DNA of 64,000 nucleotides. Source: Bernardetiaceae bacterium. GTDB lineage: Bacteria; Bacteroidota; Bacteroidia; Cytophagales; Thermoflexibacteraceae. The position numbers were made by a program, and so were the translations under genes. The stretch spans positions 1 to 64,000 of the forward strand of contig JANWVT010000008.1 of the NCBI GenBank assembly GCA_025056255.1, given 5' to 3'. This document shows positions 1-64,000 of the stretch, piece after piece (position 1 is the first letter of the stretch; every line of letters starts with the position of its first letter). The notes below the pieces were generated by a model. The model was given only the letters and a program-made list of their open reading frames with translations. It made no database searches and was not told the DNA's origin.

Positions 1-175
1 CAACGGCGTACCCACAGGCGTGGAAGTATCGGCGGCGATGCAGCACGGCGGACCGTTCCCCGCCACCACCGATGCGCGCTTCGGTTCGGTCGGTACGGAT
101 GCCATGCGTCGCTTTTTGCGCCCCGTTGCGTTGCAGAATTGCGCGGATGGAATCATTGACGATTTGGGATTTTAG
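1..175 (+). CDS. Aldehyde dehydrogenase, 2,5-dioxovalerate (ketoglutarate semialdehyde) type, C-terminal end
   Basis: Only the last 57 codons are in the window, read from base 2 to the TAG at 173-175. The stretch GVEVSAAMQHGGPFPATTD followed by RFGSVGTDAMRRFLRPV is typical of the C-terminus of NADP-dependent alpha-ketoglutaric semialdehyde dehydrogenases, which oxidise 2,5-dioxopentanoate to 2-oxoglutarate in sugar-acid or hydroxyproline breakdown. Family members usually stop soon after the RPV..QN segment; here about ten more residues (ending IIDDLGF) follow. They come from a direct repeat GATTTGGGATT that spans the stop codon. Family call is fairly sure, exact substrate is inferred. Confidence 0.75.
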   Translation, partial: NGVPTGVEVSAAMQHGGPFPATTDARFGSVGTDAMRRFLRPVALQNCADGIIDDLGF

Positions 176-184
176 ATTTGGGAT
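161..184. repeat. Short direct repeat GATTTGGGATT across the stop codon
   Basis: GATTTGGGATT occurs at 161-171 and again at 175-185, separated by only three bases. The first copy encodes the last residues of the aldehyde dehydrogenase and the second follows its stop codon. A related pattern, GGATTTCGGATTTCGG on the minus strand, lies near 47890-47910. Confidence 0.6.
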
Positions 185-286
185 TGACGCTTTTTTGTAA
201 GCACATGAAAAAATCAGTGGAAATTAGCGTTCAAGCACGGATTTTTTGACGGGGTTTGTGTTAAATCAATTGCATCTTCGCGTACT

Positions 287-398
287 TTGCGGGGGAAACC
301 GTGTTTCCCCAACCCTGTTAGCGGTTGTAAGACCCTAATAGTGGTTTAACATGATATGATACACTTGCAGCCGTGCTTGCAGCCGCTGTTAGGGTTTA
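287..398 (+). promoter_or_regulatory. Structured leader region upstream of hisC
   Basis: The 284-base gap before hisC contains two inverted repeats. GGGGAAAC and GTTTCCCC pair over a three-base loop near 292-310. AACCCT...AGCGG near 311-325 can pair with CCGCT...AGGGTT near 384-397, with a three-base internal loop. A direct repeat CTTGCAGCCG lies between the arms (about 366-388). No known riboswitch or His-codon leader peptide was recognised. The structure is visible; a regulatory role is inference. Confidence 0.3.
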
Positions 399-459
399 AA
401 AAATTTCCACCCCGTCAGCGGACGAAGTCTCTGCCGGCGGTTCGTTAAAAATAACAGAC

Positions 460-1521
460 ATGACCACTACCAATACATTCAATATCAGCCAGTTGCTGCG
501 CCCCCACATTGCGGGGCTGAAACCGTATTCATCTGCCCGCGACGAGTATAGCGGCAAAGAAGGCATATTTTTGGATGCCAACGAAAATGCCTTTGGCTCT
601 GTTACCGAGCAGGCATTTAACCGCTATCCCGACCCTTACCAGCACGAACTGAAAGCCAAAATTGCCGAGTTGAAACACTGCCGCCCCGAACAGATTTTTC
701 TGGGCAACGGCAGCGACGAGGCGATAGACTTGCTCTACCGCGCCTTTTGCGAACCGCATCTGGACAACGTAATTATTTGTCCACCAACCTACGGCATGTA
801 CGAAGTCAGCGCGGAAATCAATTGCGTAGAAGTGCGCCGTGTACCGCTCACCGCCGAGTTCCAACTGCAACCGCAGGCTATCATGGAAGCAGTGGATTGG
901 CATACCAAGATGATTTTCGTTTGTTCGCCCAACAACCCGACTGCCAACAACATGGCACCGGACGACATCCGCTACCTGCTGGAACATTTCCACGGGCTGG
1001 TGGTGGTGGATGAAGCCTATATTGACTTCACCACACAGCCGAGTTTTGTTGGGTCGCTGGAAAAATACGCCAATTTGGTAGTGTTGCAGACCTTCTCTAA
1101 GGCGTGGGGCTTGGCTGCACTGCGCTTGGGTATGGCTTTTGCTTCGCCCGACATTATCCGCGTGCTGAACAAGATTAAGCCCCCGTACAACATCAATGGC
1201 GTAACCCAACAGTTGGCACTGGTCGGTTTGAGCCGCACCGATACTTTCCGCGAAATGGTGAACGAAACACTGCAACAGCGCGAACTGCTGGCAGCTACGC
1301 TCAAATCGTTGCCGCAAGTGCTGCATGTGTACCCGTCGGATGCCAACTTTTTGCTAGTGAAAGTGTCGCGCCCGAAGGAATTGTACGATTTCCTGACGCA
1401 AAAACAGGTGATTGTGCGCGACCGCTCCAAACTGGCACTTTGCGAAGGCTGCCTGCGCATCACGGTAGGCACTGCCGAGGAAAACCGACAACTGGCGGCT
1501 GCCATTCAGCAGTTTGTGTAG
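460..1521 (+). CDS. hisC: Histidinol-phosphate aminotransferase
   Basis: This PLP enzyme of fold type I converts imidazole-acetol phosphate and glutamate to L-histidinol phosphate in histidine synthesis. The 353-residue length is normal. Visible features are DANENAFG near residue 38, the cofactor-contacting LGNGSDEAID around 80, CSPNNPT around 155, VVDEAYIDF around 181, and the PLP lysine K214 in TFSKAWGLAALRLG. The other his genes are not in this window, so hisC is outside any his operon seen here. Its TAG stop is followed with no gap by the ATG of the next gene, an AAA ATPase, which suggests translational coupling of two functionally unrelated proteins. Confidence 0.93.
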   Translation: MTTTNTFNISQLLRPHIAGLKPYSSARDEYSGKEGIFLDANENAFGSVTEQAFNRYPDPYQHELKAKIAELKHCRPEQIFLGNGSDEAIDLLYRAFCEPHLDNVIICPPTYGMYEVSAEINCVEVRRVPLTAEFQLQPQAIMEAVDWHTKMIFVCSPNNPTANNMAPDDIRYLLEHFHGLVVVDEAYIDFTTQPSFVGSLEKYANLVVLQTFSKAWGLAALRLGMAFASPDIIRVLNKIKPPYNINGVTQQLALVGLSRTDTFREMVNETLQQRELLAATLKSLPQVLHVYPSDANFLLVKVSRPKELYDFLTQKQVIVRDRSKLALCEGCLRITVGTAEENRQLAAAIQQFV

Positions 1522-2958
1522 ATGGATGACATCCTGAAATATTACCTTGCTAATACGCTTGCCACGCCGCCGGTGATGGCAGGGCGGCTGATGAATCCTA
1601 TTACGCATATGCATTACCCTGAAAGGCAGGTATATGCGCGTTTGCAAAAGTATGCCGATGATTTTTTTGCCAAAGGTGCCGAGCCGCGTTTCATCAGCCT
1701 GACCGGGTTGCGTGGTGTAGGAAAAACTACGCTGCTCTGGCAAATGGCTAATCATATTAGCAATCGTTACGGGCAATCGGTTTATTTCTTCAATGTCAAT
1801 ACGCTTAAAAATCTGAATATCAGCTTATTTACTGCGCTGGAAGCCTTTCAGCAACACATCATACAACAGCGTTTCAACGCATTGACCACACCGATTGTAT
1901 TGCTTTTTGATGAAGTACAGGACGATGAAAAATGGGCACAAACGCTGAAAATTTTATATGATGAAGCAAGAACGGCATTCATTCTTTGTACAGGTTCATC
2001 TGCCCTGCTGCTCAATAGCACGGCAGATTTGTCAAGACGAATGTACCTGCAACGGGTGTTCCCATACAGTTTCAGCGAGTTGCTGACGGTTCAGAATGCC
2101 ATGCAGCCTGCGCTGAATTTGTCTGTACCCGACAGGCAACTTTCCGAACAACTCAAAGCAATCATTTTTTACAGTGAAGACGCTCATTCCTGCCATCAGC
2201 AACTCATTGATATTCAGGGAAAAGTACAGCCTATCATCCACGATTGGCAATCGCAACTGCCCGACCTGCCGGAACGCTACATCAATTACCTGAATTTTCC
2301 CAACCTGTTGTTTTATGACGATTTAGACGCAGTTTATCAAACTATTCTTGACTTGCTGAAACGCATTATTTATGAAGATATTCCGATGCTCAAACCTGCA
2401 TATAGCGATTTGGGCACCATAGAAAAATTGATGTTACGGCTGGCAGGTTCTGATGAAGTCAATCCCGAAAGACTGGCGGGCATTATCGGCATGAAGCAAC
2501 AGGCTATCCATGAACTGATGGACTTGCTTGTCAAAGCTGAACTGATGCACGTGCTACTGCCTTTTGGCGGACTTGACAGCCGCATTAACAAGCATAAAAA
2601 AGCATTTTTTATGTCGCCTTCATTGCGACGTGCGCTGCTTTACACACTCTATGGGCAAACATTACCCGAACAGTTCCGCAGCAAGCTGCTAGAAGATATA
2701 GTGATGATGTATCTGAAAAAAACTTTAACAGAAAGCATTATTTCATTTACCGGCGGTAGTGCGGCAGCCAATCCCGATTTTGTGATTGAAACGCGGGAAC
2801 GCCCGCTTGTACTGGAAGTTGGCACGCATAAAACAAGCATTGCGCAGGCGCGTGCGATTCCTGCCCGCTACGGGCTGTTAGTTTCAGGCGGCAGCGATAC
2901 GCCCCTATTGAAAGAAAACACCGTTCAAATACCCTTTAACTGGTTTTTATTGTTGTAG
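1522..2958 (+). CDS. AAA ATPase with C-terminal DUF4143-like nuclease-fold domain
   Basis: This 478-residue protein belongs to the AAA_14/DUF4143 group of P-loop ATPases. Walker A is GLRGVGKTT (62-70) and Walker B is IVLLFDEVQDD (about 125-134). GSSALLL (near 160) followed by SRRMYLQRVFPYSFSE matches the sensor and arginine region of these proteins. A winged-helix-like stretch lies near 310-350. The C-terminal 90 residues, with VIETRERPLVLEVGTHK, resemble the degenerate PD-(D/E)xK domain usual for DUF4143 ATPases. Cellular role is unknown for the family. It starts immediately after the hisC stop codon. Function beyond ATP hydrolysis is not claimed. Confidence 0.8.
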   Translation: MDDILKYYLANTLATPPVMAGRLMNPITHMHYPERQVYARLQKYADDFFAKGAEPRFISLTGLRGVGKTTLLWQMANHISNRYGQSVYFFNVNTLKNLNISLFTALEAFQQHIIQQRFNALTTPIVLLFDEVQDDEKWAQTLKILYDEARTAFILCTGSSALLLNSTADLSRRMYLQRVFPYSFSELLTVQNAMQPALNLSVPDRQLSEQLKAIIFYSEDAHSCHQQLIDIQGKVQPIIHDWQSQLPDLPERYINYLNFPNLLFYDDLDAVYQTILDLLKRIIYEDIPMLKPAYSDLGTIEKLMLRLAGSDEVNPERLAGIIGMKQQAIHELMDLLVKAELMHVLLPFGGLDSRINKHKKAFFMSPSLRRALLYTLYGQTLPEQFRSKLLEDIVMMYLKKTLTESIISFTGGSAAANPDFVIETRERPLVLEVGTHKTSIAQARAIPARYGLLVSGGSDTPLLKENTVQIPFNWFLLL

Positions 2959-3003
2959 TAGAGAAACGGTACGCCGTGTCCTGCAAGGTAGCGTACCTGT
3001 ATG

Positions 3004-3040
3004 AGAGAAATAACATTTCTCAAAGAAATGTTACTTCTCT
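3004..3040 (+). terminator. 17-bp stem-loop between the AAA ATPase gene and nuoI
   Basis: AGAGAAATAACATTTCT (3004-3020) pairs with AGAAATGTTACTTCTCT (3024-3040) with one mismatch and a three-base loop. No T-run follows. A smaller inverted repeat GGTACGC/GCGTACC lies just upstream, near 2969-2997. It could terminate the upstream transcript or act in the nuoI leader. The structure is seen; the role is inferred. Confidence 0.45.
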
Positions 3041-3067
3041 GCCCCATTAGTTGCAAGTATTTCCTCA

Positions 3068-3075
3068 TAACTTTG
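3068..3075 (+). promoter_or_regulatory. Bacteroidetes -7 promoter element for nuoI
   Basis: TAACTTTG matches the Bacteroidetes -7 consensus TAnnTTTG and ends seven bases before the nuoI ATG at 3083. A TTTG at the normal -33 spacing is not present; TTG occurs at 3051-3053, closer than usual. The leader would be extremely short. Confidence 0.4.
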
Positions 3076-3082
3076 TGTAGCT

Positions 3083-3778
3083 ATGTCCTACTTGCAAAAC
3101 ATCCTCATTGCTGCCCGCACCCTTTGGGAAGGAATGCGCCTGACCGGCAAGCACCTGCGCGATGCCATCCGCAAACCGCGACAGGGGACACTGCCCGTTA
3201 GCGATGTGCAGTATTTTCATCAGGAACAGGGCATTGTAACGCTGCAATATCCCAAAGAGCAGCTGCCCGTACCCGATAACGGACGCTACAAACTGCACAA
3301 CGAGATAGAAGACTGCATCGTTTGCGACAAGTGCGCCAAAATCTGTCCCGTCAATTGCATTGATATTGAGGCAATTAAAGCCCCTGAACCCATCGGAACG
3401 GCTTCCGACGGCACGCCCATTCGCCTCTACGCGGCGAAGTTTGATATTGACATGGCAAAATGTTGCTTTTGTGGACTTTGTACGACTGTTTGCCCGACCG
3501 AATGCCTCACCATGACCCCCGAATACGATTTCAGCGTGTTCAACTTGGAAGAAATGAATTTCAAATTTTCCAACATGAGCGAGGAAGAAGTTGCCTTGCG
3601 TCGTGCCGAAGCTGCCGAGCGAGAAGCTGCCAAAGCTGCTGCCAAACAATTGGCTGCCACCGAGCCTAAAACGACCGAAACTGCAACAGAGAGCAACACT
3701 GCACCTGCACCCAAACCGGCAGTCAAGCCCAAGTTGGTGATGAAAAAGCCGCCTGTCCCCCCACCTGCCGAATCGTAA
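3083..3778 (+). CDS. nuoI: NADH-quinone oxidoreductase subunit I (two 4Fe-4S ferredoxin)
   Basis: NuoI carries clusters N6a and N6b, which pass electrons along the peripheral arm of complex I. Both motifs are complete: C78-x2-C81-x2-C84-x3-C88-P and C127-x2-C130-x2-C133-x3-C137-P. At 231 residues it is longer than typical NuoI because of a C-terminal tail (about 170-231) that is Ala/Glu-rich, then Pro/Lys/Thr-rich. nuoJ follows after three bases. No other nuo gene is adjacent: upstream is hisC and its ATPase, downstream a small helical protein. The complex I genes are therefore split in this genome. Confidence 0.93.
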   Translation: MSYLQNILIAARTLWEGMRLTGKHLRDAIRKPRQGTLPVSDVQYFHQEQGIVTLQYPKEQLPVPDNGRYKLHNEIEDCIVCDKCAKICPVNCIDIEAIKAPEPIGTASDGTPIRLYAAKFDIDMAKCCFCGLCTTVCPTECLTMTPEYDFSVFNLEEMNFKFSNMSEEEVALRRAEAAEREAAKAAAKQLAATEPKTTETATESNTAPAPKPAVKPKLVMKKPPVPPPAES

Positions 3779-3781
3779 CGC

Positions 3782-4264
3782 ATGGAAAACAGACTGTTGT
3801 TTTATCCCCTTGCCCTGATGGCGGTCAGCGCCGCGCTGTATGTGCTCTTCACAAGCAACCTGATGCGTGCCGCACTTGCCCTGATGATGGTATTTCTCTC
3901 ATTAGCAGGCATTTACGCGCTGGCAGGGGCTGAGTTTGTCGCGGCGGCGCAAATCATGGTCTATGCAGGCGGCATCCTGATTATACTGGTGTTTGGGCTG
4001 ATGTTCACTTCTGAAAAAGACGGGCGACCTGCTACCTCTTCTCATCAATACCGAGGCGCGGCTGCCGTGCTGGGCATGGCACTGTTGGCTGCATTAGTAC
4101 GACTGGGGCTGCATCTGCCACCAACACCGCAACAGGCAGCACCCCCTTCTATTGCCGATTTGGGAACGGCACTGCTCACCGATTACGTATTACCTTTGGA
4201 AACACTGGCAATGCTATTGCTGCTGGCGTTGGTCGCAAGCGTATATATTGCCGCACAAAAGTAA
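3782..4264 (+). CDS. nuoJ: NADH-quinone oxidoreductase subunit J
   Basis: NuoJ is a membrane subunit of complex I whose third helix links quinone chemistry to proton pumping. The 160-residue protein has five predicted membrane helices. The stretch EFVAAAQIMVYAGGILIILV (residues about 58-77) is the conserved TM3 region of the family. The gene follows nuoI by three bases, and both are likely on one transcript. nuoK, which normally comes next, is absent; the next gene encodes an unrelated charged helical protein. Confidence 0.9.
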   Translation: MENRLLFYPLALMAVSAALYVLFTSNLMRAALALMMVFLSLAGIYALAGAEFVAAAQIMVYAGGILIILVFGLMFTSEKDGRPATSSHQYRGAAAVLGMALLAALVRLGLHLPPTPQQAAPPSIADLGTALLTDYVLPLETLAMLLLLALVASVYIAAQK

Positions 4265-4333
4265 AATTAACAATTTATTTATTTGCTTACAGGTCAAGCG
4301 TTTGTTAGATTTGTTTACAAAGAGTAAAACACC

Positions 4334-4807
4334 ATGAGCGAAATCCCACCTAACAGCGCCCTTATGCCCTCAGAAGCGCCCAAGCAAGAGCAGGGCAAAT
4401 TTGACTTTAACAAACTGATGGACGATGCCAAAGCTATCTTGGGCATTTTACAAGAAAAAGGCAGCGAAGTTGCCAAAGAAATCCAGGAAGAACTGGAAGA
4501 GATTCGTGCCAAAATTGCCGATGAAGCTACTCGCGAAGAGTATAAGAAAAAGGCTGTGGATACCTTTGAATCTATCAAGAGCCGCGTAAAAGAGTTAGCA
4601 GACGATGCTGATGACCAAATCAAAGAAACCTTTGCTGACTTGCGCAAAGAGTTTGACGAAACATTAGCCAAAGCTAAAAGCGGCGAACTGATGAAAGACA
4701 TTCGCGAAGAGTTAGAGGAGTTTAAAGAAGACGTACAGGAAGCTTTTGAAGGGCTGAAAAATCGCTTCTTCGGTGAAAAGAAAAGTGATAGTAATGACGG
4801 CAAATGA
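4334..4807 (+). CDS. Highly charged helical protein of unknown function
   Basis: I do not recognise a named family. The 157-residue product has no signal peptide or membrane segment. From about residue 22 onward it is almost all amphipathic helix rich in Glu, Lys, Asp and Ala, with heptad-like spacing (for example KEIQEELEEIRAKIADE). It resembles apolipoprotein-like or YtxH-tail sequences, which are only compositional matches. It lies 69 bases after nuoJ and may be cotranscribed with nuoIJ. A soluble coiled-coil or membrane-surface protein is the most that can be inferred. Confidence 0.7.
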   Translation: MSEIPPNSALMPSEAPKQEQGKFDFNKLMDDAKAILGILQEKGSEVAKEIQEELEEIRAKIADEATREEYKKKAVDTFESIKSRVKELADDADDQIKETFADLRKEFDETLAKAKSGELMKDIREELEEFKEDVQEAFEGLKNRFFGEKKSDSNDGK

Positions 4808-4833
4808 AATGTGTACCAAGTAAGCACATTTCA
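4805..4833 (+). terminator. Inverted repeat after the helical protein gene
   Basis: TGAAATGTG (4805-4813) and CACATTTCA (4825-4833) form a perfect 9-bp stem over an 11-base loop. The arm starts at the stop codon. No clear T-run follows, so the terminator call is moderate. A second perfect stem, CTTAGCAATA/TATTGCTAAG at 4871-4895, lies further down, after a TAATTTTG box at 4862-4869 that may serve the next gene. Confidence 0.4.
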
Positions 4834-4870
4834 AAGCAGTAGGCAATAATAACAATTTAACTAATTTTGA

Positions 4871-4895
4871 CTTAGCAATATGTCATATTGCTAAG
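4871..4895 (+). promoter_or_regulatory. Perfect 10-bp stem-loop in the leader of the DUF6132 gene
   Basis: CTTAGCAATA pairs perfectly with TATTGCTAAG over the loop TGTCA. It sits two bases after a TAATTTTG -7-like box (4862-4869) and 27 bases before the next start codon, so it would be at the 5' end of that mRNA. A role in mRNA stability or an operator is possible; neither is shown. Confidence 0.35.
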
Positions 4896-4922
4896 GCTAA
4901 CTGCTGGCTAACTTGTAAATAG

Positions 4923-5120
4923 ATGTGGTTAAAATACAAAACTTGGCTATTGCTGTTTATTGGGATTTTGATAGGCAGCTTAGCAGGCTGGTTGTTATGG
5001 TATTATGTTGGCTGTTCAACCGGCACATGTCCTATTGTTTCTAACCCATACATCAGCACAATATATGGCGGTGTTGTAGGGTTGTTACTCTTCTTTCCTG
5101 AGCGAGCTCGTTCTGTTTAA
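4923..5120 (+). CDS. DUF6132 family small membrane protein
   Basis: This is a 65-residue protein with two membrane segments (about 8-28 and 42-58). Between them lies the motif GCSTGTCPIVSNPYIS, which is characteristic of the DUF6132 family. These small proteins are widespread in Bacteroidetes and other anaerobic or facultative bacteria, and are often seen near thioredoxin or rhodanese genes. No such partner is adjacent here. The two conserved cysteines (in CSTGTC) could bind a metal or take part in thiol chemistry; that is inference. Function is unknown. Confidence 0.8.
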   Translation: MWLKYKTWLLLFIGILIGSLAGWLLWYYVGCSTGTCPIVSNPYISTIYGGVVGLLLFFPERARSV

Positions 5121-5611
5121 AACTGCTATTGGATACTTGTATAAAGTACATGGTCATATAACGCGGGTGTGCCATTCAAGGATTTGAAAAGCGTAGTTGC
5201 CATGCTACTAACTTAGCCTGAGGTTTGGAAGTTTTTTAAAATCTTCAAGAGCTGCAAGTAAAGATACCTGATTGTGCATAAGAGCACATGCAACGGCGTA
5301 AGGGGCGTTTTCACATTTTGGGTTTGGGCAATTGGCAGCTTGGTTATGGGTTTATTCGCAATTAGTAGAAACGTTGCACGCAACATCTCTGCCGATGCGG
5401 CATACAACGTTTCGCTCTTGCTTTTGCTCGTGTTCTTGCGAACAACCTCGCTGCAAGTTACAAGACAGCAAGGTTGTGTTTCAGCTACAAAATATTACAA
5501 TCCTTTTCATCCTACCATCCAATAGTAATTTCGGTTTTTATCCATCAATGTTTGCCCCGGAAAAGCATCAATAGGCTTTTAAAATGCCTAATCAGATTTT
5601 GAAAAACGGCA
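5121..5611. other. Intergenic region with nested inverted repeats
   Basis: This 491-base gap has no convincing gene; the short open frames have no recognisable product. It contains GAAACGTTG (5368-5376) pairing with CAACGTTTC (5405-5413), which encloses GCCG/CGGC around ATG. Next to it ACAACCTCGCTG (5442-5453) pairs with CAGCAAGGTTGT (5466-5477) with one mismatch. It also holds one copy of the core TGCAACGGCG (about 5288) found in the 13-bp repeat family of this window. It lies between two convergent genes. Confidence 0.5.
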
Positions 5612-5618
5612 TTAGGCA
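5577..5618 (-). terminator. Putative terminator of tyrS
   Basis: On the minus strand TGCCTAAT, starting in the tyrS stop codon region (5611-5618), pairs with ATTAGGCA (5585-5592), followed by TTTT. The loop is 18 bases long, so the structure is moderate, but position and T-run fit an intrinsic terminator. Confidence 0.45.
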
Positions 5619-6931
5619 CTTACTCGCACCAGATAGTAGTTTTTCTTGCCTTTTTGAACGAGCAAGTAGCGATTTTGCAATAGCTGAAATTCGCTTAGCT
5701 GCATATTTTCATGTATTTTAATTTTGTTTATGCTTACACCGCCGCCTTGTATCATTTTGCGGGCTTCACTTTTGGAAGAGAAGATTTCATTGCGAGTAAC
5801 AACAGAGAGAAAGTCAACAATATTGCTCTGTAGCGACTCAGCAGGAACTTGCACTTGCGTGACGCCTTCAAATACTGATAGCAACGTGTCTTCATCGATG
5901 CTATTGAGCGCCTCGGTAGTAGCATTGCCAAACAAAATAGCAGAAGCCTGCACGGCTTTTTCGTAGGCAGTTCTGCCATGTACGCGTACAGTAACCTCTT
6001 CGGCAATGGCTTTTTGCAAGATGCGCAAATGAGGAGCTGCAGCATGTTCTGCCTCTAATTTTTCTATGGTTGCGCGGTCTAACAAGGTAAACACCCGAAT
6101 CAGGCGCGGAGCGTCTTCGTCGGCAGTGTTGAGCCAGAATTGATAGAATTTGTAAGGTGAAGTTAGGGTAGGGTCTAACCAAATGTTGCCCCCTTCCGAC
6201 TTGCCAAACTTGCTTCCATCGGCTTTGGTGAGCAGAGGTGCGGTAAGCGCAAAGGCTTCCTGAGCTTGTTCTTTGCTAATGTCGGTTAGTCCGCGTTCAT
6301 GTGCCAGTTTTCTGCGAATCAGTTCGGTACCTGTGGTAATATTGCCCCATTGGTCGGCGCCACCCATTTGCAACCTCATGCCTATTGTTTTGTAGAGGTA
6401 GTAAAAATCGTAGCCTTGCAAAAGTTGGTAGGAGAATTCGGTAAAGCTAATACCTGTTTCCAGGCGCTTTTTCACCGATTCTTTTGCCATCATGTAATTG
6501 ACGGTGATGTACTTACCTGCCTCGCGCAAAAACTGCAAAAAGCCGATGTTTTTAAACCAATCGTAGTTATTCAGCATTTCGGCTTTGTTAGCACCATTTT
6601 CAAAGTCTAAAAAGCGGCGCAGCTGAGCGGCAATAGCTACCTGATTTTGTAGCAGTGTAGCTTGGTCTAAAAATTGCCGTTCGGCAGATTTGCCGGAGGG
6701 GTCGCCAATCATACCAGTAGCGCCACCTACCAGTACATAGGGCTTGTGTCCACAGCGCTGAAAATGTACCAGTAGCATAATGGTAGCCAAATTGCCCACA
6801 TGTAAAGAAGCGGCTGTGGGGTCGAAGCCAATGTATCCGGCAACGGGTTTGTTTTGGTTGAGAAACTCTTCTACGCCGGGTGTGTAGTCATGTAGCATGC
6901 CACGCCAGCGCAATTCTTCTATAAAGTTCAT
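5612..6931 (-). CDS. tyrS: Tyrosyl-tRNA synthetase
   Basis: TyrRS charges tRNA-Tyr with tyrosine. The 439-residue protein has the class I signature in the form HVGN (in [12 protein letters not shown], about 37-48), [13 protein letters not shown], the tyrosine-pocket YDFYYL stretch, the KMSKS-equivalent KFGKSEG (about 242), and a C-terminal S4 RNA-binding domain (from about 365, with [12 protein letters not shown]). Length is normal for bacterial TyrS. It lies 18 bases downstream of the methylmalonyl-CoA mutase gene on the same strand, so the two are probably cotranscribed. Confidence 0.95.
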
Positions 6932-6949
6932 TGTATTGCAAGCAAGGGT

Positions 6950-9154
6950 TTATGTTGTTATCATGAGTTTTTCCAGAATTTTTTGAGCTGCCACAGGAAT
7001 GACCGTGCCCGGACCGAACACTTCTGCAACACCATGCTCATAGAGGAACTGATAGTCTTTGGGCGGAATAACGCCTCCTGCAATCACCATGATGTCGTCT
7101 CGTCCGATTTTTTTGAGCTCTTCAATCAGTTGTGGTATTAAGGTTTTATGTCCGGCTGCAAGGCTGGAAGCACCTATCACATGTACATCGTTTTCAGCAG
7201 CTTGCTGGGCAACTTCCTGAGGTGTTTGGAACAGTGGACCAATGTCTACATCAAAACCTAAGTCGGCAAAGCCTGTGGCAATCACTTTGGCGCCGCGGTC
7301 GTGTCCGTCTTGTCCCATTTTGGCAATCATGATGCGCGGACGGCGTCCTTCTATGGCAATGAACTGTTCCACCATTGCCTTAGCTTTGGCAAAGTCTTGG
7401 TTTTCAGCTGCTTCACCAGCATAAATGCCTGCTACGCTTCGGATAGTTGCCTGATGCCTTCCAAAGGCTTTTTCCATAGCATCGGAGATTTCGCCAAGTG
7501 TAGCCCGCGCTCTGGCGGCTTGTATGGCAAGTGCCAGTAGGTTGTCGCTATCTTTGCCTGTTGAAGGGGGTATTTTGCCGCCGTTGGCTTTCATGCGCTC
7601 CATTTTTCGAGCGGCACAAGCAGTAATTTGCGCCAATATTTGGGTTACGGCTTGGTGGTCTCGTTCGGCTTTGAGCTTTTGCAAGCGCTCAATTTGGGCT
7701 TGGCGCACAGCAGTATTATCTACTTCTAACAGGTCAATTTCTTTTTCTTCATCGGTTTGGTATCGATTGACGCCCACAATCACATCTTTGCCCGAGTCAA
7801 TGCGGGCTTGTTTGCGCGTAGCCGCTTCTTCTATGCGCATTTTGGGCAGTCCGGCTTCAATAGCCTTAGTCATGCCGCCCAGTTGCTCTACTTCTTCGAT
7901 TAGTTTCCATGCGCGATGTGCAAGGGCATGTGTGAGGTATTCTACGTGATATGCCCCTCCCCAAGGGTCAATGGCACGAGTAATATCTGTTTGTTTTTGT
8001 AGAAAAATTTGGGTATTTCTGGCAATGCGCGCTGAAAAATCGGTGGGTAGTGCAATGGCTTCGTCCAGAGAGTTGGTGTGCAGGCTTTGTGTACCTCCCA
8101 AAGCAGCAGCCATAGCCTCAATGCAAGTGCGGGTAACATTGTTAAAGGGGTCTTGTTCAGTTAGGCTCCAGCCTGAGGTTTGGCAATGGGTACGCAGCGC
8201 CATGCTTTTAGGGTCTTGGGGGTTAAATTGTTTAACCATTTTAGCCCACAATAGCCTGCCTGCTCGCATTTTGGCAATTTCCATGAAATGATTCATGCCA
8301 ATAGCCCAAAAAAATGACAAACGCGGAGCAAAATCATCTATGGACAATCCGGCAGCTATGCCAGTGCGCAAGTACTCTAAGCCATCGGCAAGCGTGTAAG
8401 CAAGTTCGAGGTCTGCTGTGGCGCCGGCTTCTTGCATGTGATAGCCGCTAATGCTGATGCTGTTAAATTTGGGCATGTAGCGGGCGGTATATTCAAAAAT
8501 ATCGGCAATGATTTGCATGCTAGGCGCGGGTGGATAGATGTAGGTATTCCGCACCATAAACTCTTTCAAAATGTCATTTTGAATAGTGCCGCTGAGCTGC
8601 TCGGGTTTAACACCCTGCTCTTCGGCAGCTACAATATAAAAAGCCATGATAGGAATGACCGCCCCGTTCATGGTCATAGAGACCGACATTTTGTCTAATG
8701 GAATTTCATGAAATAAAATTTTCATGTCTAAAACCGAATCGATAGCTACACCAGCTTTGCCGACGTCGCCTTGTACACGCGGATGGTCGGAGTCGTATCC
8801 ACGATGAGTAGCAAGGTCAAAGGCAACCGAAAGCCCCATTTGTCCAGCAGCTAAATTGCGCCGGTAGAAGGCATTGCTTTCTTCGGCAGTGCTAAAGCCA
8901 GCGTATTGCCGGATAGTCCACGGGCGCTGTGTGTACATAGTAGCATACGGTCCGCGCAAGTAAGGAGGAATGCCTGCTAAGTAGGGTACGTGCTCCCACG
9001 TAGTCCGTTCTTGCGGTGCATAAAACGGTGGCACTGGAATTTGTTCAGCAGTTATCCATTTGGGAAAAGCCAATGCCGAAGCAGGCACGTCTTGTTTTTT
9101 ACTCTGCAGCCGCTGCCAAACTTCTGCAAAAGACAATTCATGAAAAGCCGCCAT
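6950..9154 (-). CDS. scpA: Methylmalonyl-CoA mutase, large (catalytic) subunit
   Basis: This adenosylcobalamin enzyme interconverts (R)-methylmalonyl-CoA and succinyl-CoA, linking propionate and succinate metabolism. The 734-residue protein has the N-terminal TIM barrel ([15 protein letters not shown] near 92 and the [14 protein letters not shown] segment) and a C-terminal B12-binding domain. In that domain [13 protein letters not shown] (about 612-624) supplies the cobalt-ligating histidine and [10 protein letters not shown] the lower loop. No small subunit gene is next to it. tyrS follows after 18 bases. Two -7-like boxes (TAATTTTA and TAGTTTTG, minus strand, near 9182-9208) lie upstream of the start. 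Confidence 0.94.
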
Positions 9155-9425
9155 AAACTCTCCGGTTGGTTTTAATCGGTAAAATTAGTTGCACAAATGC
9201 AAAACTATTGCGTCCTTACAACAATATTTTGCCAAAACTATATGAGGCATAACAACAGCCGTAGCAATGCTATCTGCAAAGAACCATTTTGCTTTCCTTG
9301 CCGTAGCATGTGCCTTCGTACACGACAGCGTGGTTGTGCATGGCGATATGAACAACAGCGACGTGCAACGGCGGCGTGCAACGGCGGCGCGCATGGAAAT
9401 GGCACTTTCCGCATGCTTCATCCAT
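9155..9425. other. Intergenic region carrying a 13-bp repeat cluster
   Basis: The gap separates the enoyl-CoA hydratase gene from the mutase gene, both on the minus strand. The mutase-proximal part holds its probable promoter. The hydratase-proximal part holds repeat site 1. No gene is supported. Confidence 0.5.
9348..9422 (+). repeat. Dispersed 13-bp tandem repeat family, site 1
   Basis: The leader ATGAACAACAGC is followed by units GACGTGCAACGGC (9360-9372), GGCGTGCAACGGC (9373-9385) and a degraded third unit. A short stem (GGAAA/TTTCC) and then ATGCTTCATC follow. The same leader opens sites at 10327 and 20877, and ATGCTTCATC also follows site 3. Because 13 is not a multiple of three, a coding role is unlikely. 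Confidence 0.7.
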
Positions 9426-10199
9426 TTACCACCGAATGGGCTCTTTGTTCAAAAAAGCAGCAATTCCTTTTTTACAGTCCGAAGTAGCACGCGCCATAGC
9501 GTTTTGTGCAGCCGCATGCAACAGTGCTTCTTCTAAGCTCATATGCTGTACCTGAGCCACCATTTGTTTGGTGGCTGCCATCGCTTGTGCTGAGTTAGTG
9601 GTACAAAGGTGTTGGGCAAGTTGTTCAGTGCGTTGTCGCAAGTTTTCTGCTGGTACAATCTCGTTGACCAGTCCCCACTGCAAGGCTTTTTCTGCACTGA
9701 TGAGGTCGCCGGAGAGCAGCAATTCCTTGGCGCGTCCTTCGCCAAGTTTGCGCAGCAAAAAAACCATTACAATAGCTGGTATGAAACCTATTTTTACCTC
9801 TGTGTAGCCAAACTTAGCTTCCGGAACAGCAACAACCCAGTCGCAAACTGTAGCCAAGCCACAACCGCCGGCAATAGCATGCCCTTGCACTTCGGCAATA
9901 ACCACCTTAGGGGTTTGATAAATTTGCAGGTACAGGTCTTTTAGGTAAGTGGAGTCTTCTAAATTTTCCTCATACGTAAGTCCTTGTAAACTTTGCAGGT
10001 AATCTAAGTCGGCACCAGCGCAGAAAACCTTGCCTTCGGCACGTAAGATGATTACCTTTACAGCATCGTCGGCAGTTGCAGAAGCAAAAGCTGCCTTTAA
10101 TTCACTAACCAGTTGGCGACTGAATGCATTGCGTTTTTCGGGACGGTTGAGTGTAATGTAGGCAATGCGGTTTTCGGTATGATAAACCAATGTTTGCAT
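9426..10199 (-). CDS. Enoyl-CoA hydratase/isomerase family protein
   Basis: This crotonase-superfamily enzyme of 257 residues probably hydrates or isomerises an enoyl-CoA in fatty-acid or amino-acid breakdown. The start is set at MQTLVYHTENR, because crotonases begin directly with this strand; the frame extends 13 codons further with no family similarity. LNRPEKRNAFS (about 18-28), the oxyanion-hole residues in AEGKVFCAGADLDYL (about 54-68) and VQGHAIAGGCGLA (about 103-115) are present. The glutamates of classic hydratases should be checked before a substrate is given. It lies upstream of methylmalonyl-CoA mutase but is separated by 271 bases and a repeat. Confidence 0.85.
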   Translation of the reverse strand: MQTLVYHTENRIAYITLNRPEKRNAFSRQLVSELKAAFASATADDAVKVIILRAEGKVFCAGADLDYLQSLQGLTYEENLEDSTYLKDLYLQIYQTPKVVIAEVQGHAIAGGCGLATVCDWVVAVPEAKFGYTEVKIGFIPAIVMVFLLRKLGEGRAKELLLSGDLISAEKALQWGLVNEIVPAENLRQRTEQLAQHLCTTNSAQAMAATKQMVAQVQHMSLEEALLHAAAQNAMARATSDCKKGIAAFLNKEPIRW

Positions 10200-10326
10200 G
10201 TACACAATTGAGTGATGGCTTGCAAAAATAAGACACACTGGCAGCTATGCGCCAAACTAACGCGAATTATTTGGATTATCCTGATAGTCAATTAATTACA
10301 AGCAAAGGAAGGCATTTGTGAAACAC

Positions 10327-10380
10327 GAACAACAGCGACGTGCAACGGCGACGTGCAACGGCGACGTGCCAAGGCAGTAT
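10327..10380 (+). repeat. Dispersed 13-bp tandem repeat family, site 2
   Basis: The leader GAACAACAGC is followed by two perfect units GACGTGCAACGGC (10337-10349 and 10350-10362) and a diverged third, GACGTGCCAAGGC (10363-10375). It lies in the 237-base divergent gap between the enoyl-CoA hydratase (minus) and recO (plus), in the same orientation as sites 1 and 3. Confidence 0.7.
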
Positions 10381-10436
10381 AAGCGTTGCATTTTTCAAAT
10401 ATAATGGTATCACTCGCCTTACAATAGCAGAAGTTT

Positions 10437-11117
10437 ATGCTGGTAAAAACAAAAGGGATAGTAATCCGTTTTTTGCGCTATCGCGAAACATCGCTGATTG
10501 TGAGAATTTATACCGAAGCGTTAGGCTTGCGGTCTTACATTGTCAATGGGGTGCGCAGCACCAAGAGCGGTTCTTCCATAGCACTTTATCAGCCACTTGC
10601 CCTTTTAGAACTAACCGTTTATGAAAAGCCGGGCGCCAACTTGCAGCGCATCTCCGATGCGCGTTTGGCATATGCTTACCGGCACCTGCCATTTTCCATT
10701 GTGAAAACTACTATTGCCCTTTTTTTGGCAGAAATACTCCACAAAACACTCAAAGAAGAAAAAGAAGATGCGGCTTTGTTTACTTTTTTGTTTGATAGTT
10801 TGAAAACACTCGACAGGATTGATACTGGCGAGGATTTGTTCCATTTGGTTTTTATGGTGCGTTTGGCTGCTCTACTCGGCTTTGGGGCAGACTCGGCAGA
10901 GGCATTTGCCGAGCAGCTGCAAGCTGTGCGCTTCCCGTTCCAGTTGCAAGAGCATCTAACTGCCTACAAGCGCCTTTTGCAGCTTCCTTATGGCGCTTCA
11001 GATGAGCTTGTTACAGCCCATCGTTCCTTACTGATAGATGCGCTCACTACATTTTTTGCTCTCCATGCTGAAAACTTTGGCACGGTGAACGCCTTAGAGG
11101 TATTGCGCAATTTGTAG
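10437..11117 (+). CDS. recO: DNA repair protein RecO
   Basis: RecO loads RecA at gaps with RecR and anneals single-stranded DNA. The 226-residue protein starts with the N-terminal OB fold (LVKTKGIVIRFLRYRETSLI, then YIVNGVRS), followed by the helical C-terminal domain. The C4 zinc finger of some RecO proteins is not visible: there are no cysteines in the relevant part. This is common in Bacteroidetes. Length is normal. The lptC-like gene follows directly. Confidence 0.88.
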   Translation: MLVKTKGIVIRFLRYRETSLIVRIYTEALGLRSYIVNGVRSTKSGSSIALYQPLALLELTVYEKPGANLQRISDARLAYAYRHLPFSIVKTTIALFLAEILHKTLKEEKEDAALFTFLFDSLKTLDRIDTGEDLFHLVFMVRLAALLGFGADSAEAFAEQLQAVRFPFQLQEHLTAYKRLLQLPYGASDELVTAHRSLLIDALTTFFALHAENFGTVNALEVLRNL

Positions 11118-11136
11118 TTGCTCATGATTTTATGCG

Positions 11137-11144
11137 TAATTTTG
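11137..11144 (+). promoter_or_regulatory. -7 promoter box placing the lptC start downstream
   Basis: TAATTTTG matches the TAnnTTTG consensus and TTTG lies at 11111-11114, a spacing of 22 bases. Transcription would begin near 11150, after the first possible start codons of the next gene (TTG 11118, ATG 11124), and 18 bases before the GTG at 11169. Confidence 0.4.
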
Positions 11145-11168
11145 TATCTGCAATTAACAACGGCAAGA

Positions 11169-11711
11169 GTGAACTATAAAACTTGGCGACTAATTATTGG
11201 GACGGTAATATTAGCAATAGACGCCTGCACTCCTCAGGACTTGCAAAAAAGCAAAGCCAAAGCGCAATACAGCGGTCCTATGGTAGAGTTTTATCAGGTA
11301 GAAACGCTTTACAGCGACAATGCTATTATACAGCTCAAAATTGAAGCACAGCAGCAACATATTTTTCAAAATGGCGATGTCAAATATCCTAAAGGCGTGA
11401 AAATTAGTCGCTACGACCCCTATGGAGTAAAAATTAGTACCTTACGTGGCGACTCGGGCAGCTACGATAAAGCTCGACAACTTTATCAGGCTTTTGGCAA
11501 CATTGAAGTAGAAAACTTGCAGTTGCAGCAGCGTTTATACACTACACAACTGGACTGGGACCAGCCTAAACGCGAAATTCGCACCGACAAGCCTATTAAA
11601 ATTGTGACCCCCGACGAGATATTGGAAGGAGTGGGTTTGGTTGCTGACGAAAGTTTTACGCGTTATCGCATTTTGCGCCCCTCAGGAGTGTTTTCTGTCC
11701 GTTCTCAATAA
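11169..11711 (+). CDS. lptC: LptC-like LPS export periplasmic protein
   Basis: LptC is the bitopic membrane protein that receives lipopolysaccharide from LptBFG and passes it to LptA. The segment from MVEFYQVETLYSDNAI to the C-terminus has the beta-jellyroll pattern of Bacteroidetes LptC, with GVKISTLRGDSGSYD and LDWDQPKREIRTD. I chose the GTG at 11169 because a -7 promoter box (11137) lies within the longer reading frame, and because it leaves one hydrophobic segment ending in IDACT, which looks like an imperfect lipobox. A longer form from ATG 11124 cannot be excluded. A small membrane protein and a CorC-like protein follow. Confidence 0.78.
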   Translation: MNYKTWRLIIGTVILAIDACTPQDLQKSKAKAQYSGPMVEFYQVETLYSDNAIIQLKIEAQQQHIFQNGDVKYPKGVKISRYDPYGVKISTLRGDSGSYDKARQLYQAFGNIEVENLQLQQRLYTTQLDWDQPKREIRTDKPIKIVTPDEILEGVGLVADESFTRYRILRPSGVFSVRSQ

Positions 11712-11723
11712 ATTTTAGGGCTT

Positions 11724-11951
11724 ATGAAATTGAGTCAGGTGATTATTCTCTCGGTAGCAGTCGCTTTGTTTGTTATTGGTATTCACCAATCGTTCCTATA
11801 CGGGGTAATGGCGAGTTACTGGATTTTTATGCTTGTAGCAGCTTTACTGCTGCTCTACAAGTTACGCAGCAACCGAACAGAAAAACAACCTGAACAAACG
11901 CCCACCTCTAAGGCTAATAAGTCTGTAAAATCAAGACAACGCTCCCAATGA
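11724..11951 (+). CDS. Small membrane protein of unknown function
   Basis: This 75-residue protein has two hydrophobic segments (about 5-25 and 29-47) and a basic, Gln/Ser/Lys-rich tail. No family is recognised. It lies 12 bases after lptC, and its TGA overlaps the ATG of the CorC-like gene by four bases (ATGA at 11948), which strongly indicates coupled translation. A helper of the neighbouring envelope proteins is possible but only inferred. Confidence 0.75.
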   Translation: MKLSQVIILSVAVALFVIGIHQSFLYGVMASYWIFMLVAALLLLYKLRSNRTEKQPEQTPTSKANKSVKSRQRSQ

Positions 11952-13255
11952 ACACGGCAGTGCTCGTGGTGATATTATCGCTTGCTTTATCTGCCTTCTT
12001 TTCGGCTGTTGAACTGGCTTTTATTTCTGCCAACAAGTTGCATGTCACCTTGCAAAAAAATAAGGGAAAGCTTTGGGCAAACATTATTGCCCGCTACTAC
12101 AACCGCCCTTCTTGGTTCATTACTGCCATGCTCATTGGCAACACTATTACCTTAGTGGTATATGGCATCTACATGGCACAAATTTTAGACCCACAAGTGA
12201 TGTATTTAGTAGGGCAGGTTTTGCAAATAAGAGGTGCTGCCGCAGAAGTGGCATTTATTGTCATCCAATCTTTGCTATCTACCATGCTGGTGTTGGCTGT
12301 TGCCGAGTTCATGCCTAAAAGCATCTCCCTTATCAATCCCGACAAACTGCTGGCTGTTTTCGCCTTGCCCATTCACGCATGTTATTTACTGCTCTATCCT
12401 TTCGTGTATGTAGTGGTTAACCTTACTAAGTGGTTGATTACCAGTGTTTTAAGACTCCAATATTCCGAAGATAACCCTGTGTTCGGGCTCACCGATTTGA
12501 ATCATTACATCGACAACCTCAACCGCAGTCAAAACACTCCTGCCAATATAGACACCAAAATATTTTCTAATGCACTTGCCTTTAAAACCCTCAAAGTGCG
12601 CGACTGCATGCGACCGCGTACCGAAATAGTAGCTGTTGACCGCGAAGATGGCTTAGCGGCTCTTAAAAAAGCCTTTATTGAAACCGGTCACTCTAAAATA
12701 TTTGTGTACGACCAAACTATTGACAATATTATTGGCTACTGCCACGCCATGGCAATGTTCAAAAAACCTAAAAGTATCGACGAAATTCTTTCTACTGCCA
12801 TCATGGTGCCCGAAACTATGCCTGCCAACGAGCTAATGGTTGATTTTATTGCCGAACAAAAAAGTATTGCCGTTGTGATAGACGAGTTTGGTGGCACTGC
12901 AGGCGTGGTGAGTATTGAAGATATCATGGAAGAAATTTTTGGTGAAATTCACGATGAGTTCGATGTGGTGCAAGACGACATCACAAAAATCAATAACAAC
13001 ACGTATATCCTGAGCGCGAGGTTGGAAATAGACTATATCAACGACTACCTGCAATGGAACCTACCTACTGGCGATTACGATACTCTCGGAGGTTATCTGA
13101 TTTCTATTGTTGAAAACATTCCCAAGCAAGGTGATGTAGTTGAAACCGAACATTTTGTATTTACTATACTGTCTACACACGAAACGCGTATCAATAAAGT
13201 GCGCGTGGATATTAAAGATGTAGATAGCATTGCTACTATCCGCCCTGTATTGTAG
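11948..13255 (+). CDS. HlyC/CorC family transporter (CNNM domain, CBS pair, CorC C-terminal domain)
   Basis: The 435-residue protein has the domain order of the CorC/CNNM family: a DUF21 membrane domain (about 1-190, with SAFFSAVELAFISANK near 15), two CBS domains (about 205-330, with RDCMRPRTEIVAVD), and the C-terminal CorC_HlyC domain. VVIDEFGGTAGVVSIEDIME is the classic CBS2 signature. Members are linked to magnesium or sodium/cobalt efflux; the Bacteroidetes gliding protein GldE is a relative. The gene overlaps the preceding small membrane protein by four bases. The transported ion is not established. Confidence 0.88.
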   Translation: MNTAVLVVILSLALSAFFSAVELAFISANKLHVTLQKNKGKLWANIIARYYNRPSWFITAMLIGNTITLVVYGIYMAQILDPQVMYLVGQVLQIRGAAAEVAFIVIQSLLSTMLVLAVAEFMPKSISLINPDKLLAVFALPIHACYLLLYPFVYVVVNLTKWLITSVLRLQYSEDNPVFGLTDLNHYIDNLNRSQNTPANIDTKIFSNALAFKTLKVRDCMRPRTEIVAVDREDGLAALKKAFIETGHSKIFVYDQTIDNIIGYCHAMAMFKKPKSIDEILSTAIMVPETMPANELMVDFIAEQKSIAVVIDEFGGTAGVVSIEDIMEEIFGEIHDEFDVVQDDITKINNNTYILSARLEIDYINDYLQWNLPTGDYDTLGGYLISIVENIPKQGDVVETEHFVFTILSTHETRINKVRVDIKDVDSIATIRPVL

Positions 13256-13629
13256 CAAGCAACTTATCATATCCCAATCTATTGTAAATAGTGTGAGTGA
13301 TGTGATTGCATATTTGAACAATTCAACTCCTGCATTGCCCGCCGTTGTTGTTTTTTTCCTCTGCGCCCTTGCTCGTGTCTCACAAATAGTCACTTTACGC
13401 CGTTACTACTACCTGTTAGGTGTGAGAGTACAAAACAGCGTAGTATTTTAGGAAAACGCAAAAATAAAGCACGCTTTTTCCGGCAATCATTAGTCTGGGT
13501 TTTTACCTGTAAGTAGTGGATTGTCAGGCGAATTGTACACAACTGGCATTATAATTCAGGCAAGAAAGTTAGTGGAGTTGTTATCTGCCTGTTTAAGCAA
13601 AAACAGGCAGTTTGGAAAGGGTGACAGGC
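13256..13629. other. Convergent intergenic region
   Basis: 374 bases between the CorC-like gene (plus) and dapD (minus). A perfect stem at its dapD end (13585-13610) is listed separately. I see no gene or repeat family in the rest. Confidence 0.5.
13585..13610. terminator. Probable bidirectional terminator
   Basis: CTGCCTGTTT (13585-13594) pairs perfectly with AAACAGGCAG (13601-13610) over the loop AAGCAA, with TTT following on the plus strand. It lies between convergent genes, 20 bases from the dapD stop. Confidence 0.6.
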
Positions 13630-14448
13630 TTACACTGCTACTCCATTTTCGCGCAAGGCTTCGTTGAGCGAGGTTTTTAGGTCGGTACTTTCTTTGCGCC
13701 GTCCAATAATGAGGGCGCAGCCTACTTGATACTCGCCGGCGGGGAACTTTTTGGTATAACTGCCCGGGACTACTACGGCACGCTCGGGCACATAGCCGCG
13801 GTATTCTATTGGTTCGCTACCTGTTACGTCAATCACTTTGGAAGAGCCAGTAATCACCACGTTGGCACCTAAAACTGCCTGTTTACCGATATGGGCGCCT
13901 TCTACGATGATGCAGCGCGAACCAATAAATGCACCATCTTCTACAATCACGGGGCTTGCTTGCACAGGTTCCAGTACTCCGCCAATGCCTACGCCGCCGC
14001 TCAGATGCACGTCTTTACCAATTTGAGCACAACTGCCTACTGTTGCCCAAGTGTCCACCATAGTGCCACTGTCCACATATGCGCCAATGTTTACATAAGA
14101 GGGCATCATAATTACGCCTTTGTTCAAAAAAGCGCCATAGCGTGCAATAGCATGAGGTACTACGCGCACCCCTAGTTTTGCATAGCCTTTTTTCAGACGC
14201 ATCTTATCATGAAATTCCAGAGGACCTACTTCTATGGTTTCCATTTGGCGAATAGGGAAGTATAATATCACCGCCTTTTTTACCCATTGATTCACTTGCC
14301 ACTTGCCATCTGCAGTAGGTTCGGCAACCCTTAGGCGACCTTTGTCTAGTTCCTCAATGATGTATTCAATTGCCTGAATTGTTTCAGTTTTTTTAAGTAG
14401 CTCGCGGTCGTTCCATGCCGCTTCAATGATATGTTGCAAGTTGGTCAT
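13630..14448 (-). CDS. dapD: 2,3,4,5-tetrahydropyridine-2,6-dicarboxylate N-succinyltransferase
   Basis: DapD transfers a succinyl group from succinyl-CoA to tetrahydrodipicolinate in the succinylase branch of lysine and meso-diaminopimelate synthesis. The 272-residue protein has the helical N-terminal domain and the left-handed beta-helix of hexapeptide repeats (about 105-215). MMPSYVNIGAYVDSGTMVDT and ASPVIVEDGAFIGSRCIIVE are diagnostic. Its length equals the E. coli enzyme. It stands alone, with a -7-like TAACTTTA (minus) near 14476-14483. No other dap gene is in the window. Confidence 0.96.
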   Translation of the reverse strand: MTNLQHIIEAAWNDRELLKKTETIQAIEYIIEELDKGRLRVAEPTADGKWQVNQWVKKAVILYFPIRQMETIEVGPLEFHDKMRLKKGYAKLGVRVVPHAIARYGAFLNKGVIMMPSYVNIGAYVDSGTMVDTWATVGSCAQIGKDVHLSGGVGIGGVLEPVQASPVIVEDGAFIGSRCIIVEGAHIGKQAVLGANVVITGSSKVIDVTGSEPIEYRGYVPERAVVVPGSYTKKFPAGEYQVGCALIIGRRKESTDLKTSLNEALRENGVAV

Positions 14449-14565
14449 ACTATATTAAAACATTTTCAGGCAGTAAAGTTAGAAAGATAATATGCGCAGT
14501 GCAGCAGTTGTAGCACAAATTCCCTAACTTTTAGCTACTATAATCATATTAGACAGACCATTGCG

Positions 14566-16266
14566 ATGACCTTTTTGAACATGAAAGCTCGTAAACAACA
14601 TACGTTTGATGCCATTGTAGTAGGCTCTGGTATTTCAGGCGGATGGGCGGCTAAGGAATTGTGCGAACAAGGCTTGAAAACACTTGTGTTAGAACGAGGG
14701 CGAAACGTAACACACATTGAAGACTATCCTACTGCCAACTGGTTTCCTTGGGAGTTGCCACACAGGGGCATGCTTGCTACTGCTGAGCACAACAGCTACC
14801 CTATTCAGCGCAAGTGTTACGCTTTCGGAGAAGACACCAAGCATTTTTTTGTTCGCGACGAGGAGCACCCTTACACGCAAATTAAAGGGTTCGACTGGAT
14901 TCGTGGCTATCAAGTGGGCGGTAAGTCGCTATTGTGGGCGCGGCAGTGCTACAGGCTTAGCCCTATGGACTTTGAAGCTAATGCTCGCGATGGCGTAGGT
15001 GTGGACTGGCCAATTCGCTACGAAGACTTAGCGCCTTGGTATGACTACGTAGAGCGCTTTGCAGGCATCAGTGGCAACCGCGATGGGCTTCCTCAAATTC
15101 CTGACGGCGTGTTTTTGCCTCCTATGCAAATGACTTGTGTAGAAATGCACTTTGCCGAATTTTTGGCTCGCCATTTTGAACATCGCCGAATGATTATTGG
15201 GCGATGTGCCAACCTGACCCAGTCGCATCTGGGGCGAGGTCCTTGCCAATATCGCAATTTGTGCCACCGAGGATGTCCTTACAGTGGCTATTTTAGTTCC
15301 AACTCGGCAACCCTACCAGCAGCACAAAAAACAGGCAATCTCACCCTTCTGCCTCATTCAATAGTACACTCAGTTATCTACGATGAACAAAAAGGGAAAG
15401 CTACTGGCGTACGCGTCATAGACGCACACACTAAGCAAATGACCGAATATTATGCCCGCATTATCTTTCTCAATGCCAGTACGCTCAACACCACGTTAAT
15501 TATGCTCAACTCTACTTCTCACCGTTTTCCTAATGGCTTAGGCAACGACAGTGGGCAACTGGGACATAACCTCATGGACCATAATTATCGGGTGCGCATT
15601 TATGCAGAAATAGACGGCTACGAAAACCGCTACTATACTGGACGCCGCCCCAACGGCACCTACATTCCTCGTTATCAGAACTTACAAAAAAACGACCGCC
15701 CCTATCTACGCGGCTTTGCCTACGGAGGGGGCAGTTGGCGAGAGGGATGGGCGCGCGGCATCTACCAAAGTGGCTTCGGAGACGAGTGGAAACAAAAACT
15801 TTCCCAACCCGGTAAATGGCATTTTGCTATGCATGCCATGGGGGAGATGCTGCCCGACTACAGCAATCAAGTGTTGTTAGACACGTCGCGTTTGGATAAG
15901 TGGGGAATGCCTACACTCAAAATAGATTGCGAATACAAAGAAAATGAACTGCTCATGATAAAAGATATGATGACAGATGCCGTAGAAATGTTAGAAGCAG
16001 CTGGTTTCAAAAATGTTCGTGCAGAAGACAGCCAACAATTTCCCGGTTTAGGCATCCATGAGATGGGAACAGCACGCATGGGACGCGACCCTAAAACATC
16101 CGTTCTGAACAAGCACAATCAGGTGTGGGCGGTGCCAAATGTGTTTGTAACCGATGGCGCATGCATGACTTCCTCTGCTTGTCAGAATCCTTCGCTTACT
16201 TACATGGCACTTACGGCGCGTGCCTGCCACTTTGCAGTTAGCGAAATGAAGCGAGGTAATTTGTAA
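14566..16266 (+). CDS. GMC-family FAD-dependent oxidoreductase
   Basis: The 566-residue protein is a glucose-methanol-choline oxidoreductase of the type usual in Bacteroidetes. The FAD-binding GSGISGGWAAKELCEQG lies at about 22-38, a second flavin segment (GYQVGGKSLLWARQCYRLSP) near 117, and the C-terminal signature GIHEMGTARMG, with the active-site histidine, near 490. A later CQNPSLT segment supplies the second catalytic position as Asn. Homologues often have a gluconate-2-dehydrogenase subunit 3-like partner with a Tat signal; none is seen here. The oxidised sugar or alcohol is unknown. Start could also be ATG 14581. Confidence 0.85.
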   Translation: MTFLNMKARKQHTFDAIVVGSGISGGWAAKELCEQGLKTLVLERGRNVTHIEDYPTANWFPWELPHRGMLATAEHNSYPIQRKCYAFGEDTKHFFVRDEEHPYTQIKGFDWIRGYQVGGKSLLWARQCYRLSPMDFEANARDGVGVDWPIRYEDLAPWYDYVERFAGISGNRDGLPQIPDGVFLPPMQMTCVEMHFAEFLARHFEHRRMIIGRCANLTQSHLGRGPCQYRNLCHRGCPYSGYFSSNSATLPAAQKTGNLTLLPHSIVHSVIYDEQKGKATGVRVIDAHTKQMTEYYARIIFLNASTLNTTLIMLNSTSHRFPNGLGNDSGQLGHNLMDHNYRVRIYAEIDGYENRYYTGRRPNGTYIPRYQNLQKNDRPYLRGFAYGGGSWREGWARGIYQSGFGDEWKQKLSQPGKWHFAMHAMGEMLPDYSNQVLLDTSRLDKWGMPTLKIDCEYKENELLMIKDMMTDAVEMLEAAGFKNVRAEDSQQFPGLGIHEMGTARMGRDPKTSVLNKHNQVWAVPNVFVTDGACMTSSACQNPSLTYMALTARACHFAVSEMKRGNL

Positions 16267-16432
16267 CCTTCCTTGTTACAATTTGGCAAGCGAAAATGAT
16301 GAGTCTTTCTCTATTGTGCCAGTTTTGCGAACAGCTACTTGTGGAGCGTGTGGCTACATATACCACGGCATAAGGGTCAGCTATATGTGCACAGGAGAGG
16401 TGTTTGCTGCTCTACAAGTTAGTGCTATTAGC

Positions 16433-17713
16433 TTAAATGGGTTTTCGCAATACCAATTGTGTAGTAATAATTTGTGTACCCCGCCGAACGCTAATGCTAA
16501 TTTTACGTCCGGGTTTACTTTGAAACAATGCCATAATTTCTGTCAGTCGGAAAGAGAAAGCGCTCCTTCGATTAATGTGCAAAATTTCGTCTCCGGGCAA
16601 TAGCCCTGCCTCAGCAGCGGGGGAGTGAGGGCTTACTTCCGAAATAGTAAACAGCGGTAGCCCGGGAATGGGCGTAATTACCTCCATGCCGCTCAAATTG
16701 TAATGAAAGGGTTCTTTGAAAAAAGAATTTGGTTTTAAGTAGATTCTACCGCCTTCATAGTCCATCCAAACGCGGAAACGCTTCAATACATCGGCACCCA
16801 GCTGCCCATTACGTTGCTTGCTGCCGGCAAACATTCCCAAAGATGCCGAGTCGGGAAAGGATGCAGTAACATTTTTCAGCACATATTTTCCTATTTCCAA
16901 CGATTCGATGCGTCCCAGTTTGCCGTGTATGTCGCCGCTAAGCCCTTGCCCTAAATAGGCTTCTATGTATTGGGTAGGGTAGTGGATATCTGGATGAGAC
17001 AGCACGTCTAATGAAACGGCGCTACTGGCACCGGTGTCTATCAACAAACGAACTTTGGCGCGCTTGCCGTTGCATTGCTTTACGTAGCACTCCACATAAG
17101 GTTTTCCATCAACAATCTCCATGGGCAGCGAGTATCCGCGCAATTTCTTGCGATAGTACTGCGGGCGATGTAAAACAAGCCGGCGGGTCTCGTAGTCAAT
17201 TTCAACAATGAAATCTTTGAAAAAATCATACCCAATGATGCCATTTACGTACATGCCCAATTTTTTAGAGAGCATGAAAACGTCTTGTAACAAAATGAGC
17301 AAGTCATGATTGCGGGCACTCAACTGGGGCGTAAAAGCAAACACATTGCCATAGGAAAGCAGCGCCTCTAAGTCATCGCCAGCTCCTAATCCGCGAATCT
17401 TAATTTTGCGAGCGTTGGAAAATTGCAGTGAATCGCTCACATTCAGCGAAGTAATCAAAGGCGTTTTAACGCCAGTATCTACAATAAATCGCAGGCTATC
17501 TGAGCCGTTGATGGAAACAGGGATAATCATTAAGTTGTTTGCCAGCCTGAAAGGAATGGTTACGGATTTTGCTTTCGGATGCATCCAGTACACATTGCGC
17601 ATAAATATTGGCTGTTCGGTGTGTACCTGCGGATGCCACGAGCGACAACCCGAGCAAATCAGCATAAACAAAACTCCTACTGTAATATGCAGCAATAGTT
17701 GGAACATATTCAC
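16433..17713 (-). CDS. Lipoprotein aspartyl protease with two retropepsin-like lobes and PDZ domain
   Basis: The 426-residue protein begins with a lipoprotein signal (LICSGC, Cys23). Two retroviral-type active sites follow: VDTG at D79 and IDTG at D226, the second in the classic form LLIDTGASS. A PDZ domain occupies about 350-420 (ISEVSPHSPAAEAGLLPGDE then ILHINR). Such two-lobed aspartyl protease family proteins with PDZ are known in Bacteroidetes, but substrates are not established. The first lobe reads DTGVKTP rather than DTGAS, so it may be weaker or structural. It is alone on its strand. Confidence 0.83.
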   Translation of the reverse strand: MNMFQLLLHITVGVLFMLICSGCRSWHPQVHTEQPIFMRNVYWMHPKAKSVTIPFRLANNLMIIPVSINGSDSLRFIVDTGVKTPLITSLNVSDSLQFSNARKIKIRGLGAGDDLEALLSYGNVFAFTPQLSARNHDLLILLQDVFMLSKKLGMYVNGIIGYDFFKDFIVEIDYETRRLVLHRPQYYRKKLRGYSLPMEIVDGKPYVECYVKQCNGKRAKVRLLIDTGASSAVSLDVLSHPDIHYPTQYIEAYLGQGLSGDIHGKLGRIESLEIGKYVLKNVTASFPDSASLGMFAGSKQRNGQLGADVLKRFRVWMDYEGGRIYLKPNSFFKEPFHYNLSGMEVITPIPGLPLFTISEVSPHSPAAEAGLLPGDEILHINRRSAFSFRLTEIMALFQSKPGRKISISVRRGTQIITTQLVLRKPI

Positions 17714-17846
17714 ATTTCATTCACACAACCTATAACAACATTTACCCGTAGGCGGTTTAAACGAGGCTTAACCGCTTTTTCATAATAGCTTTGCAGTGCT
17801 TGCTATTTGCTGCTGGTTGGAATAGCAATAGTTAATTTCATAAAAA

Positions 17847-18524
17847 ATGAGCATAGATACAAGTCCCTGCCGAACTGAGCAAGAGTTGATAGAACGCTAT
17901 GGCGCTGTTGGGTTAGAAAAACAAATGGTGCTATATTCATTTATTGGTCAGCAGCCTTGGCATATCAACGCAGAGGGCTCGCACATTATTTTCGGCAATA
18001 GCCTGATATGCCCCATACAGGTTATTGGTACTTACATTCCCGACTCGCAAGCATGGTTATATGCTTGGGCAAACGATGGTATTCGTTTTCCTTCTTTGGT
18101 GCTTTCGCATGCTCGCCAGTTAAAGGAATACGGTGAAAAATACCAAAATGACTTTTTGCGCTATCATGGCTTTCAAGCCAACCAAGCTGATGTGCATAAA
18201 TTAGGGCTGATAGCCTCGGGCATGTTTCAAGCGTCGGGCTATTTTTTAGCAAACCTGAGCGATGTTGTTTTATTGCTCACCCTATATAATGCCCAAATAC
18301 CCAACCGCATCAAAGATGACCTCGGTGCTATACCCGATGTTTTCCCTGCTATCTGCAATCTGTATCCTATGAATCAGTACAAGGCTTTTGTGCAGTATCT
18401 GATAGCCAAAGGCATTGCCTACACTCAGACAGAAGATACTGTTGTTGCTACTAAAAACGACGCCACCATAGTGGGCAAATTTGACCAATCAGGACGCATG
18501 CTTCACTTAGAGGCAAAAATTTAA
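17847..18524 (+). CDS. DUF6882 domain protein
   Basis: The 225-residue protein matches the DUF6882 pattern. INAEGSHIIFGNSLICPIQV is followed by IGTYIPDSQAWLYAWAN, where the family keeps a Trp-rich W-x-W-a-W-A-N stretch. No signal peptide or membrane helix is seen. The function is unknown; the family is seen near immunity-type and stress genes in some genomes, but no toxin partner is next to it here. The following comEC gene starts 42 bases downstream, past a small inverted repeat AATGCAC/GTGCATT (18543-18562). Confidence 0.65.
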   Translation: MSIDTSPCRTEQELIERYGAVGLEKQMVLYSFIGQQPWHINAEGSHIIFGNSLICPIQVIGTYIPDSQAWLYAWANDGIRFPSLVLSHARQLKEYGEKYQNDFLRYHGFQANQADVHKLGLIASGMFQASGYFLANLSDVVLLLTLYNAQIPNRIKDDLGAIPDVFPAICNLYPMNQYKAFVQYLIAKGIAYTQTEDTVVATKNDATIVGKFDQSGRMLHLEAKI

Positions 18525-18566
18525 TTGGCAAGTTTGTAAATTAATGCACCTTATAGTGCATTTAGC

Positions 18567-20690
18567 ATGCTTGTTAAAAGCTATTGGGAGCAGTTTCCCT
18601 TTCTAAGAGTAGCCATAGTGATGGTGGCGGGGATGGTTGCAGTGCGGTTTTGTCAGGGGGGAATAGTATTCTATGCTCTTGGGTTTGCCCTATCCGTTGG
18701 CAGCTATTGGTGGTTACAGGCACGGCTGAACAAACAGCGGACAACAGATGTAAAGTTGTACATACCGCTTGTAGTTTGTTCTTATGTTGCATTTTTCTCA
18801 TTTGGCGCATGGCGCATGTGGCAGGCTATGCCAAAGAAATATCTGAGCTTATATGCTCCCGACAGCCTTGTGCGCGCTTATGAAGCCGTTGTCAATACCC
18901 CTGTTAAGCGAAATGCCAAAGGTAACTACAGTTGCACTGTTCAACTTACGCGTATCAAAACCGCCCAAGGTTGGTTACCTGCTAATGCACAGGTTCAGCT
19001 TTTTGTACAGCCAGATAGCTTGCGCAACATTGCTTATGCCGACCGGCTACTGATTAGTGGAACTCCACAACAGATTGCACCTCCTAAAAATCCAGACGGA
19101 TTTAACTATCAGCAAATGATGCGCAACAAAGGCATTGCCTATCAGCATTTTGTATCGCCTCATCAGTGGCAAAAAGTAGATGCAGTAGGTTTTTCCATTC
19201 GCAAATGGGCATTGCAGCTTCAACAGTGGGCAGACCAAACAATTGAAAGCGCTGTGCAAAGCCCATTAGAAGCCGGTTTAGCCTCAGCACTTATTATTGG
19301 GTTGAAAGACGAGTTAGACGATACGTTGCTGCGTGCTTATTCTGCAACAGGCATTATGCACGTATTGGCAGTTTCAGGATTGCATGTAGGTATTTTATTT
19401 GCGGTTATTGGCTTTCTGTTCGGCTCATGGCAGCATCATCGGCGCGGTAAATTTGTTTTTGTTGGCATTGTGCTAACGGTTTTGTGGGGCTATGCACTTA
19501 TAACAGGTCTTTCTCCATCGGTGATGCGGGCAGCGTTGATGTTTTCTTTGCTCAATTTGGGGCAGTTGTTCCAACGGCGCAACTCTTCGTTTAATACGTT
19601 GGCTTTTTCTGCGGTTGTTTTGTTAGCATACGACCCCCTCATGCTATTTCAAGTGGGCTTTCAGCTTTCTTACATGGCTGTGGCTGGTATCATGTACTTT
19701 TACCCAAAATTTTATGCACTTTGGGAAACGCGCTATTGGCTGGCAGATAAAGTTTGGCAAATTGTATGTGTTTCGGCAGCAGCACAACTTGCCACTTTTC
19801 CCTTAGGTGTGTATTACTTTCATCAGTTTCCCACTTATTTTCTGTTGTCGAACTTATTTGCTGTTCCGCTGGCATTTTTCATTTTGAGCAGTGGATTAGT
19901 CGTTTTAGTGCTTTCTTGGAACAATTGGCTGACTCAACTTGCCGGCAAGCTGCTCAAAGAGTTAGTAGAGTTGAATAATTATTTAGCGTTTGCTGTCGAA
20001 TCTTTACCCAGTTCTGCTATCCACTCGCTACATTTTACAGCAATAGAGGTAGCGGCTGTGTATGGCATTATCATATGTTTGGCTGCCTTTTTGGCAGTTC
20101 GGCAAAAGCTGTGGCTGATAGCAGCATTAGGGTGTTCTCTACTTTTCAGTATTGTTAACCTCTGGGAGCAATGGCAACAAGCTCGGCAACAATTAGTAGG
20201 AGTATTTCATACTTCCAAGTACTCTTCTCTGCTCTGGATAGAGGGCAAGCAGAGTTTTCTGTTAGCAGATAGCGCATTATTACAACAGCCGCAGCAGATT
20301 CGGTCTGTATTTGCTGACTTTTTGCTGAAAAGGGGTATCGATTGGGAACAAATGCCTGTATTGACACCTGATAAGGCGGAAGTTTTCTTGGCTGCACGTC
20401 CCATAACTGGAGGTATGCTTTACCGAAGAAATGGTATTACAGTTTGCTACCTGTACCAACGCGTCCGTCGCCTGCCACCGTTGCCTGCTTGTGATGTGCT
20501 GCTGATAGCTAATAACGCTTTGCAAGCAGCAGGGTGGTTGCCACAAGCAGTATCAAACAAGATACAGCACATAGTCGTAGACGGTAGCAATAGTTTCTAC
20601 AATGCTCGCCAAATTAAACAGCGAGCAGCTCAGTTAGGTTTGCCTTGCCATGCGGTTGGTATAGATGGTGCTTTTGTGAGGCATTATTAG
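18567..20690 (+). CDS. comEC: ComEC/Rec2 family DNA-uptake channel protein
   Basis: ComEC forms the inner-membrane channel for single-stranded DNA in natural transformation. The 707-residue protein has the DUF4131 region with N-terminal helices, the OB-like soluble part (about 90-210) and the Competence domain (about 230-510). In the last, VLAVSGLHVGILFAVIGF and ALITGLSPSVMRAALMF are diagnostic. The C-terminal 150 residues look like a decayed beta-lactamase-fold domain: DVLLIANN and a GLPCHAVGIDGAF segment remain, but the metal-binding HxHxDH is absent. Metal-dependent nuclease activity is therefore unlikely in this protein. Confidence 0.88.
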   Translation: MLVKSYWEQFPFLRVAIVMVAGMVAVRFCQGGIVFYALGFALSVGSYWWLQARLNKQRTTDVKLYIPLVVCSYVAFFSFGAWRMWQAMPKKYLSLYAPDSLVRAYEAVVNTPVKRNAKGNYSCTVQLTRIKTAQGWLPANAQVQLFVQPDSLRNIAYADRLLISGTPQQIAPPKNPDGFNYQQMMRNKGIAYQHFVSPHQWQKVDAVGFSIRKWALQLQQWADQTIESAVQSPLEAGLASALIIGLKDELDDTLLRAYSATGIMHVLAVSGLHVGILFAVIGFLFGSWQHHRRGKFVFVGIVLTVLWGYALITGLSPSVMRAALMFSLLNLGQLFQRRNSSFNTLAFSAVVLLAYDPLMLFQVGFQLSYMAVAGIMYFYPKFYALWETRYWLADKVWQIVCVSAAAQLATFPLGVYYFHQFPTYFLLSNLFAVPLAFFILSSGLVVLVLSWNNWLTQLAGKLLKELVELNNYLAFAVESLPSSAIHSLHFTAIEVAAVYGIIICLAAFLAVRQKLWLIAALGCSLLFSIVNLWEQWQQARQQLVGVFHTSKYSSLLWIEGKQSFLLADSALLQQPQQIRSVFADFLLKRGIDWEQMPVLTPDKAEVFLAARPITGGMLYRRNGITVCYLYQRVRRLPPLPACDVLLIANNALQAAGWLPQAVSNKIQHIVVDGSNSFYNARQIKQRAAQLGLPCHAVGIDGAFVRHY

Positions 20691-21016
20691 CCCTAACGCG
20701 AAGTTATTCGTTAAGTGTTGTAAGGAGCACGCTTGTTTGCCGCTACTTGTGTTTGTATGAACAATTTAATGGCTGGCATGATATCTATGCATATGCAATA
20801 CCTACGAACCCCAAAAGTCGCCCAAATATGCAATTCTGTGCCGTTGTATGTGCTTGCAGGTAGGTTGCTTGGGGGGATGAACAACAGCGACGTGCAACGG
20901 CGACGTGCAACAGCGGCGTGCAACGGCAGCGTGCAACGGCAGCGTGCAACGGCAGCGTGCAACGGCATTTTAAAATGCTTCATCACATCTGTTGCGTTAA
21001 GTTGTGTAGTTGCTTA
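20691..21016. other. Convergent intergenic region with the longest 13-bp repeat cluster
   Basis: 326 bases between comEC (plus) and rqcH (minus). Most of the second half is repeat site 3. No coding function is supported; open frames through the repeat exist on both strands only because it is GC-rich and stop-free. Confidence 0.5.
20877..20985 (+). repeat. Dispersed 13-bp tandem repeat family, site 3 (six units)
   Basis: After ATGAACAACAGC come six 13-base units: GACGTGCAACGGC (20889), GACGTGCAACAGC (20902), GGCGTGCAACGGC (20915) and three identical AGCGTGCAACGGC (20928, 20941, 20954). They run into a perfect palindrome GCATTTTAAAATGC (20965-20978) and then ATGCTTCATC, also found after site 1. 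The identical terminal units suggest recent slippage. Confidence 0.75.
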
Positions 21017-22570
21017 CTACACTTCGGCGGCAGGTTCTACCAGTAGCACTTGTTCTCTCTCTACTACTACCGCTCCCTCAGGCATTCCTTTAGGTTTGCG
21101 CACATATTTTTTGGGTGTGTAAATAACTGGGCAGAGAGTTTCATGTCGCCTTTTAGAGTACCAAGCTGCTAATTGTGCTGCTTTTTCTATTACTTGGGGC
21201 GGAAAGGGTTTTCCCGGCTTGTACTTGAGAATTACATGTGAGCCGCTTGCATCGCGGGCATGGAGCCAGAGGTCTTCTTTGTAAGTATATTTTTGGGTGA
21301 GCAGGTCGTTGCTGCGGGCATTTTTACCAATCCACACTTCAAAGCCGTCAATTTCCATGCGGCGGAAAGGCAATTCGGGTGGAGCAGCCGTTATGTTGGT
21401 TATTAGCCCTTCGGTTTTCAGGTAGCGTCGTAAGTCTTTCAAACGTTGCTGTTTGGCAACTTCTGCTATTTGGCGGTTAATTTTCTGGAGTTCTTTCTGT
21501 TTGGCGGCAATGGCTTCTCGCTGTTTTTCAATTTCAATTTTATGGTTCTTAGCTTTGCGATAATATACCTCAGCATTTTTTTGTGCGGTCAGGGTTTCTT
21601 TCAGTTTAATTTCAGTGTAGGTATTGTGGTAAAAATCAAACAAGCGCACCGAGCTTGCACGCGGTGGTATTGTGTGCAAATTTGCCATTAAAATGTTAGC
21701 TATTTCTTCATAGCGGTTTTCGCCCTCTAGTGCAACAAGTTTTTCTTCTGCTTGCCTAATAAATCGCTCGGTTCGATGTTTTTGTTTTTCTAACTGGCGA
21801 ATGGCTTCTGCTTTTTCATGTTCGAAGTAGTAGAGCCGCGAGAAAGTATAATGATATTCGTTTAGAGCTGCTAGTAGGTCTGTGCTGCAATAAACATCGT
21901 TTTTTGATGGAAAAACCGAAAAAGAAGCTTTTCCGCCTTCGGTAGCTATGTAAAATTGGGGGTTCTGCAAATATGCCAATAAGCCTTGAATAGCTTCCCA
22001 CTGCGCTTCTTTATTATTGCCAGCTTGTTCTATGATGGCTATCATGCGGCGGTCGAAAGTAGGAAAAGTAGCTTGTAAGCCATTGGCAAAAAAGGCTTCA
22101 CGGCTCTGGTTGAGGGGGCGGTCTAAGGTTTCTAAGCGCAGCAGGCGGTCTTTTTCTTGCTTATTGTGAAAAAGTTCTTCTGCCTGCAAGTCTCCTGTTG
22201 GGTTGGGTTCAAACAAAATAATGTTGGAGCGCTGCCCATGCATTTTGAAAAGCAGCACTTTGTCAGTCTCGAAGTGAACAGAAAAGCATCGTTCATTTAG
22301 GTACTGTCGCACAGCAAGCACACGGCAGCCCAGAGCAGGGCGGAACAGCTCGATGCTATTCTGGCGTGCACGGCTCACTTCTTCGGGGAAACTCAAATAG
22401 CACGCCTCAGGGTTGAGGTTGGCACGGATGTAAAATTGCTGGTTTTCGTTAGCAAAGCCTAGTATTAATTCATCTTTCAGTTGGCTGAAACAGGTAACCA
22501 ACGACAACCCCATTAGCTTTTCAGCCAATTGTTGGGTTAGTAGTTGCAGAACATAGTAGTTGTTGTGCAT
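21017..22570 (-). CDS. rqcH: NFACT-family ribosome quality control protein RqcH
   Basis: RqcH binds stalled 60S-like 50S-peptidyl-tRNA complexes and adds alanine tails to the nascent chain. The 517-residue protein has the NFACT-N domain (about 1-190), a long coiled-coil arm (about 245-390, very rich in Lys/Glu/Gln) and the C-terminal NFACT-R domain, with KYTYKEDLWLHARDASGSHV around 440. I start at the ATG at 22570, not the TTG one codon earlier. It lies 69 bases after gldC on the same strand. Older annotation calls this family fibronectin-binding protein. Confidence 0.87.
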   Translation of the reverse strand: MHNNYYVLQLLTQQLAEKLMGLSLVTCFSQLKDELILGFANENQQFYIRANLNPEACYLSFPEEVSRARQNSIELFRPALGCRVLAVRQYLNERCFSVHFETDKVLLFKMHGQRSNIILFEPNPTGDLQAEELFHNKQEKDRLLRLETLDRPLNQSREAFFANGLQATFPTFDRRMIAIIEQAGNNKEAQWEAIQGLLAYLQNPQFYIATEGGKASFSVFPSKNDVYCSTDLLAALNEYHYTFSRLYYFEHEKAEAIRQLEKQKHRTERFIRQAEEKLVALEGENRYEEIANILMANLHTIPPRASSVRLFDFYHNTYTEIKLKETLTAQKNAEVYYRKAKNHKIEIEKQREAIAAKQKELQKINRQIAEVAKQQRLKDLRRYLKTEGLITNITAAPPELPFRRMEIDGFEVWIGKNARSNDLLTQKYTYKEDLWLHARDASGSHVILKYKPGKPFPPQVIEKAAQLAAWYSKRRHETLCPVIYTPKKYVRKPKGMPEGAVVVEREQVLLVEPAAEV

Positions 22571-22639
22571 CAAAACTTTGCTGTCTGTTTCTGACTTTGT
22601 GTTTTGATAAGTGGCAATGCAAGTAGCTACTGAAACGGT

Positions 22640-22978
22640 TTATTTGGCGCTGTGCATTTCTTTGATGTGGCGGAAGAGCTTGCGCGCAAGTTCTTCCATG
22701 TAGGCAGCCATTACCTCGTCGTCGGTGGCTGTGCGCACAGTTTCTGCCATGCCCATGATGGTATCGGCAATGCAGCGCTTCATTTCATCTACGGGCAGGT
22801 CTTTTGCCCATAGGTCTATGCGCATGGTTTCTTTACGGCGGTGATCCCATATGGAAAGGTTAATGGCTTTGGTTTCTTCTAAGCCGCCTGTAGGGCTATC
22901 GGTTGCCGACCAGAAGATTTTATCGGGAACGTTTTGCTCGTCTAACTCTATGGAAAGGCGGATTTCTGCATGTCTCAT
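22640..22978 (-). CDS. gldC: Gliding motility protein GldC
   Basis: The 112-residue protein matches GldC, a small cytoplasmic protein needed for efficient gliding in Flavobacterium johnsoniae. The patterns IRLSIELDEQNVPDKI, WSATDSPTGG and WDHRRKETMRIDLWAKDLPV are typical. GldC is also found in non-gliding Bacteroidetes, so gliding cannot be concluded from it alone. It is nine bases downstream of yidC and pyrG lies just beyond, an order often kept in the phylum. The core secretion genes gldKLMN are not in this window. Confidence 0.92.
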   Translation of the reverse strand: MRHAEIRLSIELDEQNVPDKIFWSATDSPTGGLEETKAINLSIWDHRRKETMRIDLWAKDLPVDEMKRCIADTIMGMAETVRTATDDEVMAAYMEELARKLFRHIKEMHSAK

Positions 22979-22987
22979 AGCAGCCGT

Positions 22988-24811
22988 TTACTTCTTTTTG
23001 TTTTTATTTTTTCTTGCTTCTTCTTGCGCTTTGAGGGCTTCTTCTAAGCGTTGCTGAAAGCCCGATTTCTTGCGGTTAGGGTCGTTAAATCGCTTGCGGT
23101 TTTCTTCCAGTTTTGCCCTTATTTTGGCTTCATCTACAAAACTGCGGATGCTGAGCTGTTGAATGATGGTGATGATGTTAGAAATGAAGTAGTAGTAAGT
23201 TAAGCCTGCTGAAAAGGAGTTTAACACGAACACGAAAATGATAGGCATCAGGTAAGACACAATCTTCATGTTCGGGTCTATGTTGGGAGAAAGTTGGTTG
23301 TTGTAATACGTATATGCTATGGTAGAAAGGGTCATCAGGATAGTAAATAGGCTCACATGGTCGCCGTAGAAAGGAATGTGAAATGGCAAATCCAAAATAG
23401 AGTCGTATGAGGAAAGGTCGTCTGCCCATAAGAATGTTTTTTGCCGCAGTTGAATAGCATTGGGGAAAAAGTTGAACATAGCCAGTAAAACGGGCAGTTG
23501 CAACAATACTGGTATGCAGCCACTCAGTGGGTTAACACCAAATTGGGAGTAAAGTTTCATTTGTTCTTGTTGGAAGCGCTGCATGTCGTCGCCGTACTGG
23601 GCTTTCAGTTGGTCTAATTCGGGTTTGAGCACACGCATTTTCGCCATAGACTGGTAGGAGCGATAGACCAGCGGAAACAGTGCTGTTTTGACAATGAGCA
23701 CCAAAAGCAAGATAACAATGCCGTAGTTGTCCGATACTTTTTCTAACAACTCAAACAAGGGCATGATGATGTAGCGGTTGACGGTGCTAAAAATTGCCCA
23801 CCCTAAGTAAACGTTTTCTTCAAACCCGGGTGCTACTTTCTCAGCAATGCGGAAGTCGTTAGGTCCGTAGAAGAAACGGATGTCTTTGCTGTCGTCTTTC
23901 AGGTCGTCTAAGGGAATGCTGACCTGCATACTGAGTTGTTTTACTTCTTTGGTTGGCATGGTAGGCGGGTTGCTGCGCACCACTACCTCAGAAAAAGATG
24001 CGTTGGTTATTAGAGCGGTGTTGAAAAATTTTTGTTTCAAGGCTATCCACCGTACGGGTTCTGTGGCGCGTTCTTCTTGCGGTTCGTTAGCTGTTTCTGA
24101 GAGCTTTTCCATGCCACTGTTCACTTGGTAGTAGTTAACTGTGGCAGTTGCGCGTATTTGTTCAATATCTTTTTCTTGTTGTTTGAGGCGGTCAGTCCAA
24201 TCGAAACGCACAAGGCGGTTAGCGAGCAGATTGCCTAAGGCGTCGGCATTTAGTCGCCAGCTAACAACAAATCCTTCTGGGGGGAGCGTATAGCGCTGTT
24301 CAATATAGCGTATGCTGTCTAAGTAGGCACGAAAAACAACTTGGTTATCGTTTTTTTGGGCGATAGCGTAATAAAGTTGGTGTGCGTCTATTTCGCCCAG
24401 AGTAGTAGTCATTTTAGCTGTTGTTCGGCTGCTAAGCTCATCAATTAAAATAAGTGGTGTTTTTTGGTAGGTCACATAATTTTTTAGCAGCACTTGTTTT
24501 ATCCGTCCTCCTTTGGTAGTAAAAGTGATGCGAACGTCTGGATTTTCTAAAACTACGTCTTGGGCTTCGCCTTTCATAACAGGGGCGAAAATGCCGTACT
24601 TGCGATTGAAGATGGAGTCGGGCAGTGCCATTGCCTCTGCCTCTGGGTTGGCGGGTTTCAACAGCTCGGGTTGAGGAGTTGCCTGTTGTACAGCTTGCGT
24701 ACTGTCTGCTGCTGCCTGCTTAGGTGCCTGAGGTCCTTCGCTAAAAAAGGTTAGGTATGTTAGCAGCATGATAGAGATAAGCACAATGCCAATAATTGAG
24801 TTTCTATCCAT
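22988..24811 (-). CDS. yidC: Membrane protein insertase YidC
   Basis: YidC inserts membrane proteins with or without SecYEG. The 607-residue protein has an N-terminal helix (5-21), a large periplasmic P1 domain (about 70-340) and the Oxa1-like core. YGIVILLLVLIVKTALFPL marks the first core helix, with the hydrophilic-groove arginine supplied by YRSYQSMAKM. The C-terminal tail is basic and rich in Lys/Arg, as expected for ribosome contact. It lies between pyrG and gldC on the same strand. Confidence 0.95.
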   Translation of the reverse strand: MDRNSIIGIVLISIMLLTYLTFFSEGPQAPKQAAADSTQAVQQATPQPELLKPANPEAEAMALPDSIFNRKYGIFAPVMKGEAQDVVLENPDVRITFTTKGGRIKQVLLKNYVTYQKTPLILIDELSSRTTAKMTTTLGEIDAHQLYYAIAQKNDNQVVFRAYLDSIRYIEQRYTLPPEGFVVSWRLNADALGNLLANRLVRFDWTDRLKQQEKDIEQIRATATVNYYQVNSGMEKLSETANEPQEERATEPVRWIALKQKFFNTALITNASFSEVVVRSNPPTMPTKEVKQLSMQVSIPLDDLKDDSKDIRFFYGPNDFRIAEKVAPGFEENVYLGWAIFSTVNRYIIMPLFELLEKVSDNYGIVILLLVLIVKTALFPLVYRSYQSMAKMRVLKPELDQLKAQYGDDMQRFQQEQMKLYSQFGVNPLSGCIPVLLQLPVLLAMFNFFPNAIQLRQKTFLWADDLSSYDSILDLPFHIPFYGDHVSLFTILMTLSTIAYTYYNNQLSPNIDPNMKIVSYLMPIIFVFVLNSFSAGLTYYYFISNIITIIQQLSIRSFVDEAKIRAKLEENRKRFNDPNRKKSGFQQRLEEALKAQEEARKNKNKKK

Positions 24812-24849
24812 GATGATTAATTTATTCTTGAATCTCGAGATGTTACAAT

Positions 24850-26481
24850 TTAGTGTGTGCTGTGTAGCCCTTCTGCGGCGTATTGCATGGCTTCTTTCAC
24901 AAAACGAACAAATAAAGGATGTGGGCGTGCAACTGTGCTTTTTAACTCAGGGTGAAACTGTACGCCTATAAAATACCGGTGATTTTTCAGTTCGATAATT
25001 TCTACTAATTGAGAGTCGGGATTGACGCCGGAGGCAAACATACCCGCTTGCTCGAACAGGTCTAAGTAGGTGTTGTTGAACTCGTAGCGATGGCGGTGGC
25101 GTTCCTTAATTTTCAGTTCGCCATATACTTGATGTGCAATGCTGCCTTTTTTCAACTCGCAAGGATATGCTCCCAAGCGCATGGTTCCCCCCATTTGGGT
25201 GATGTTTTTTTGGTCTTCCATCATGCAGATAACCGGATGCGGCGTATGAGGATTCATTTCGGTGGAAGCAGCTCCTTCTAAATGTAACACATTGCGAGCA
25301 AATTCTACCACAGCGCATTGCATGCCCAAGCAAATACCAAAAAAGGGGATGTTGTGGACGCGGGCAAACTCTACTGCATTTATTTTTCCTTCAATACCGC
25401 GCTCCCCAAAGCCCGGCGCCACTAAAATGCCGTTGAGCTTGCTTAACACAGCTGATACTTCTTCTCTGTTAATGAGGCTTTCAGCCCGTATCCAATGTAG
25501 GTGGACTTTACACTCGTTGACCGCCCCTGCATGCACAAATGCTTCCGAAATAGACTTGTAAGCATCTTTCAGCTCTACATATTTGCCTACTAGCCCTATG
25601 TGCACTTCGCTGGTAGGGTTTTTTAGTTTACCTAAGAAGTGTTTCCACGCTTCAATGTCTGGCTTTTTGTCACGAGGTAGGCGCAACTTTTCAAGAACTA
25701 TTTCATCCAATCGTTCTTTGCGCATTAGCAGCGGCACGTCGTAAATGGTTTCAGCATCTAATGCTTCAATAACTGCATCTAAGCTGACATTGCAGAAAAG
25801 AGCAAGTTTTTTGCGGATTTCCAGCGGAATAGGATATTCAGAACGGCATGCCAAAATGTCGGGTTGGATGCCCGACTGTAATAACATTTTGACTGAGTGC
25901 TGGGTAGGTTTGGTTTTGAGCTCGCCAGCGGCTTTTAAATAAGGAATCAGAGTAAGGTGAATTACGATGGCATTTTCTGCTCCGAGTTCCCAGCGTGCTT
26001 GTCGCACGGCTTCAATGAACGGCAGCGACTCAATATCGCCTACGCAACCACCTATTTCGGTAATAATAACGTCGTACTTGCCTGTTTCACCCAGTAGATA
26101 AATGTTGCGCTTGATTTCGTCGGTAATGTGTGGTACTACTTGAACGGTTTTACCCAAATAAGCCCCTTCGCGTTCTTTGGTGATTACGTTGTTGTAAATC
26201 CGCCCCGTAGTAATGTTGTTTGCCTGCGAAGTAGGTACATCTAAGAAGCGTTCGTAATGCCCTAAGTCTAAGTCCGTTTCTGCGCCGTCTTCGGTTACGT
26301 AACATTCGCCATGCTCGTACGGATTGAGCGTGCCGGGGTCTATGTTGATGTATGGATCAAACTTTTGGATGGTGACGGAAAGCCCTCGTGCTTGCAACAA
26401 CTTAGCTAATGAAGCAGCAATGATACCCTTTCCCAAGGAAGAAGTGACGCCTCCCGTTACAAATATATACTTTGCAGCCAT
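24850..26481 (-). CDS. pyrG: CTP synthase
   Basis: CTP synthase aminates UTP using glutamine and ATP. The start is [11 protein letters not shown] (26481), because this is where the family begins and a promoter box TACCTTTG lies 19 bases upstream; an in-frame extension of 27 codons has no similarity. The 543-residue protein has the P-loop [10 protein letters not shown], the [10 protein letters not shown] segment, and a C-terminal glutamine amidotransferase domain with nucleophile Cys in [11 protein letters not shown] and the His-Glu pair in VQFHPE. yidC follows on the same strand 38 bases downstream. Confidence 0.96.
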
Positions 26482-26499
26482 CGTGAGAAATAAACGCCG

Positions 26500-26507
26500 C
26501 AAAGGTA
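26500..26507 (-). promoter_or_regulatory. -7 promoter box of pyrG
   Basis: Minus-strand TACCTTTG fits TAnnTTTG and ends 19 bases before the pyrG ATG. No clear TTTG is seen at the ideal upstream spacing. It supports the shorter pyrG start. Confidence 0.5.
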
Positions 26508-26637
26508 AGCCATTTGTGGTGAAAAATTGATTGATTGGCTGCTTGCCTCTGCATTTTGACATTTGGGAGAGTAGCTGCTGGAATATAAAAAGGCATGAAG
26601 CATACGCTGCCCCATGCCAACAGTTTGTATTTGCAAA

Positions 26638-26922
26638 TTAATACTCAATTCGGAGAATAGCTGAAACAGGGATGACGCGCCCCCCTTTTAAACTGACGTA
26701 TTTATCATCCGACTGCCAAATAGTCGTTACAATTTGGCCGATTCGTCCATCTGCCATTTGGCAAATAATTTTTACTTTGTGCTGATAAATATTGCCGAGC
26801 GCAGTAGCTTTTTGTATTTGTGCCTTGCGGTCAGCGCGCAATCTGGGGTCTTGCAGAACATCGTGTTGAGCAAACAAATGTGGACTAACGAGTTCTTTTG
26901 CTAAAATGACAGTCGGATTCAT
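26638..26922 (-). CDS. Small conserved-looking protein, function unknown
   Basis: The 94-residue protein has no signal peptide or membrane helix. Its first half is helical (VLQDPRLRADRKAQIQKAT), and its second half looks like a small beta barrel, ending KYVSLKGGRVIPVSAILRIEY. The pattern of an inhibitor-like helix followed by an SH3-like beta domain recurs, as I recall, in unannotated Cytophagales proteins; no name can be given. It is a single gene, with a FNR-like palindrome about 110 bases upstream. Confidence 0.65.
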   Translation of the reverse strand: MNPTVILAKELVSPHLFAQHDVLQDPRLRADRKAQIQKATALGNIYQHKVKIICQMADGRIGQIVTTIWQSDDKYVSLKGGRVIPVSAILRIEY

Positions 26923-27030
26923 AACACTAATGGTTTAAGATGATAACTAAAACAGAGTACAAGAGAGTTGAACTACTAACCCTCAGGTAAAAGAGTAGCA
27001 AGGCTGCGTGCTTATGTTGAATCAATAGGT

Positions 27031-27050
27031 TCTGTAACAAAAGTTACAGA
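27031..27050 (-). promoter_or_regulatory. Perfect palindrome resembling a CRP/FNR-family site
   Basis: TCTGTAAC (27031-27038) and GTTACAGA (27043-27050) are separated by AAAA. The symmetry TGTAAC-N4-GTTACA is like binding sites of CRP/FNR-family regulators. It lies about 110 bases upstream of the 94-residue protein gene and 119 bases beyond the end of the DUF4249 gene. It could equally be a short hairpin. Regulator identity is not known. Confidence 0.35.
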
Positions 27051-27168
27051 AAAAGCCTTACAAAAGTTGCCTTTGTTTAGAAAAATTAACACTCAGCACC
27101 AGTATGTATTAGGTATGTCCTCGTTAGGAGCTAAGGCTTGCTATGTGCAGCTTGAGCTGCAAGTATGG

Positions 27169-28080
27169 CTATCTTTTTTTAGGCACAATCTTTTGTTTAA
27201 AAGAGCTTACCTCAGAAACGCAGAACCAGCCCAGCGCAGGCAGACTCGAATTAGCAGGGCTGATGATATTAGTACGCGTATTTTCAAGCGGTCTGGCAAA
27301 AAGTCCACTGTTGTTAATTTGATTTTCGGCTTGTTCCAAGAAAAGATAGGTAGGGCGATTAATTGACCAGATTTCTACGCGTACTTCGTCTCCTTCTTGG
27401 TAAGGGTCTTGGGGGTCGGTAATACGGGTCCGAATAGGCGGGATAAATATGAAACCATCTGAGCCTGCACCAGAGCCTCCTCGAACAGCGTTGAAAGCAT
27501 AATTAATCAATGTAGGTTTCGTGATAGGTTTGCCGTTTTTGTAGGCGCGAATCCAGTAGAAATCGTCTTGTCCGGGCAAATCTGAGCCATAGAATTGAGC
27601 ATAGTAGCCTTCTTTATTGTCACCAAAATTAGGTCGTTCGCGAAACTCATAGGTAATAGAGTCTACCTTAGTAGTGCGGTTCAATATTGAAGAAGCGGTG
27701 TAAACCTGTCCCTGATAAGTAACAGTAAGCCGAAAGTTGTCGCCTAGGTTGCCCAGTCGCTCGTTGCCTGCAGGTTGCCAGCGATATTCTCCATTTTGGC
27801 GAGTATCTGCAAAAACAAAGCGGCGATTTTGGGTAAGGTTTTCCACTACTACTTCTGCTCCTTGAACAGGTGGGACTGCGGTGTTAAAATAAGGATTGGT
27901 AGTAGTAAGGCGAATTACTTGTGGCGCGTTCTGGTTGGCAATAAAAGCATCTATGACTAATTGCGGACGAGAGGGGGCTAACTCTACACTGACAACATCT
28001 TCACAGGACGCCAAAACAACACAGATGAGTAGGAAGAAAAAAATACGATTAAGATTATTCTGTATCATTTTACTCAGCAT
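27169..28080 (-). CDS. DUF4249 family outer-surface lipoprotein
   Basis: The 303-residue protein has a lipoprotein signal with lipobox LASC. The conserved start of the mature part (CEDVVSVEL, then RPQLVIDAFI) is typical of DUF4249. Such proteins are found in Bacteroidetes, usually beside a TonB-dependent receptor, and probably take part in ligand capture at the outer membrane. Here no receptor is next to it, so its partner must lie elsewhere. Start may be the second Met (28068), which also gives a normal signal peptide. Confidence 0.8.
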   Translation of the reverse strand: MLSKMIQNNLNRIFFFLLICVVLASCEDVVSVELAPSRPQLVIDAFIANQNAPQVIRLTTTNPYFNTAVPPVQGAEVVVENLTQNRRFVFADTRQNGEYRWQPAGNERLGNLGDNFRLTVTYQGQVYTASSILNRTTKVDSITYEFRERPNFGDNKEGYYAQFYGSDLPGQDDFYWIRAYKNGKPITKPTLINYAFNAVRGGSGAGSDGFIFIPPIRTRITDPQDPYQEGDEVRVEIWSINRPTYLFLEQAENQINNSGLFARPLENTRTNIISPANSSLPALGWFCVSEVSSFKQKIVPKKR

Positions 28081-28130
28081 TTCGGATTTTCCATTAAGCT
28101 ACCTTTAAAACGAGAAAATGCTGAGAGTGT

Positions 28131-28547
28131 TTAATTGTGAATGTAAAGTTTTTTGATTTTGTTGATAGGTCCGGGACAGTATTGTTGGTGGCAAGCAATG
28201 CAAGAGTGTACTACTGTATTAAAATTTTCTATTTGATCGTCCCCATTTTGGTATAGTAAGTCTAAGGCTTGCAGAAAGCCGTTGGTAAATGGAGTAAAGT
28301 TCTCGTCTTTCACCTCAGGGTCGGTTGGTTGAGCAGTGTAAATAGCTTTAAATTTTTCTCTGAAGTCCTCAGGCAAGCGCTTTTCTAAGATAGCTTTGCG
28401 TATTGTTTCAGCGTCGTTGTACATGGTGCGCATAAGCAGCGCAAGTTCGCTGTCTTCGTGAGTGGTTAGTGGCTGTGGGCTAATAAAACCATAGCCCACA
28501 GCTGATAGGTAGCAAAGCAGCGCCGTTAAAAAATGTGAAGCTCTCAT
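28131..28547 (-). CDS. Exported mono-heme c-type cytochrome-like protein
   Basis: The start MRASHFLTALL (28547) gives a 138-residue protein with a signal peptide; the longer frame would run into the upstream gene. A single heme-binding motif C116-I-A-C119-H120 lies near the C-terminus, as in class II cytochromes (cytochrome c' type), where the preceding 90 residues form a helical bundle. An extra cysteine follows (QQYC). The gene begins four bases after the DUF4920 stop, so the two are surely cotranscribed. Electron partner is unknown. Confidence 0.75.
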   Translation of the reverse strand: MRASHFLTALLCYLSAVGYGFISPQPLTTHEDSELALLMRTMYNDAETIRKAILEKRLPEDFREKFKAIYTAQPTDPEVKDENFTPFTNGFLQALDLLYQNGDDQIENFNTVVHSCIACHQQYCPGPINKIKKLYIHN

Positions 28548-28551
28548 CGGT

Positions 28552-29031
28552 TTAATTACTTTTTTTGTATCCTTTGATGATAACGCCACTGGCTTCAAAA
28601 GTAATTTCTTCCTTAGGAGCTGTAATGTTGGCAATTTCCTCTTTGCTTTTGCCAGCATCTTGTGCGTAGTGGCGCAATTCTTCTACTGTGCGGATTTCTT
28701 TGCGAGCAACTCCTTCAAATACTGCTTCTAAACCTTCGGCACCACTTTTAGGAACAAAAAAGCCATAGTCTTTAAAACGCACGGTCATGGTTTGGTTATT
28801 ACCAATATCAATGGTCATCCAGCAGCCTTTTTTAAGGCAAGTTTGTACAATTTTGCCCTTGAGTTTCAAAGGGGCTTCGCTCTTGCCTTGCATGAAAGCT
28901 ACGACCTGCTCGGCTGGGAGGGCACCCTCTTCTGAAATTTTATCGCCGTAGTAGCTTACGTCTTGGGCAAATAGCTGCGGGGAGCAAAAAGCAGCACAGG
29001 TAAACAATATTGCTAACAGTGTGTGTTTCAT
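28552..29031 (-). CDS. DUF4920 family periplasmic protein
   Basis: The 159-residue protein has a clear signal peptide (cleavage after LFAQ, about residue 22). The core VQTCLKKGCWMTID, with two conserved cysteines, and the FKDYGFFVPK segment are diagnostic of DUF4920, an OB-fold-like family of Bacteroidetes. The cysteine pair suggests metal or redox chemistry, which would fit the CxxCH cytochrome four bases downstream; this is inference. A secreted protein of unknown function lies just upstream on the same strand. Confidence 0.82.
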   Translation of the reverse strand: MKHTLLAILFTCAAFCSPQLFAQDVSYYGDKISEEGALPAEQVVAFMQGKSEAPLKLKGKIVQTCLKKGCWMTIDIGNNQTMTVRFKDYGFFVPKSGAEGLEAVFEGVARKEIRTVEELRHYAQDAGKSKEEIANITAPKEEITFEASGVIIKGYKKSN

Positions 29032-29059
29032 ATTTTTTAGTAGCTAAGCATCAGCAAAG

Positions 29060-29794
29060 TTAATTGCGGTTGCTGTATTTGTTGCGCAACTCAGCAATTT
29101 GTTTCATTTTCAGGTCTAACAAAGCTGCGTCTTGGTCTTCTACCCACTTGGTTAGGGGATATTTGTTATCGGGGTGTTTTTCGTGATAATAAACATATTG
29201 TATGTTGAACTCTTTAAAAATTTGCTCATAAAGCGATTCTATCATGGCAAAGTTTGCTTTGGGATTGCTTTTGAGCCGTTTTAGTTCTTCGTTTTCTTGT
29301 AAGATAACAGCTTCCATGCCTGCAAACTCAGCTTTCACTACTCCTGATTTTCCTTTTTTAGCGCTTTCCTTGGCTTTTTTAATAGCATCCATCATTTCAA
29401 GAAAGGCATACTCATCAATGAAAAAGTCAGCGGAGCGAAACTCAGGTTTAATAACAAAACCGATAATGCTTTCATTATTTGCCAAGTGGCGCAGCATGAG
29501 TTGCTGTTTCCAGTGGCTAATGGTTTCCATGTCGCGAATGGTCATGTCTTTCCAACTTTTACCATAATACTCTACCCATAAGGAAGAGTCTAACGGATTT
29601 TTCATGAGTTGTTTCCAGACGTCGGGTATCTTGCGTGGGTCGTTAATCCAGTCAGTAGTACGGGCGCCTTGGCTCACGTTGCTAGCGTTCAGGTCTTGTG
29701 CTGTTGCTAGTGGCACAAGGTAAAAATAGGAATATAGTATTATCGCCACATATGGCAAAACAATTAATAAGCGGGATGGAGATAACAAACGCAT
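29060..29794 (-). CDS. Secreted or membrane-anchored protein, function unknown
   Basis: I do not recognise this 244-residue protein. Start is the ATG at 29794, since the only earlier option is a TTG three codons upstream. Residues about 10-30 form a hydrophobic signal or anchor ending LATAQ. The rest is mostly helical and charged; VWKQLMKNPLDSSLWVEYYG, DMETISHWKQQLMLRHL and NIQYVYYHEKHPDNKYP are distinctive. It lies 28 bases before the DUF4920 gene and may form a three-gene periplasmic unit with it and the cytochrome. Confidence 0.65.
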   Translation of the reverse strand: MRLLSPSRLLIVLPYVAIILYSYFYLVPLATAQDLNASNVSQGARTTDWINDPRKIPDVWKQLMKNPLDSSLWVEYYGKSWKDMTIRDMETISHWKQQLMLRHLANNESIIGFVIKPEFRSADFFIDEYAFLEMMDAIKKAKESAKKGKSGVVKAEFAGMEAVILQENEELKRLKSNPKANFAMIESLYEQIFKEFNIQYVYYHEKHPDNKYPLTKWVEDQDAALLDLKMKQIAELRNKYSNRN

Positions 29795-29836
29795 AATATT
29801 CAAAACTTTTGTTGTTAAACATTACAATTATTATGC

Positions 29837-31171
29837 CTATGAGTTGCTGGGGTTAGAATTACTGTCGTGCACAAACAAGGTGATAATAGCGGCTATACAT
29901 AACAAGCTTCCTCCTACAGTAACAGCGGCAATTCGGTCGTTGTTCAACCAAGTTTCCATAACCTTGCCAAAAAATAGCGATGCAATAATTTCTGGGAGTA
30001 CAATAAAAAAGTTAAAAATACCCATGTAAATACCTGTTTTCTCAGGTGGTAAGTGGCGCACCAACATGGCATAGGGCATTGCCAAAATACTTGCCCAGGC
30101 AATTCCTACGCCGGTCATTGAAAGGAGCAGTTCGTAGCGAGTGGAAGCAAAGCCTACGTACCATAAACCGGCTGCACCTGCCAACAGGCACACTGCATGA
30201 GTAAACTTACGGCCAATGCGATTGGCAATAGCCGGCAGCAGAGGCGAAAACAAAAAGGTAATTAACGAGTAGAAAGCAAAGCAAATACCTGCCCAAGCTA
30301 TACCTTCTGCATACTGCGGCGATTGTGTGTCGGTAGCGCCAAAAATATTTCTAGCTACTGCCACCGAAAAATAAAACCACATTAGAAACAGCCCGGGCCA
30401 GGTACAAAATTGTACCAATGCCAGTTGACGCATTACTTTGGGCATATTCCAAATATGAGAAAAAATTTCTGTCACGCCATGCCAAAAGCCTCTTTGTGCG
30501 GCTTGTTGCGCTTTAAATGCTTGTATGTCGTCGGGGGGATATTCGCGAGTAGTTAAAATGGTGTAAAGAACAGCAAAAAAGAACGCGCCTGCTCCCAGAT
30601 AAAAAGAAATTCGCACAGTAGCAGGGATACTGCCTGCTGTGTGAGCATCGGCAATATGGAACCAATTTTCTAACATCCAAGGCAGGGCAGAGGCTATTAC
30701 GGCTCCTAAGCCAATAAAGAAACTTTGCATGGCGTATCCTTGTGTTTGTTGAGCAGGGGGGAGCATATCGGCTACGAAAGCGCGGAAAGGTTCCATGCTG
30801 ATGTTAATAGAAGCATCTAACACCCACAGCAAGCCAGCAGCCATCCATAGGGCAGATGAATTGGGCATAAGAACCAGTGCAATAGAGGATAGGATAGCAC
30901 CTGTGAGAAAGTATGGCTTGCGTCGTCCTAATGATGTCCATGTGCGGTCGGAGAGGTAGCCAATAATAGGTTGTACAATTAAGCCAGTGAGCGGAGCTGC
31001 CAGCCACAGCATGGGAATATTTTCAGGTTGTGCTCCTAAATACTCGTAAATGGCGCTCATATTGGCCATTTGTAATGCCCAGCCAAATTGGATTCCTAAA
31101 AAGCCAAAGCTCATGTTCCATATCTGAAAAAAGCTGAGAACAGGTTTTTCTTTCTGTAAAGTTGTCAGCAT
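29837..31171 (-). CDS. MFS sugar transporter, SLC45/maltose-type
   Basis: The 444-residue protein has twelve predicted membrane helices. The loop DRTWTSLGRRKPYFLTGAIL is the MFS motif A region in the form seen in SLC45-like carriers, which move sucrose, maltose or similar glucosides with protons. In Bacteroidetes such genes often occur near maltose phosphorylase or amylase genes. A GH13 amylase lies about 8 kb away, not adjacent. The substrate is thus an inference. A strong hairpin upstream separates it from the YtxH-queA group. Confidence 0.8.
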   Translation of the reverse strand: MLTTLQKEKPVLSFFQIWNMSFGFLGIQFGWALQMANMSAIYEYLGAQPENIPMLWLAAPLTGLIVQPIIGYLSDRTWTSLGRRKPYFLTGAILSSIALVLMPNSSALWMAAGLLWVLDASINISMEPFRAFVADMLPPAQQTQGYAMQSFFIGLGAVIASALPWMLENWFHIADAHTAGSIPATVRISFYLGAGAFFFAVLYTILTTREYPPDDIQAFKAQQAAQRGFWHGVTEIFSHIWNMPKVMRQLALVQFCTWPGLFLMWFYFSVAVARNIFGATDTQSPQYAEGIAWAGICFAFYSLITFLFSPLLPAIANRIGRKFTHAVCLLAGAAGLWYVGFASTRYELLLSMTGVGIAWASILAMPYAMLVRHLPPEKTGIYMGIFNFFIVLPEIIASLFFGKVMETWLNNDRIAAVTVGGSLLCIAAIITLFVHDSNSNPSNS

Positions 31172-31228
31172 CGGTCTTCATTTTGGAGCACAATATAACA
31201 CAATCCGCTGCTGTTTTTCAAACACATA

Positions 31229-31262
31229 AGCCTTGCAAGTTCTTAGAACTGCTTGCAAGGCT
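31229..31262 (-). terminator. Terminator after the YtxH gene
   Basis: AGCCTTGCAAG (31229-31239) pairs perfectly with CTTGCAAGGCT (31252-31262) over a 12-base loop. On the minus strand a T-rich stretch (TTATGTGTTTG) follows. It lies 28 bases after the YtxH stop, ahead of the transporter gene. Confidence 0.65.
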
Positions 31263-31290
31263 CATACTCGCTTATAATCGAAGTTGTGTG

Positions 31291-31620
31291 TTATGCCTTG
31301 TCGGTAATTTCTGCCTTTTTGCCATTTGCAGCAAGGGTTTCCTTGGCACTGGCTATTAGGCTTTCAGCAAACTTAGTGAGTTTGTGTTTGCTGGCTTCTA
31401 ATTGTTCGTCTAATTCTTTTTTCAACTCAGAAGATTTGCGAGCAATTTCTTTTTTGAGCTCAGCAGCCTTTTCTTCCATATCTTTACGCAAGCGCAAAGA
31501 GCCCTCTGTAATGCGCTCACGGGTTTTCTCACCTTTGTCAGGAGCTAACAGCACACCTGCTAATGCACCAATAGCTACACCTGCCATTAGGGCTAACAAA
31601 TTGCTTTCTAATTTTCGCAT
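31291..31620 (-). CDS. YtxH domain protein
   Basis: Start is MRKLESN (31620); eight more in-frame codons upstream lack family similarity. The 109-residue protein has one N-terminal membrane segment with the glycine-rich LMAGVAIGALAGVLLAPDKG that defines YtxH, followed by a long Lys/Glu coiled coil. YtxH proteins are general-stress proteins of unknown mechanism. It lies 69 bases after queA on the same strand, with a terminator beyond it. The 157-residue protein at 4334 has a similar helical composition but no membrane segment. Confidence 0.82.
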   Translation of the reverse strand: MRKLESNLLALMAGVAIGALAGVLLAPDKGEKTRERITEGSLRLRKDMEEKAAELKKEIARKSSELKKELDEQLEASKHKLTKFAESLIASAKETLAANGKKAEITDKA

Positions 31621-31689
31621 ATTACAGTGTAGTTTAGTTAACAAAACATCATTTGATACGCAGAAACAGCCAACAAGGTTACAAATATG

Positions 31690-32736
31690 TTAGATAATTA
31701 GCATGGCATCGCCATAAGTGAGAAACCGATAACGTTCTTTAATAGCTGTTTCATAAGCACTCATAATGAGTTCATATCCTCCAAAAGCACAAGCCATCAT
31801 TAGTAAGGTGGACATGGGCTTGTGAAAGTTGGTCACCAATGCCGAGCAAATTTTAAAGTCATAGGGGGGGAAAATAAATTTGTCTGTCCATCCTTTGCTT
31901 GGTTTGAGCCTTCCGCTGGCAGAGACCGATGTTTCTAAGGCACGCATAGAAGTAGCGCCAATAGCGCACACTTTACACCGATTGTCTAGGGCTTGGTTTA
32001 CTGCTTGGGCTGTTTGTTCGCTTACTTCGTATTGTTCAGAGTCTGTTTTGTGTTTAGTTAGGTCTTCTACGTCTACTTCCCGGAATGTTCCTAAGCCTAC
32101 GTGCAAGGTAATAGGCTCTATGTTGATACCTTTGAGTTGTAAGCGTCGAATAAGCTGCGGGGTAAAATGCAACCCTGCTGTGGGAGCTGCTACTGCTCCT
32201 ACGTGTTGGGCAAAAATAGTTTGGAAGCGCTCGTTGTCAATCGGTTCATTGTCGCGTCCAATGTCGCGTGGGATAGGCATTTCGCCCAACTCGTTGATAG
32301 TTTTGTAGAAATCTTGTGTGGTGCCATCAAATAAAAAGCGAATGGTACGCCCGCGCGAGGTAGTGTTGTCTATTACCTCAGCAACCAGTTCGCCATCGCC
32401 GAAATAAAGTTTGTTGCCTACGCGAATTTTGCGGGCAGGATCTACCAGTACGTCCCACAAATGAGCCTCTGGGTTGAGCTCGCGCAATAAGAAAACTTCT
32501 ATTTTGGCACCGGTTTTTTCTTTGTTGCCATATAAGCGGGCAGGAAAAACCTTTGTGTTGTTTATCACCATCACATCCCCTTCATTGAAGTAGTGGATGA
32601 TGTCTTTAAATTGTTTATGTTCAATTTGCCCTGTTTTGCGATGCACTACCATAAGCCGCGATTCATCGCGATTTTCTGCCGGATACTTGGCAATAGCATC
32701 ATCGGGTAAGTCAAATTTAAAGGCAGATAACTTCAT
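31690..32736 (-). CDS. queA: S-adenosylmethionine:tRNA ribosyltransferase-isomerase
   Basis: QueA transfers and rearranges the ribosyl part of AdoMet to preQ1-tRNA, making epoxyqueuosine at tRNA position 34. The 348-residue protein has the expected N-terminus ([20 protein letters not shown]), then [28 protein letters not shown] and [13 protein letters not shown], all diagnostic. Length is normal. The tRNA-Tyr in this window has a GUA anticodon and is a likely queuosine substrate. The YtxH gene follows. Confidence 0.95.
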
Positions 32737-32784
32737 ATATCAAGAAAAGCTTTGCGTAGGTTGTCAATAGCAAAAAACAGTTTA

Positions 32785-34149
32785 TTACTGTGAAAGTTCC
32801 GTATAGAAAAGTTGTAGCCGCATCCGCTCTGCCTGAATAGGTGCTTGTGGGTCGCCTACCATGAGCAGGTTACCCGGTGCAGTGTTGAGCAAGCTCATTA
32901 GTAACACGCCATGATTGAGCGTGCGTCCGTCTAAAAGGCGCTGCACATAGGTAGTGATATCCATGTCGGGGTAGGTGCGTCCGGCTTCTACATAGTTTCT
33001 TTCCATGCGCACATTAGGGTTTCTTTCTTCGGGCACGAAAATCGGTAAGCCAGAAGAGTTGCGCACCAACCTACCGTTAGGGTCTGAAATGCCTAACATA
33101 AGCGTAGGGGGCAGCGGAGCATTAATTTTGCCAGCGGCTTGGAAGTTGCGCTCTGAAGGGTGGAAAGACAGCAAAGCGCGATTGACCATGATGCGTTTAT
33201 TGGGTTTGAGCAGGGCTCTTAAATGCGGTATTTCTATGCGTGTAGCAATACCCATGCCGCTGTGTATGTAGCCTAAGTTGCCAAGTTGCCAAGTTGGGAT
33301 ACTGCGGCGAGCAGGCAGTCCGGCTAACAATCTGCCTTTGCTAAAATCGGCTTGCAGACGGGTGAAAGCACTGCCGTCGCGAAGAACGAGTTGGTTGAAT
33401 GCATCTCTTGCCGGATTGTAGAAGAAAAAGTTGTGCGATTTGGAAACCGTGTCGCTTGGGTCGTTGCGGTAAAACAACGCCATGCGCGATTGAATCAGGT
33501 CGAAGCCAAACAAAGCAGCATTGTCAGGTCCTTCGGCGGCAAGGCGCAATCCTTTAAAATATTGCTCAAAATTGGTTTGGTTAGCCAGTTCTGCACGTCC
33601 TTCTTTGCTAATGAGGTCGCGTGCAAAAGCATTGCTCAACCTTATGCGCATAGAGCTACGATTGCGCGGCAAACGGTAGGTAAACCTACCTAGTTCTTCG
33701 CCGAAGGGCATGCGGTCGAATGCGTAGTATTTGCGTGCCGTGTCTGGCGAGGCTGTTAGGCGATTTACCACAATGGTTTGAGCCATAGTGGTGTCGCCAT
33801 ATTGGTAGTTGTAGTCTAAAATGAGTACTAAGGAATCGAAAATAACAGTGCTGTTGCCTGCGGTAGTAAAACGCAGCGAGTCGCGCGGGAGAAGTACTTT
33901 GAAAAACGATTCGGCACGCAAAGTACCTACATCGGCATCTGCTATGCTACCTACTAAAATGAAGTTGTTAGTTTGTAAAGAGTCTAACAATTGTACGCTG
34001 GTACGCAGCGTGAGCGTATCGGTGTACAGCGTATTGACAAGCTCTGCTTGCCGGATGTTGAGCGTAAGGTCAAAACTTTCGTCGCAGGCAGTCAGTGTGC
34101 CAAGTGCAACAACAAGCAGCAAACCCCACCGTTTCAGAAGGGATAGCAT
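32785..34149 (-). CDS. DUF4270 family lipoprotein
   Basis: The 454-residue protein has a lipoprotein signal with lipobox LTAC (Cys22). The mature start (CDESFDLTLNIRQAE) and the segment FDSLVLILDYNYQYGDT are typical of DUF4270, a large family confined to Bacteroidetes and predicted to be exported beta-rich proteins. It follows the GT5-like gene on the same strand, an order kept in many members of the phylum, but has its own -7 box (TATCTTTG, 34181-34188). Function is unknown. Confidence 0.83.
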   Translation of the reverse strand: MLSLLKRWGLLLVVALGTLTACDESFDLTLNIRQAELVNTLYTDTLTLRTSVQLLDSLQTNNFILVGSIADADVGTLRAESFFKVLLPRDSLRFTTAGNSTVIFDSLVLILDYNYQYGDTTMAQTIVVNRLTASPDTARKYYAFDRMPFGEELGRFTYRLPRNRSSMRIRLSNAFARDLISKEGRAELANQTNFEQYFKGLRLAAEGPDNAALFGFDLIQSRMALFYRNDPSDTVSKSHNFFFYNPARDAFNQLVLRDGSAFTRLQADFSKGRLLAGLPARRSIPTWQLGNLGYIHSGMGIATRIEIPHLRALLKPNKRIMVNRALLSFHPSERNFQAAGKINAPLPPTLMLGISDPNGRLVRNSSGLPIFVPEERNPNVRMERNYVEAGRTYPDMDITTYVQRLLDGRTLNHGVLLMSLLNTAPGNLLMVGDPQAPIQAERMRLQLFYTELSQ

Positions 34150-34180
34150 ATAGCAACAGTAATGAAAGTTAAAATGCCTG

Positions 34181-34211
34181 CAAAGATATAATCAATTAGC
34201 AGATGAGCAAT
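34181..34211 (-). promoter_or_regulatory. Promoter of the DUF4270 gene
   Basis: Minus-strand TATCTTTG (34181-34188) with ATTG 19 bases upstream (34208-34211) fits the Bacteroidetes promoter pattern. It overlaps the end of the GT5-like gene. Confidence 0.45.
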
Positions 34212-35016
34212 TTAAAAGCTCGTGGTAGATGTTGTAGTAAGCATCTGTAAAAGATTCTGCATTTTCTTCAATAGTAGGAACAGGTTTGCCTGAGATGGTT
34301 TCCAAGTCGGGCACTGCACGTGCTACGTTGGGGTCTGCTTTTACTACTGTATCGGAATAGCGCGCCCCAATGCGAATGAAGCCAGAGTAGTCAAAGGGAT
34401 GCAGGGTTTTAAGGGCTTCATCGTCTATGTCTATCATTTTCACTTTGCCTACTAACGACTCATCAAACTGATAGTCAAACTTACTATCGTAAACTGTAAA
34501 TACAGTCTTGGCATCTTTAAACATGGGGTCGTTTCGGTAGGTTGTTTTCAGATACAGCGGAATCAGACTGGTCATCCAATCGTTGCAGTGCACAATGTCG
34601 GGTGCCCACCCTAATTTTTTAACTGTTTCAATCACCCCTTTGCAAAAAAATACTGCGCGCTCGTCGTTGTCGGCATAGAAGCGGTTGTCTTTATCCGTGA
34701 AAACATGCTTGCGCTGGAAGTAGTCTTCATTATCAATAAAGTACACTTGCAGCTTGGCGTTGGGTACAGAGGCTACTTTAATAATAAGGGGTTTTTCTTC
34801 GTCGCCAACAGCTATGTTGATTCCTGAAAGCCTGACTACTTCGTGCAGGCGGTTTTTTCGTTCATTAATAATGCCAAAGCGCGGCACTAAAATCCTGATT
34901 TCCATTCCCCGTTCGTGCATCGCTTGGGGGAGTTTTCGTACGTAGTCTGAAACGGCAGATGTTCTTAGAAAAGGATAGATTTCGCTGGATACGTACAGGA
35001 TTTTAATTTTTGACAT
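34192..35016 (-). CDS. Starch/glycogen synthase-like protein, GT5 N-terminal domain only
   Basis: The 274-residue protein corresponds to the N-terminal Rossmann domain of GT5 glycogen synthase: KIKILYVSSEIYPFLRTSAV (the GlgA form is usually K-x-G-G-L, here RTSAV), then DIVHCNDWMTSLIPLYLKTTY and VFTVYDSKFD. Full GlgA is about 480 residues; the C-terminal nucleotide-sugar domain is missing, so ADP-glucose transfer by this chain alone is doubtful. It is divergent from panC with a 179-base gap, an arrangement common in Bacteroidetes. A -7 box TAACTTTG lies at 35054-35061. Confidence 0.8.
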   Translation of the reverse strand: MSKIKILYVSSEIYPFLRTSAVSDYVRKLPQAMHERGMEIRILVPRFGIINERKNRLHEVVRLSGINIAVGDEEKPLIIKVASVPNAKLQVYFIDNEDYFQRKHVFTDKDNRFYADNDERAVFFCKGVIETVKKLGWAPDIVHCNDWMTSLIPLYLKTTYRNDPMFKDAKTVFTVYDSKFDYQFDESLVGKVKMIDIDDEALKTLHPFDYSGFIRIGARYSDTVVKADPNVARAVPDLETISGKPVPTIEENAESFTDAYYNIYHELLNCSSAN

Positions 35017-35053
35017 AGCGAAAGGCGGGTTTGGTGAACATTGAATGCAGGCA

Positions 35054-35061
35054 CAAAGTTA
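35054..35061 (-). promoter_or_regulatory. -7 promoter box of the GT5-like gene
   Basis: Minus-strand TAACTTTG lies 37 bases upstream of the start. A TTTG (minus) occurs at 35085-35088, a spacing of 23 bases, longer than optimal. Confidence 0.4.
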
Positions 35062-35195
35062 CAAAAATTAATTCAAAACTAACACAAATCATTTTGTTGT
35101 AGTATAATTGCAGCGTAAATACCCGTTTTGTTGCCTTTTCAAAACCATAGATTAATTGCCACAATTCTAATTTTTTCTCGAATCGACGTTTCTTA

Positions 35196-36038
35196 ATGGA
35201 AATATTCCAAAAGACTGCCGAACTGATGCACTGGCGAAATGCGCACCGACCCCAGTCGGTTGGTTTTGTTCCTACTATGGGCGCGCTTCACGCTGGGCAT
35301 ATCTCGCTTGTTGAACGGGCAAAATCGGAAAATCACTTGACTGTTTGCAGCATCTTTGTCAATCCGACGCAATTCAATAATGCAGATGATCTAAAATACT
35401 ATCCCCGTACACCGGAACAAGACTTGGAAATGTTACAGGCTGCCGGTTGTGATGCTGTGTTTATGCCTGATGAAGTGGAAATGTATGCTGCTCCGCCACA
35501 AATGCGGCTGCATTTTGGGAACTTAGAACAAGTAATGGAAGGCGCTCACCGCCCTGGTCATTTCAACGGTGTGGGGCTGGTTGTGAGCAAACTGTTTCAC
35601 ATGGTACAACCCGACGTAGCCTACTTTGGGCAGAAAGACTTACAGCAATTTCTCATCATCAAGCGCTTAGTTACTGACTTGTCTTTTCCGGTTCGGTTGG
35701 TTTGCTGCCCTGTTGTGCGTGAGCCAGACGGCTTGGCAATGTCGTCGCGAAACATGCGCCTAAGCAAGCAAGCCAGAGAGCAAGCCCCTGCTCTATATCG
35801 AGCGCTTAATGTAGCCAAACAGCGAATTCTTAATGGGGAAAAGCCAGACTTAGTTTGTGCAGAAGTTGCTGCTCAGCTAAACGAAAACCCTTCTTTTCAT
35901 GTTGAATATTTGGTGCTGGTAGATACGGAAAACCTTCGCCAAGTACATCACCCACAAGCCTGTGAGGAATACGCCCTGTGCATTGCAGCTTTTGTAGAGC
36001 AGGTAAGACTAATAGACAATTTGATATTTCGCATGTAA
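35196..36038 (+). CDS. panC: Pantothenate synthetase
   Basis: PanC joins pantoate and beta-alanine with ATP to form pantothenate, the CoA precursor. The 280-residue protein has FVPTMGALHAGHISLVERA (about 24-42, with the HxGH ATP site), NPTQFN, HRPGHFNGVGLVVSKLF, FGQKDLQQ and the KMSKS-like SSRNMRLS. Length is normal. panD follows after 103 bases, completing the beta-alanine branch. A half-length GT5 gene is divergent from it. Confidence 0.96.
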   Translation: MEIFQKTAELMHWRNAHRPQSVGFVPTMGALHAGHISLVERAKSENHLTVCSIFVNPTQFNNADDLKYYPRTPEQDLEMLQAAGCDAVFMPDEVEMYAAPPQMRLHFGNLEQVMEGAHRPGHFNGVGLVVSKLFHMVQPDVAYFGQKDLQQFLIIKRLVTDLSFPVRLVCCPVVREPDGLAMSSRNMRLSKQAREQAPALYRALNVAKQRILNGEKPDLVCAEVAAQLNENPSFHVEYLVLVDTENLRQVHHPQACEEYALCIAAFVEQVRLIDNLIFRM

Positions 36039-36141
36039 TCAGGTAGGATTAGTGTAGTTTTGCAATGCGTAACTAACAAAAAAACTTCCTTGCTAATGCT
36101 CTTTCACACCATTACCATAACAACATTGAAATGAAATTGGC

Positions 36142-36489
36142 ATGCTAATTCATGTTTTAAAATCTAAAATACACCGCGTTAAGGTAACGCAAGCAGAGCT
36201 AAATTACGTAGGCAGTATTACCATTGACCAAGATTTGATGGATGCTGCAAACTTGATTCCGGGCGAAAAAGTTCAAGTAGTCAATAACAACAACGGGGAG
36301 CGGTTTGAAACATATGTAATTGCTGGTGAACGCGGCTCGGGAGTAATATGCCTCAATGGTGCAGCAGCACGCCGCGTGCAGGTAGGTGATATTATCATCA
36401 TCATTGCGTATGCTATTATGGATGCCAAAGAGGCTGCTACTTTCCAACCAGCTCTTGTGTTTCCCGACGAGAACAATCGCCTTTTGTAA
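36142..36489 (+). CDS. panD: Aspartate 1-decarboxylase
   Basis: PanD decarboxylates aspartate to beta-alanine. The 115-residue precursor has the self-cleavage site Y-V-G24-S25, where serine becomes the pyruvoyl group, and the conserved [26 protein letters not shown] near residue 72 is the usual substrate-site segment. It lies 103 bases after panC on the same strand. Length is slightly below the E. coli enzyme, with no sign of truncation. Confidence 0.95.
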
Positions 36490-36518
36490 ATGCTGACAAG
36501 CCGACAGAGTCCGTTTTT

Positions 36519-37157
36519 CTATCGGGTTTCTTTCTTGTAGTTGTAGGGTTTTCTTTTGCCGGAGGGTGTGTATCGGAACCACTCTCCGGTTTTTTGTCCT
36601 TGTGAAAAATACCCCTCGTATTCTATTTTACCGTCGGGATAATAAAACCGCCACAAACCTTCTTCTTTGCCATTTACATAAGTTCCTTGTTGGATTAGCT
36701 GTCCTTTTTCGTTATAGATTTCCCACTCTCCATGGGGCAGCCCTTGCTTGTAGGCACCGCGTTGGCGCAGCGAGCCATCGGGGTTGTAGTGAATCCAAAT
36801 TCCTTCATACATGCCATCTTTTAAAATGCCGTGTTTGCGAATGCGCTGCCCCGGATAATAGAAAACAGCGGAGTCGGTTTGAACGCCATTGCGCCAGTAT
36901 TCTTTTCGTTCTAATTCCCCATTAAGGTCGTAGTATTTGGCAATGCCGTTCAGCACGCCATCTTGGTAAGTTTCTATGGCGCTAATATTGCCATTAGGAT
37001 GATAAAAATACCAGTATCCTTGTTTTTTGCCGTTAAATACCTGTCCTTTTGCTTTGAGTGTAGTAAAGTCTGGATAAGTTTCGGTTACTTCTTCCTGTGC
37101 CAGCACGCACCCTGCCCACATTAGGCAAAAAATTATTGTCATGTATTTTTGAATCAT
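36519..37157 (-). CDS. MORN-repeat (YwqK-like) secreted protein
   Basis: Start at 37157 gives a 212-residue protein with a signal peptide (ending AGCVLAQ; the Cys could also act as a lipobox). Six to eight copies of the MORN-like YwqK repeat follow, in the pattern G-x-W-x-x-Y-x-x-[ND]-G-x-[IL], for example GYWYFYHPNGNISA and GEWEIYNEKGQL. Databases label the family a toxin-antitoxin YwqK antitoxin, but no toxin is adjacent and it is exported, so that role is unlikely. Binding of lipids or other proteins at the envelope is possible. Confidence 0.78.
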   Translation of the reverse strand: MIQKYMTIIFCLMWAGCVLAQEEVTETYPDFTTLKAKGQVFNGKKQGYWYFYHPNGNISAIETYQDGVLNGIAKYYDLNGELERKEYWRNGVQTDSAVFYYPGQRIRKHGILKDGMYEGIWIHYNPDGSLRQRGAYKQGLPHGEWEIYNEKGQLIQQGTYVNGKEEGLWRFYYPDGKIEYEGYFSQGQKTGEWFRYTPSGKRKPYNYKKETR

Positions 37158-37311
37158 GAGCATTATTGGTTTTGTAAAAGCTAAAAAACAATTGCTGAAT
37201 GTGCGGTTGCCGATGTAAAACAAACTGAATTTTGCACATGTTCAGCTTGTTACAATTTTATCAGATGTTTTGTGTTTGCATGTTACTCAATTTTTGGCAA
37301 ACATCGTGCAA

Positions 37312-38613
37312 TTATGCAGTTGCTGGTAGGTGTGTTTTGGGAATCTTTACCTGTTGCAATACCATCAGCCCAGCAATAAAGAACAAGGAAAGTGCAAGGG
37401 CGCTGTTGCGCATGGAGCCACCTGAGAGTTGGATGATAATGCCATATACCATTGTTCCTAAAACAGTAGAACACTTGTCTAACACGTCGTAAAAACTGAA
37501 AAATGAGGCAGTATCGTGGGTATGTTCGGGAATGAGCTTGCTGTAAGTAGCCCGTGAAAGGGATTGCACACCTCCCATTACCATGCCTACGCCACCGGCA
37601 AGCATGTAAAACTCTGTTGCAGAGTGCACAAAATAAGCAGCCGTACAGATGCTCATCCAAATTATCAAAATAACACTCAGGGTAAAGCGGTTGCCGCGCG
37701 CTTCAGATATTCTTGCAAACAAGGTAGCCCCTATAATAGCTACTACTTGCAATAGTAAAATAGTGGTAATCAGTTGTCCGGTTTCCAAATTTAACTCATC
37801 GCTACCAAAAAGGCTTGCCAGATAGATAGTAGTTTGTACGCCTGTGTTGTACAGAAAAAAAGCGACTAAAAAAATGCGCGTATAGCGGTGGTGCTGTAGG
37901 CTTTTCCAGACCTTTTTCAATTCTTTGAATCCTCGCGCCAACAGGTCGGAGTGGAACCGATGTCCTCTGCGTTCTGGCAATCCTTTGAAGGTAATTTGGG
38001 AAAAACCTATCCACCACATGCCAACCATCAGAAAAGAAATGCGAGTGGCAATACTTGCATTGGGTAAACCAAACCAAGCAGGCTGTTGTATCATCGTTAA
38101 AATCAGTACTAAAATCAGCACACTGCCCAAATAGCCAAACGAAAAGCCTTTGGCACTGATGCGGTCGAATTGGTCGGCAGTAGCAATTTCAGGCAAAAAA
38201 GCATTATAAAAAACCAATGCACCCGCATAACCAATACTTGCTAATATGGCAGCTATAATACCTAATTCAATGTTGCGCCCTGTAAAAAAGAACAATGAAA
38301 GGCAAGCTATTGAGCCAAGTAAGGTAAAAAAGCGCATGAACTGTTTTTTAGAGCCGCCGTAGTCAGCAATGCCAGAGAGAATGGGTGAAAGGAAAGCAAT
38401 GAGCAAAAAGGAAAAGGAAATAGCATAGGAATATAGCGCGCCTTTGTCCACTTCTAAGCCAAAAAACTGCACCAACCGCCCGCCAAAGGCACTCTCCGTA
38501 ACAGCACTGTAATACAAAGGAAAAACGGCAGTGGTGATGACTAACGAGTAGGCAGAGTTTGCCCAATCAAAAAAGCACCATGCGCGAATGGTATGCGGCT
38601 GATTCAGTTCCAT
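37312..38613 (-). CDS. MFS transporter, UMF1 (Atg22-like) family
   Basis: The 433-residue protein has about twelve membrane helices. The start (RAWCFFDWANSAYSLVITTA) and the SPILSGIADYGGSKKQFMRF loop are diagnostic of the UMF1/Atg22-like branch, found in bacteria and in yeast, where Atg22 exports amino acids from the vacuole. The bacterial substrate is not known. The gene is alone: the next genes on either side are 88 bases or more away and unrelated. Confidence 0.85.
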   Translation of the reverse strand: MELNQPHTIRAWCFFDWANSAYSLVITTAVFPLYYSAVTESAFGGRLVQFFGLEVDKGALYSYAISFSFLLIAFLSPILSGIADYGGSKKQFMRFFTLLGSIACLSLFFFTGRNIELGIIAAILASIGYAGALVFYNAFLPEIATADQFDRISAKGFSFGYLGSVLILVLILTMIQQPAWFGLPNASIATRISFLMVGMWWIGFSQITFKGLPERRGHRFHSDLLARGFKELKKVWKSLQHHRYTRIFLVAFFLYNTGVQTTIYLASLFGSDELNLETGQLITTILLLQVVAIIGATLFARISEARGNRFTLSVILIIWMSICTAAYFVHSATEFYMLAGGVGMVMGGVQSLSRATYSKLIPEHTHDTASFFSFYDVLDKCSTVLGTMVYGIIIQLSGGSMRNSALALSLFFIAGLMVLQQVKIPKTHLPATA

Positions 38614-39200
38614 CTGCCGAAAGATATAAGTGAGTGAATCACCCTAAGTTAAAAAGTCTGCCAGTGAAAAACAAAAAACGTTTGTTGGTTTGAACAGATA
38701 TGAGCATGGTTGTTTGCTAAGCAATGTTAAGTTGTACAATGAGCAAAAAATTAATTTGCTTGCTGTGTTGATTGTGTCTCACAAACAAATAAGACACAAG
38801 ATAGGGCATAAACCCAACAGTTTTTTGAAGTCTTCTTACTATGGTTGGTATTTTCACGAGCAACTCATCGGCATAGTAGCGAGCTTTTTCTTTGAAAAGT
38901 GCAAGCTAAAAGATAAAAACATGCTTTTGGAGCTAATCAGTTTTTTCATTGGCTTACCTGCAAAAGTGGACTATGCAGTATTGCAAAATAGGATTTGGAG
39001 GTAGAAAGCTAACAGCCCAATTGTTATTTGTGCATTCGCCCATAAACGCAATGGCGAAATGGTTGATGAACCTAAGTGTTCGTGCACTTTATTTGCCACA
39101 AGGCTCAATCACAAGTCTCTCCTGCAAATGTTGAAACAGTTTGCTGTGATGTCTACTTGCATAAGAGCTAATTAGTATGTATGTTTCAACATCACCCAAG
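38614..39200. other. Long intergenic region without a supported gene
   Basis: 587 bases between the UMF1 transporter and the amylase, both on the minus strand. An open frame at 38690-39004 has no signal, family or composition that supports it. The region is AT-rich. I see no strong hairpin or tRNA. The part near 38614-38660 probably holds the transporter promoter. Confidence 0.4.
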
Positions 39201-41042
39201 CTATTTTTCTACTAATTCAAAAACAGCAGTGCCTAACTGAGGCAAGTAAAGAGCTATTCCTTCCGATTGTGCTTGCTGTGCACTAAAAGAATGCGTGTCG
39301 TGATTAAATAGCACACCGCGCAAGCTGTATTTGCCTTGTGGATTGAGCCCCATAGTCAGCCATGCTGCTTCTGGAATGCGCAAGTGAAAATGTTTAGCTG
39401 CAAAAGCATCGAAATTGACGAGAATTAACAAGCGTTGCTGGTTGGTAAAACGCAAAAAAGCGTACTGCTGGGCGTCATCGTAGCCTGCCGACTTGCCACT
39501 ATTGTTAGCTGGTTGTAAATCGTAAAGTTTGCCACTGTTAATAGCAGCGTTATGTTTAGCAAAGTTGAGCAAAGCAGCATATCTTTCTCGTAAGTTTTTT
39601 TGCCAGTCTTCCAACTGTCCTCCGTCAAATTTGCCGCCGTTCATCCAGCGTTGGTGCATAGGCACGCCCCAAAAGTCGAAGATAGTAGTTCTGCCATCAT
39701 CACCAGAAAATCCTGCTGCACCGGCTCCCGGCTCACCTACCTCTTGCCCGAAATACATCATCACCGGACCGGTGCCCAGCATAGCACTAACCGCCATTAA
39801 AGGAATCCCTTTGTAAGAGTCGATGGCAAAAAATGGACTGGGCAGCCGTTGCTCATCGTGGTTTTCTAAAAAGCGCAGCATGTGGCTATGCAATGTGCCA
39901 AGTTGTTGCCAATTGGCGGTAATGCTATTGGCACTGGCACGTCCTTGAATCACGGCTTTTAAAGTATCGTACAGCCCTACTTTGTCGTATAGGTAGTCAA
40001 ATTTCCCTTTTTGTACATAATTTTCGTATTCGGCTGGGTTGTAAATCTCTGCTATAAACAGCAAATGAGGGTACTGCTGTTTGATTTGTGGAATGCACCA
40101 CTGCCAAAATTCTACGGGCACCATTTCTGCCATGTCGCAGCGGAAGCCGTCTACCCCCTTGGCAGCCCAGAACAGCAGAATGTCGCGCATTTTCAGCCAA
40201 GTATTTGGCAGAGGGTCGAAATGCTTAGTGCGATTGTTGAGATAGTCTACACCATAGTTTAACTTGACGGTTTCAAACCAATCGTGTACAGAAGGAGTTG
40301 CAGAAAATACATCGTTTCCAGTTGCTTTTGCCGGATTCTCATCAAAAAAACCGTCCTTGCCCGGTACTTGTACGTGTGCAGGCAACTGATATGCTGCTGG
40401 TACTTGAAAAGCTTGCCCGGGCAAGTAGTAAAAATTATTCTGAGGTGAAAAGGCTTTGGAGGTATCATCGTGCTCACCCAAGTCTGCCACGCCCGGGGGT
40501 TTAGCATCTGAGCGGTAACGCCTTGCCACGTGGTTAGGTACAAAATCTATCAATACCTTTAGTCCTTCGGCATGTGTGCGTTTGATGAGTGCTTCAAACT
40601 CTGCCATGCGTTGCCGAGGATTGTTGGCTAAATCGGGGCATACATCGTAGTAATCTTTGATGGCATAAGGCGAGCCAGCTCTGCCTTTCACCACGTCTGG
40701 GTCGTCCAAAGGAATACCCCATGCAGTATGGTCGCTCATAGTGGCATGTTCTATTACGCCTGTGTACCATACATGTGTGGTGCCCAGTTGTTTGATGCCG
40801 CGCAGTGCCTCTGGGGTAATGTCGTCGAATTTTCCTACGCCGTTTTCTTCTTTGGAGCCATAGAACTTGTTTGTCGTGTTTTTGTTTCCAAACAGCCGCA
40901 CCAATAGTTGATAGATGATGATTTTGTGATTTTCTGCCGGAAGATGGAGTATATCAGGGTGTTGTGTCATGGTAGGTTGGGCAAAAGTGATGTGTTGCCA
41001 CATACAAAACAACAGAAAAACAACCAAAGCAGAGCGAAACAT
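39201..41042 (-). CDS. Exported alpha-amylase family (GH13) glycoside hydrolase
   Basis: The 613-residue protein has a signal peptide (ending ITFAQ). It contains the four GH13 regions: VLIDFVPNHV; GFRCDMAEMVP with nucleophile D303; FIAEIYNP with acid/base E332; and FLENHDEQRL with D396. All three catalytic acids are present. The C-terminal 110 residues form the usual beta domain. It likely cuts alpha-glucans such as starch or glycogen in the periplasm or outside the cell. It is a single gene. The SLC45-like carrier (29837) and GT3 glycogen synthase (45006) may belong to the same pathway. Confidence 0.9.
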   Translation of the reverse strand: MFRSALVVFLLFCMWQHITFAQPTMTQHPDILHLPAENHKIIIYQLLVRLFGNKNTTNKFYGSKEENGVGKFDDITPEALRGIKQLGTTHVWYTGVIEHATMSDHTAWGIPLDDPDVVKGRAGSPYAIKDYYDVCPDLANNPRQRMAEFEALIKRTHAEGLKVLIDFVPNHVARRYRSDAKPPGVADLGEHDDTSKAFSPQNNFYYLPGQAFQVPAAYQLPAHVQVPGKDGFFDENPAKATGNDVFSATPSVHDWFETVKLNYGVDYLNNRTKHFDPLPNTWLKMRDILLFWAAKGVDGFRCDMAEMVPVEFWQWCIPQIKQQYPHLLFIAEIYNPAEYENYVQKGKFDYLYDKVGLYDTLKAVIQGRASANSITANWQQLGTLHSHMLRFLENHDEQRLPSPFFAIDSYKGIPLMAVSAMLGTGPVMMYFGQEVGEPGAGAAGFSGDDGRTTIFDFWGVPMHQRWMNGGKFDGGQLEDWQKNLRERYAALLNFAKHNAAINSGKLYDLQPANNSGKSAGYDDAQQYAFLRFTNQQRLLILVNFDAFAAKHFHLRIPEAAWLTMGLNPQGKYSLRGVLFNHDTHSFSAQQAQSEGIALYLPQLGTAVFELVEK

Positions 41043-41087
41043 AATGATAGCTGAGCAAAAAACTGCTCAATCTTACGAAGGGTAACT

Positions 41088-41124
41088 GATAAAAACAAAA
41101 GCCCCGCCATTTACAGGCAGGGCT
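41088..41124 (-). terminator. Terminator of the tRNA-tuf operon
   Basis: On the minus strand AGCCCTGCC pairs with GGCGGGGCT (41100-41124, one G-T pair, seven-base loop), followed by TTTTGTTTTT. It lies 28 bases after the tuf stop. This is a textbook intrinsic terminator. Confidence 0.85.
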
Positions 41125-41151
41125 GCTTAATGCTAAATATGCCAAATAAGA

Positions 41152-42339
41152 TTAATCTAAGATTTCAGTTACTTGACCAGCGCCCACTGTGCGACCACCT
41201 TCACGAATAGCGAATCGCAAGCCTTTTTCCATCGCTACTTCTTTTTGCAATTTCACAGTGATGGTAACGTTGTCGCCAGGCATTACCATCTCAACACCTT
41301 CGGGCAGAGAGATAGTGCCGGTAACGTCGGTGGTGCGGAAGTAGAACTGTGGGTTGTAGCCCTTGAAGAAAGGCGTATGACGACCCCCTTCTTCTTTCGA
41401 CAATACGTAAACTTCTGCTTTGAATTCTGTATGAGGCTTCACAGAACCGGGCTTGCAAATAACCATGCCGCGGCGGATAGCGTCTTTCTCGATACCGCGC
41501 AGCAACAATCCTACGTTGTCACCTGCTTCACCACGGTCTAAGAGCTTGCGGAACATTTCCACACCGGTTACGGTTGATTTCAAACCTGTTGCGCCCATGC
41601 CGATAATATCTACGGGGTCACCCACGTTGATAATACCGCGCTCGATACGACCTGTTGCCACTGTACCGCGTCCAGTAATAGAGAACACATCTTCAATAGG
41701 CATCAGGAATGGTTGGTCTATCAGGCGCTCAGGCAGAGGAATGTAGTTGTCGACCGCATCCAACAATTGTTCAACTGTGGCTACCCACTTAGGATCACCG
41801 TTGAGTGCACCTAAGGCAGAGCCGCGGATAACAGGAATTTCGTCGCCCGGATATTCATAGAAATTCAACAGGTCGCGAATTTCCATTTCTACGAGGTCTA
41901 ACAACTCAGGGTCATCCACCAAGTCTACTTTGTTCATAAACACTACCAGTGCAGGCACACCTACTTGGCGAGCCAACAGGATGTGCTCGCGAGTCTGAGG
42001 CATTGGTCCATCGGTAGCAGCCACTACAATGATAGCACCGTCCATTTGAGCAGCACCAGTAACCATGTTTTTCACATAGTCAGCGTGGCCCGGACAGTCT
42101 ACGTGTGCATAATGACGTTTTTCTGTTTGATATTCTACGTGAGAAGTGTTGATGGTAATACCACGTTCTCTTTCTTCTGGCGCATTATCGATTGAAGAAA
42201 AATCGCGCTTCTCAGCAAGACCCTTTTCAGAAAGAACCTTAGTGATAGCAGCGGTAAGTGTAGTTTTACCGTGGTCAACGTGTCCGATTGTACCTACGTT
42301 TACGTGCGGTTTGGAGCGGTCAAACGTCTCTTTAGCCAT
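41152..42339 (-). CDS. tuf: Elongation factor Tu
   Basis: EF-Tu brings aminoacyl-tRNA to the ribosome with GTP. The 395-residue protein has all G motifs: GHVDHGKTT (G1), [12 protein letters not shown] (G2), DCPGHADY (G3) and NKVD (G4), and the three beta-barrel domains to the end AGQVTEILD. It is preceded on the same strand by tRNA-Thr, tRNA-Gly and tRNA-Tyr within 320 bases. This is the same order as in the E. coli tufB operon (tyrU-glyT-thrT-tufB). It ends in a strong terminator. Confidence 0.98.
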
Positions 42340-42383
42340 TTTGATAATTAGTTAAAACAATGTTTATTTTTTCGCAAGTTATG

Positions 42384-42455
42384 AGCCGTTGAGCAGAATT
42401 GAACTGCCGACCTCTTCATTACCAATGAAGTGCTCTACCACTGAGCTACAACGGC
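42384..42455 (-). tRNA. tRNA-Thr (anticodon GGT)
   Basis: The 72-base cloverleaf has acceptor stem GCCGTTG/CAACGGC, the D-arm AGCTCAGTGGTAGAGC, the anticodon stem CTTCA/TGAAG with loop TTGGTAA, and a TTCAATT T-loop. The discriminator base is T and CCA is not encoded. It lies 44 bases upstream of tuf. Confidence 0.93.
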
Positions 42456-42482
42456 TTCTGTATGAAGATTATAAAATAATAG

Positions 42483-42555
42483 AGCGGGAGACGAGGCTCG
42501 AACCCGCGACCTACAGCTTGGAAGGCTGTCGCTCTACCAACTGAGCTACTCCCGC
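42483..42555 (-). tRNA. tRNA-Gly (anticodon TCC)
   Basis: The 73-base cloverleaf has acceptor stem GCGGGAG/CTCCCGC, anticodon loop CTTCCAA (TCC) closed by CAGC/GCTG, and T-loop TTCGAGC. It lies between tRNA-Tyr and tRNA-Thr. CCA is not encoded. Confidence 0.94.
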
Positions 42556-42572
42556 ATATATTTTTCTGTGTG

Positions 42573-42655
42573 TGGGGAGAGAAGGATTCGAACCTTCGAA
42601 GTCATACGACAACGGATTTACAGTCCGTCCCATTTGGCCGCTCTGGAATCTCCCC
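42573..42655 (-). tRNA. tRNA-Tyr (anticodon GTA)
   Basis: The 83-base class II tRNA has acceptor stem GGGGAGA/TCTCCCC, the anticodon GTA in loop CTGTAAA, a long variable arm and T-loop TTCGAAT. It is the first gene of the tRNA-tuf transcript. The GUA anticodon makes it a probable queuosine target. Confidence 0.94.
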
Positions 42656-42703
42656 AAACCTTCTATCAAAGTACTTCCGAACATTGCCTTGCAATTCGGT
42701 TGG

Positions 42704-42734
42704 CAAAGTTATTAGCTTTCTTGATTTCCACAAA
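42704..42734 (-). promoter_or_regulatory. Promoter of the tRNA-tuf operon
   Basis: On the minus strand TTTG (42731-42734), a spacer of exactly 19 bases, and TAACTTTG (42704-42711) form a near-perfect Bacteroidetes housekeeping promoter. It lies about 49 bases upstream of the mature tRNA-Tyr 5' end. Confidence 0.75.
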
Positions 42735-42832
42735 GATTTGACTAAAAAAAGTTGCGACTTTTTGTGTCTTTACTGGTGCTAACCTAACTGCACATTGGTA
42801 ACAAATTGGCTATGAGCATTTTGAGTGGTAGG

Positions 42833-44011
42833 CTAATTTTGTTTTTCCTTTGCATCTGGTACTTTCAAACGGTCAGTTTTGCTAATCCCACTCAAAATTT
42901 CCACATTGATGCCGTCGGACAAACCTGTTTTAACCAATCGCTTCTCAAATTGTTGGTCGGCAGTTTGTACCTCTACAAACACGCTATCTTTTTTACCAAA
43001 CTGCAAGGTGCTTTCTTTAATGGCTAGTACTTGTCGGCGCGAATCTAACACAATGTCGGCGTTTGCGCTATAGCCAGCGCGCAAATAGTCGCCCGGAGCA
43101 AGTAGTACCTTAGCGCGGATGTCAAACTTGACGGCACCTTCCTCCGATTTTCCTTTGGGCGCAATGTATTCCAGTTGGGCTTGAAAAGTTTTGTCTGGAA
43201 TAGCACCAATGGTTAGGTTCAAGAGCATTCCTTCTTTTATTTTGCCTACTTCCGACTCATCAATTTTGCCCTCAAAAATTAAGCTGTTCATGTCGGCAAT
43301 AACGGCAATAGTAGTGCCTTCATTGAAATTGCTGCGCTCTACTACTGATGAGCCGGCTTTTACTGGTACATCTAACACAGTGCCGTCTAAGGTAGAATAA
43401 ACTTCGTTAGAGATGCGTCCAGAGTTTTGCAGCGCATTTTGTTGGATGATTGCTAAGTCGCGTTCAGCAGTAGCAAGGGCTTCTTTGCGCAGGTTGTACT
43501 CTAGCTGTAGGCGCGTGAGTTCTTGTTGGGAGATGGCTTTTTGGGCAAAGAGTTGTTCGCCGCGCTGTTTTTCGATGCGAGCATTTTCAAAATTAGCACG
43601 AGCCGTTTCCAACTGATTTTCGGCATTATTAATGGCGCGCAAATCGGTGTTTTTTCCTGCTAAATTTTGTACCACGCGCACTTTGGCTATTAGCTGTCCG
43701 GCTTTTACTTGTTGTCCGGGCTCCACATACAAGGCTTCAATAACGCCCGATACTTGTGGCTTAATTTGTACCTCGCGGCGAGGAACAATAGCACCTGTGG
43801 CAACTGTCTTTTTAATAATGTCAGTAATGAAAGGGGTTTCAGTTCTATAAACAATCACAGGCTTTTGCGAACGTTGAATAAAGTAATAAACCAACCAAAT
43901 TGTGCCAGCAATAAAACTTGTTAAGATAAGTCCAACAATAACCTTTTTCAAAATGGCAGTCATTTTCCTGTTTTTGGTCTGCTCAAGGGTGATAGGAGAA
44001 GTTGAGTTCAT
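42833..44011 (-). CDS. Efflux transporter periplasmic adaptor (HlyD/MacA-like)
   Basis: The 392-residue protein has an N-terminal membrane anchor (about 22-46), a lipoyl-like half (IKPQVSGVIEALYVEPGQQV at about 82-101), a coiled-coil hairpin (about 118-200), the second lipoyl half, a beta barrel and a membrane-proximal domain. These are the parts of membrane fusion proteins that couple an inner-membrane pump to TolC. No ABC permease, RND pump or outer-membrane factor is adjacent: next on one side is the tRNA operon, on the other phaB. It is thus an orphan here. MacA-like rather than AcrA-like is the better guess. Confidence 0.82.
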   Translation of the reverse strand: MNSTSPITLEQTKNRKMTAILKKVIVGLILTSFIAGTIWLVYYFIQRSQKPVIVYRTETPFITDIIKKTVATGAIVPRREVQIKPQVSGVIEALYVEPGQQVKAGQLIAKVRVVQNLAGKNTDLRAINNAENQLETARANFENARIEKQRGEQLFAQKAISQQELTRLQLEYNLRKEALATAERDLAIIQQNALQNSGRISNEVYSTLDGTVLDVPVKAGSSVVERSNFNEGTTIAVIADMNSLIFEGKIDESEVGKIKEGMLLNLTIGAIPDKTFQAQLEYIAPKGKSEEGAVKFDIRAKVLLAPGDYLRAGYSANADIVLDSRRQVLAIKESTLQFGKKDSVFVEVQTADQQFEKRLVKTGLSDGINVEILSGISKTDRLKVPDAKEKQN

Positions 44012-44148
44012 TGGGTAGTTGTTTTAAAAAATGCTTGCTCCTGTTTTTGCCAATAGCATACCTAAATACCTAAGTATTTGATTGGCAATGGGTTATAGTG
44101 CAACCCTGTTAACTAAATCGTTCATTTGCGAACAGCTGTGCGTTCGCC

Positions 44149-44898
44149 TTAGTACATGTGGTGCCCGCCATTGATGGCATAGTTGGCACCTGTAATGAAA
44201 CTGCTGTGAGGAGAAGCTAAAAAAGAGACCAACAAGGCTACTTCCTCGGTTGCGCCAAATCTTCCTACGGGAATTTCAGGAAGGATGCGTTTGTTGCGCA
44301 CTTCTTCGGGAATAGCCATCACCATATCGGTGGCAATGTAGCCGGGCGAAATAGTGTTAACAGTAATGCCTTTTCGCGCTACTTCCAAAGCAAGGGTTTT
44401 GGTAAGTCCGTGAATGCCGGCTTTAGCAGCAGCATAATTCACCTCGCCAAACTGCCCTTTTTGTGCGCTAATAGAGGAAATGTTGATGATGCGTCCATAT
44501 CCGCGTTCAATCATGGGGTTAATAACATGTCGGCAACAGTTGAAAACCCCGTATAGGTTTACCCGAATCACCGTATCCCAGCGTTCAAAAGTCATTTTGC
44601 GGAACTGCCCGTCTAAGGTCATTCCTGCACTGTTTACCAATACATCTATGCCGCCTACTTCTTGCTCAATGGTTTGTATCATTTTGCCAACCGCTTCAAA
44701 GTCAGTTACATCTGCCTCATACATGTCAAATTGCAAGCCGCTTTCCTGCATCTGTAAGCGCCATTTTTCGGCTTTTTCCAATGTTTTATAAGTAGCAACT
44801 ACACGGTATCCATCAAGTGCCAGTTGTTTGCAAATAGCCGTACCAAGTCCGCCGGTGGCACCCGTAACAAGGGCAACATATCGATTAGAGGCATCCAT
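44149..44898 (-). CDS. phaB: Acetoacetyl-CoA reductase (PhaB/PhbB-type SDR)
   Basis: This short-chain dehydrogenase of 249 residues probably reduces acetoacetyl-CoA to (R)-3-hydroxybutyryl-CoA with NADPH. The cofactor site is TGATGGLGTAI (about 12-22), NSAG lies at 89-92, and the catalytic Ser141/142, Tyr155 and Lys159 are in SSISAQ and VNYAAAKAG. The segments KGQFGEVNYAAAKAGIHG and ITVNTISPGYIATDMV match PhaB more closely than FabG. No phaC or phaA gene is next to it, so a role in polyhydroxybutyrate storage is inferred only. It is divergent from the glycogen synthase gene. Confidence 0.85.
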   Translation of the reverse strand: MDASNRYVALVTGATGGLGTAICKQLALDGYRVVATYKTLEKAEKWRLQMQESGLQFDMYEADVTDFEAVGKMIQTIEQEVGGIDVLVNSAGMTLDGQFRKMTFERWDTVIRVNLYGVFNCCRHVINPMIERGYGRIINISSISAQKGQFGEVNYAAAKAGIHGLTKTLALEVARKGITVNTISPGYIATDMVMAIPEEVRNKRILPEIPVGRFGATEEVALLVSFLASPHSSFITGANYAINGGHHMY

Positions 44899-45005
44899 AA
44901 CCTACAAATAGCGTTCACTTTCTCAGCGATTCAAAATTAATCGGATTGCTTGAAAAGTAAATTTTTTGTGTAATTTGAATGCCGGTGAAGTTAGCCCTCA
45001 AGTTC

Positions 45006-46808
45006 ATGAATGTAGACGCACCGCTATTGATAGAGACTGCTTGGGAAGTATGTAACCAAGTAGGAGGTATTTACACAGTGATTCGCACCAAAATCCCAGC
45101 AGCAGTAGCTGCTTGGAAAGAAAACTATTGCTGTTTAGGTCCTTATGTTCACCCCAATGTGCAGGCAGAATTTGAACCGGCTGATGGGAGTGACTATGAT
45201 ACTCCCATAGGTAGGGCAGTACAAAAAATGCGCGAAGCCGGTTTTGAGGTTTACTACGGATACTGGTTAGTAACGGGCAAACCACGTGTGGTACTGTTCA
45301 ATCCCTATCAGGTCTATCCTCGACTGGGAGATATCAAATACGAGCTGTGGGAGCACCATAACATTAGCACCCCGCCCGATGTAGAGCTAATCAACCAAGT
45401 AGTAGCTTTTGGCTACATGGTAAAAGAATTTTTTATTCGGCTTGTTTATGAAAACACTACTCAGCAGAAAATAATTGCCCATTTCCACGAGTGGATGGCA
45501 GGTACGCCTATTCCAGAAATCCGCTACCTTCGTTTACCCGTTACAATCGTATTCACCACTCATGCTACCCTGTTGGGGCGTTATTTAGCAATGAACGACC
45601 CCGATTTTTACAACCATTTACCTTTTTTGAACTGGGCATACGAGGCAAAACATTTCAACATTGAGCCTTCGGTAGCTATTGAACGAGCAGCAGCACACGG
45701 CGCACAAGTGTTTAATACGGTTAGTGAAGTTACGGGCGAAGAGTGCATCCACCTGCTTAGCCGCAAACCAGATAATATAGTTCCTAATGGATTGAACATT
45801 GAGCGCTTTGTAGCCTTACATGAATTCCAAAACTTGCACTTGGCGTACAAAAAGCAGATTCACCGGTTTGTCATGGGGCATTTCTTCCACAACTACAAAT
45901 TTGATTTGGATAAAACGCTATACTTTTTCACTTCTGGACGTTACGAATACCGCAACAAAGGGTTTGACCTCACCTTAGAAGCCCTTGCTCGGCTCAACGG
46001 GCTCATGCGACTTTATGACATAGATGTTACTGTGGTGATGTTTTTCATTACCAAGCGCCCCTTTACCAGTATTAACCCCTTTGCCCTGCATACGCGTGCT
46101 TTATTGGAAGAAATTCACCAAACCTGCCATGCTATTACTGAACAAATCGGCGAGCGAATGTTCAACGAAGTAGCAGGCGGCACCTCGCCCAAACTACCGC
46201 CCTTAGAAACTTTTATTGATGATTACTGGCGCCTGCGCTTGCGCCGAACTGTGCAAAGCTGGCGCAGTAAAACTTTGCCGTTAGTAGTAACGCACAATTT
46301 AGTTGATGACCAAAACGACGAAATTTTAAATTTCTTACGCATTTCACAATTAGTCAATCATCCTTACGACAAAGTAAAAATTGTCTATCATCCCGATTTT
46401 ATTTCGCCTGCCAGTCCACTGTTTGGCATGGAATACAATCAATTTGTGCGCGGTTGCCACTTAGGTATCTTCCCAAGCTACTACGAACCTTGGGGCTATA
46501 CGCCTTTGGAATGTATGGCAAGCGGCGTCCCCTCAGTTACCAGCGACCTATCAGGTTTTGGCGACTATGTTATGAAGAATATTCGCGACTATGAAGACAA
46601 GGGCATTTATGTAGTCAATCGCTATAACCGCTCTTTTAACGATGCTGCCAACCAACTGGCAGAGCAAATGTTCCGCTTTGTTCAGCAAAGCCGCCGCGAC
46701 CGCATTGCACAACGCAATCGCGTAGAGGCAGCTTCTGTAGACTTTGACTGGAGCCGCCTCTACCGCCATTATCAAGAAGCTTACCAACTGGCGTTAGAAA
46801 GATTTTGA
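45006..46808 (+). CDS. Glycogen synthase, GT3 (eukaryote-like) family
   Basis: The 600-residue protein is a GT3 glycogen synthase, the type found in animals and fungi and in Bacteroidetes. It starts LLIETAWEVCNQVGGIYTVI; the donor-site arginine/lysine region FFTSGRYEYRNKGFDL lies near 310, HFHEWMAG near 162, and GIFPSYYEPWGYTPLECM with the acid pair near 493. It extends glucan chains from a sugar nucleotide. Start at 45006 fits family length; ATG 44979 is possible. tpiA lies downstream after 175 bases. It is a full enzyme, unlike the half-length GT5 protein at 34192. Confidence 0.9.
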   Translation: MNVDAPLLIETAWEVCNQVGGIYTVIRTKIPAAVAAWKENYCCLGPYVHPNVQAEFEPADGSDYDTPIGRAVQKMREAGFEVYYGYWLVTGKPRVVLFNPYQVYPRLGDIKYELWEHHNISTPPDVELINQVVAFGYMVKEFFIRLVYENTTQQKIIAHFHEWMAGTPIPEIRYLRLPVTIVFTTHATLLGRYLAMNDPDFYNHLPFLNWAYEAKHFNIEPSVAIERAAAHGAQVFNTVSEVTGEECIHLLSRKPDNIVPNGLNIERFVALHEFQNLHLAYKKQIHRFVMGHFFHNYKFDLDKTLYFFTSGRYEYRNKGFDLTLEALARLNGLMRLYDIDVTVVMFFITKRPFTSINPFALHTRALLEEIHQTCHAITEQIGERMFNEVAGGTSPKLPPLETFIDDYWRLRLRRTVQSWRSKTLPLVVTHNLVDDQNDEILNFLRISQLVNHPYDKVKIVYHPDFISPASPLFGMEYNQFVRGCHLGIFPSYYEPWGYTPLECMASGVPSVTSDLSGFGDYVMKNIRDYEDKGIYVVNRYNRSFNDAANQLAEQMFRFVQQSRRDRIAQRNRVEAASVDFDWSRLYRHYQEAYQLALERF

Positions 46809-46983
46809 TACTGCTCGTTTTGAGTGGCGTTTGGTTTAATTTTGAACAGGTTAATTTGAAAAATTGATAAGGGTAAAAGTCTCTATCTGTCATTTTTGAT
46901 GACCCATGTGCGCCTGCTGTGTTGCTACTACAACAGACAGGCGGAGCATATAGAAGGCGTCAATCTGATTAACTCCAACAGTT

Positions 46984-47751
46984 ATGAGAAAAAAAATTGT
47001 AGCCGGCAACTGGAAAATGAATCTCACCCGCGAAGCAGGCACAATGCTTATTTCAGAAGTAGTAAACATGGTGCGCGACGAGGTGAACAGCCAAGTACAG
47101 GTAGTGCTTTGTATGCCCTATCCTTATTTAGGGTTTGCCAAAAGAATGTTTCGCTCGCAAGCCAACATTGCATTAGGAGCGCAAAATTGTCATGAAAAAC
47201 CCGCAGGTGCCTACACGGGCGAAGTTTCAGCCTCTATACTACGCTCTTTTGAGGTAGATTATGTGATTGTAGGACACAGCGAACGCCGTGAGTATTTCAA
47301 AGAATCCGATGAACTATTAGCTGAAAAAGTGCGCCAGGTATTAGCTAACCAAATGACACCAATTTTCTGTTGCGGTGAGTCATTAGCACTGCGTCAAAAT
47401 GGCGACTACGTTGGCTTTGTCAAACAGCAACTCACTACAGGGCTTTTTCATTTGCCAGCACAAGATTTCATTCGCGTAGTAATTGCTTATGAACCTATTT
47501 GGGCTATTGGTACGGGACTCACTGCCAGTCCAGAGCAAGCTCAGGAAATGCACGCTGCCTTGCGCCAACACATAGCCAACCATTACGGCGAAACAGTTGC
47601 CGCACATACTACTTTGCTGTATGGAGGCAGTTGCAATGCCCAAAATGCGCCAAGCCTTTTTGCCTGTCCCGATGTAGATGGCGGACTGATTGGCGGTGCT
47701 TCGCTCAAATCGCGGGAGTTTGTCAATATTTGCAAAAGTTTGCCTGCCTAA
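46984..47751 (+). CDS. tpiA: Triosephosphate isomerase
   Basis: TpiA interconverts dihydroxyacetone phosphate and glyceraldehyde 3-phosphate in glycolysis and gluconeogenesis. The 255-residue protein has N9-W-K11, H98 in VGHSERR, and E170 in AYEPIWAIGTG, all three catalytic positions. Phosphate-binding LYGGSCNAQNA and GGLIGGASL end the barrel. Length is normal. It is 175 bases after the glycogen synthase gene on the same strand; cotranscription is possible but not required. Confidence 0.97.
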   Translation: MRKKIVAGNWKMNLTREAGTMLISEVVNMVRDEVNSQVQVVLCMPYPYLGFAKRMFRSQANIALGAQNCHEKPAGAYTGEVSASILRSFEVDYVIVGHSERREYFKESDELLAEKVRQVLANQMTPIFCCGESLALRQNGDYVGFVKQQLTTGLFHLPAQDFIRVVIAYEPIWAIGTGLTASPEQAQEMHAALRQHIANHYGETVAAHTTLLYGGSCNAQNAPSLFACPDVDGGLIGGASLKSREFVNICKSLPA

Positions 47752-48022
47752 GTGGTTGTTTAAGTTTTTGGTAAGGTCAATTTTCAAATATATTTCATGC
47801 AGGCAAACTTGTCCGGTATTCGTGTCGTGCCCTTACCGCGCTTCGAGATACAAGCAAGGGCGAAAAGATTTTGGCGGGTAGCAGTAGGAAAACTCCGAAA
47901 TCCGAAATCCCATAGCGAGGTTGTTTTTCGCTACAAAATCCTATCCATCCTGCCCTCCTGTTTAAGTGGGTGAGGTTTTACTGTTTACTCTGTAAAGCCT
48001 GAACATGCCTTAGGCATGCGAT
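47752..48022. other. Convergent intergenic region with nested stems
   Basis: GATTTTG (47867-47873) pairs with CAAAATC (47934-47940). Directly inside the 3' arm is a second stem, TAGCGA (47913-47918) with TCGCTA (47928-47933). The remaining inner part carries GGAAAACTCCGAAATCCGA, related to the repeat at 161. CATGCCT/AGGCATG near 48003-48017 may be the terminator of the thioesterase gene. No coding sequence is supported. Confidence 0.4.
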
Positions 48023-48439
48023 TTAAGCCACCTGTTCAAAATAGGGCTTTAATGCTTCCAGTAATTGCTTAGGGGCACGACAAGGACGGCGGCTCTCTCG
48101 GTTGATGAATACCAAGACCGTGTAGCCAGTGTGTATCAGCTGATTGGCTTCGTTAAAAATCTCGTAATGGAAGGTAATTTTTACAGATGGCAACTCTTTG
48201 ATGAGAACCTTAACAGTTAGCAACTCGTCGAAGCCTGCCGGAGCAAGGTAGCGCGAGTAGTTTTCATACACAGGCATCATGATGCCATTAGCCTCTAAGG
48301 CTTTGTAGCTCAGACCGATACTGCGCAGCGACTCCACACGTGCAATTTCAAAAAATGATGCATAGTTTCCGTAATAAACATAACCCATTTGGTCAGTGTG
48401 TGCATAGCGCACGCGTATTTCAGTTGTGCTTGTAAACAT
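48023..48439 (-). CDS. Acyl-CoA thioesterase, YbgC/4-hydroxybenzoyl-CoA type
   Basis: The 138-residue hot-dog-fold protein has the family motif RYAHTDQMGYVYYGNYASFFE (the Asp and GxVYxxxY) near residues 10-29. YbgC-like enzymes hydrolyse acyl-CoA thioesters and are linked to the Tol-Pal envelope system in proteobacteria. No tol gene is nearby. It starts where the WbqC-type gene on the other strand has its first in-frame codons, so the two share a short divergent promoter. Substrate is unknown. Confidence 0.85.
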   Translation of the reverse strand: MFTSTTEIRVRYAHTDQMGYVYYGNYASFFEIARVESLRSIGLSYKALEANGIMMPVYENYSRYLAPAGFDELLTVKVLIKELPSVKITFHYEIFNEANQLIHTGYTVLVFINRESRRPCRAPKQLLEALKPYFEQVA

Positions 48440-48473
48440 GGTTGGCTTCTGTTACCTTTCGGGCAAAAATACG

Positions 48474-49136
48474 ATGCGTATGCAGCCCGATGCAATCGTA
48501 GACCTGCATTATTTGCCTTGCATTCATTTTTTTGCTCACCTGACCCATGTTAGCAATGTTTGGGTAGAGGTGCAAAATACCTACGAAAAACAAACTTGTT
48601 GCAACCGGTGCTACGTATTAGGAGCAAACCAAGTGCAACGGCTAAGTATTCCAGTGGTGAAACCTACTGCTGGGCAACCCTATGCCACCGTGCGCATAGA
48701 TTATCGGGAACGTTGGCAAAATAACCACTGGCGCACCATTGCCTCAGCCTATGGCAAAGCACCTTATTTCGAACATTATGCAGATGCTTTGCGACAAATC
48801 ATTTATGCTGGTGAGGAGTACTTGGCTACATTCAACCTGCGATTACTGACAACTTGTCTTGGTTTTTTAAACCTTCCTGTCAATATTTCAACCACATCTG
48901 TTTATTCTGCTTGCTATAATAGCCATGTAACCGATTTACGCGGGCAAATTTCCTGCACACCAGTACTGCAAACTGACAAACCAGCTTATGTACAGCTATT
49001 TGGTCAAGATTTTGTTTACAATTTATCGATATTAGATTTGCTTTTTGCCGAAGGTCCGCAAAGTATTCTATACTTGCAAAAAGTTATGGCTATCAGCCAT
49101 AAACAAATATCTTCAGATTTGGGTTTTTCATTATAA
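48474..49136 (+). CDS. WbqC-family protein
   Basis: Start at ATG 48474 (alternatively 48480) gives about 220 residues; an upstream TTG would overlap the divergent gene. The segments VDLHYLPCIHFFAHLTHVSN, VEVQNTYEKQTCCNRCYVLG and LSIPVVK fit WbqC-like proteins, which often lie in polysaccharide clusters. The function is not firmly known; a glycosyl- or aminotransfer role in surface glycans has been proposed. There are no other glycan genes nearby. clpC follows after 35 bases but has its own promoter. Confidence 0.75.
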   Translation: MRMQPDAIVDLHYLPCIHFFAHLTHVSNVWVEVQNTYEKQTCCNRCYVLGANQVQRLSIPVVKPTAGQPYATVRIDYRERWQNNHWRTIASAYGKAPYFEHYADALRQIIYAGEEYLATFNLRLLTTCLGFLNLPVNISTTSVYSACYNSHVTDLRGQISCTPVLQTDKPAYVQLFGQDFVYNLSILDLLFAEGPQSILYLQKVMAISHKQISSDLGFSL

Positions 49137-49148
49137 ATACTATCTTTA
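49118..49148 (+). promoter_or_regulatory. Promoter of clpC
   Basis: TTTG (49118-49121), a spacer of 19 bases, and TATCTTTA (49141-49148) fit the Bacteroidetes consensus, 23 bases upstream of the start. It overlaps the end of the WbqC-type gene. Confidence 0.6.
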
Positions 49149-49171
49149 CAGAAAGCCAAAAGGGGAACTAA

Positions 49172-51706
49172 ATGGAAGCAAAGTTTTCAAAAGTTGTGAA
49201 AGACGTTATCTCTCTCAGCCGAGAGGAGGCCGTTCGGCTCGGGCATGATTATATCGGCACCGAGCATCTGACTCTTGGTCTGATAAGGGAGGGAGGCAGC
49301 ATGGGGGTGATGCTGTTGAAAAAACTAAACGTGCCCTTTGATGATTTGCGGGAAGCTATCGAACATGCTACTCGCAGGTCTGTAAACTTCAATGTACGCA
49401 ATTTGGCTAATATACCCCTGACCCGTCAGGCAGAAAAAGTTCTGAAATTAACTGTTGTAGAAGCAAAAAACTTCAAAAGCGATATAGTAGGCACCGAGCA
49501 TTTGCTGTTGGCTATCTTGCGCGACGAAACCAGTGTGGCTACCCAACTGTTGGCTCGTTTTAATGTAACGCACGAGGTAGTAAGGCAGCTGTTGGAATAC
49601 CATTTGCAAAATCCCTCAGCAGAACTGCCCGATACAGACGACCCCGATGAAGATAGCGGTCGGATGTTTGGTGCAAGCAGCACTGGCAGAAGTAGCGAAA
49701 GCAAACCGGGTGAAAAGTCGCGTACGCCAGTGTTAGACAATTTTGGGCGCGACCTGACCAAAATGGCAGAAGAAGGAAAATTAGACCCCATTATTGGTAG
49801 GGAAAAAGAAATTGAGCGCGTAGCCCAAATCCTCAGCCGGCGCAAAAAGAACAATCCTATTTTGATTGGTGAGCCCGGTGTTGGTAAAACAGCTATTGCA
49901 GAAGGGTTGGCACTGCGCATTGTAGAAAAGAAAGTATCGCGCGTACTATTTGGCAAACGCGTTGTAACTCTTGATTTGGCTTCATTAGTGGCAGGAACCA
50001 AGTACCGCGGGCAGTTTGAAGAGCGCATGAAAGCGGTCATGAACGAACTGGAAAAAGCTCCTGAGATTATTCTGTTTATCGATGAAATTCATACCATTGT
50101 AGGAGCAGGCGGAGCTTCCGGTTCTTTAGATGCTTCCAACATGTTCAAGCCCGCATTGGCACGCGGCGACATACAATGCATTGGAGCCACTACTCTGGAC
50201 GAGTACCGTCAGTATATCGAAAAAGACGGTGCACTGGCGCGACGCTTCCAAATGGTAATGGTGGAAGCCACCTCGCCCGAAGAAACAATCGAAATATTGC
50301 ACAACATCAAAAACAAGTACGAAGAACATCATCACGTGCGCTACGAGCCGGGCGCCATAGAAGCGTGTGTGCGGTTGTCTGACCGCTACATTAGTGACAA
50401 ATTCTTGCCCGACAAAGCCATCGATGTAATGGACGAAGCCGGTGCAAGGGTGCATATCAACAACATTCATGTTCCAGAAGAAATTGTAAAGCTGGAAGAA
50501 CAAATCGAGCAAATTAAAAAACAAAAAAATCAGGTAGTAAAAAGCCAGAAATACGAGGAAGCAGCTCAACTGCGCGACCGCGAAAAACGCTTGCTGGAGC
50601 AACTCGAAATGGCTAAAAATCGCTGGGAAAATGAAACGCGCAAACAGATTTACCCGGTAACTGAAGAAAATGTAGCCGAAGTAATTGCTATGATGACCGG
50701 CATTCCTGTCAATCGGGTAGCGCAAAGCGAAGGTCAGAAGCTGCTCTCCATGAAAGATGACCTAATGAGCAAGGTTATTGGACAAGATGAAGCCATCATT
50801 AAACTGACCAAAGCCATTCAGCGCACTCGTGTGGGGTTGAAAGATCCGAAAAAGCCCATCGGCTCGTTCATTTTCTTAGGACCCACTGGCGTTGGAAAAA
50901 CTGAACTTGCCAAGGTGTTGGCAACCTACCTGTTTGACCGCGAAGATGCATTGGTGCGCATAGACATGAGCGAATACATGGAGAAATTCTCCGTTTCTCG
51001 CTTGGTAGGTGCACCTCCCGGCTATGTAGGTTATGAAGAAGGTGGGCAGCTAACTGAAAAAATTCGCCGCAGACCTTACAGCGTGGTATTGCTCGACGAA
51101 ATCGAGAAAGCTCACCCCGACGTGTTCAATATTTTACTCCAAGTGTTAGACGATGGAATCTTGACCGATGGGTTAGGACGTCGTGTAGATTTCCGCAACA
51201 CCATTATCATCATGACCTCCAACATTGGTGTGCGCGATTTGAAAGATTTTGGAACAGGTATCGGTTTTGCTACCAAAGCCAAAACTGAAAACCAAGATGC
51301 GCTGATGAGAAGCACCATTCAGAATGCACTTAAAAAGGTGTTCTCGCCAGAGTTTTTGAACCGCTTAGACGACATCATCATTTTCAATCCGCTTGAGCGC
51401 GAACACATTCATAAGATTATCGATTTGTCGCTCAACAAGCTGTTCCATCGCATCACCAATTTGGGCTACAAAATAGAGCTCACAGAAGCGGCAAAAGATT
51501 TTCTTTCACAAAAAGGTTATGACCCACAATATGGAGCACGTCCGCTGAACCGTGCAATCCAAAAATATTTGGAAGACCCTATTGCCGAAGAGCTCTTAAA
51601 AGGGGAAATATCAGAAGGAGATATCATCCGCGCCGACTATGAAGCGGGTAAAGAAGAACTGAAGATTACTATCATTAAGCCTACACTGGAAGAACAGGCA
51701 AGTTAA
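49172..51706 (+). CDS. clpC: ATP-dependent Clp protease ATP-binding subunit ClpC
   Basis: ClpC is the HSP100 unfoldase that feeds ClpP. The 844-residue protein has the N-domain with two Clp_N repeats (about 1-145), AAA-1 with GEPGVGKT near 233, a UVR motif in the short middle domain ([20 protein letters not shown], near 472), AAA-2 with GPTGVGKT near 570, and the C-terminal D2-small domain ([15 protein letters not shown]). The UVR motif and short middle domain set it apart from ClpB. clpP and mcsAB are not nearby. A perfect terminator follows. Confidence 0.95.
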
Positions 51707-51790
51707 CTCACCTATGCTGTTGTTTTTGAGAGATGAACAACGCATATGCAAGGAAAGTAAGAAAATTATTCAATCGCCTTAGTAAAAGAA

Positions 51791-51821
51791 AACCCGACAA
51801 GTTTTTACCACTTGTCGGGTT
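51791..51821. terminator. Strong bidirectional terminator between clpC and pckA
   Basis: AACCCGACAAGT (51791-51802) pairs perfectly with ACTTGTCGGGTT (51810-51821) over TTTTACC. T-rich stretches follow on both strands. It serves the convergent clpC and pckA. Confidence 0.85.
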
Positions 51822-51867
51822 TGTTTGTGGACATTCGGCAAGCTAACAAAACACTCCGTAGGTAGCT

Positions 51868-53472
51868 TCAAGTATTGACTACCAGTTTGGGTGCTCCTGA
51901 AAGAATTTCCTCATTAGCTAACTCGCTAAATTTTTCAAAGTTGTGCATAAACATTTGAGCTAACTGTTGAGCTTTGGCATCGTAAGCATCTTTGTCTGCC
52001 CATGTGTCGCGCGGATTGAGCAAATGAGTGGGCACATGAGGGCAGGAGACAGGTATTGCTACGCCAAATATGCTGTGCGGATACGTAGGCAGTTGCTCGA
52101 GGCTACCGTCCATAGCAGCAGTAATCATGGCTCTGGTATAAGACAATTTCATGCGCGAACCTACTCCATAAGGTCCTCCTGTCCAACCAGTATTCACTAA
52201 CCATACAGTTGTTTGGTTTTCTTCCAGTTTTTTACCGAGTAGCTCAGCATACCGTATAGGGTGCAAGGGCATAAAAGGTGCCCCAAAACAGGTAGAAAAC
52301 ACAGCTGTTGGTTCTGTGATACCATGTTCAGTGCCTGCTACTTTAGCTGTATAGCCCGACAAGAAATGGTACATGGCTTGTGCTTTGTTCAAGCGGGCAA
52401 TAGGCGGTAAGATGCCGTAGGCATCGCAAGTGAGAAAGAAGATGTGGCGGGGCGCTCCTCCTACGGAATGCTCTAAGGCGTTGTTGATGAAGTAGATAGG
52501 ATAAGAAACGCGCGTATTTTCAGTAACACTTGTATTAGAAAAATCTACTGTGCGAGTGCCTTCAAAGAAGCGTGTATTTTCTAACAAAGCACCAAATCGA
52601 ACAGCATGCCAAATGTCAGGCTCATTTTCTTTGCTCAGGTTGATTACCTTGGCATAGCAGCCGCCTTCAAAATTAAAAATGCCTTTTTCAGACCAACCAT
52701 GCTCGTCGTCGCCAATTAAAAAACGGTTGGGGTCGGCAGAAAGAGTGGTTTTTCCAGTACCTGACAAACCAAAAAATACCGCAACATCGCCATTTTTACC
52801 CATATTAGCGCCGCAGTGCATGGGTAAAACGCCGTAATGAACTGGCAACACAAAGTTGAGGATGCTGAAAATGCTTTTTTTGGTTTCACCAGTGTAGCCC
52901 GTACCTCCAATAATGACCATTTTTTTTGAAAAATTCACTACCACAAAGTTTGGATTGCGCGTGCCAAACTTTGCTGGGTCTGCCTGAAAGTCGGGGAATG
53001 CCAGTACGGTAAAGTCTGGTATAAAGTTTTGCAAGTCTTTTTTGGAAGGACGGATGAACATGTTGTAGCAAAATAAGTTGTGCGAAGCCTGTTGCCCAAT
53101 AATGCGAATGCGGAAGCGATATTTTTCATCTGCTCCGGCAAATGCATCTCGCACAAAAAGCTCTTTGCCCTCTGCCCATTGCACCATTGCGGAGAGCAAG
53201 GCATCAAATTGATGAGGATCGAATGGCTGATTGATATCCCCCCACCAGACCTTGTCGGCAGTAACGGCATCTTTTACAATAAAACGGTCTTTAGGCGCAC
53301 GACCAGTAAATTTACCTGTATCGTACATCAGCGCACCGTCATCAGTCAGTTGTCCCTCACCACGGGTTAGTGCCAACTCGACCAGTTCGCCAACGGGCAG
53401 GTTATAGAAAATTTTAGCGGGCTTCAACCCCAAACCTGCCAACCCCTCTGAAACATTTTGTAACTGTTGCAT
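51868..53472 (-). CDS. pckA: Phosphoenolpyruvate carboxykinase (ATP)
   Basis: PckA makes phosphoenolpyruvate and CO2 from oxaloacetate and ATP, the first step of gluconeogenesis. The 534-residue protein has the P-loop FFGLSGTGKTTLSADP, the substrate site FTGRAPKDRFIV, the kinase-2 LIGDDEHGWSEKGIFNFEGG and the adenine-site TWLVNTGWTGGPYGVG, as in the ATP-using class (not the GTP class). Length is normal. It ends the efp-bcp-pnuC-pckA group on the minus strand, 16 bases after pnuC. Confidence 0.96.
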   Translation of the reverse strand: MQQLQNVSEGLAGLGLKPAKIFYNLPVGELVELALTRGEGQLTDDGALMYDTGKFTGRAPKDRFIVKDAVTADKVWWGDINQPFDPHQFDALLSAMVQWAEGKELFVRDAFAGADEKYRFRIRIIGQQASHNLFCYNMFIRPSKKDLQNFIPDFTVLAFPDFQADPAKFGTRNPNFVVVNFSKKMVIIGGTGYTGETKKSIFSILNFVLPVHYGVLPMHCGANMGKNGDVAVFFGLSGTGKTTLSADPNRFLIGDDEHGWSEKGIFNFEGGCYAKVINLSKENEPDIWHAVRFGALLENTRFFEGTRTVDFSNTSVTENTRVSYPIYFINNALEHSVGGAPRHIFFLTCDAYGILPPIARLNKAQAMYHFLSGYTAKVAGTEHGITEPTAVFSTCFGAPFMPLHPIRYAELLGKKLEENQTTVWLVNTGWTGGPYGVGSRMKLSYTRAMITAAMDGSLEQLPTYPHSIFGVAIPVSCPHVPTHLLNPRDTWADKDAYDAKAQQLAQMFMHNFEKFSELANEEILSGAPKLVVNT

Positions 53473-53488
53473 GAGAAAACCCCTTGTT

Positions 53489-54100
53489 TTAGTAATGAGT
53501 ATAAAGTTCTGCTTTCCATTGTTGGTACCCTTTTACAGCCAGCACTAGCAAAATAGCATACACCAGCGCGGTAGCAAAAAGGCTTTTAGCAAAGTAGATT
53601 CCTATGTATAAAATGTTTACAAAAATCCAAAAAAGCCAATTTTCAATTTTTTTTCTGGCAAGCAACCACTGCGCCAATACACTAAACGAGGTAGTAGTGG
53701 CATCCCAATAGGGCAAAGATGCGGATGTGTATCTTACTAAAATTTCACCAAATATAAATGCTGCAATCGAACCAACAATGACATAAGTCACTAATTCGCT
53801 CTGAGTGAGCCGAGTAACAGGTAATTTTTTTTCGTTTCCCTTACCGTACAGCCAATGGTACCATCCGTAAAGGCTCAGCAATAAAAAGTAGATGTTCAAC
53901 AGAAAGTCGCCAAGTAAATACACGTCGTAAAAAACCCAGATGTAGCAGGTAATACTCGCAATACCTACGGGCCAACCCCAAATGCTTTGGCGTGTATTGA
54001 GCCATACACACACTACTGTCAGGATTGCTCCAATTGACTCGATAGGGTTATTGTAAAAATACTCAACAACCGACTGTAAAAATGCAATCATTTTATACAA
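53489..54100 (-). CDS. pnuC: Nicotinamide riboside transporter PnuC
   Basis: PnuC takes up nicotinamide riboside (or a related vitamin) by facilitated diffusion. The 203-residue protein has seven to eight membrane helices. LTVVCVWLNTRQSIWGWPVG (about 26-45) and YGWYHWLYGKG (about 87-97) are typical; the WxxWxxG substrate motif is present in modified form. It is 16 bases upstream of pckA and 11 bases after bcp on the same strand. Specificity (riboside, riboflavin or thiamine) cannot be told from this alone. No kinase partner is next to it. Confidence 0.87.
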   Translation of the reverse strand: MYKMIAFLQSVVEYFYNNPIESIGAILTVVCVWLNTRQSIWGWPVGIASITCYIWVFYDVYLLGDFLLNIYFLLLSLYGWYHWLYGKGNEKKLPVTRLTQSELVTYVIVGSIAAFIFGEILVRYTSASLPYWDATTTSFSVLAQWLLARKKIENWLFWIFVNILYIGIYFAKSLFATALVYAILLVLAVKGYQQWKAELYTHY

Positions 54101-54111
54101 GCGATTGGCTC

Positions 54112-54564
54112 CTAATTGCCATGCAAAGCTTGTAACATAGCGCGCACATGTGCACTGCTTTCTAACATAGCTTCATGCACAGCCACAATGCGGTGTGCTG
54201 CATCCAATAGGTAAGTGAGTCTTTTGGGCATGCCAATAATAGGGATAACGGCGCGGTACAATTTGGCAACTTTGCCGTCGGTATCAGCAAGTAATTCAAA
54301 TGGCAGTTGATAGCGGCTTTTGAACTGTTGGTGTGTAGCAAGGCTGTCGCGGCTGATACCCAGCACAGCTACCTCTAAGTTGCGGAAGGCTTCAAAATGA
54401 TCGCGAAAGCTACAAGCCTCTGCTGTACAAACATTGGTAAAATCTTTGGGATAGAAGTAAAGAATACAGGGCTTGCCTGCCATGTCGCGCCGAAGTTGAA
54501 AGTCCTTGCCAGAGGTGGAAGGAAGTGTGAAGTCAGGAGCTTGGGAGTATAAAGCAAGTGCCAT
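54112..54564 (-). CDS. bcp: Thioredoxin-dependent peroxiredoxin, Bcp/PrxQ type
   Basis: This peroxiredoxin reduces hydroperoxides with thioredoxin. Start is MALALYSQAPDFTLP (54564); ATG 54573 is also possible. The 150-residue protein has YPKDFTNVCTAEACSFRD: peroxidatic Cys in NVCTAEACSF, and the second Cys five residues later acts as resolver in the PrxQ alpha-2 type. Catalytic Thr and a later Arg are present. It lies 11 bases before pnuC and is separated from efp by a terminator hairpin. Confidence 0.9.
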   Translation of the reverse strand: MALALYSQAPDFTLPSTSGKDFQLRRDMAGKPCILYFYPKDFTNVCTAEACSFRDHFEAFRNLEVAVLGISRDSLATHQQFKSRYQLPFELLADTDGKVAKLYRAVIPIIGMPKRLTYLLDAAHRIVAVHEAMLESSAHVRAMLQALHGN

Positions 54565-54577
54565 GTGTGTCATTGGT

Positions 54578-54616
54578 TAGGTAAAACAAAATGCCACAGA
54601 AGTATTCTGCGGCATT
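54578..54616 (-). terminator. Terminator after efp
   Basis: On the minus strand AATGCCGCAGAA (54605-54616) pairs over a three-base loop with TTCTGTGGCATT (54590-54601, one G-T pair), followed by TTGTTTT. It separates efp from the bcp-pnuC-pckA unit. Confidence 0.75.
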
Positions 54617-54632
54617 CCTGCTGTGATTGACT

Positions 54633-55196
54633 TTATTCTTTTACGCGTTCCATGTATTCACGGGTGCGTGTGTCAATTTTAATCTTTTCGCCAATATCAC
54701 AAAACAGGGGTACTTTAATTTGCGCACCAGTTTCTAAGGTGGCAGGTTTCAGTGTTTTGGTGGCGGTATCGCCTTTTACGCCCGGCTCGGTGTAAGTGAT
54801 TTCCAGCACTACTGTATGAGGCAATTGTCCTAAAACAGGCGTGTCGCCGTCAAAACCTACCGTTACAGTGGTGCCTTCTTTTAGAAGATCGATGTTTTCG
54901 CCAAACAGAGCAGCATTTATATAGGGTTGCTCAAAAGTCTCGTTGTCCATGCACACTAAGCTGTCACCATCGCGGTAGAGGTATTGCAGTTCACGATTTT
55001 CCACGCGTACTACCTCAACGGTTTCGTCTGGGCGAAAACGCGTTTCAGCTTTGGCGCCGGTGCGCAAATTGCGCATAGTTGCCTGATAGAAGGCACGCAA
55101 GTTACCCGGTGTGCGATGCTGCCACTCAATAATTTGGCAAATATCACCATTGTATCGGATGAAAGAACCCAATGAAAGATCAGATGCTAATGCCAT
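54633..55196 (-). CDS. efp: Elongation factor P
   Basis: EF-P relieves ribosome stalls at polyproline. The 187-residue protein has the KOW-like domain, the OB domain and the C-terminal domain ending IKIDTRTREYMERVKE. The loop that in E. coli carries the beta-lysylated lysine (KPGKGQAF) reads TPGNLRAF here: Asn32 in place of the lysine, Arg34 two residues later. The known EpmA, hypusine-like and YmfI routes need lysine, and the EarP route uses arginine in a different context, so another or no modification is expected. A -7 box TAATTTTG lies at 55214-55221. Confidence 0.95.
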   Translation of the reverse strand: MALASDLSLGSFIRYNGDICQIIEWQHRTPGNLRAFYQATMRNLRTGAKAETRFRPDETVEVVRVENRELQYLYRDGDSLVCMDNETFEQPYINAALFGENIDLLKEGTTVTVGFDGDTPVLGQLPHTVVLEITYTEPGVKGDTATKTLKPATLETGAQIKVPLFCDIGEKIKIDTRTREYMERVKE

Positions 55197-55213
55197 AATT
55201 GCTTATTTTGGCG

Positions 55214-55221
55214 CAAAATTA
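55214..55221 (-). promoter_or_regulatory. -7 promoter box of efp
   Basis: Minus-strand TAATTTTG lies 17 bases before the efp start. The region between it and the LRR gene on the other strand is about 95 bases long, so the two genes have a shared divergent promoter region. Confidence 0.45.
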
Positions 55222-55316
55222 GCCAAAATATGATTGTGCGAACTTGTTATGCAAAATTTAATTTCAAAACAGACGTTATATTACTTGCAATTGGTTAGCT
55301 AAATATCTTGTTCCAG

Positions 55317-56768
55317 ATGCACTTTCTTTTATTAATGCTGCGGTGTGTGTGTTATACCGCGTTTGTTGTATTGGTTGGTAGCCGTAGTTTGTCGGGACAT
55401 GACAGACGGGCTACCAACGCACTCGCCACTCAACACACTATCACTAAGCCTTTGCCTCTGTTGGACTCTGCCAGTTTAGCAAAAATAAAACCCTACACTT
55501 CTTTGGAAGCTGCACTGAAGGAGCCTTTTAAGGTTGTTCGCCTTCACCTTACGTACCACATGGATGACTTCTGGGACCAGATAACTTCCGATACAGTACA
55601 AACTTTACCGGAGGCTATCAGCCAAATGTTGAACCTGCAAGAGCTGGTAATTGAAAATTATAATTTGCGCACCTTGCCTGCCTACATCGGAAAATTCCGT
55701 AGCTTACAATTTGTTCGCATTCAGAAAAGTAATTTGTTGATGCTACCCCGCGAAATAGGGATGTTGCGCAACTTGAAAGTGTTGGAACTGCAAGAAAACA
55801 TGCTGGAAACACTGCCAGAGTCTATTTCGCTGCTTTCTAAACTACACACACTGAACTTGAGTGGCAACCGATTTTCACAATTTCCTAAACAAGTTTATGC
55901 GCTTAGTGGACTTAAAAAACTCATCCTCAGTGGCAATGAAATCATTAATTGGTCAATTCCAGCAAATGAAACAACAGCGCTACTCGAACAAATTGACTTA
56001 TCGGAAAATCAATTGACAATTTTACCCAAAAACCTAACCTCGCTTCCTAAGTTAGCATACATTAACATACAAAACAATCGGATTAAAAATATCCCTCTTG
56101 GTTTTGCAAAAGCCGTACAGATACGCTATTTAGACCTGTCAATCAATTCATTAGAAAACCTACCTGCCGATTTTGCACAGTTAAAACAATTAGAAAGCTT
56201 AGACCTGTCGCATAATTATTTCACTACCATACCTGAGGTGTTGGCACAGCTGCCTTTGCTGCGTAGTTTAGATATGTCGCATAATTTGCTGTGGGTAATT
56301 CCACCGATAATTGGCAAGCTCAAATCGCTACAACAACTAACGCTCAGTGCTAATAAAATTAGCACATTACCCCCCGAAATAAGCGAGTTGACGGCGCTCG
56401 ATGAGTTGGTATTATGGAAAAATGAAATCAGCCGATTGCCCAAAGAACTCTTCGAACTTCCACAATTGAAAAGTTTAGACCTTAACTCTAATAAAATTAC
56501 ACATCTACCTCCCGAAATAGCTAAATTAGAACGCTTGCAAGTATTAATATTGTGGGGAAATAACCTAACTAAGTTGCCCGAAAGTATCTGCCAACTTAGC
56601 AACCTAATAGCTATTGATTTGATGAACAATGAGTTAAGTACTTTGCCCATGTGTATGGCACAAATCAAATCGCTTAAACTACTTGATTTGGGAAGCAACC
56701 GCTTTTCAGATGAGGAAAAACAACACTTGTATCGGGCTTTTCCAACAGTGCAAATTTCGTTAGACTAA
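55317..56768 (+). CDS. Leucine-rich repeat protein with signal peptide
   Basis: Start at ATG 55317 (a TTG three codons earlier is less likely) gives 483 residues. A signal peptide of about 25 residues is followed by about 15 leucine-rich repeats of 23 residues, from about residue 95 to the end. Their pattern is L-x-x-L-x-L-x-x-N-x-[IL]-x-x-[IL]-P, for example LKSLDLNSNKITHLPPEI. This is the plant/bacterial type also seen in Shoc2-like proteins. A protein- or carbohydrate-binding role outside the cytoplasm is likely; a partner is not known. rpiB follows after six bases. Confidence 0.85.
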   Translation: MHFLLLMLRCVCYTAFVVLVGSRSLSGHDRRATNALATQHTITKPLPLLDSASLAKIKPYTSLEAALKEPFKVVRLHLTYHMDDFWDQITSDTVQTLPEAISQMLNLQELVIENYNLRTLPAYIGKFRSLQFVRIQKSNLLMLPREIGMLRNLKVLELQENMLETLPESISLLSKLHTLNLSGNRFSQFPKQVYALSGLKKLILSGNEIINWSIPANETTALLEQIDLSENQLTILPKNLTSLPKLAYINIQNNRIKNIPLGFAKAVQIRYLDLSINSLENLPADFAQLKQLESLDLSHNYFTTIPEVLAQLPLLRSLDMSHNLLWVIPPIIGKLKSLQQLTLSANKISTLPPEISELTALDELVLWKNEISRLPKELFELPQLKSLDLNSNKITHLPPEIAKLERLQVLILWGNNLTKLPESICQLSNLIAIDLMNNELSTLPMCMAQIKSLKLLDLGSNRFSDEEKQHLYRAFPTVQISLD

Positions 56769-56774
56769 CTTGAC

Positions 56775-57212
56775 ATGACTCATAAAAAAATTGTAATTGG
56801 AGCAGACCATGCTGGGTTCCATTATAAGTCTGTTATTGTCGAGCACTTGCAATCGCTTGGCTATGAGGTAATAGACAAGGGTACTTTTTCTGAGCAATCT
56901 GTGGACTACCCAGACTTTGCCCATCCGGTTGCCGAAGCAGTAGAAAAAGGCGAAGCAGACCAAGGTATTCTTATTTGCGGCAGCGGTAATGGTGTTGCTA
57001 TGACTGCAAACAAACACCCAAATATTCGGGCAGCACTTTGTTGGACTGAAGAAATAGCAGCACTTGCTCGCCAACACAACAATGCTAATATTATTAGCCT
57101 ACCTGCACGTTTTGTAAGTGTAGAGCAAGCTGTGCACATGGTAGATATTTTCCTGAATACGCCTTTTGAAGGAGGTAGGCATCAGAATCGAGTTAATAAA
57201 ATCAGTTGCTAA
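56775..57212 (+). CDS. rpiB: Ribose-5-phosphate isomerase B
   Basis: RpiB interconverts ribulose 5-phosphate and ribose 5-phosphate in the pentose phosphate pathway. The 145-residue protein has GADHAGF (D11-H12), the phosphate and base-catalyst site ILICGSGNGVAMTANK (Cys68), and HNNANIISLPARF with the later catalytic region. Length is normal. The start is six bases after the LRR gene. The ugd gene begins eight bases after its stop, so all three may share one mRNA. Confidence 0.94.
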   Translation: MTHKKIVIGADHAGFHYKSVIVEHLQSLGYEVIDKGTFSEQSVDYPDFAHPVAEAVEKGEADQGILICGSGNGVAMTANKHPNIRAALCWTEEIAALARQHNNANIISLPARFVSVEQAVHMVDIFLNTPFEGGRHQNRVNKISC

Positions 57213-57219
57213 ATTGATT

Positions 57220-58533
57220 ATGAGGATTGCAGTTATTGGAACAGGCTACGTAGGTCTTGTATCTGGCACATGCTTTGCTGAAACGGGTAATCATGTTATC
57301 TGTGTAGACAATAATGTAGAAAAAATAAACAAGCTCCTACAAGGAGAACTACCTATATATGAACCCGGGCTGGAGCTACTCTTCGAACGGAACACTCGCC
57401 AAGGTAGGTTAAAGTTTACTACCGACTTAGAATCGGCAGTGAAACAATCACAAATCATTTTTTTGGCGCTACCTACGCCTCCTGGTGAAGATGGTTCTGC
57501 CGACCTCTCCTATGTGTTAGGTGTTGCCGACCAGTTGGGTAAACTTATAAACGAGTATAAAATTATTGTAGACAAAAGTACTGTGCCGGTGGGTACTGCT
57601 GAAAAGGTTCGCGCTGCCGTGGCTGCACATGCGCGCGAACCTTTCGACGTAGTGGCAAATCCCGAATTTTTGCGCGAAGGAGTAGCAGTTGAAGATTTTC
57701 TCAAACCTGACCGCGTGGTAATAGGCACTTCCTCGCCGCGTGCCCGTCAAATCATGCAACAGCTCTACGAACCCTACGTAAGGCAAGGCAATCCAATTAT
57801 CTTTATGGATGAACGCTCGGCTGAGATGACCAAATACGCTGCCAATGCTTATTTGGCTATGCGCATCAGTTTTATGAACGAAATTGCAAACTTGTGCGAG
57901 CTGGTAGGGGCAGACGTGGACAATGTGCGCAAGGGTATGGGGAGCGACAAACGAATTGGTCCGCGCTTTTTGTTCCCGGGCGTGGGGTATGGTGGTAGTT
58001 GCTTTCCCAAAGATGTGCAAGCGCTTAGCCTTACTGCCAAACAATACCAATATAACTTCCGAATTCTAGACGCTGTGATGGCGGTCAATCATAAACAGCG
58101 ACACATCTTAGCTGAAAAAATAACCGATTTTTACGGCAAGAACCTCAAAGGCAAAAAAATAGCTGTTTGGGGACTTTCTTTCAAACCTAATACCGACGAC
58201 GTCCGAGAAGCACCTGCCCTGTACATTATAGAAGACTTACTCGCACAAGGAGCACACATTACTGCTTTCGATCCAGAAGCAATGCACAATGCTCGGCAAA
58301 TACTTGGAGACCGCATTAGCTATGCGCCCGACCCCTATCAAGCTTTGCAACAGGCAGATGCATTAGCCATTATTACTGAATGGAGCGAGTTTCGCACACC
58401 CGACTGGGAACGAATGGAAACGCTAATGGCGGCAAAAGTAATTTTTGACGGACGCAACCTTTATAACTTAGAAGCCATGCAACAAGCAGGTTGGTATTAT
58501 GCCAGTATCGGGCGGCGTACGATAACTCCCTAA
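57220..58533 (+). CDS. ugd: UDP-glucose 6-dehydrogenase
   Basis: Ugd oxidises UDP-glucose twice with NAD to UDP-glucuronate for surface glycans. Start is MRIAVIGTGYVGLVSG, the true N-terminus of the family; the frame extends 18 codons upstream inside rpiB without similarity. The 437-residue protein has the NAD fold (GTGYVG), VDKSTVPVGT, ANPEFLREGVAVEDF, the catalytic Cys261 in GVGYGGSCFPKD, and the C-terminal UDP domain (GLSFKPNTDDVREAP). Length is normal. Confidence 0.95.
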   Translation: MRIAVIGTGYVGLVSGTCFAETGNHVICVDNNVEKINKLLQGELPIYEPGLELLFERNTRQGRLKFTTDLESAVKQSQIIFLALPTPPGEDGSADLSYVLGVADQLGKLINEYKIIVDKSTVPVGTAEKVRAAVAAHAREPFDVVANPEFLREGVAVEDFLKPDRVVIGTSSPRARQIMQQLYEPYVRQGNPIIFMDERSAEMTKYAANAYLAMRISFMNEIANLCELVGADVDNVRKGMGSDKRIGPRFLFPGVGYGGSCFPKDVQALSLTAKQYQYNFRILDAVMAVNHKQRHILAEKITDFYGKNLKGKKIAVWGLSFKPNTDDVREAPALYIIEDLLAQGAHITAFDPEAMHNARQILGDRISYAPDPYQALQQADALAIITEWSEFRTPDWERMETLMAAKVIFDGRNLYNLEAMQQAGWYYASIGRRTITP

Positions 58534-58852
58534 GCTAAACGGTTGACAAGCGCTTCTACACTATTGGCTGAGGATAACTCTCTGCTTAGCTACAAAATTG
58601 GGAGGTTGCCAAAACCTCCCAATATATCTCAATATTTGGCAGATAAAACGGCATTAAACTATTTAATGACAAAATAGCAGCTGGCTTTGACTTGCCACAG
58701 AAAAGATATTTGTTTTTTGGTTAATTTAAATTGCAATTTTCCAAATAAACACAAAGAATGGGAAGACTAACCGGGTGTGTATTGTCTGGCAGACAACATG
58801 ACAAATAGCCCCTAAGGTTGGAGGAAGGTTTTGGGTTGCTTTCTAAGTGCAG
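58534..58852. other. Convergent intergenic region
   Basis: 319 bases between ugd (plus) and prfA (minus). It contains one clear hairpin (58598-58622). The rest, AT-rich, shows no gene or repeat that I can support. Confidence 0.5.
58598..58622 (+). terminator. Hairpin terminator after ugd
   Basis: TTGGGAGGTT (58598-58607) pairs perfectly with AACCTCCCAA (58613-58622) over GCCAA. TATATCTC follows rather than a clean T-run. It may serve both convergent genes. Confidence 0.6.
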
Positions 58853-59926
58853 CTATGCTCCCGTACCTTCTTTCAATCTTTCTGCATTGTCAGCAATGCG
58901 CAATTGTTCTATAAACTCCCCAATGTTGCCGTCCATTACCGAAGGCAGGTTATAAACTGTGAGCCCAATGCGGTGGTCGGTAACGCGGCTCTGTGGATAG
59001 TTGTAGGTGCGGATTTTGTCGGAGCGGTCGCCGCTGCCCACCATTGAGCGGCGTTGCGAGTCAATTGCCTCGTGCTGTTTTTGCAGTTCCATTTCATACA
59101 AGCGCGAGCGCAATACTTTGAGAGCTTTTTCAAAGTTTTTAATTTGAGATTTCTCGTCTTGGCAGGAAACCACCAGTCCGGTAGGAATGTGTGTGAGGCG
59201 CACAGCAGAGTAGGTGGTATTTACTGACTGTCCACCCGGTCCTGAGGAGCAGAAAGTATCTTTGCGAATGTCGTTCATGTTCAGTTCTACTTCCACTTCT
59301 TCGGCTTCGGGCAGCACTGCCACACTGGCAGCCGAAGTGTGAATACGTCCTTGTGTTTCGGTTGCTGGTACGCGTTGCACGCGATGCACACCCGACTCGT
59401 ATTTTAGCATTCCGTACACATCTTCGCCTGAAATGCTGCAAATAATTTCTTTATAGCCGCCTACTGCTCCTTCGGTATAGTCAATTATTTCTACTTTCCA
59501 ACCTTGTTGTTCAGCAAAACGCTGATACATGCGCATCAAATCGCCAGCAAAGAGCGAAGCCTCATCGCCGCCTGTTCCGGCGCGAATTTCCAAAATAACA
59601 TTTCTGCTGTCGTTGGGGTCTTTGGGAATAAGTAACTGCTTGATTTCCTCTTCCAGTATATCCTTTTTGGGCTGCAGTTCATCTAGTTCTGCTTTTGCCA
59701 TTTCGCGGAAATCGGGGTCTTTTTCGGTGCGCAGCACCTCGCGGGCACTTTCTATGTTAGATAGCAACTGCTCATATTCTTCGTATTTACGAACAATTTT
59801 TTCTAATTCTTTATATTCTTTGTTCAACTTGGCATACGATTTCATATCAGCCATGCTCTCAGGCTGTATAATCAGCTGAGATACTTCCTCAAAACGCCTT
59901 TTAATTTCTTTTAATTTTTCTATCAT
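58853..59926 (-). CDS. prfA: Peptide chain release factor 1
   Basis: RF1 ends translation at UAA and UAG. Start is [15 protein letters not shown] (59926), since the first 37 codons of the longer frame have no similarity and a promoter box lies in them. The 357-residue protein has the GGQ motif in [11 protein letters not shown], the release-specific PAT in [14 protein letters not shown] (RF1, not the SPF of RF2), and the tail [14 protein letters not shown]. prmC, often adjacent, is not here. Confidence 0.95.
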
Positions 59927-59958
59927 GGGAAAAGGAGCGCAAATAGCATTAGCGGGCG

Positions 59959-59966
59959 CAAAGATA
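59959..59966 (-). promoter_or_regulatory. -7 promoter box of prfA
   Basis: Minus-strand TATCTTTG lies 32 bases upstream of the prfA ATG at 59926. It supports the chosen start. No TTTG is at the ideal spacing. Confidence 0.5.
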
Positions 59967-60066
59967 CGCAAAAACTTGGCTTGGATAGCTTTCCATAGCC
60001 TCGTATTAGAAACTTGTATGTTATAAAAGATGCACAAAATGTGTAATTTAACTTAGCTTTTCGCTT

Positions 60067-61392
60067 ATGCATATGAAGTCGGTTTGGAATAAACTGCAAC
60101 ACGCGCCGCGTTTTAAAGAGGAAATCCAAATGTGGGTAGCTGAGGGCATTATTACAGATGTGCAGGCACAGGAGCTTATTCGTCGCTATGGGTTAGATGC
60201 ACCCCCAGCTTGGTACAGGCAGTCAGGATGGTTGTTGCGCGGGCTTGGCTTGCTAATAGTGGCTGCTGGTATCTTATTACTCATCGCTGAAAATTGGCAA
60301 CATGTACCTCTTGCTGTACAAATGATGATAGGTTTGTTACCTCTTGTTTTAAGCTATGCAGTTGCATGGCGAGAGTATTCAATGGGTAGGGTGCAACAGG
60401 CAGAATTAGCAATGTTATTTGCAACCTTGCTTGTAGGGGTGAATATTTGGTTACAAGCACAAATTTTTCATATTGCAGCGTATTACCCTGATGGCATTTT
60501 ATGGTGGATTATTAGTGCTTTACCCATTATTGTTTGGTTTCAGAATAAAATTTTGCATTTTTTGTTTACTTTTTTAGCAACTATTTGGTTAGGTATCCAG
60601 TTCGAATATGAGCAATTTTCTTGGTGGGCATTTGTGGTAGTAGGCGTGTTGTGTTACATAGAGCATGTGAAACCTAATACATGGACACTTGTCGCCTGTG
60701 TAGCTTTGAGTTTGTGGTTTTTAATAGGATTAATGATTTACGAGGCTCGCCATTTTGAACATGCCAGCATGAGCCACTCCGCTGTTGTAGTAATGTTTGC
60801 CAGTTGCTTTGCAATGCTTTTTTTACTGCTGTTTCAACTAATCAAGTCGCGGTACAGCGAACATACAGCATTACTTTTTGAAGGAATAACCACCCTTTTC
60901 ATGGCTTGGCTATTCTACATATTCACCTTTAAAGCTCCGCTTGCAGACTTAATGCGCTCATCAGTGTTGCAATCGCCACCTATTACAGTTTGGGCTATGT
61001 TGGTGATGGTGCTGTTAATGATTAGTTCTGCTATAAAGCGAAATAAGGGATTGCTACCCTATGTAGCTGCCTACTTGCTCATTGTCTTAGTTTGTTTATT
61101 GCCTTATTTGTCAGGTAAGCATGAAAACAATAGCCTTTACATCTACGAATTGTTAATGAACACCGGATTCGTACTGTTTGCTATAACAATTATTATTATC
61201 GCCATAGTAATTACTAAGCGCAAGGGCGCCTTTATCTCAGGTGTTTTCTTTCTAATGACTTGGATATTGGGGCGATATGTAGTCTTAGTAGAAGATTATT
61301 TAACAACAGCTATTTTATTTATCTTATTCGGTGGAGGTATTTACTACCTGAGTTCGTGGTGGGACAAGCGGCTGGGTTCAGCTCACCGCTAA
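60067..61392 (+). CDS. DUF2157 family membrane protein
   Basis: The 441-residue protein has a soluble N-terminal domain of about 60 residues (WVAEGIITDVQAQELIRRYG is the DUF2157 signature) and then about twelve closely packed membrane helices. RQSGWLLRGLGLLIVAAGIL and LIAENWQHVP at the first helix are typical. The family is widespread in Bacteria, function unknown. It stands alone between prfA (divergent) and an Rpn-type gene. The second codon pair allows start at ATG 60067 or 60073. Confidence 0.83.
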   Translation: MHMKSVWNKLQHAPRFKEEIQMWVAEGIITDVQAQELIRRYGLDAPPAWYRQSGWLLRGLGLLIVAAGILLLIAENWQHVPLAVQMMIGLLPLVLSYAVAWREYSMGRVQQAELAMLFATLLVGVNIWLQAQIFHIAAYYPDGILWWIISALPIIVWFQNKILHFLFTFLATIWLGIQFEYEQFSWWAFVVVGVLCYIEHVKPNTWTLVACVALSLWFLIGLMIYEARHFEHASMSHSAVVVMFASCFAMLFLLLFQLIKSRYSEHTALLFEGITTLFMAWLFYIFTFKAPLADLMRSSVLQSPPITVWAMLVMVLLMISSAIKRNKGLLPYVAAYLLIVLVCLLPYLSGKHENNSLYIYELLMNTGFVLFAITIIIIAIVITKRKGAFISGVFFLMTWILGRYVVLVEDYLTTAILFILFGGGIYYLSSWWDKRLGSAHR

Positions 61393-61414
61393 ATCCAAAA
61401 TGCAGACTTATGCG

Positions 61415-61422
61415 TAATTTTG
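61415..61422 (+). promoter_or_regulatory. -7 box before the Rpn-type gene
   Basis: TAATTTTG lies 24 bases upstream of the ATG at 61447. The preceding bases TTATGCG are identical to those before the lptC -7 box at 11137. Confidence 0.4.
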
Positions 61423-61446
61423 TGTAAATCAAACCTGATTTAATCG

Positions 61447-62409
61447 ATGACACGATACATCAATCTTTTCACAGATTTCGGTTTCAAAAAAGTTTTTGGA
61501 ACGGAAGCTAATAAAGATTTACTCATCAGTTTTTTAAATCAGGTCATTCCCGACCGCAAAATTGCCGACTTGACTTACAAACCAACAGAACAACTGGGCA
61601 TTATTGATGCCGATAGAAAAGTTATCTACGATTTATACTGCGAAAGTACAACAGGTGAAAAGTTTATTGTAGAGCTACAACGCATCCGACAAGTATTCTT
61701 CAAAGACAGGGCTTTATACTATTCTACCTTCCCCATTCAAGAACAAGCGCAAAAAGGCGACTGGAATTATCGTTTAAGTCCTGTTTACTTAGTTGCTATC
61801 TTAGATTTTTTGATTGACGACGACGAAACTGGCAATGTAAAGGTAGAGGTAAAATTAATGAACACGACTACTAAAAAAGTTTTTACTGATAAACTGACCT
61901 ATATTTACTTACAACTCCCCCTGTTTCAGAAAAAAGAGGAAGAGCTAGAAACCTTAGAAGATAAGTGGTACTATGTGCTAAAAAACATGTCAGCTTTGTC
62001 GGAACGTCCGGCACGCTTGCAGGAGAAGGTATTTACTAAACTATTTGAAATAGCAGAAATAGCCCGCTACGAACCGCAAGAACGCAATATCTATCAAGCA
62101 AGTTTAAAGATTCTCTGGGACTGGAATGCTACTATGGAAACCTATATCAAAGAAGGGTACGAGCAAGGAATGCAGGAAGGCATGGAAAAAGGTATCCAGC
62201 AGGGTATTCAGCAGGGTATTCAGCAGGGTATTCAGCAGGGTATCCAGCAGGGTATCCAGCAGGGTATTCAGCAAGGTATTTTAGAAGAAAAGAAGCAGTT
62301 GATAAAAAAATGTTTTCTTAAAGGGATGAGTGCCACCGATACAGCCGAACTTGTAGAAATGTCAATTGACGAAATAATCCAGATATTTGATGAGCTTCGT
62401 CGCTTGTAG
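61447..62409 (+). CDS. Rpn-family recombination-promoting nuclease / PD-(D/E)xK transposase-like protein
   Basis: The 320-residue protein begins TDFGFKKVFGTEANKDLLIS, the start of the Rpn/PD-(D/E)xK family. The nuclease core is YDLYCESTTGEKFIVELQRI (about 59-78), with Asp and E-x-Q as in the family. E. coli Rpn proteins are calcium-stimulated nucleases that promote RecA-independent recombination. The C-terminal third holds seven exact IQQG repeats (249-276), encoded by a 12-bp minisatellite. Family members are often variable in copy number and length. It lies upstream of leuS by 72 bases. Confidence 0.85.
   Translation: MTRYINLFTDFGFKKVFGTEANKDLLISFLNQVIPDRKIADLTYKPTEQLGIIDADRKVIYDLYCESTTGEKFIVELQRIRQVFFKDRALYYSTFPIQEQAQKGDWNYRLSPVYLVAILDFLIDDDETGNVKVEVKLMNTTTKKVFTDKLTYIYLQLPLFQKKEEELETLEDKWYYVLKNMSALSERPARLQEKVFTKLFEIAEIARYEPQERNIYQASLKILWDWNATMETYIKEGYEQGMQEGMEKGIQQGIQQGIQQGIQQGIQQGIQQGIQQGILEEKKQLIKKCFLKGMSATDTAELVEMSIDEIIQIFDELRRL
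62191..62274 (+). repeat. 12-bp coding minisatellite (seven GIQQ units)
   Basis: Seven units of GGTATTCAGCAG (or GGTATCCAGCAG; the last ends CAA) encode GIQQ in frame. The T/C variants of the isoleucine codon are arranged C-T-T-T-C-C-T, which shows block duplication. Slippage keeps the frame, so length can vary without loss of the protein. Confidence 0.9.
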
Positions 62410-62442
62410 CTGTTGCCCAACTTCTCCACCAAATAAAAAACC

Positions 62443-62450
62443 TATCTTTG
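62443..62450 (+). promoter_or_regulatory. -7 promoter box of leuS
   Basis: TATCTTTG lies 31 bases upstream of the leuS ATG. No TTTG is seen at the ideal spacing. Confidence 0.5.
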
Positions 62451-62481
62451 CGCTTCAAAAATAGGTAAATACCTTCTTGCT

Positions 62482-64000
62482 ATGGCATTGGAATACAACC
62501 ACCGAGAGATTGAAGCCAAATGGCAACGCTACTGGCGTGAAAATAATATCTACAAAACTTATAACGATACTACTCAACCTAAGTACTACGTGTTGGACAT
62601 GTTTCCTTACCCATCCGGAGCGGGGCTACACGTAGGTCATCCGTTAGGCTATATCGCATCCGACATTGTGGCGCGTTTCAAACGCCTCAAAGGTTTCAAC
62701 GTATTGCATCCAATGGGCTTTGACTCTTTCGGTCTGCCAGCCGAGCAATATGCCATCGATACTGGGCAACACCCTGCCGTTACAACAGCAAAAAACATTG
62801 AGACTTTTAAAAAACAGCTCAACAAAATTGGTTTTTGCTACGACTGGGAGCGCGAAGTACAAACCTCCTCACCCGATTACTATCGCTGGACGCAGTGGAT
62901 TTTTATGCAGATTTTTAATTCATGGTATGACTTTGCTGATCCTGCTAACAAAGGGCGAGGAAAAGCCAAGCCAATTAGCGAACTAATTGCTATTTTTGAA
63001 AAAGAAGGCAACTTGAACGTTCAGGCAGCTTGCGATGAAGATACGCCGACATTTACCGCCGCAGATTGGAACGCCATGAGCGAGCCACAACAACAAGAAA
63101 TACTTTTGAAATATCGCCTTACCTATCTTGCCGACGAATGGGTAAACTGGTGCCCTGCATTAGGCAGCGTGCTGTCTAACGATGAAGTGAAAGACGGTGT
63201 GAGCGAACGTGGCGGATATCCCGTAGAACGCAAAAAAATGCGCCAATGGATGATGCGTATCACTGCTTATGCCGAGCGGCTACTGCAAGATTTGGAAGAG
63301 GTGCAGTTTTCTGAATCACTTAAAGAAATGCAGCGCAACTGGATTGGCAAGTCCGTAGGCGCAGAAGTGAGTTTTGAACTGGAAGGGCATCAAGGGCAAT
63401 TCATCAAAGTTTACACTACCCGCTTAGATACTATCTATGGTGTAACTTTCATGGTGCTTGCCCCTGAGCATGAGTTGGTGGCAAAATTGGTAACGCCCGA
63501 CCGCTACGAAGAAGTAATGGCATATGTGGAAAAAGCCAAAAACCGTTCCGAACGCGAGCGCATGGCAGATACTAAAACCGTTTCGGGTGTATTCACGGGT
63601 AGCTATTGCATCAATCCATTCAACGGCGAAAAAGTGCCAATATGGCTGGCAGATTACGTGCTGGCAGGCTACGGCACAGGGGCGGTGATGGCTGTACCCA
63701 GCGGCGACCAGCGCGACTGGATATTTGCCAAACACTTTGGGCTGCCTATTGTGCAAATATTAGATGCACAACAAAACCTCGACAAACAAGCTGATGCCAC
63801 CAAAGAAGGACGCTACATTAACTCGGGCATGATTAATGGATTGACCTATGCTGAAGCCATGCCCAAATTATTAGCTTTTCTACAAGAAAAAGGCATCGGC
63901 AAAGCCAAAGTGAACTACAAGATGCGCGATGCAGTCTTCAGTCGTCAGCGCTATTGGGGCGAACCTGTGCCTGTTTATTTTGATGAAAACAATATCCCGC
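62482..64000 (+). CDS. leuS: Leucyl-tRNA synthetase (N-terminal part; cut by window end)
   Basis: LeuRS charges tRNA-Leu. The reading frame is open for 506 codons to the window end. [18 protein letters not shown] holds the HIGH equivalent (residues about 40-57), [14 protein letters not shown] follows, and the editing domain is entered with [18 protein letters not shown]. Between the class I core and the NWCP strand there is an insertion of about 70 residues (about 151-215) which E. coli LeuRS lacks. In the zinc-knuckle region the usual GC..C is replaced by [14 protein letters not shown], so this zinc site is lost. The KMSKS part lies outside the window. Confidence 0.93.

Follow-up and report, generated by a model that had tools for sequence, protein, structure and literature searches.

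Glycogen synthases of the GlgA type are GT-B glycosyltransferases of family GT5 built from two Rossmann lobes, and we take K15, H161, R300, K305 and E377, among other residues, to play donor, catalytic and phosphate-binding roles in them. Alg14 and Alg13 together form a split GT-B enzyme, and GlmR/YvcK and RapZ are regulators of the enzyme GlmS. In this report we analysed a GlgA-like gene within a 64,000-nucleotide stretch of DNA (the window), whose product, hereafter the short GT5 protein, has no C-lobe and thus only one of the two Rossmann lobes of GlgA. We consider it rather probable that this protein is a catalytically dead, cytoplasmic pseudo-glycogen synthase that acts by binding, is kept by the phylum and probably serves envelope biogenesis. 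Searches of an open-access library turned up no account of the short form. A DUF4270 gene is named in PMC10434189, and PMC10985783 deals with a gene of tobacco. PMC10394638 describes a selection signal in a Porphyromonas gingivalis "glycogen synthase" orthogroup, which is read there as glycogen storage and may or may not correspond to the short GT5 protein. The features of the locus are collected in Table 1.

Table 1. Features in and around the short GT5 gene, in window coordinates.
Feature	Position	Strand	Basis or remark
DUF4270 lipoprotein, directly downstream of short GT5	32785..34149	(-)	PF14092 E 2e-26; BamH-like fold
Short GT5 protein	34192..35016	(-)	Intact ORF, 274 aa; PF08323 E 7e-60; AF2 mean pLDDT 94.9
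C-terminal crossover helix, residues 256-273	34198..34251	(-)	Residues 256-268 pair with 465-477 of E. coli GlgA in the alignment
Linker, residues 243-255, site of absent C-lobe	34252..34290	(-)	Alignment jumps from E. coli residue 225 to 463
N-lobe, residues 1-242	34291..35016	(-)	Aligns with E. coli GlgA as far as residue 225
R18-T-S-A-V22 replacing GlgA K15-T-G-G-L19 (donor loop lost)	34951..34965	(-)	Alignment
Promoter box TAACTTTG, Bacteroidota-type -7	35054..35061	(-)	37 nt before ATG of short GT5
Second promoter box TAGTTTTG	35074-35081	(-)	Upstream of short GT5
panC, divergent neighbour of short GT5	35196..36038	(+)	
panD	36142..36489	(+)	
Full-length GT3 glycogen synthase, separate gene	45033..46820	(+)	E 3e-208

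The first finding of this work is that the short GT5 protein is an N-lobe closed by its own crossover helix, from which about 240 C-lobe residues have been lost. The reading frame starts with ATG and has zero internal stops, and in a Pfam profile search PF08323, the N-lobe homology, covers residues 5-235, all of which bears out the intact half-length GT5 gene described in the first-pass annotation. The anatomy was read from an alignment of 35 short proteins including that of the window, one very divergent copy, 19 two-lobed relatives and E. coli GlgA, with the residue numbers of the N-lobe and helix match taken from a second, similar alignment; linker residues 243-253 scatter over E. coli GlgA 402-415. 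An AF2 model of the protein covers both the N-lobe and the last helix, and VIA-align places its residues 4..268 on 1..477 of E. coli GlgA (2qzs; Z 26.2, rmsd 2.6, 23% identity over 245 aligned residues) and 4..269 on 1..477 of 1rzu (Z 26.5), these ranges giving the first and last aligned residue only. A Foldseek match was to 6ldq, a piece of sucrose-phosphate synthase titled 27_220_406_426. Since the N-lobe and the crossover helix are both kept and the roughly 240 residues between them are gone, this is not a plain truncation. The protein had at first been described as an N-terminal domain only; the N-lobe stands, but "only" does not, as the GT-B C-terminal crossover helix is also retained.

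A complete N-lobe closed by a crossover helix is what a separate subunit would need, and the short GT5 protein might accordingly be pictured as contributing the acceptor lobe to a GT-B enzyme of two subunits, as Alg14 does with Alg13, with its donor lobe encoded elsewhere, a reading that we regard as very improbable. Against it, no orphan PF00534 C-lobe was found in the organism's own genome, and no orphan GT5 C-lobe in the window or in 119 genomes of the class. In the own genome PF00534 gave nine matches, each within a frame of 379-609 aa. At E 1e-8, a query with the GT5 C-lobe matched in 12 of the 119 class genomes, ten times in frames of 475-490 aa and twice in frames of 374-380 aa, and tblastn for the GT5 C-lobe found none in the window (best E 1.2). 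The N-lobe catalytic His, moreover, is present in just four of 42 short forms, which also speaks against a split enzyme. The own genome has two more weak PF08323 sites, in frames of 462 aa (G000:C20:20774-22060) and 562 aa (G000:C30:90675-91217), the former with a PF00534 C-lobe as well.

The active-site residues of GlgA are largely gone from the short forms, a comparison for which 42 of them were counted and one very divergent copy (L160) was left out. K15 is retained in seven, G17 in none, D21 in 20, D137 in 25 and H161 in four, while N246, R300, K305 and E377 fall within the missing C-lobe; the window protein has Tyr at the H161 position, and its KxGGL motif is altered as first reported. 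By alignment, K15, H161, R300, K305 and E377 are all present in 17 of 17 two-lobed non-chlorobial relatives. With no C-lobe and hence no nucleotide-sugar site, no donor loop and no catalytic His or Glu, the short GT5 protein should neither use ADP-glucose nor make glycogen, and it would have no transferase activity; on these residues, we infer that it is a pseudoenzyme of GT5.

The short forms instead appear, from their aligned residues, to conserve a surface of their own. At least 41 of the 42 share the same residue at each of Glu12, Arg41, Arg53, His58, Glu59, Arg62, Ser64, Lys80-Ser83, Pro85 and Gln90-Phe93, and several of these positions belong to a conserved hairpin region (RxxxLHEVxRLSG ... 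KVASxP ... QVYFxDN; window residues 53-96), in which Ser64-Gly65 and Ala82-Ser83 are unlike most two-lobed forms. Judged by profile scores, no curated family fits the short form. Among its curated matches only Pfam PF08323 passes its cut-off, and the NCBIfam glycogen synthase models lie far below theirs (149 bits against a cut-off of 328 for TIGR02095, and 214 against 754 for NF010698, the best-scoring curated profile).

The short forms appear to have a single origin. The careful N-lobe tree held 65 rows, with the KxGGL columns removed and L160 left out for its long branch; the KxGGL filter admitted only three of ten full Bacteroidia GlgA loci to the trees. All 42 placed short forms make up one clade (100/99), whose neighbours in the tree are two-lobed proteins of other classes in the phylum. 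Chlorobiaceae group with other two-lobed forms (93/91), but a clade of short forms plus Chlorobiaceae is not rejected by the AU test (p 0.448), so that the donor site may have been lost either once, before the two diverged, or twice. The C-lobe was apparently lost once, from a GlgA of Bacteroidota/Chlorobiota type.

The two-lobed "starch synthase" of green phototrophs, represented by 22 loci (L146, L154 and L219-L238; family f35), is itself probably another dead or re-purposed GlgA, to judge from its residues, although a short-form query found no second GT5 in the genomes of this family. All 22 sequences, 19 read by alignment and three by motif, have Arg at K15, Gly, Asn or His at R300 and Gln at K305, with His161 and Glu377 retained in the 19 aligned ones. 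L146 and L154 score above the NF010698 cut-off. In all four stretches L215, L216, L217 and L218 a divergent gene with Big_5 domains lies upstream of the two-lobed GT5, and L215 and L216 also hold protochlorophyllide reductase-type genes close by. Since the Big_5 gene is upstream in chlorobial and f33/f46 stretches alike, these GT5 genes hold the same place.

Our second finding is that the short GT5 gene is under strong constraint and widely retained. Its dN/dS against three congeners is 0.019-0.023 (dS is high and the ratios are approximate), and its identity to them is 92-94%; panD is equally constrained (90-93%) and panC much less so (67-75%). Each of the three congeners keeps the frame intact, and so does every one of the 138 loci of the initial extraction (own gene counted twice), which encode 264-279 aa. 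Thus neither of the two outcomes that the first-pass annotation named as refuting it, a separate C-lobe gene or a broken frame in close strains, was found. With the own genome counted throughout, a match was found in 38 of 39 close genomes, in 237 of 247 Bacteroidia genomes (214 of the 216 near-complete ones) and, two-lobed forms included, in 197 of 198 genomes of the phylum. No match was found in two genomes of the class (G317 and G347) or in one of the own family (G010), which are 98, 95 and 96% complete, perhaps because these assemblies are in 300-410 contigs. The intact frames, the wide retention and the low dN/dS rule out decay, as the first-pass annotation had judged, and its suggestion of a non-catalytic or different role gains from the same constraint and retention together with the loss of donor and catalytic residues. 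One very divergent short GT5 (L160, genome G016; 29-31% identity) adjoins panC and a DUF4270 gene all the same, and possibly has a relaxed or changed function.

A promoter motif is common to most of the loci. The motif TAnnTTTG, which we take to be the Bacteroidota-type promoter box, occurs at most 150 bp upstream in 130 of 136 short-GT5 loci, the window gene included, against 14 expected from mononucleotide shuffles, so that the promoter box first noted for this gene proves to be typical; scanning the same region for sigma-70 promoters and Rfam families yielded no useful match. By inspection, the protein has no signal peptide.

The genomic distribution bears directly on a link with glycogen, in which the protein would regulate the GT3 synthase or the branching enzyme, or assist one of them by binding glucan. 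Its descent from GlgA and the presence of both a GT3 synthase and a CBM48 enzyme in the own genome would suit such a role, and the full GT3 glycogen synthase previously reported in the window is indeed there. However, seven of 11 genomes tested have neither a GT3 nor a CBM48 match and no second GT5 match, and all seven have the short GT5 gene. A further genome (G254), a single contig of 489,825 bases, has an intact short GT5 gene that keeps 36 of 49 conserved positions and has no CBM48 match. The short GT5 gene thus persists in genomes without GT3 and CBM48, which makes a glycogen role unlikely; we rate it as very doubtful.

The gene neighbourhood was surveyed in loci from 40 different Bacteroidia families. 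panC lies divergent upstream in 35 of them. Three further sets, counted where the flank was long enough, show it there in 18 of 29, 24 of 27 and 72 of 75 loci, and this adjacency is what favours a regulator of pantothenate or CoA synthesis acting with PanC. In contrast, panC adjoins none of the 15 short-form loci from outside Bacteroidia, is divergent and not co-transcribed, and has evolved much faster than the short GT5 gene, which is kept in four genomes without a panC match (G033, G018, G036 and G254; 99, 93, 89 and 93% complete). The presence of the gene where panC is unmatched makes a CoA role unlikely, and the link with CoA synthesis put forward in the first-pass annotation now seems hardly credible. 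The related claim that the gene keeps its place beside panC and DUF4270 in the phylum holds for both neighbours within Bacteroidia and fails for panC outside the class.

Downstream, a lipoprotein-like ORF comes next on the same strand in 38 of the 40 families, and a profile built from 34 further DUF4270 proteins matches all 38 (one profile member, L049, is the same gene as L243). Outside Bacteroidia a DUF4270-like gene is next in all eight loci tested of the 15, most of them below Pfam's own cut-off. Pfam still labels DUF4270 (PF14092) as unknown. The window DUF4270 protein matches BamH, a subunit of the BAM machinery, in predicted fold and in sequence. Its AF2 model (pLDDT 86.3) finds BAM subunits of P. 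gingivalis (9hjm_G; Z 25.5, rmsd 4.0, 375 aligned), Flavobacterium johnsoniae (9n2d_C; Z 24.1) and Bacteroides thetaiotaomicron (9his_G; Z 20.7), the next row after these three having Z 13.0, and a profile of 34 DUF4270 proteins, that of the window first, matches 9his_G (E 4e-12) and, more strongly, 9n2d_C (E 4e-29), which bears the name "Bam H". glmS follows downstream on the same strand in 31 of the 40 families. In a second set of 98 loci with at least 2.2 kb downstream, 67 show a glmS motif in the same orientation. Given the match of DUF4270 to BamH, the usual order would be short GT5, BamH-like lipoprotein, GlmS. In the window no glmS motif was found, and queA is the next gene after DUF4270 instead; queA occurs in 0 of the 40 family stretches, so the order short GT5-DUF4270-glmS does not reflect general conservation of the region. 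A DAHP synthase gene sits between DUF4270 and glmS in L251 and L274, and L266 has there an extra ORF of like size and place.

This neighbourhood has its exceptions. None of the 15 short-form loci outside Bacteroidia has a glmS motif downstream, and two genomes have the short GT5 gene followed or flanked by genes other than DUF4270 or glmS: dnaE comes after it in G033 (1.1 Mb), and in G254 it stands between gyrB and eno. The neighbourhood also appears to have a history. In L218 (family f33) the two genes after a two-lobed GlgA are first one of HAD type and next one resembling DUF4270 (46.7 bits), which suggests that this arrangement probably arose before the lobe was lost; in L217 a gene at a similar place scores only 9 bits against the DUF4270 profile. 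Distance correlations over 28 loci, uncorrected for shared ancestry, are 0.78 for GT5-GlmS, 0.54 for GT5-PanC and 0.59 for PanC-GlmS.

Taken together, these data are consistent with the following course of events. A Bacteroidota/Chlorobiota-type GlgA would have lost its C-lobe, with the N-lobe staying closed by its own crossover helix, and the resulting protein would have been retained as a core gene product under strong purifying selection. Its hairpin region and the surface laid bare when the C-lobe disappeared may contact a partner in envelope biogenesis, for which the usual operon products, cytoplasmic GlmS or, less directly, the BamH-like lipoprotein, are candidates. Both the binding role and the link with the envelope are inferred. 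As only GlmS among the operon products should share a compartment with the short GT5 protein, it is the boldest specific partner. The protein could then be a Bacteroidota-wide regulator or scaffold of GlmS that matches UDP-GlcNAc supply to outer-membrane assembly, an unlikely but specific idea. By analogy, and on the basis of gene order, it might then fill the place that GlmR or RapZ has in other phyla, a suggestion that we hold just as tentatively. Gene order is not function, and the missing glmS downstream in the window counts against our best explanation, as do the lack of a glmS motif downstream in the loci outside Bacteroidia and the different neighbours in G033 and G254.

The link with BamH is wider than that with glmS, extending to the loci outside Bacteroidia, and in at least one case (L218) it probably predates the loss of the C-lobe. 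Being wider and probably older, it makes outer-membrane assembly with BamH rather than GlmS a rival to be reckoned with, for example by helping, within the cytoplasm, to supply BAM lipoproteins or to check their quality. The site of action of BAM surface lipoproteins lies beyond the inner membrane, however (9his is titled as having extracellular components), whereas the short GT5 protein shows no signal peptide by inspection, and in G033 and G254 the gene has neighbours other than DUF4270. We see this as a possibility of some substance, although an unlikely one.

The short GT5 gene matters for several reasons. A gene that is near-universal in the near-complete Bacteroidia genomes sampled is easily mistaken for an enzyme, because its product resembles only glycogen and starch synthase profiles and passes none of their cut-offs, and GlgA-based claims of glycogen synthesis in such bacteria would be wrong wherever they rest on it. 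Because even a 490-kb genome retains it, and because it usually shares an operon with glmS and the gene for a BAM lipoprotein, it is a test case for the linking of precursor supply to the building of the outer membrane in this phylum. Nature also provides in it a clear instance of a GT-B protein that has lost one entire lobe and kept the crossover helix.

Comparison with known systems highlights both similarities and differences. The short GT5 protein shares the N-lobe fold and the crossover helix with GlgA (TIGR02095, GT5; E. coli 2qzs), but GlgA has a C-lobe, KxGGL, His161, Arg300, Lys305 and Glu377, all of which the short form lacks. With the chlorobial "starch synthase" (NF010698, PRK14098) it has an INxRxxRLHxVxRL insert in common, and neither has KxGGL; unlike the short form, the chlorobial protein keeps the C-lobe, His161 and Glu377, its Arg300 and Lys305 being replaced. 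Alg14 is likewise a single GT-B lobe, but one with a partner lobe, and none was found for the short GT5 protein. In 6ldq, sucrose-phosphate synthase was, by its title, cut in the same way for structure solution, to an N-lobe and a C-terminal piece; that is a construct, whereas the short GT5 protein is a natural one. Finally, GlmR/YvcK and RapZ would be functional analogues if the short GT5 protein controls GlmS, with no sequence relation seen, PF08323 being the only Pfam family that passes its cut-off.
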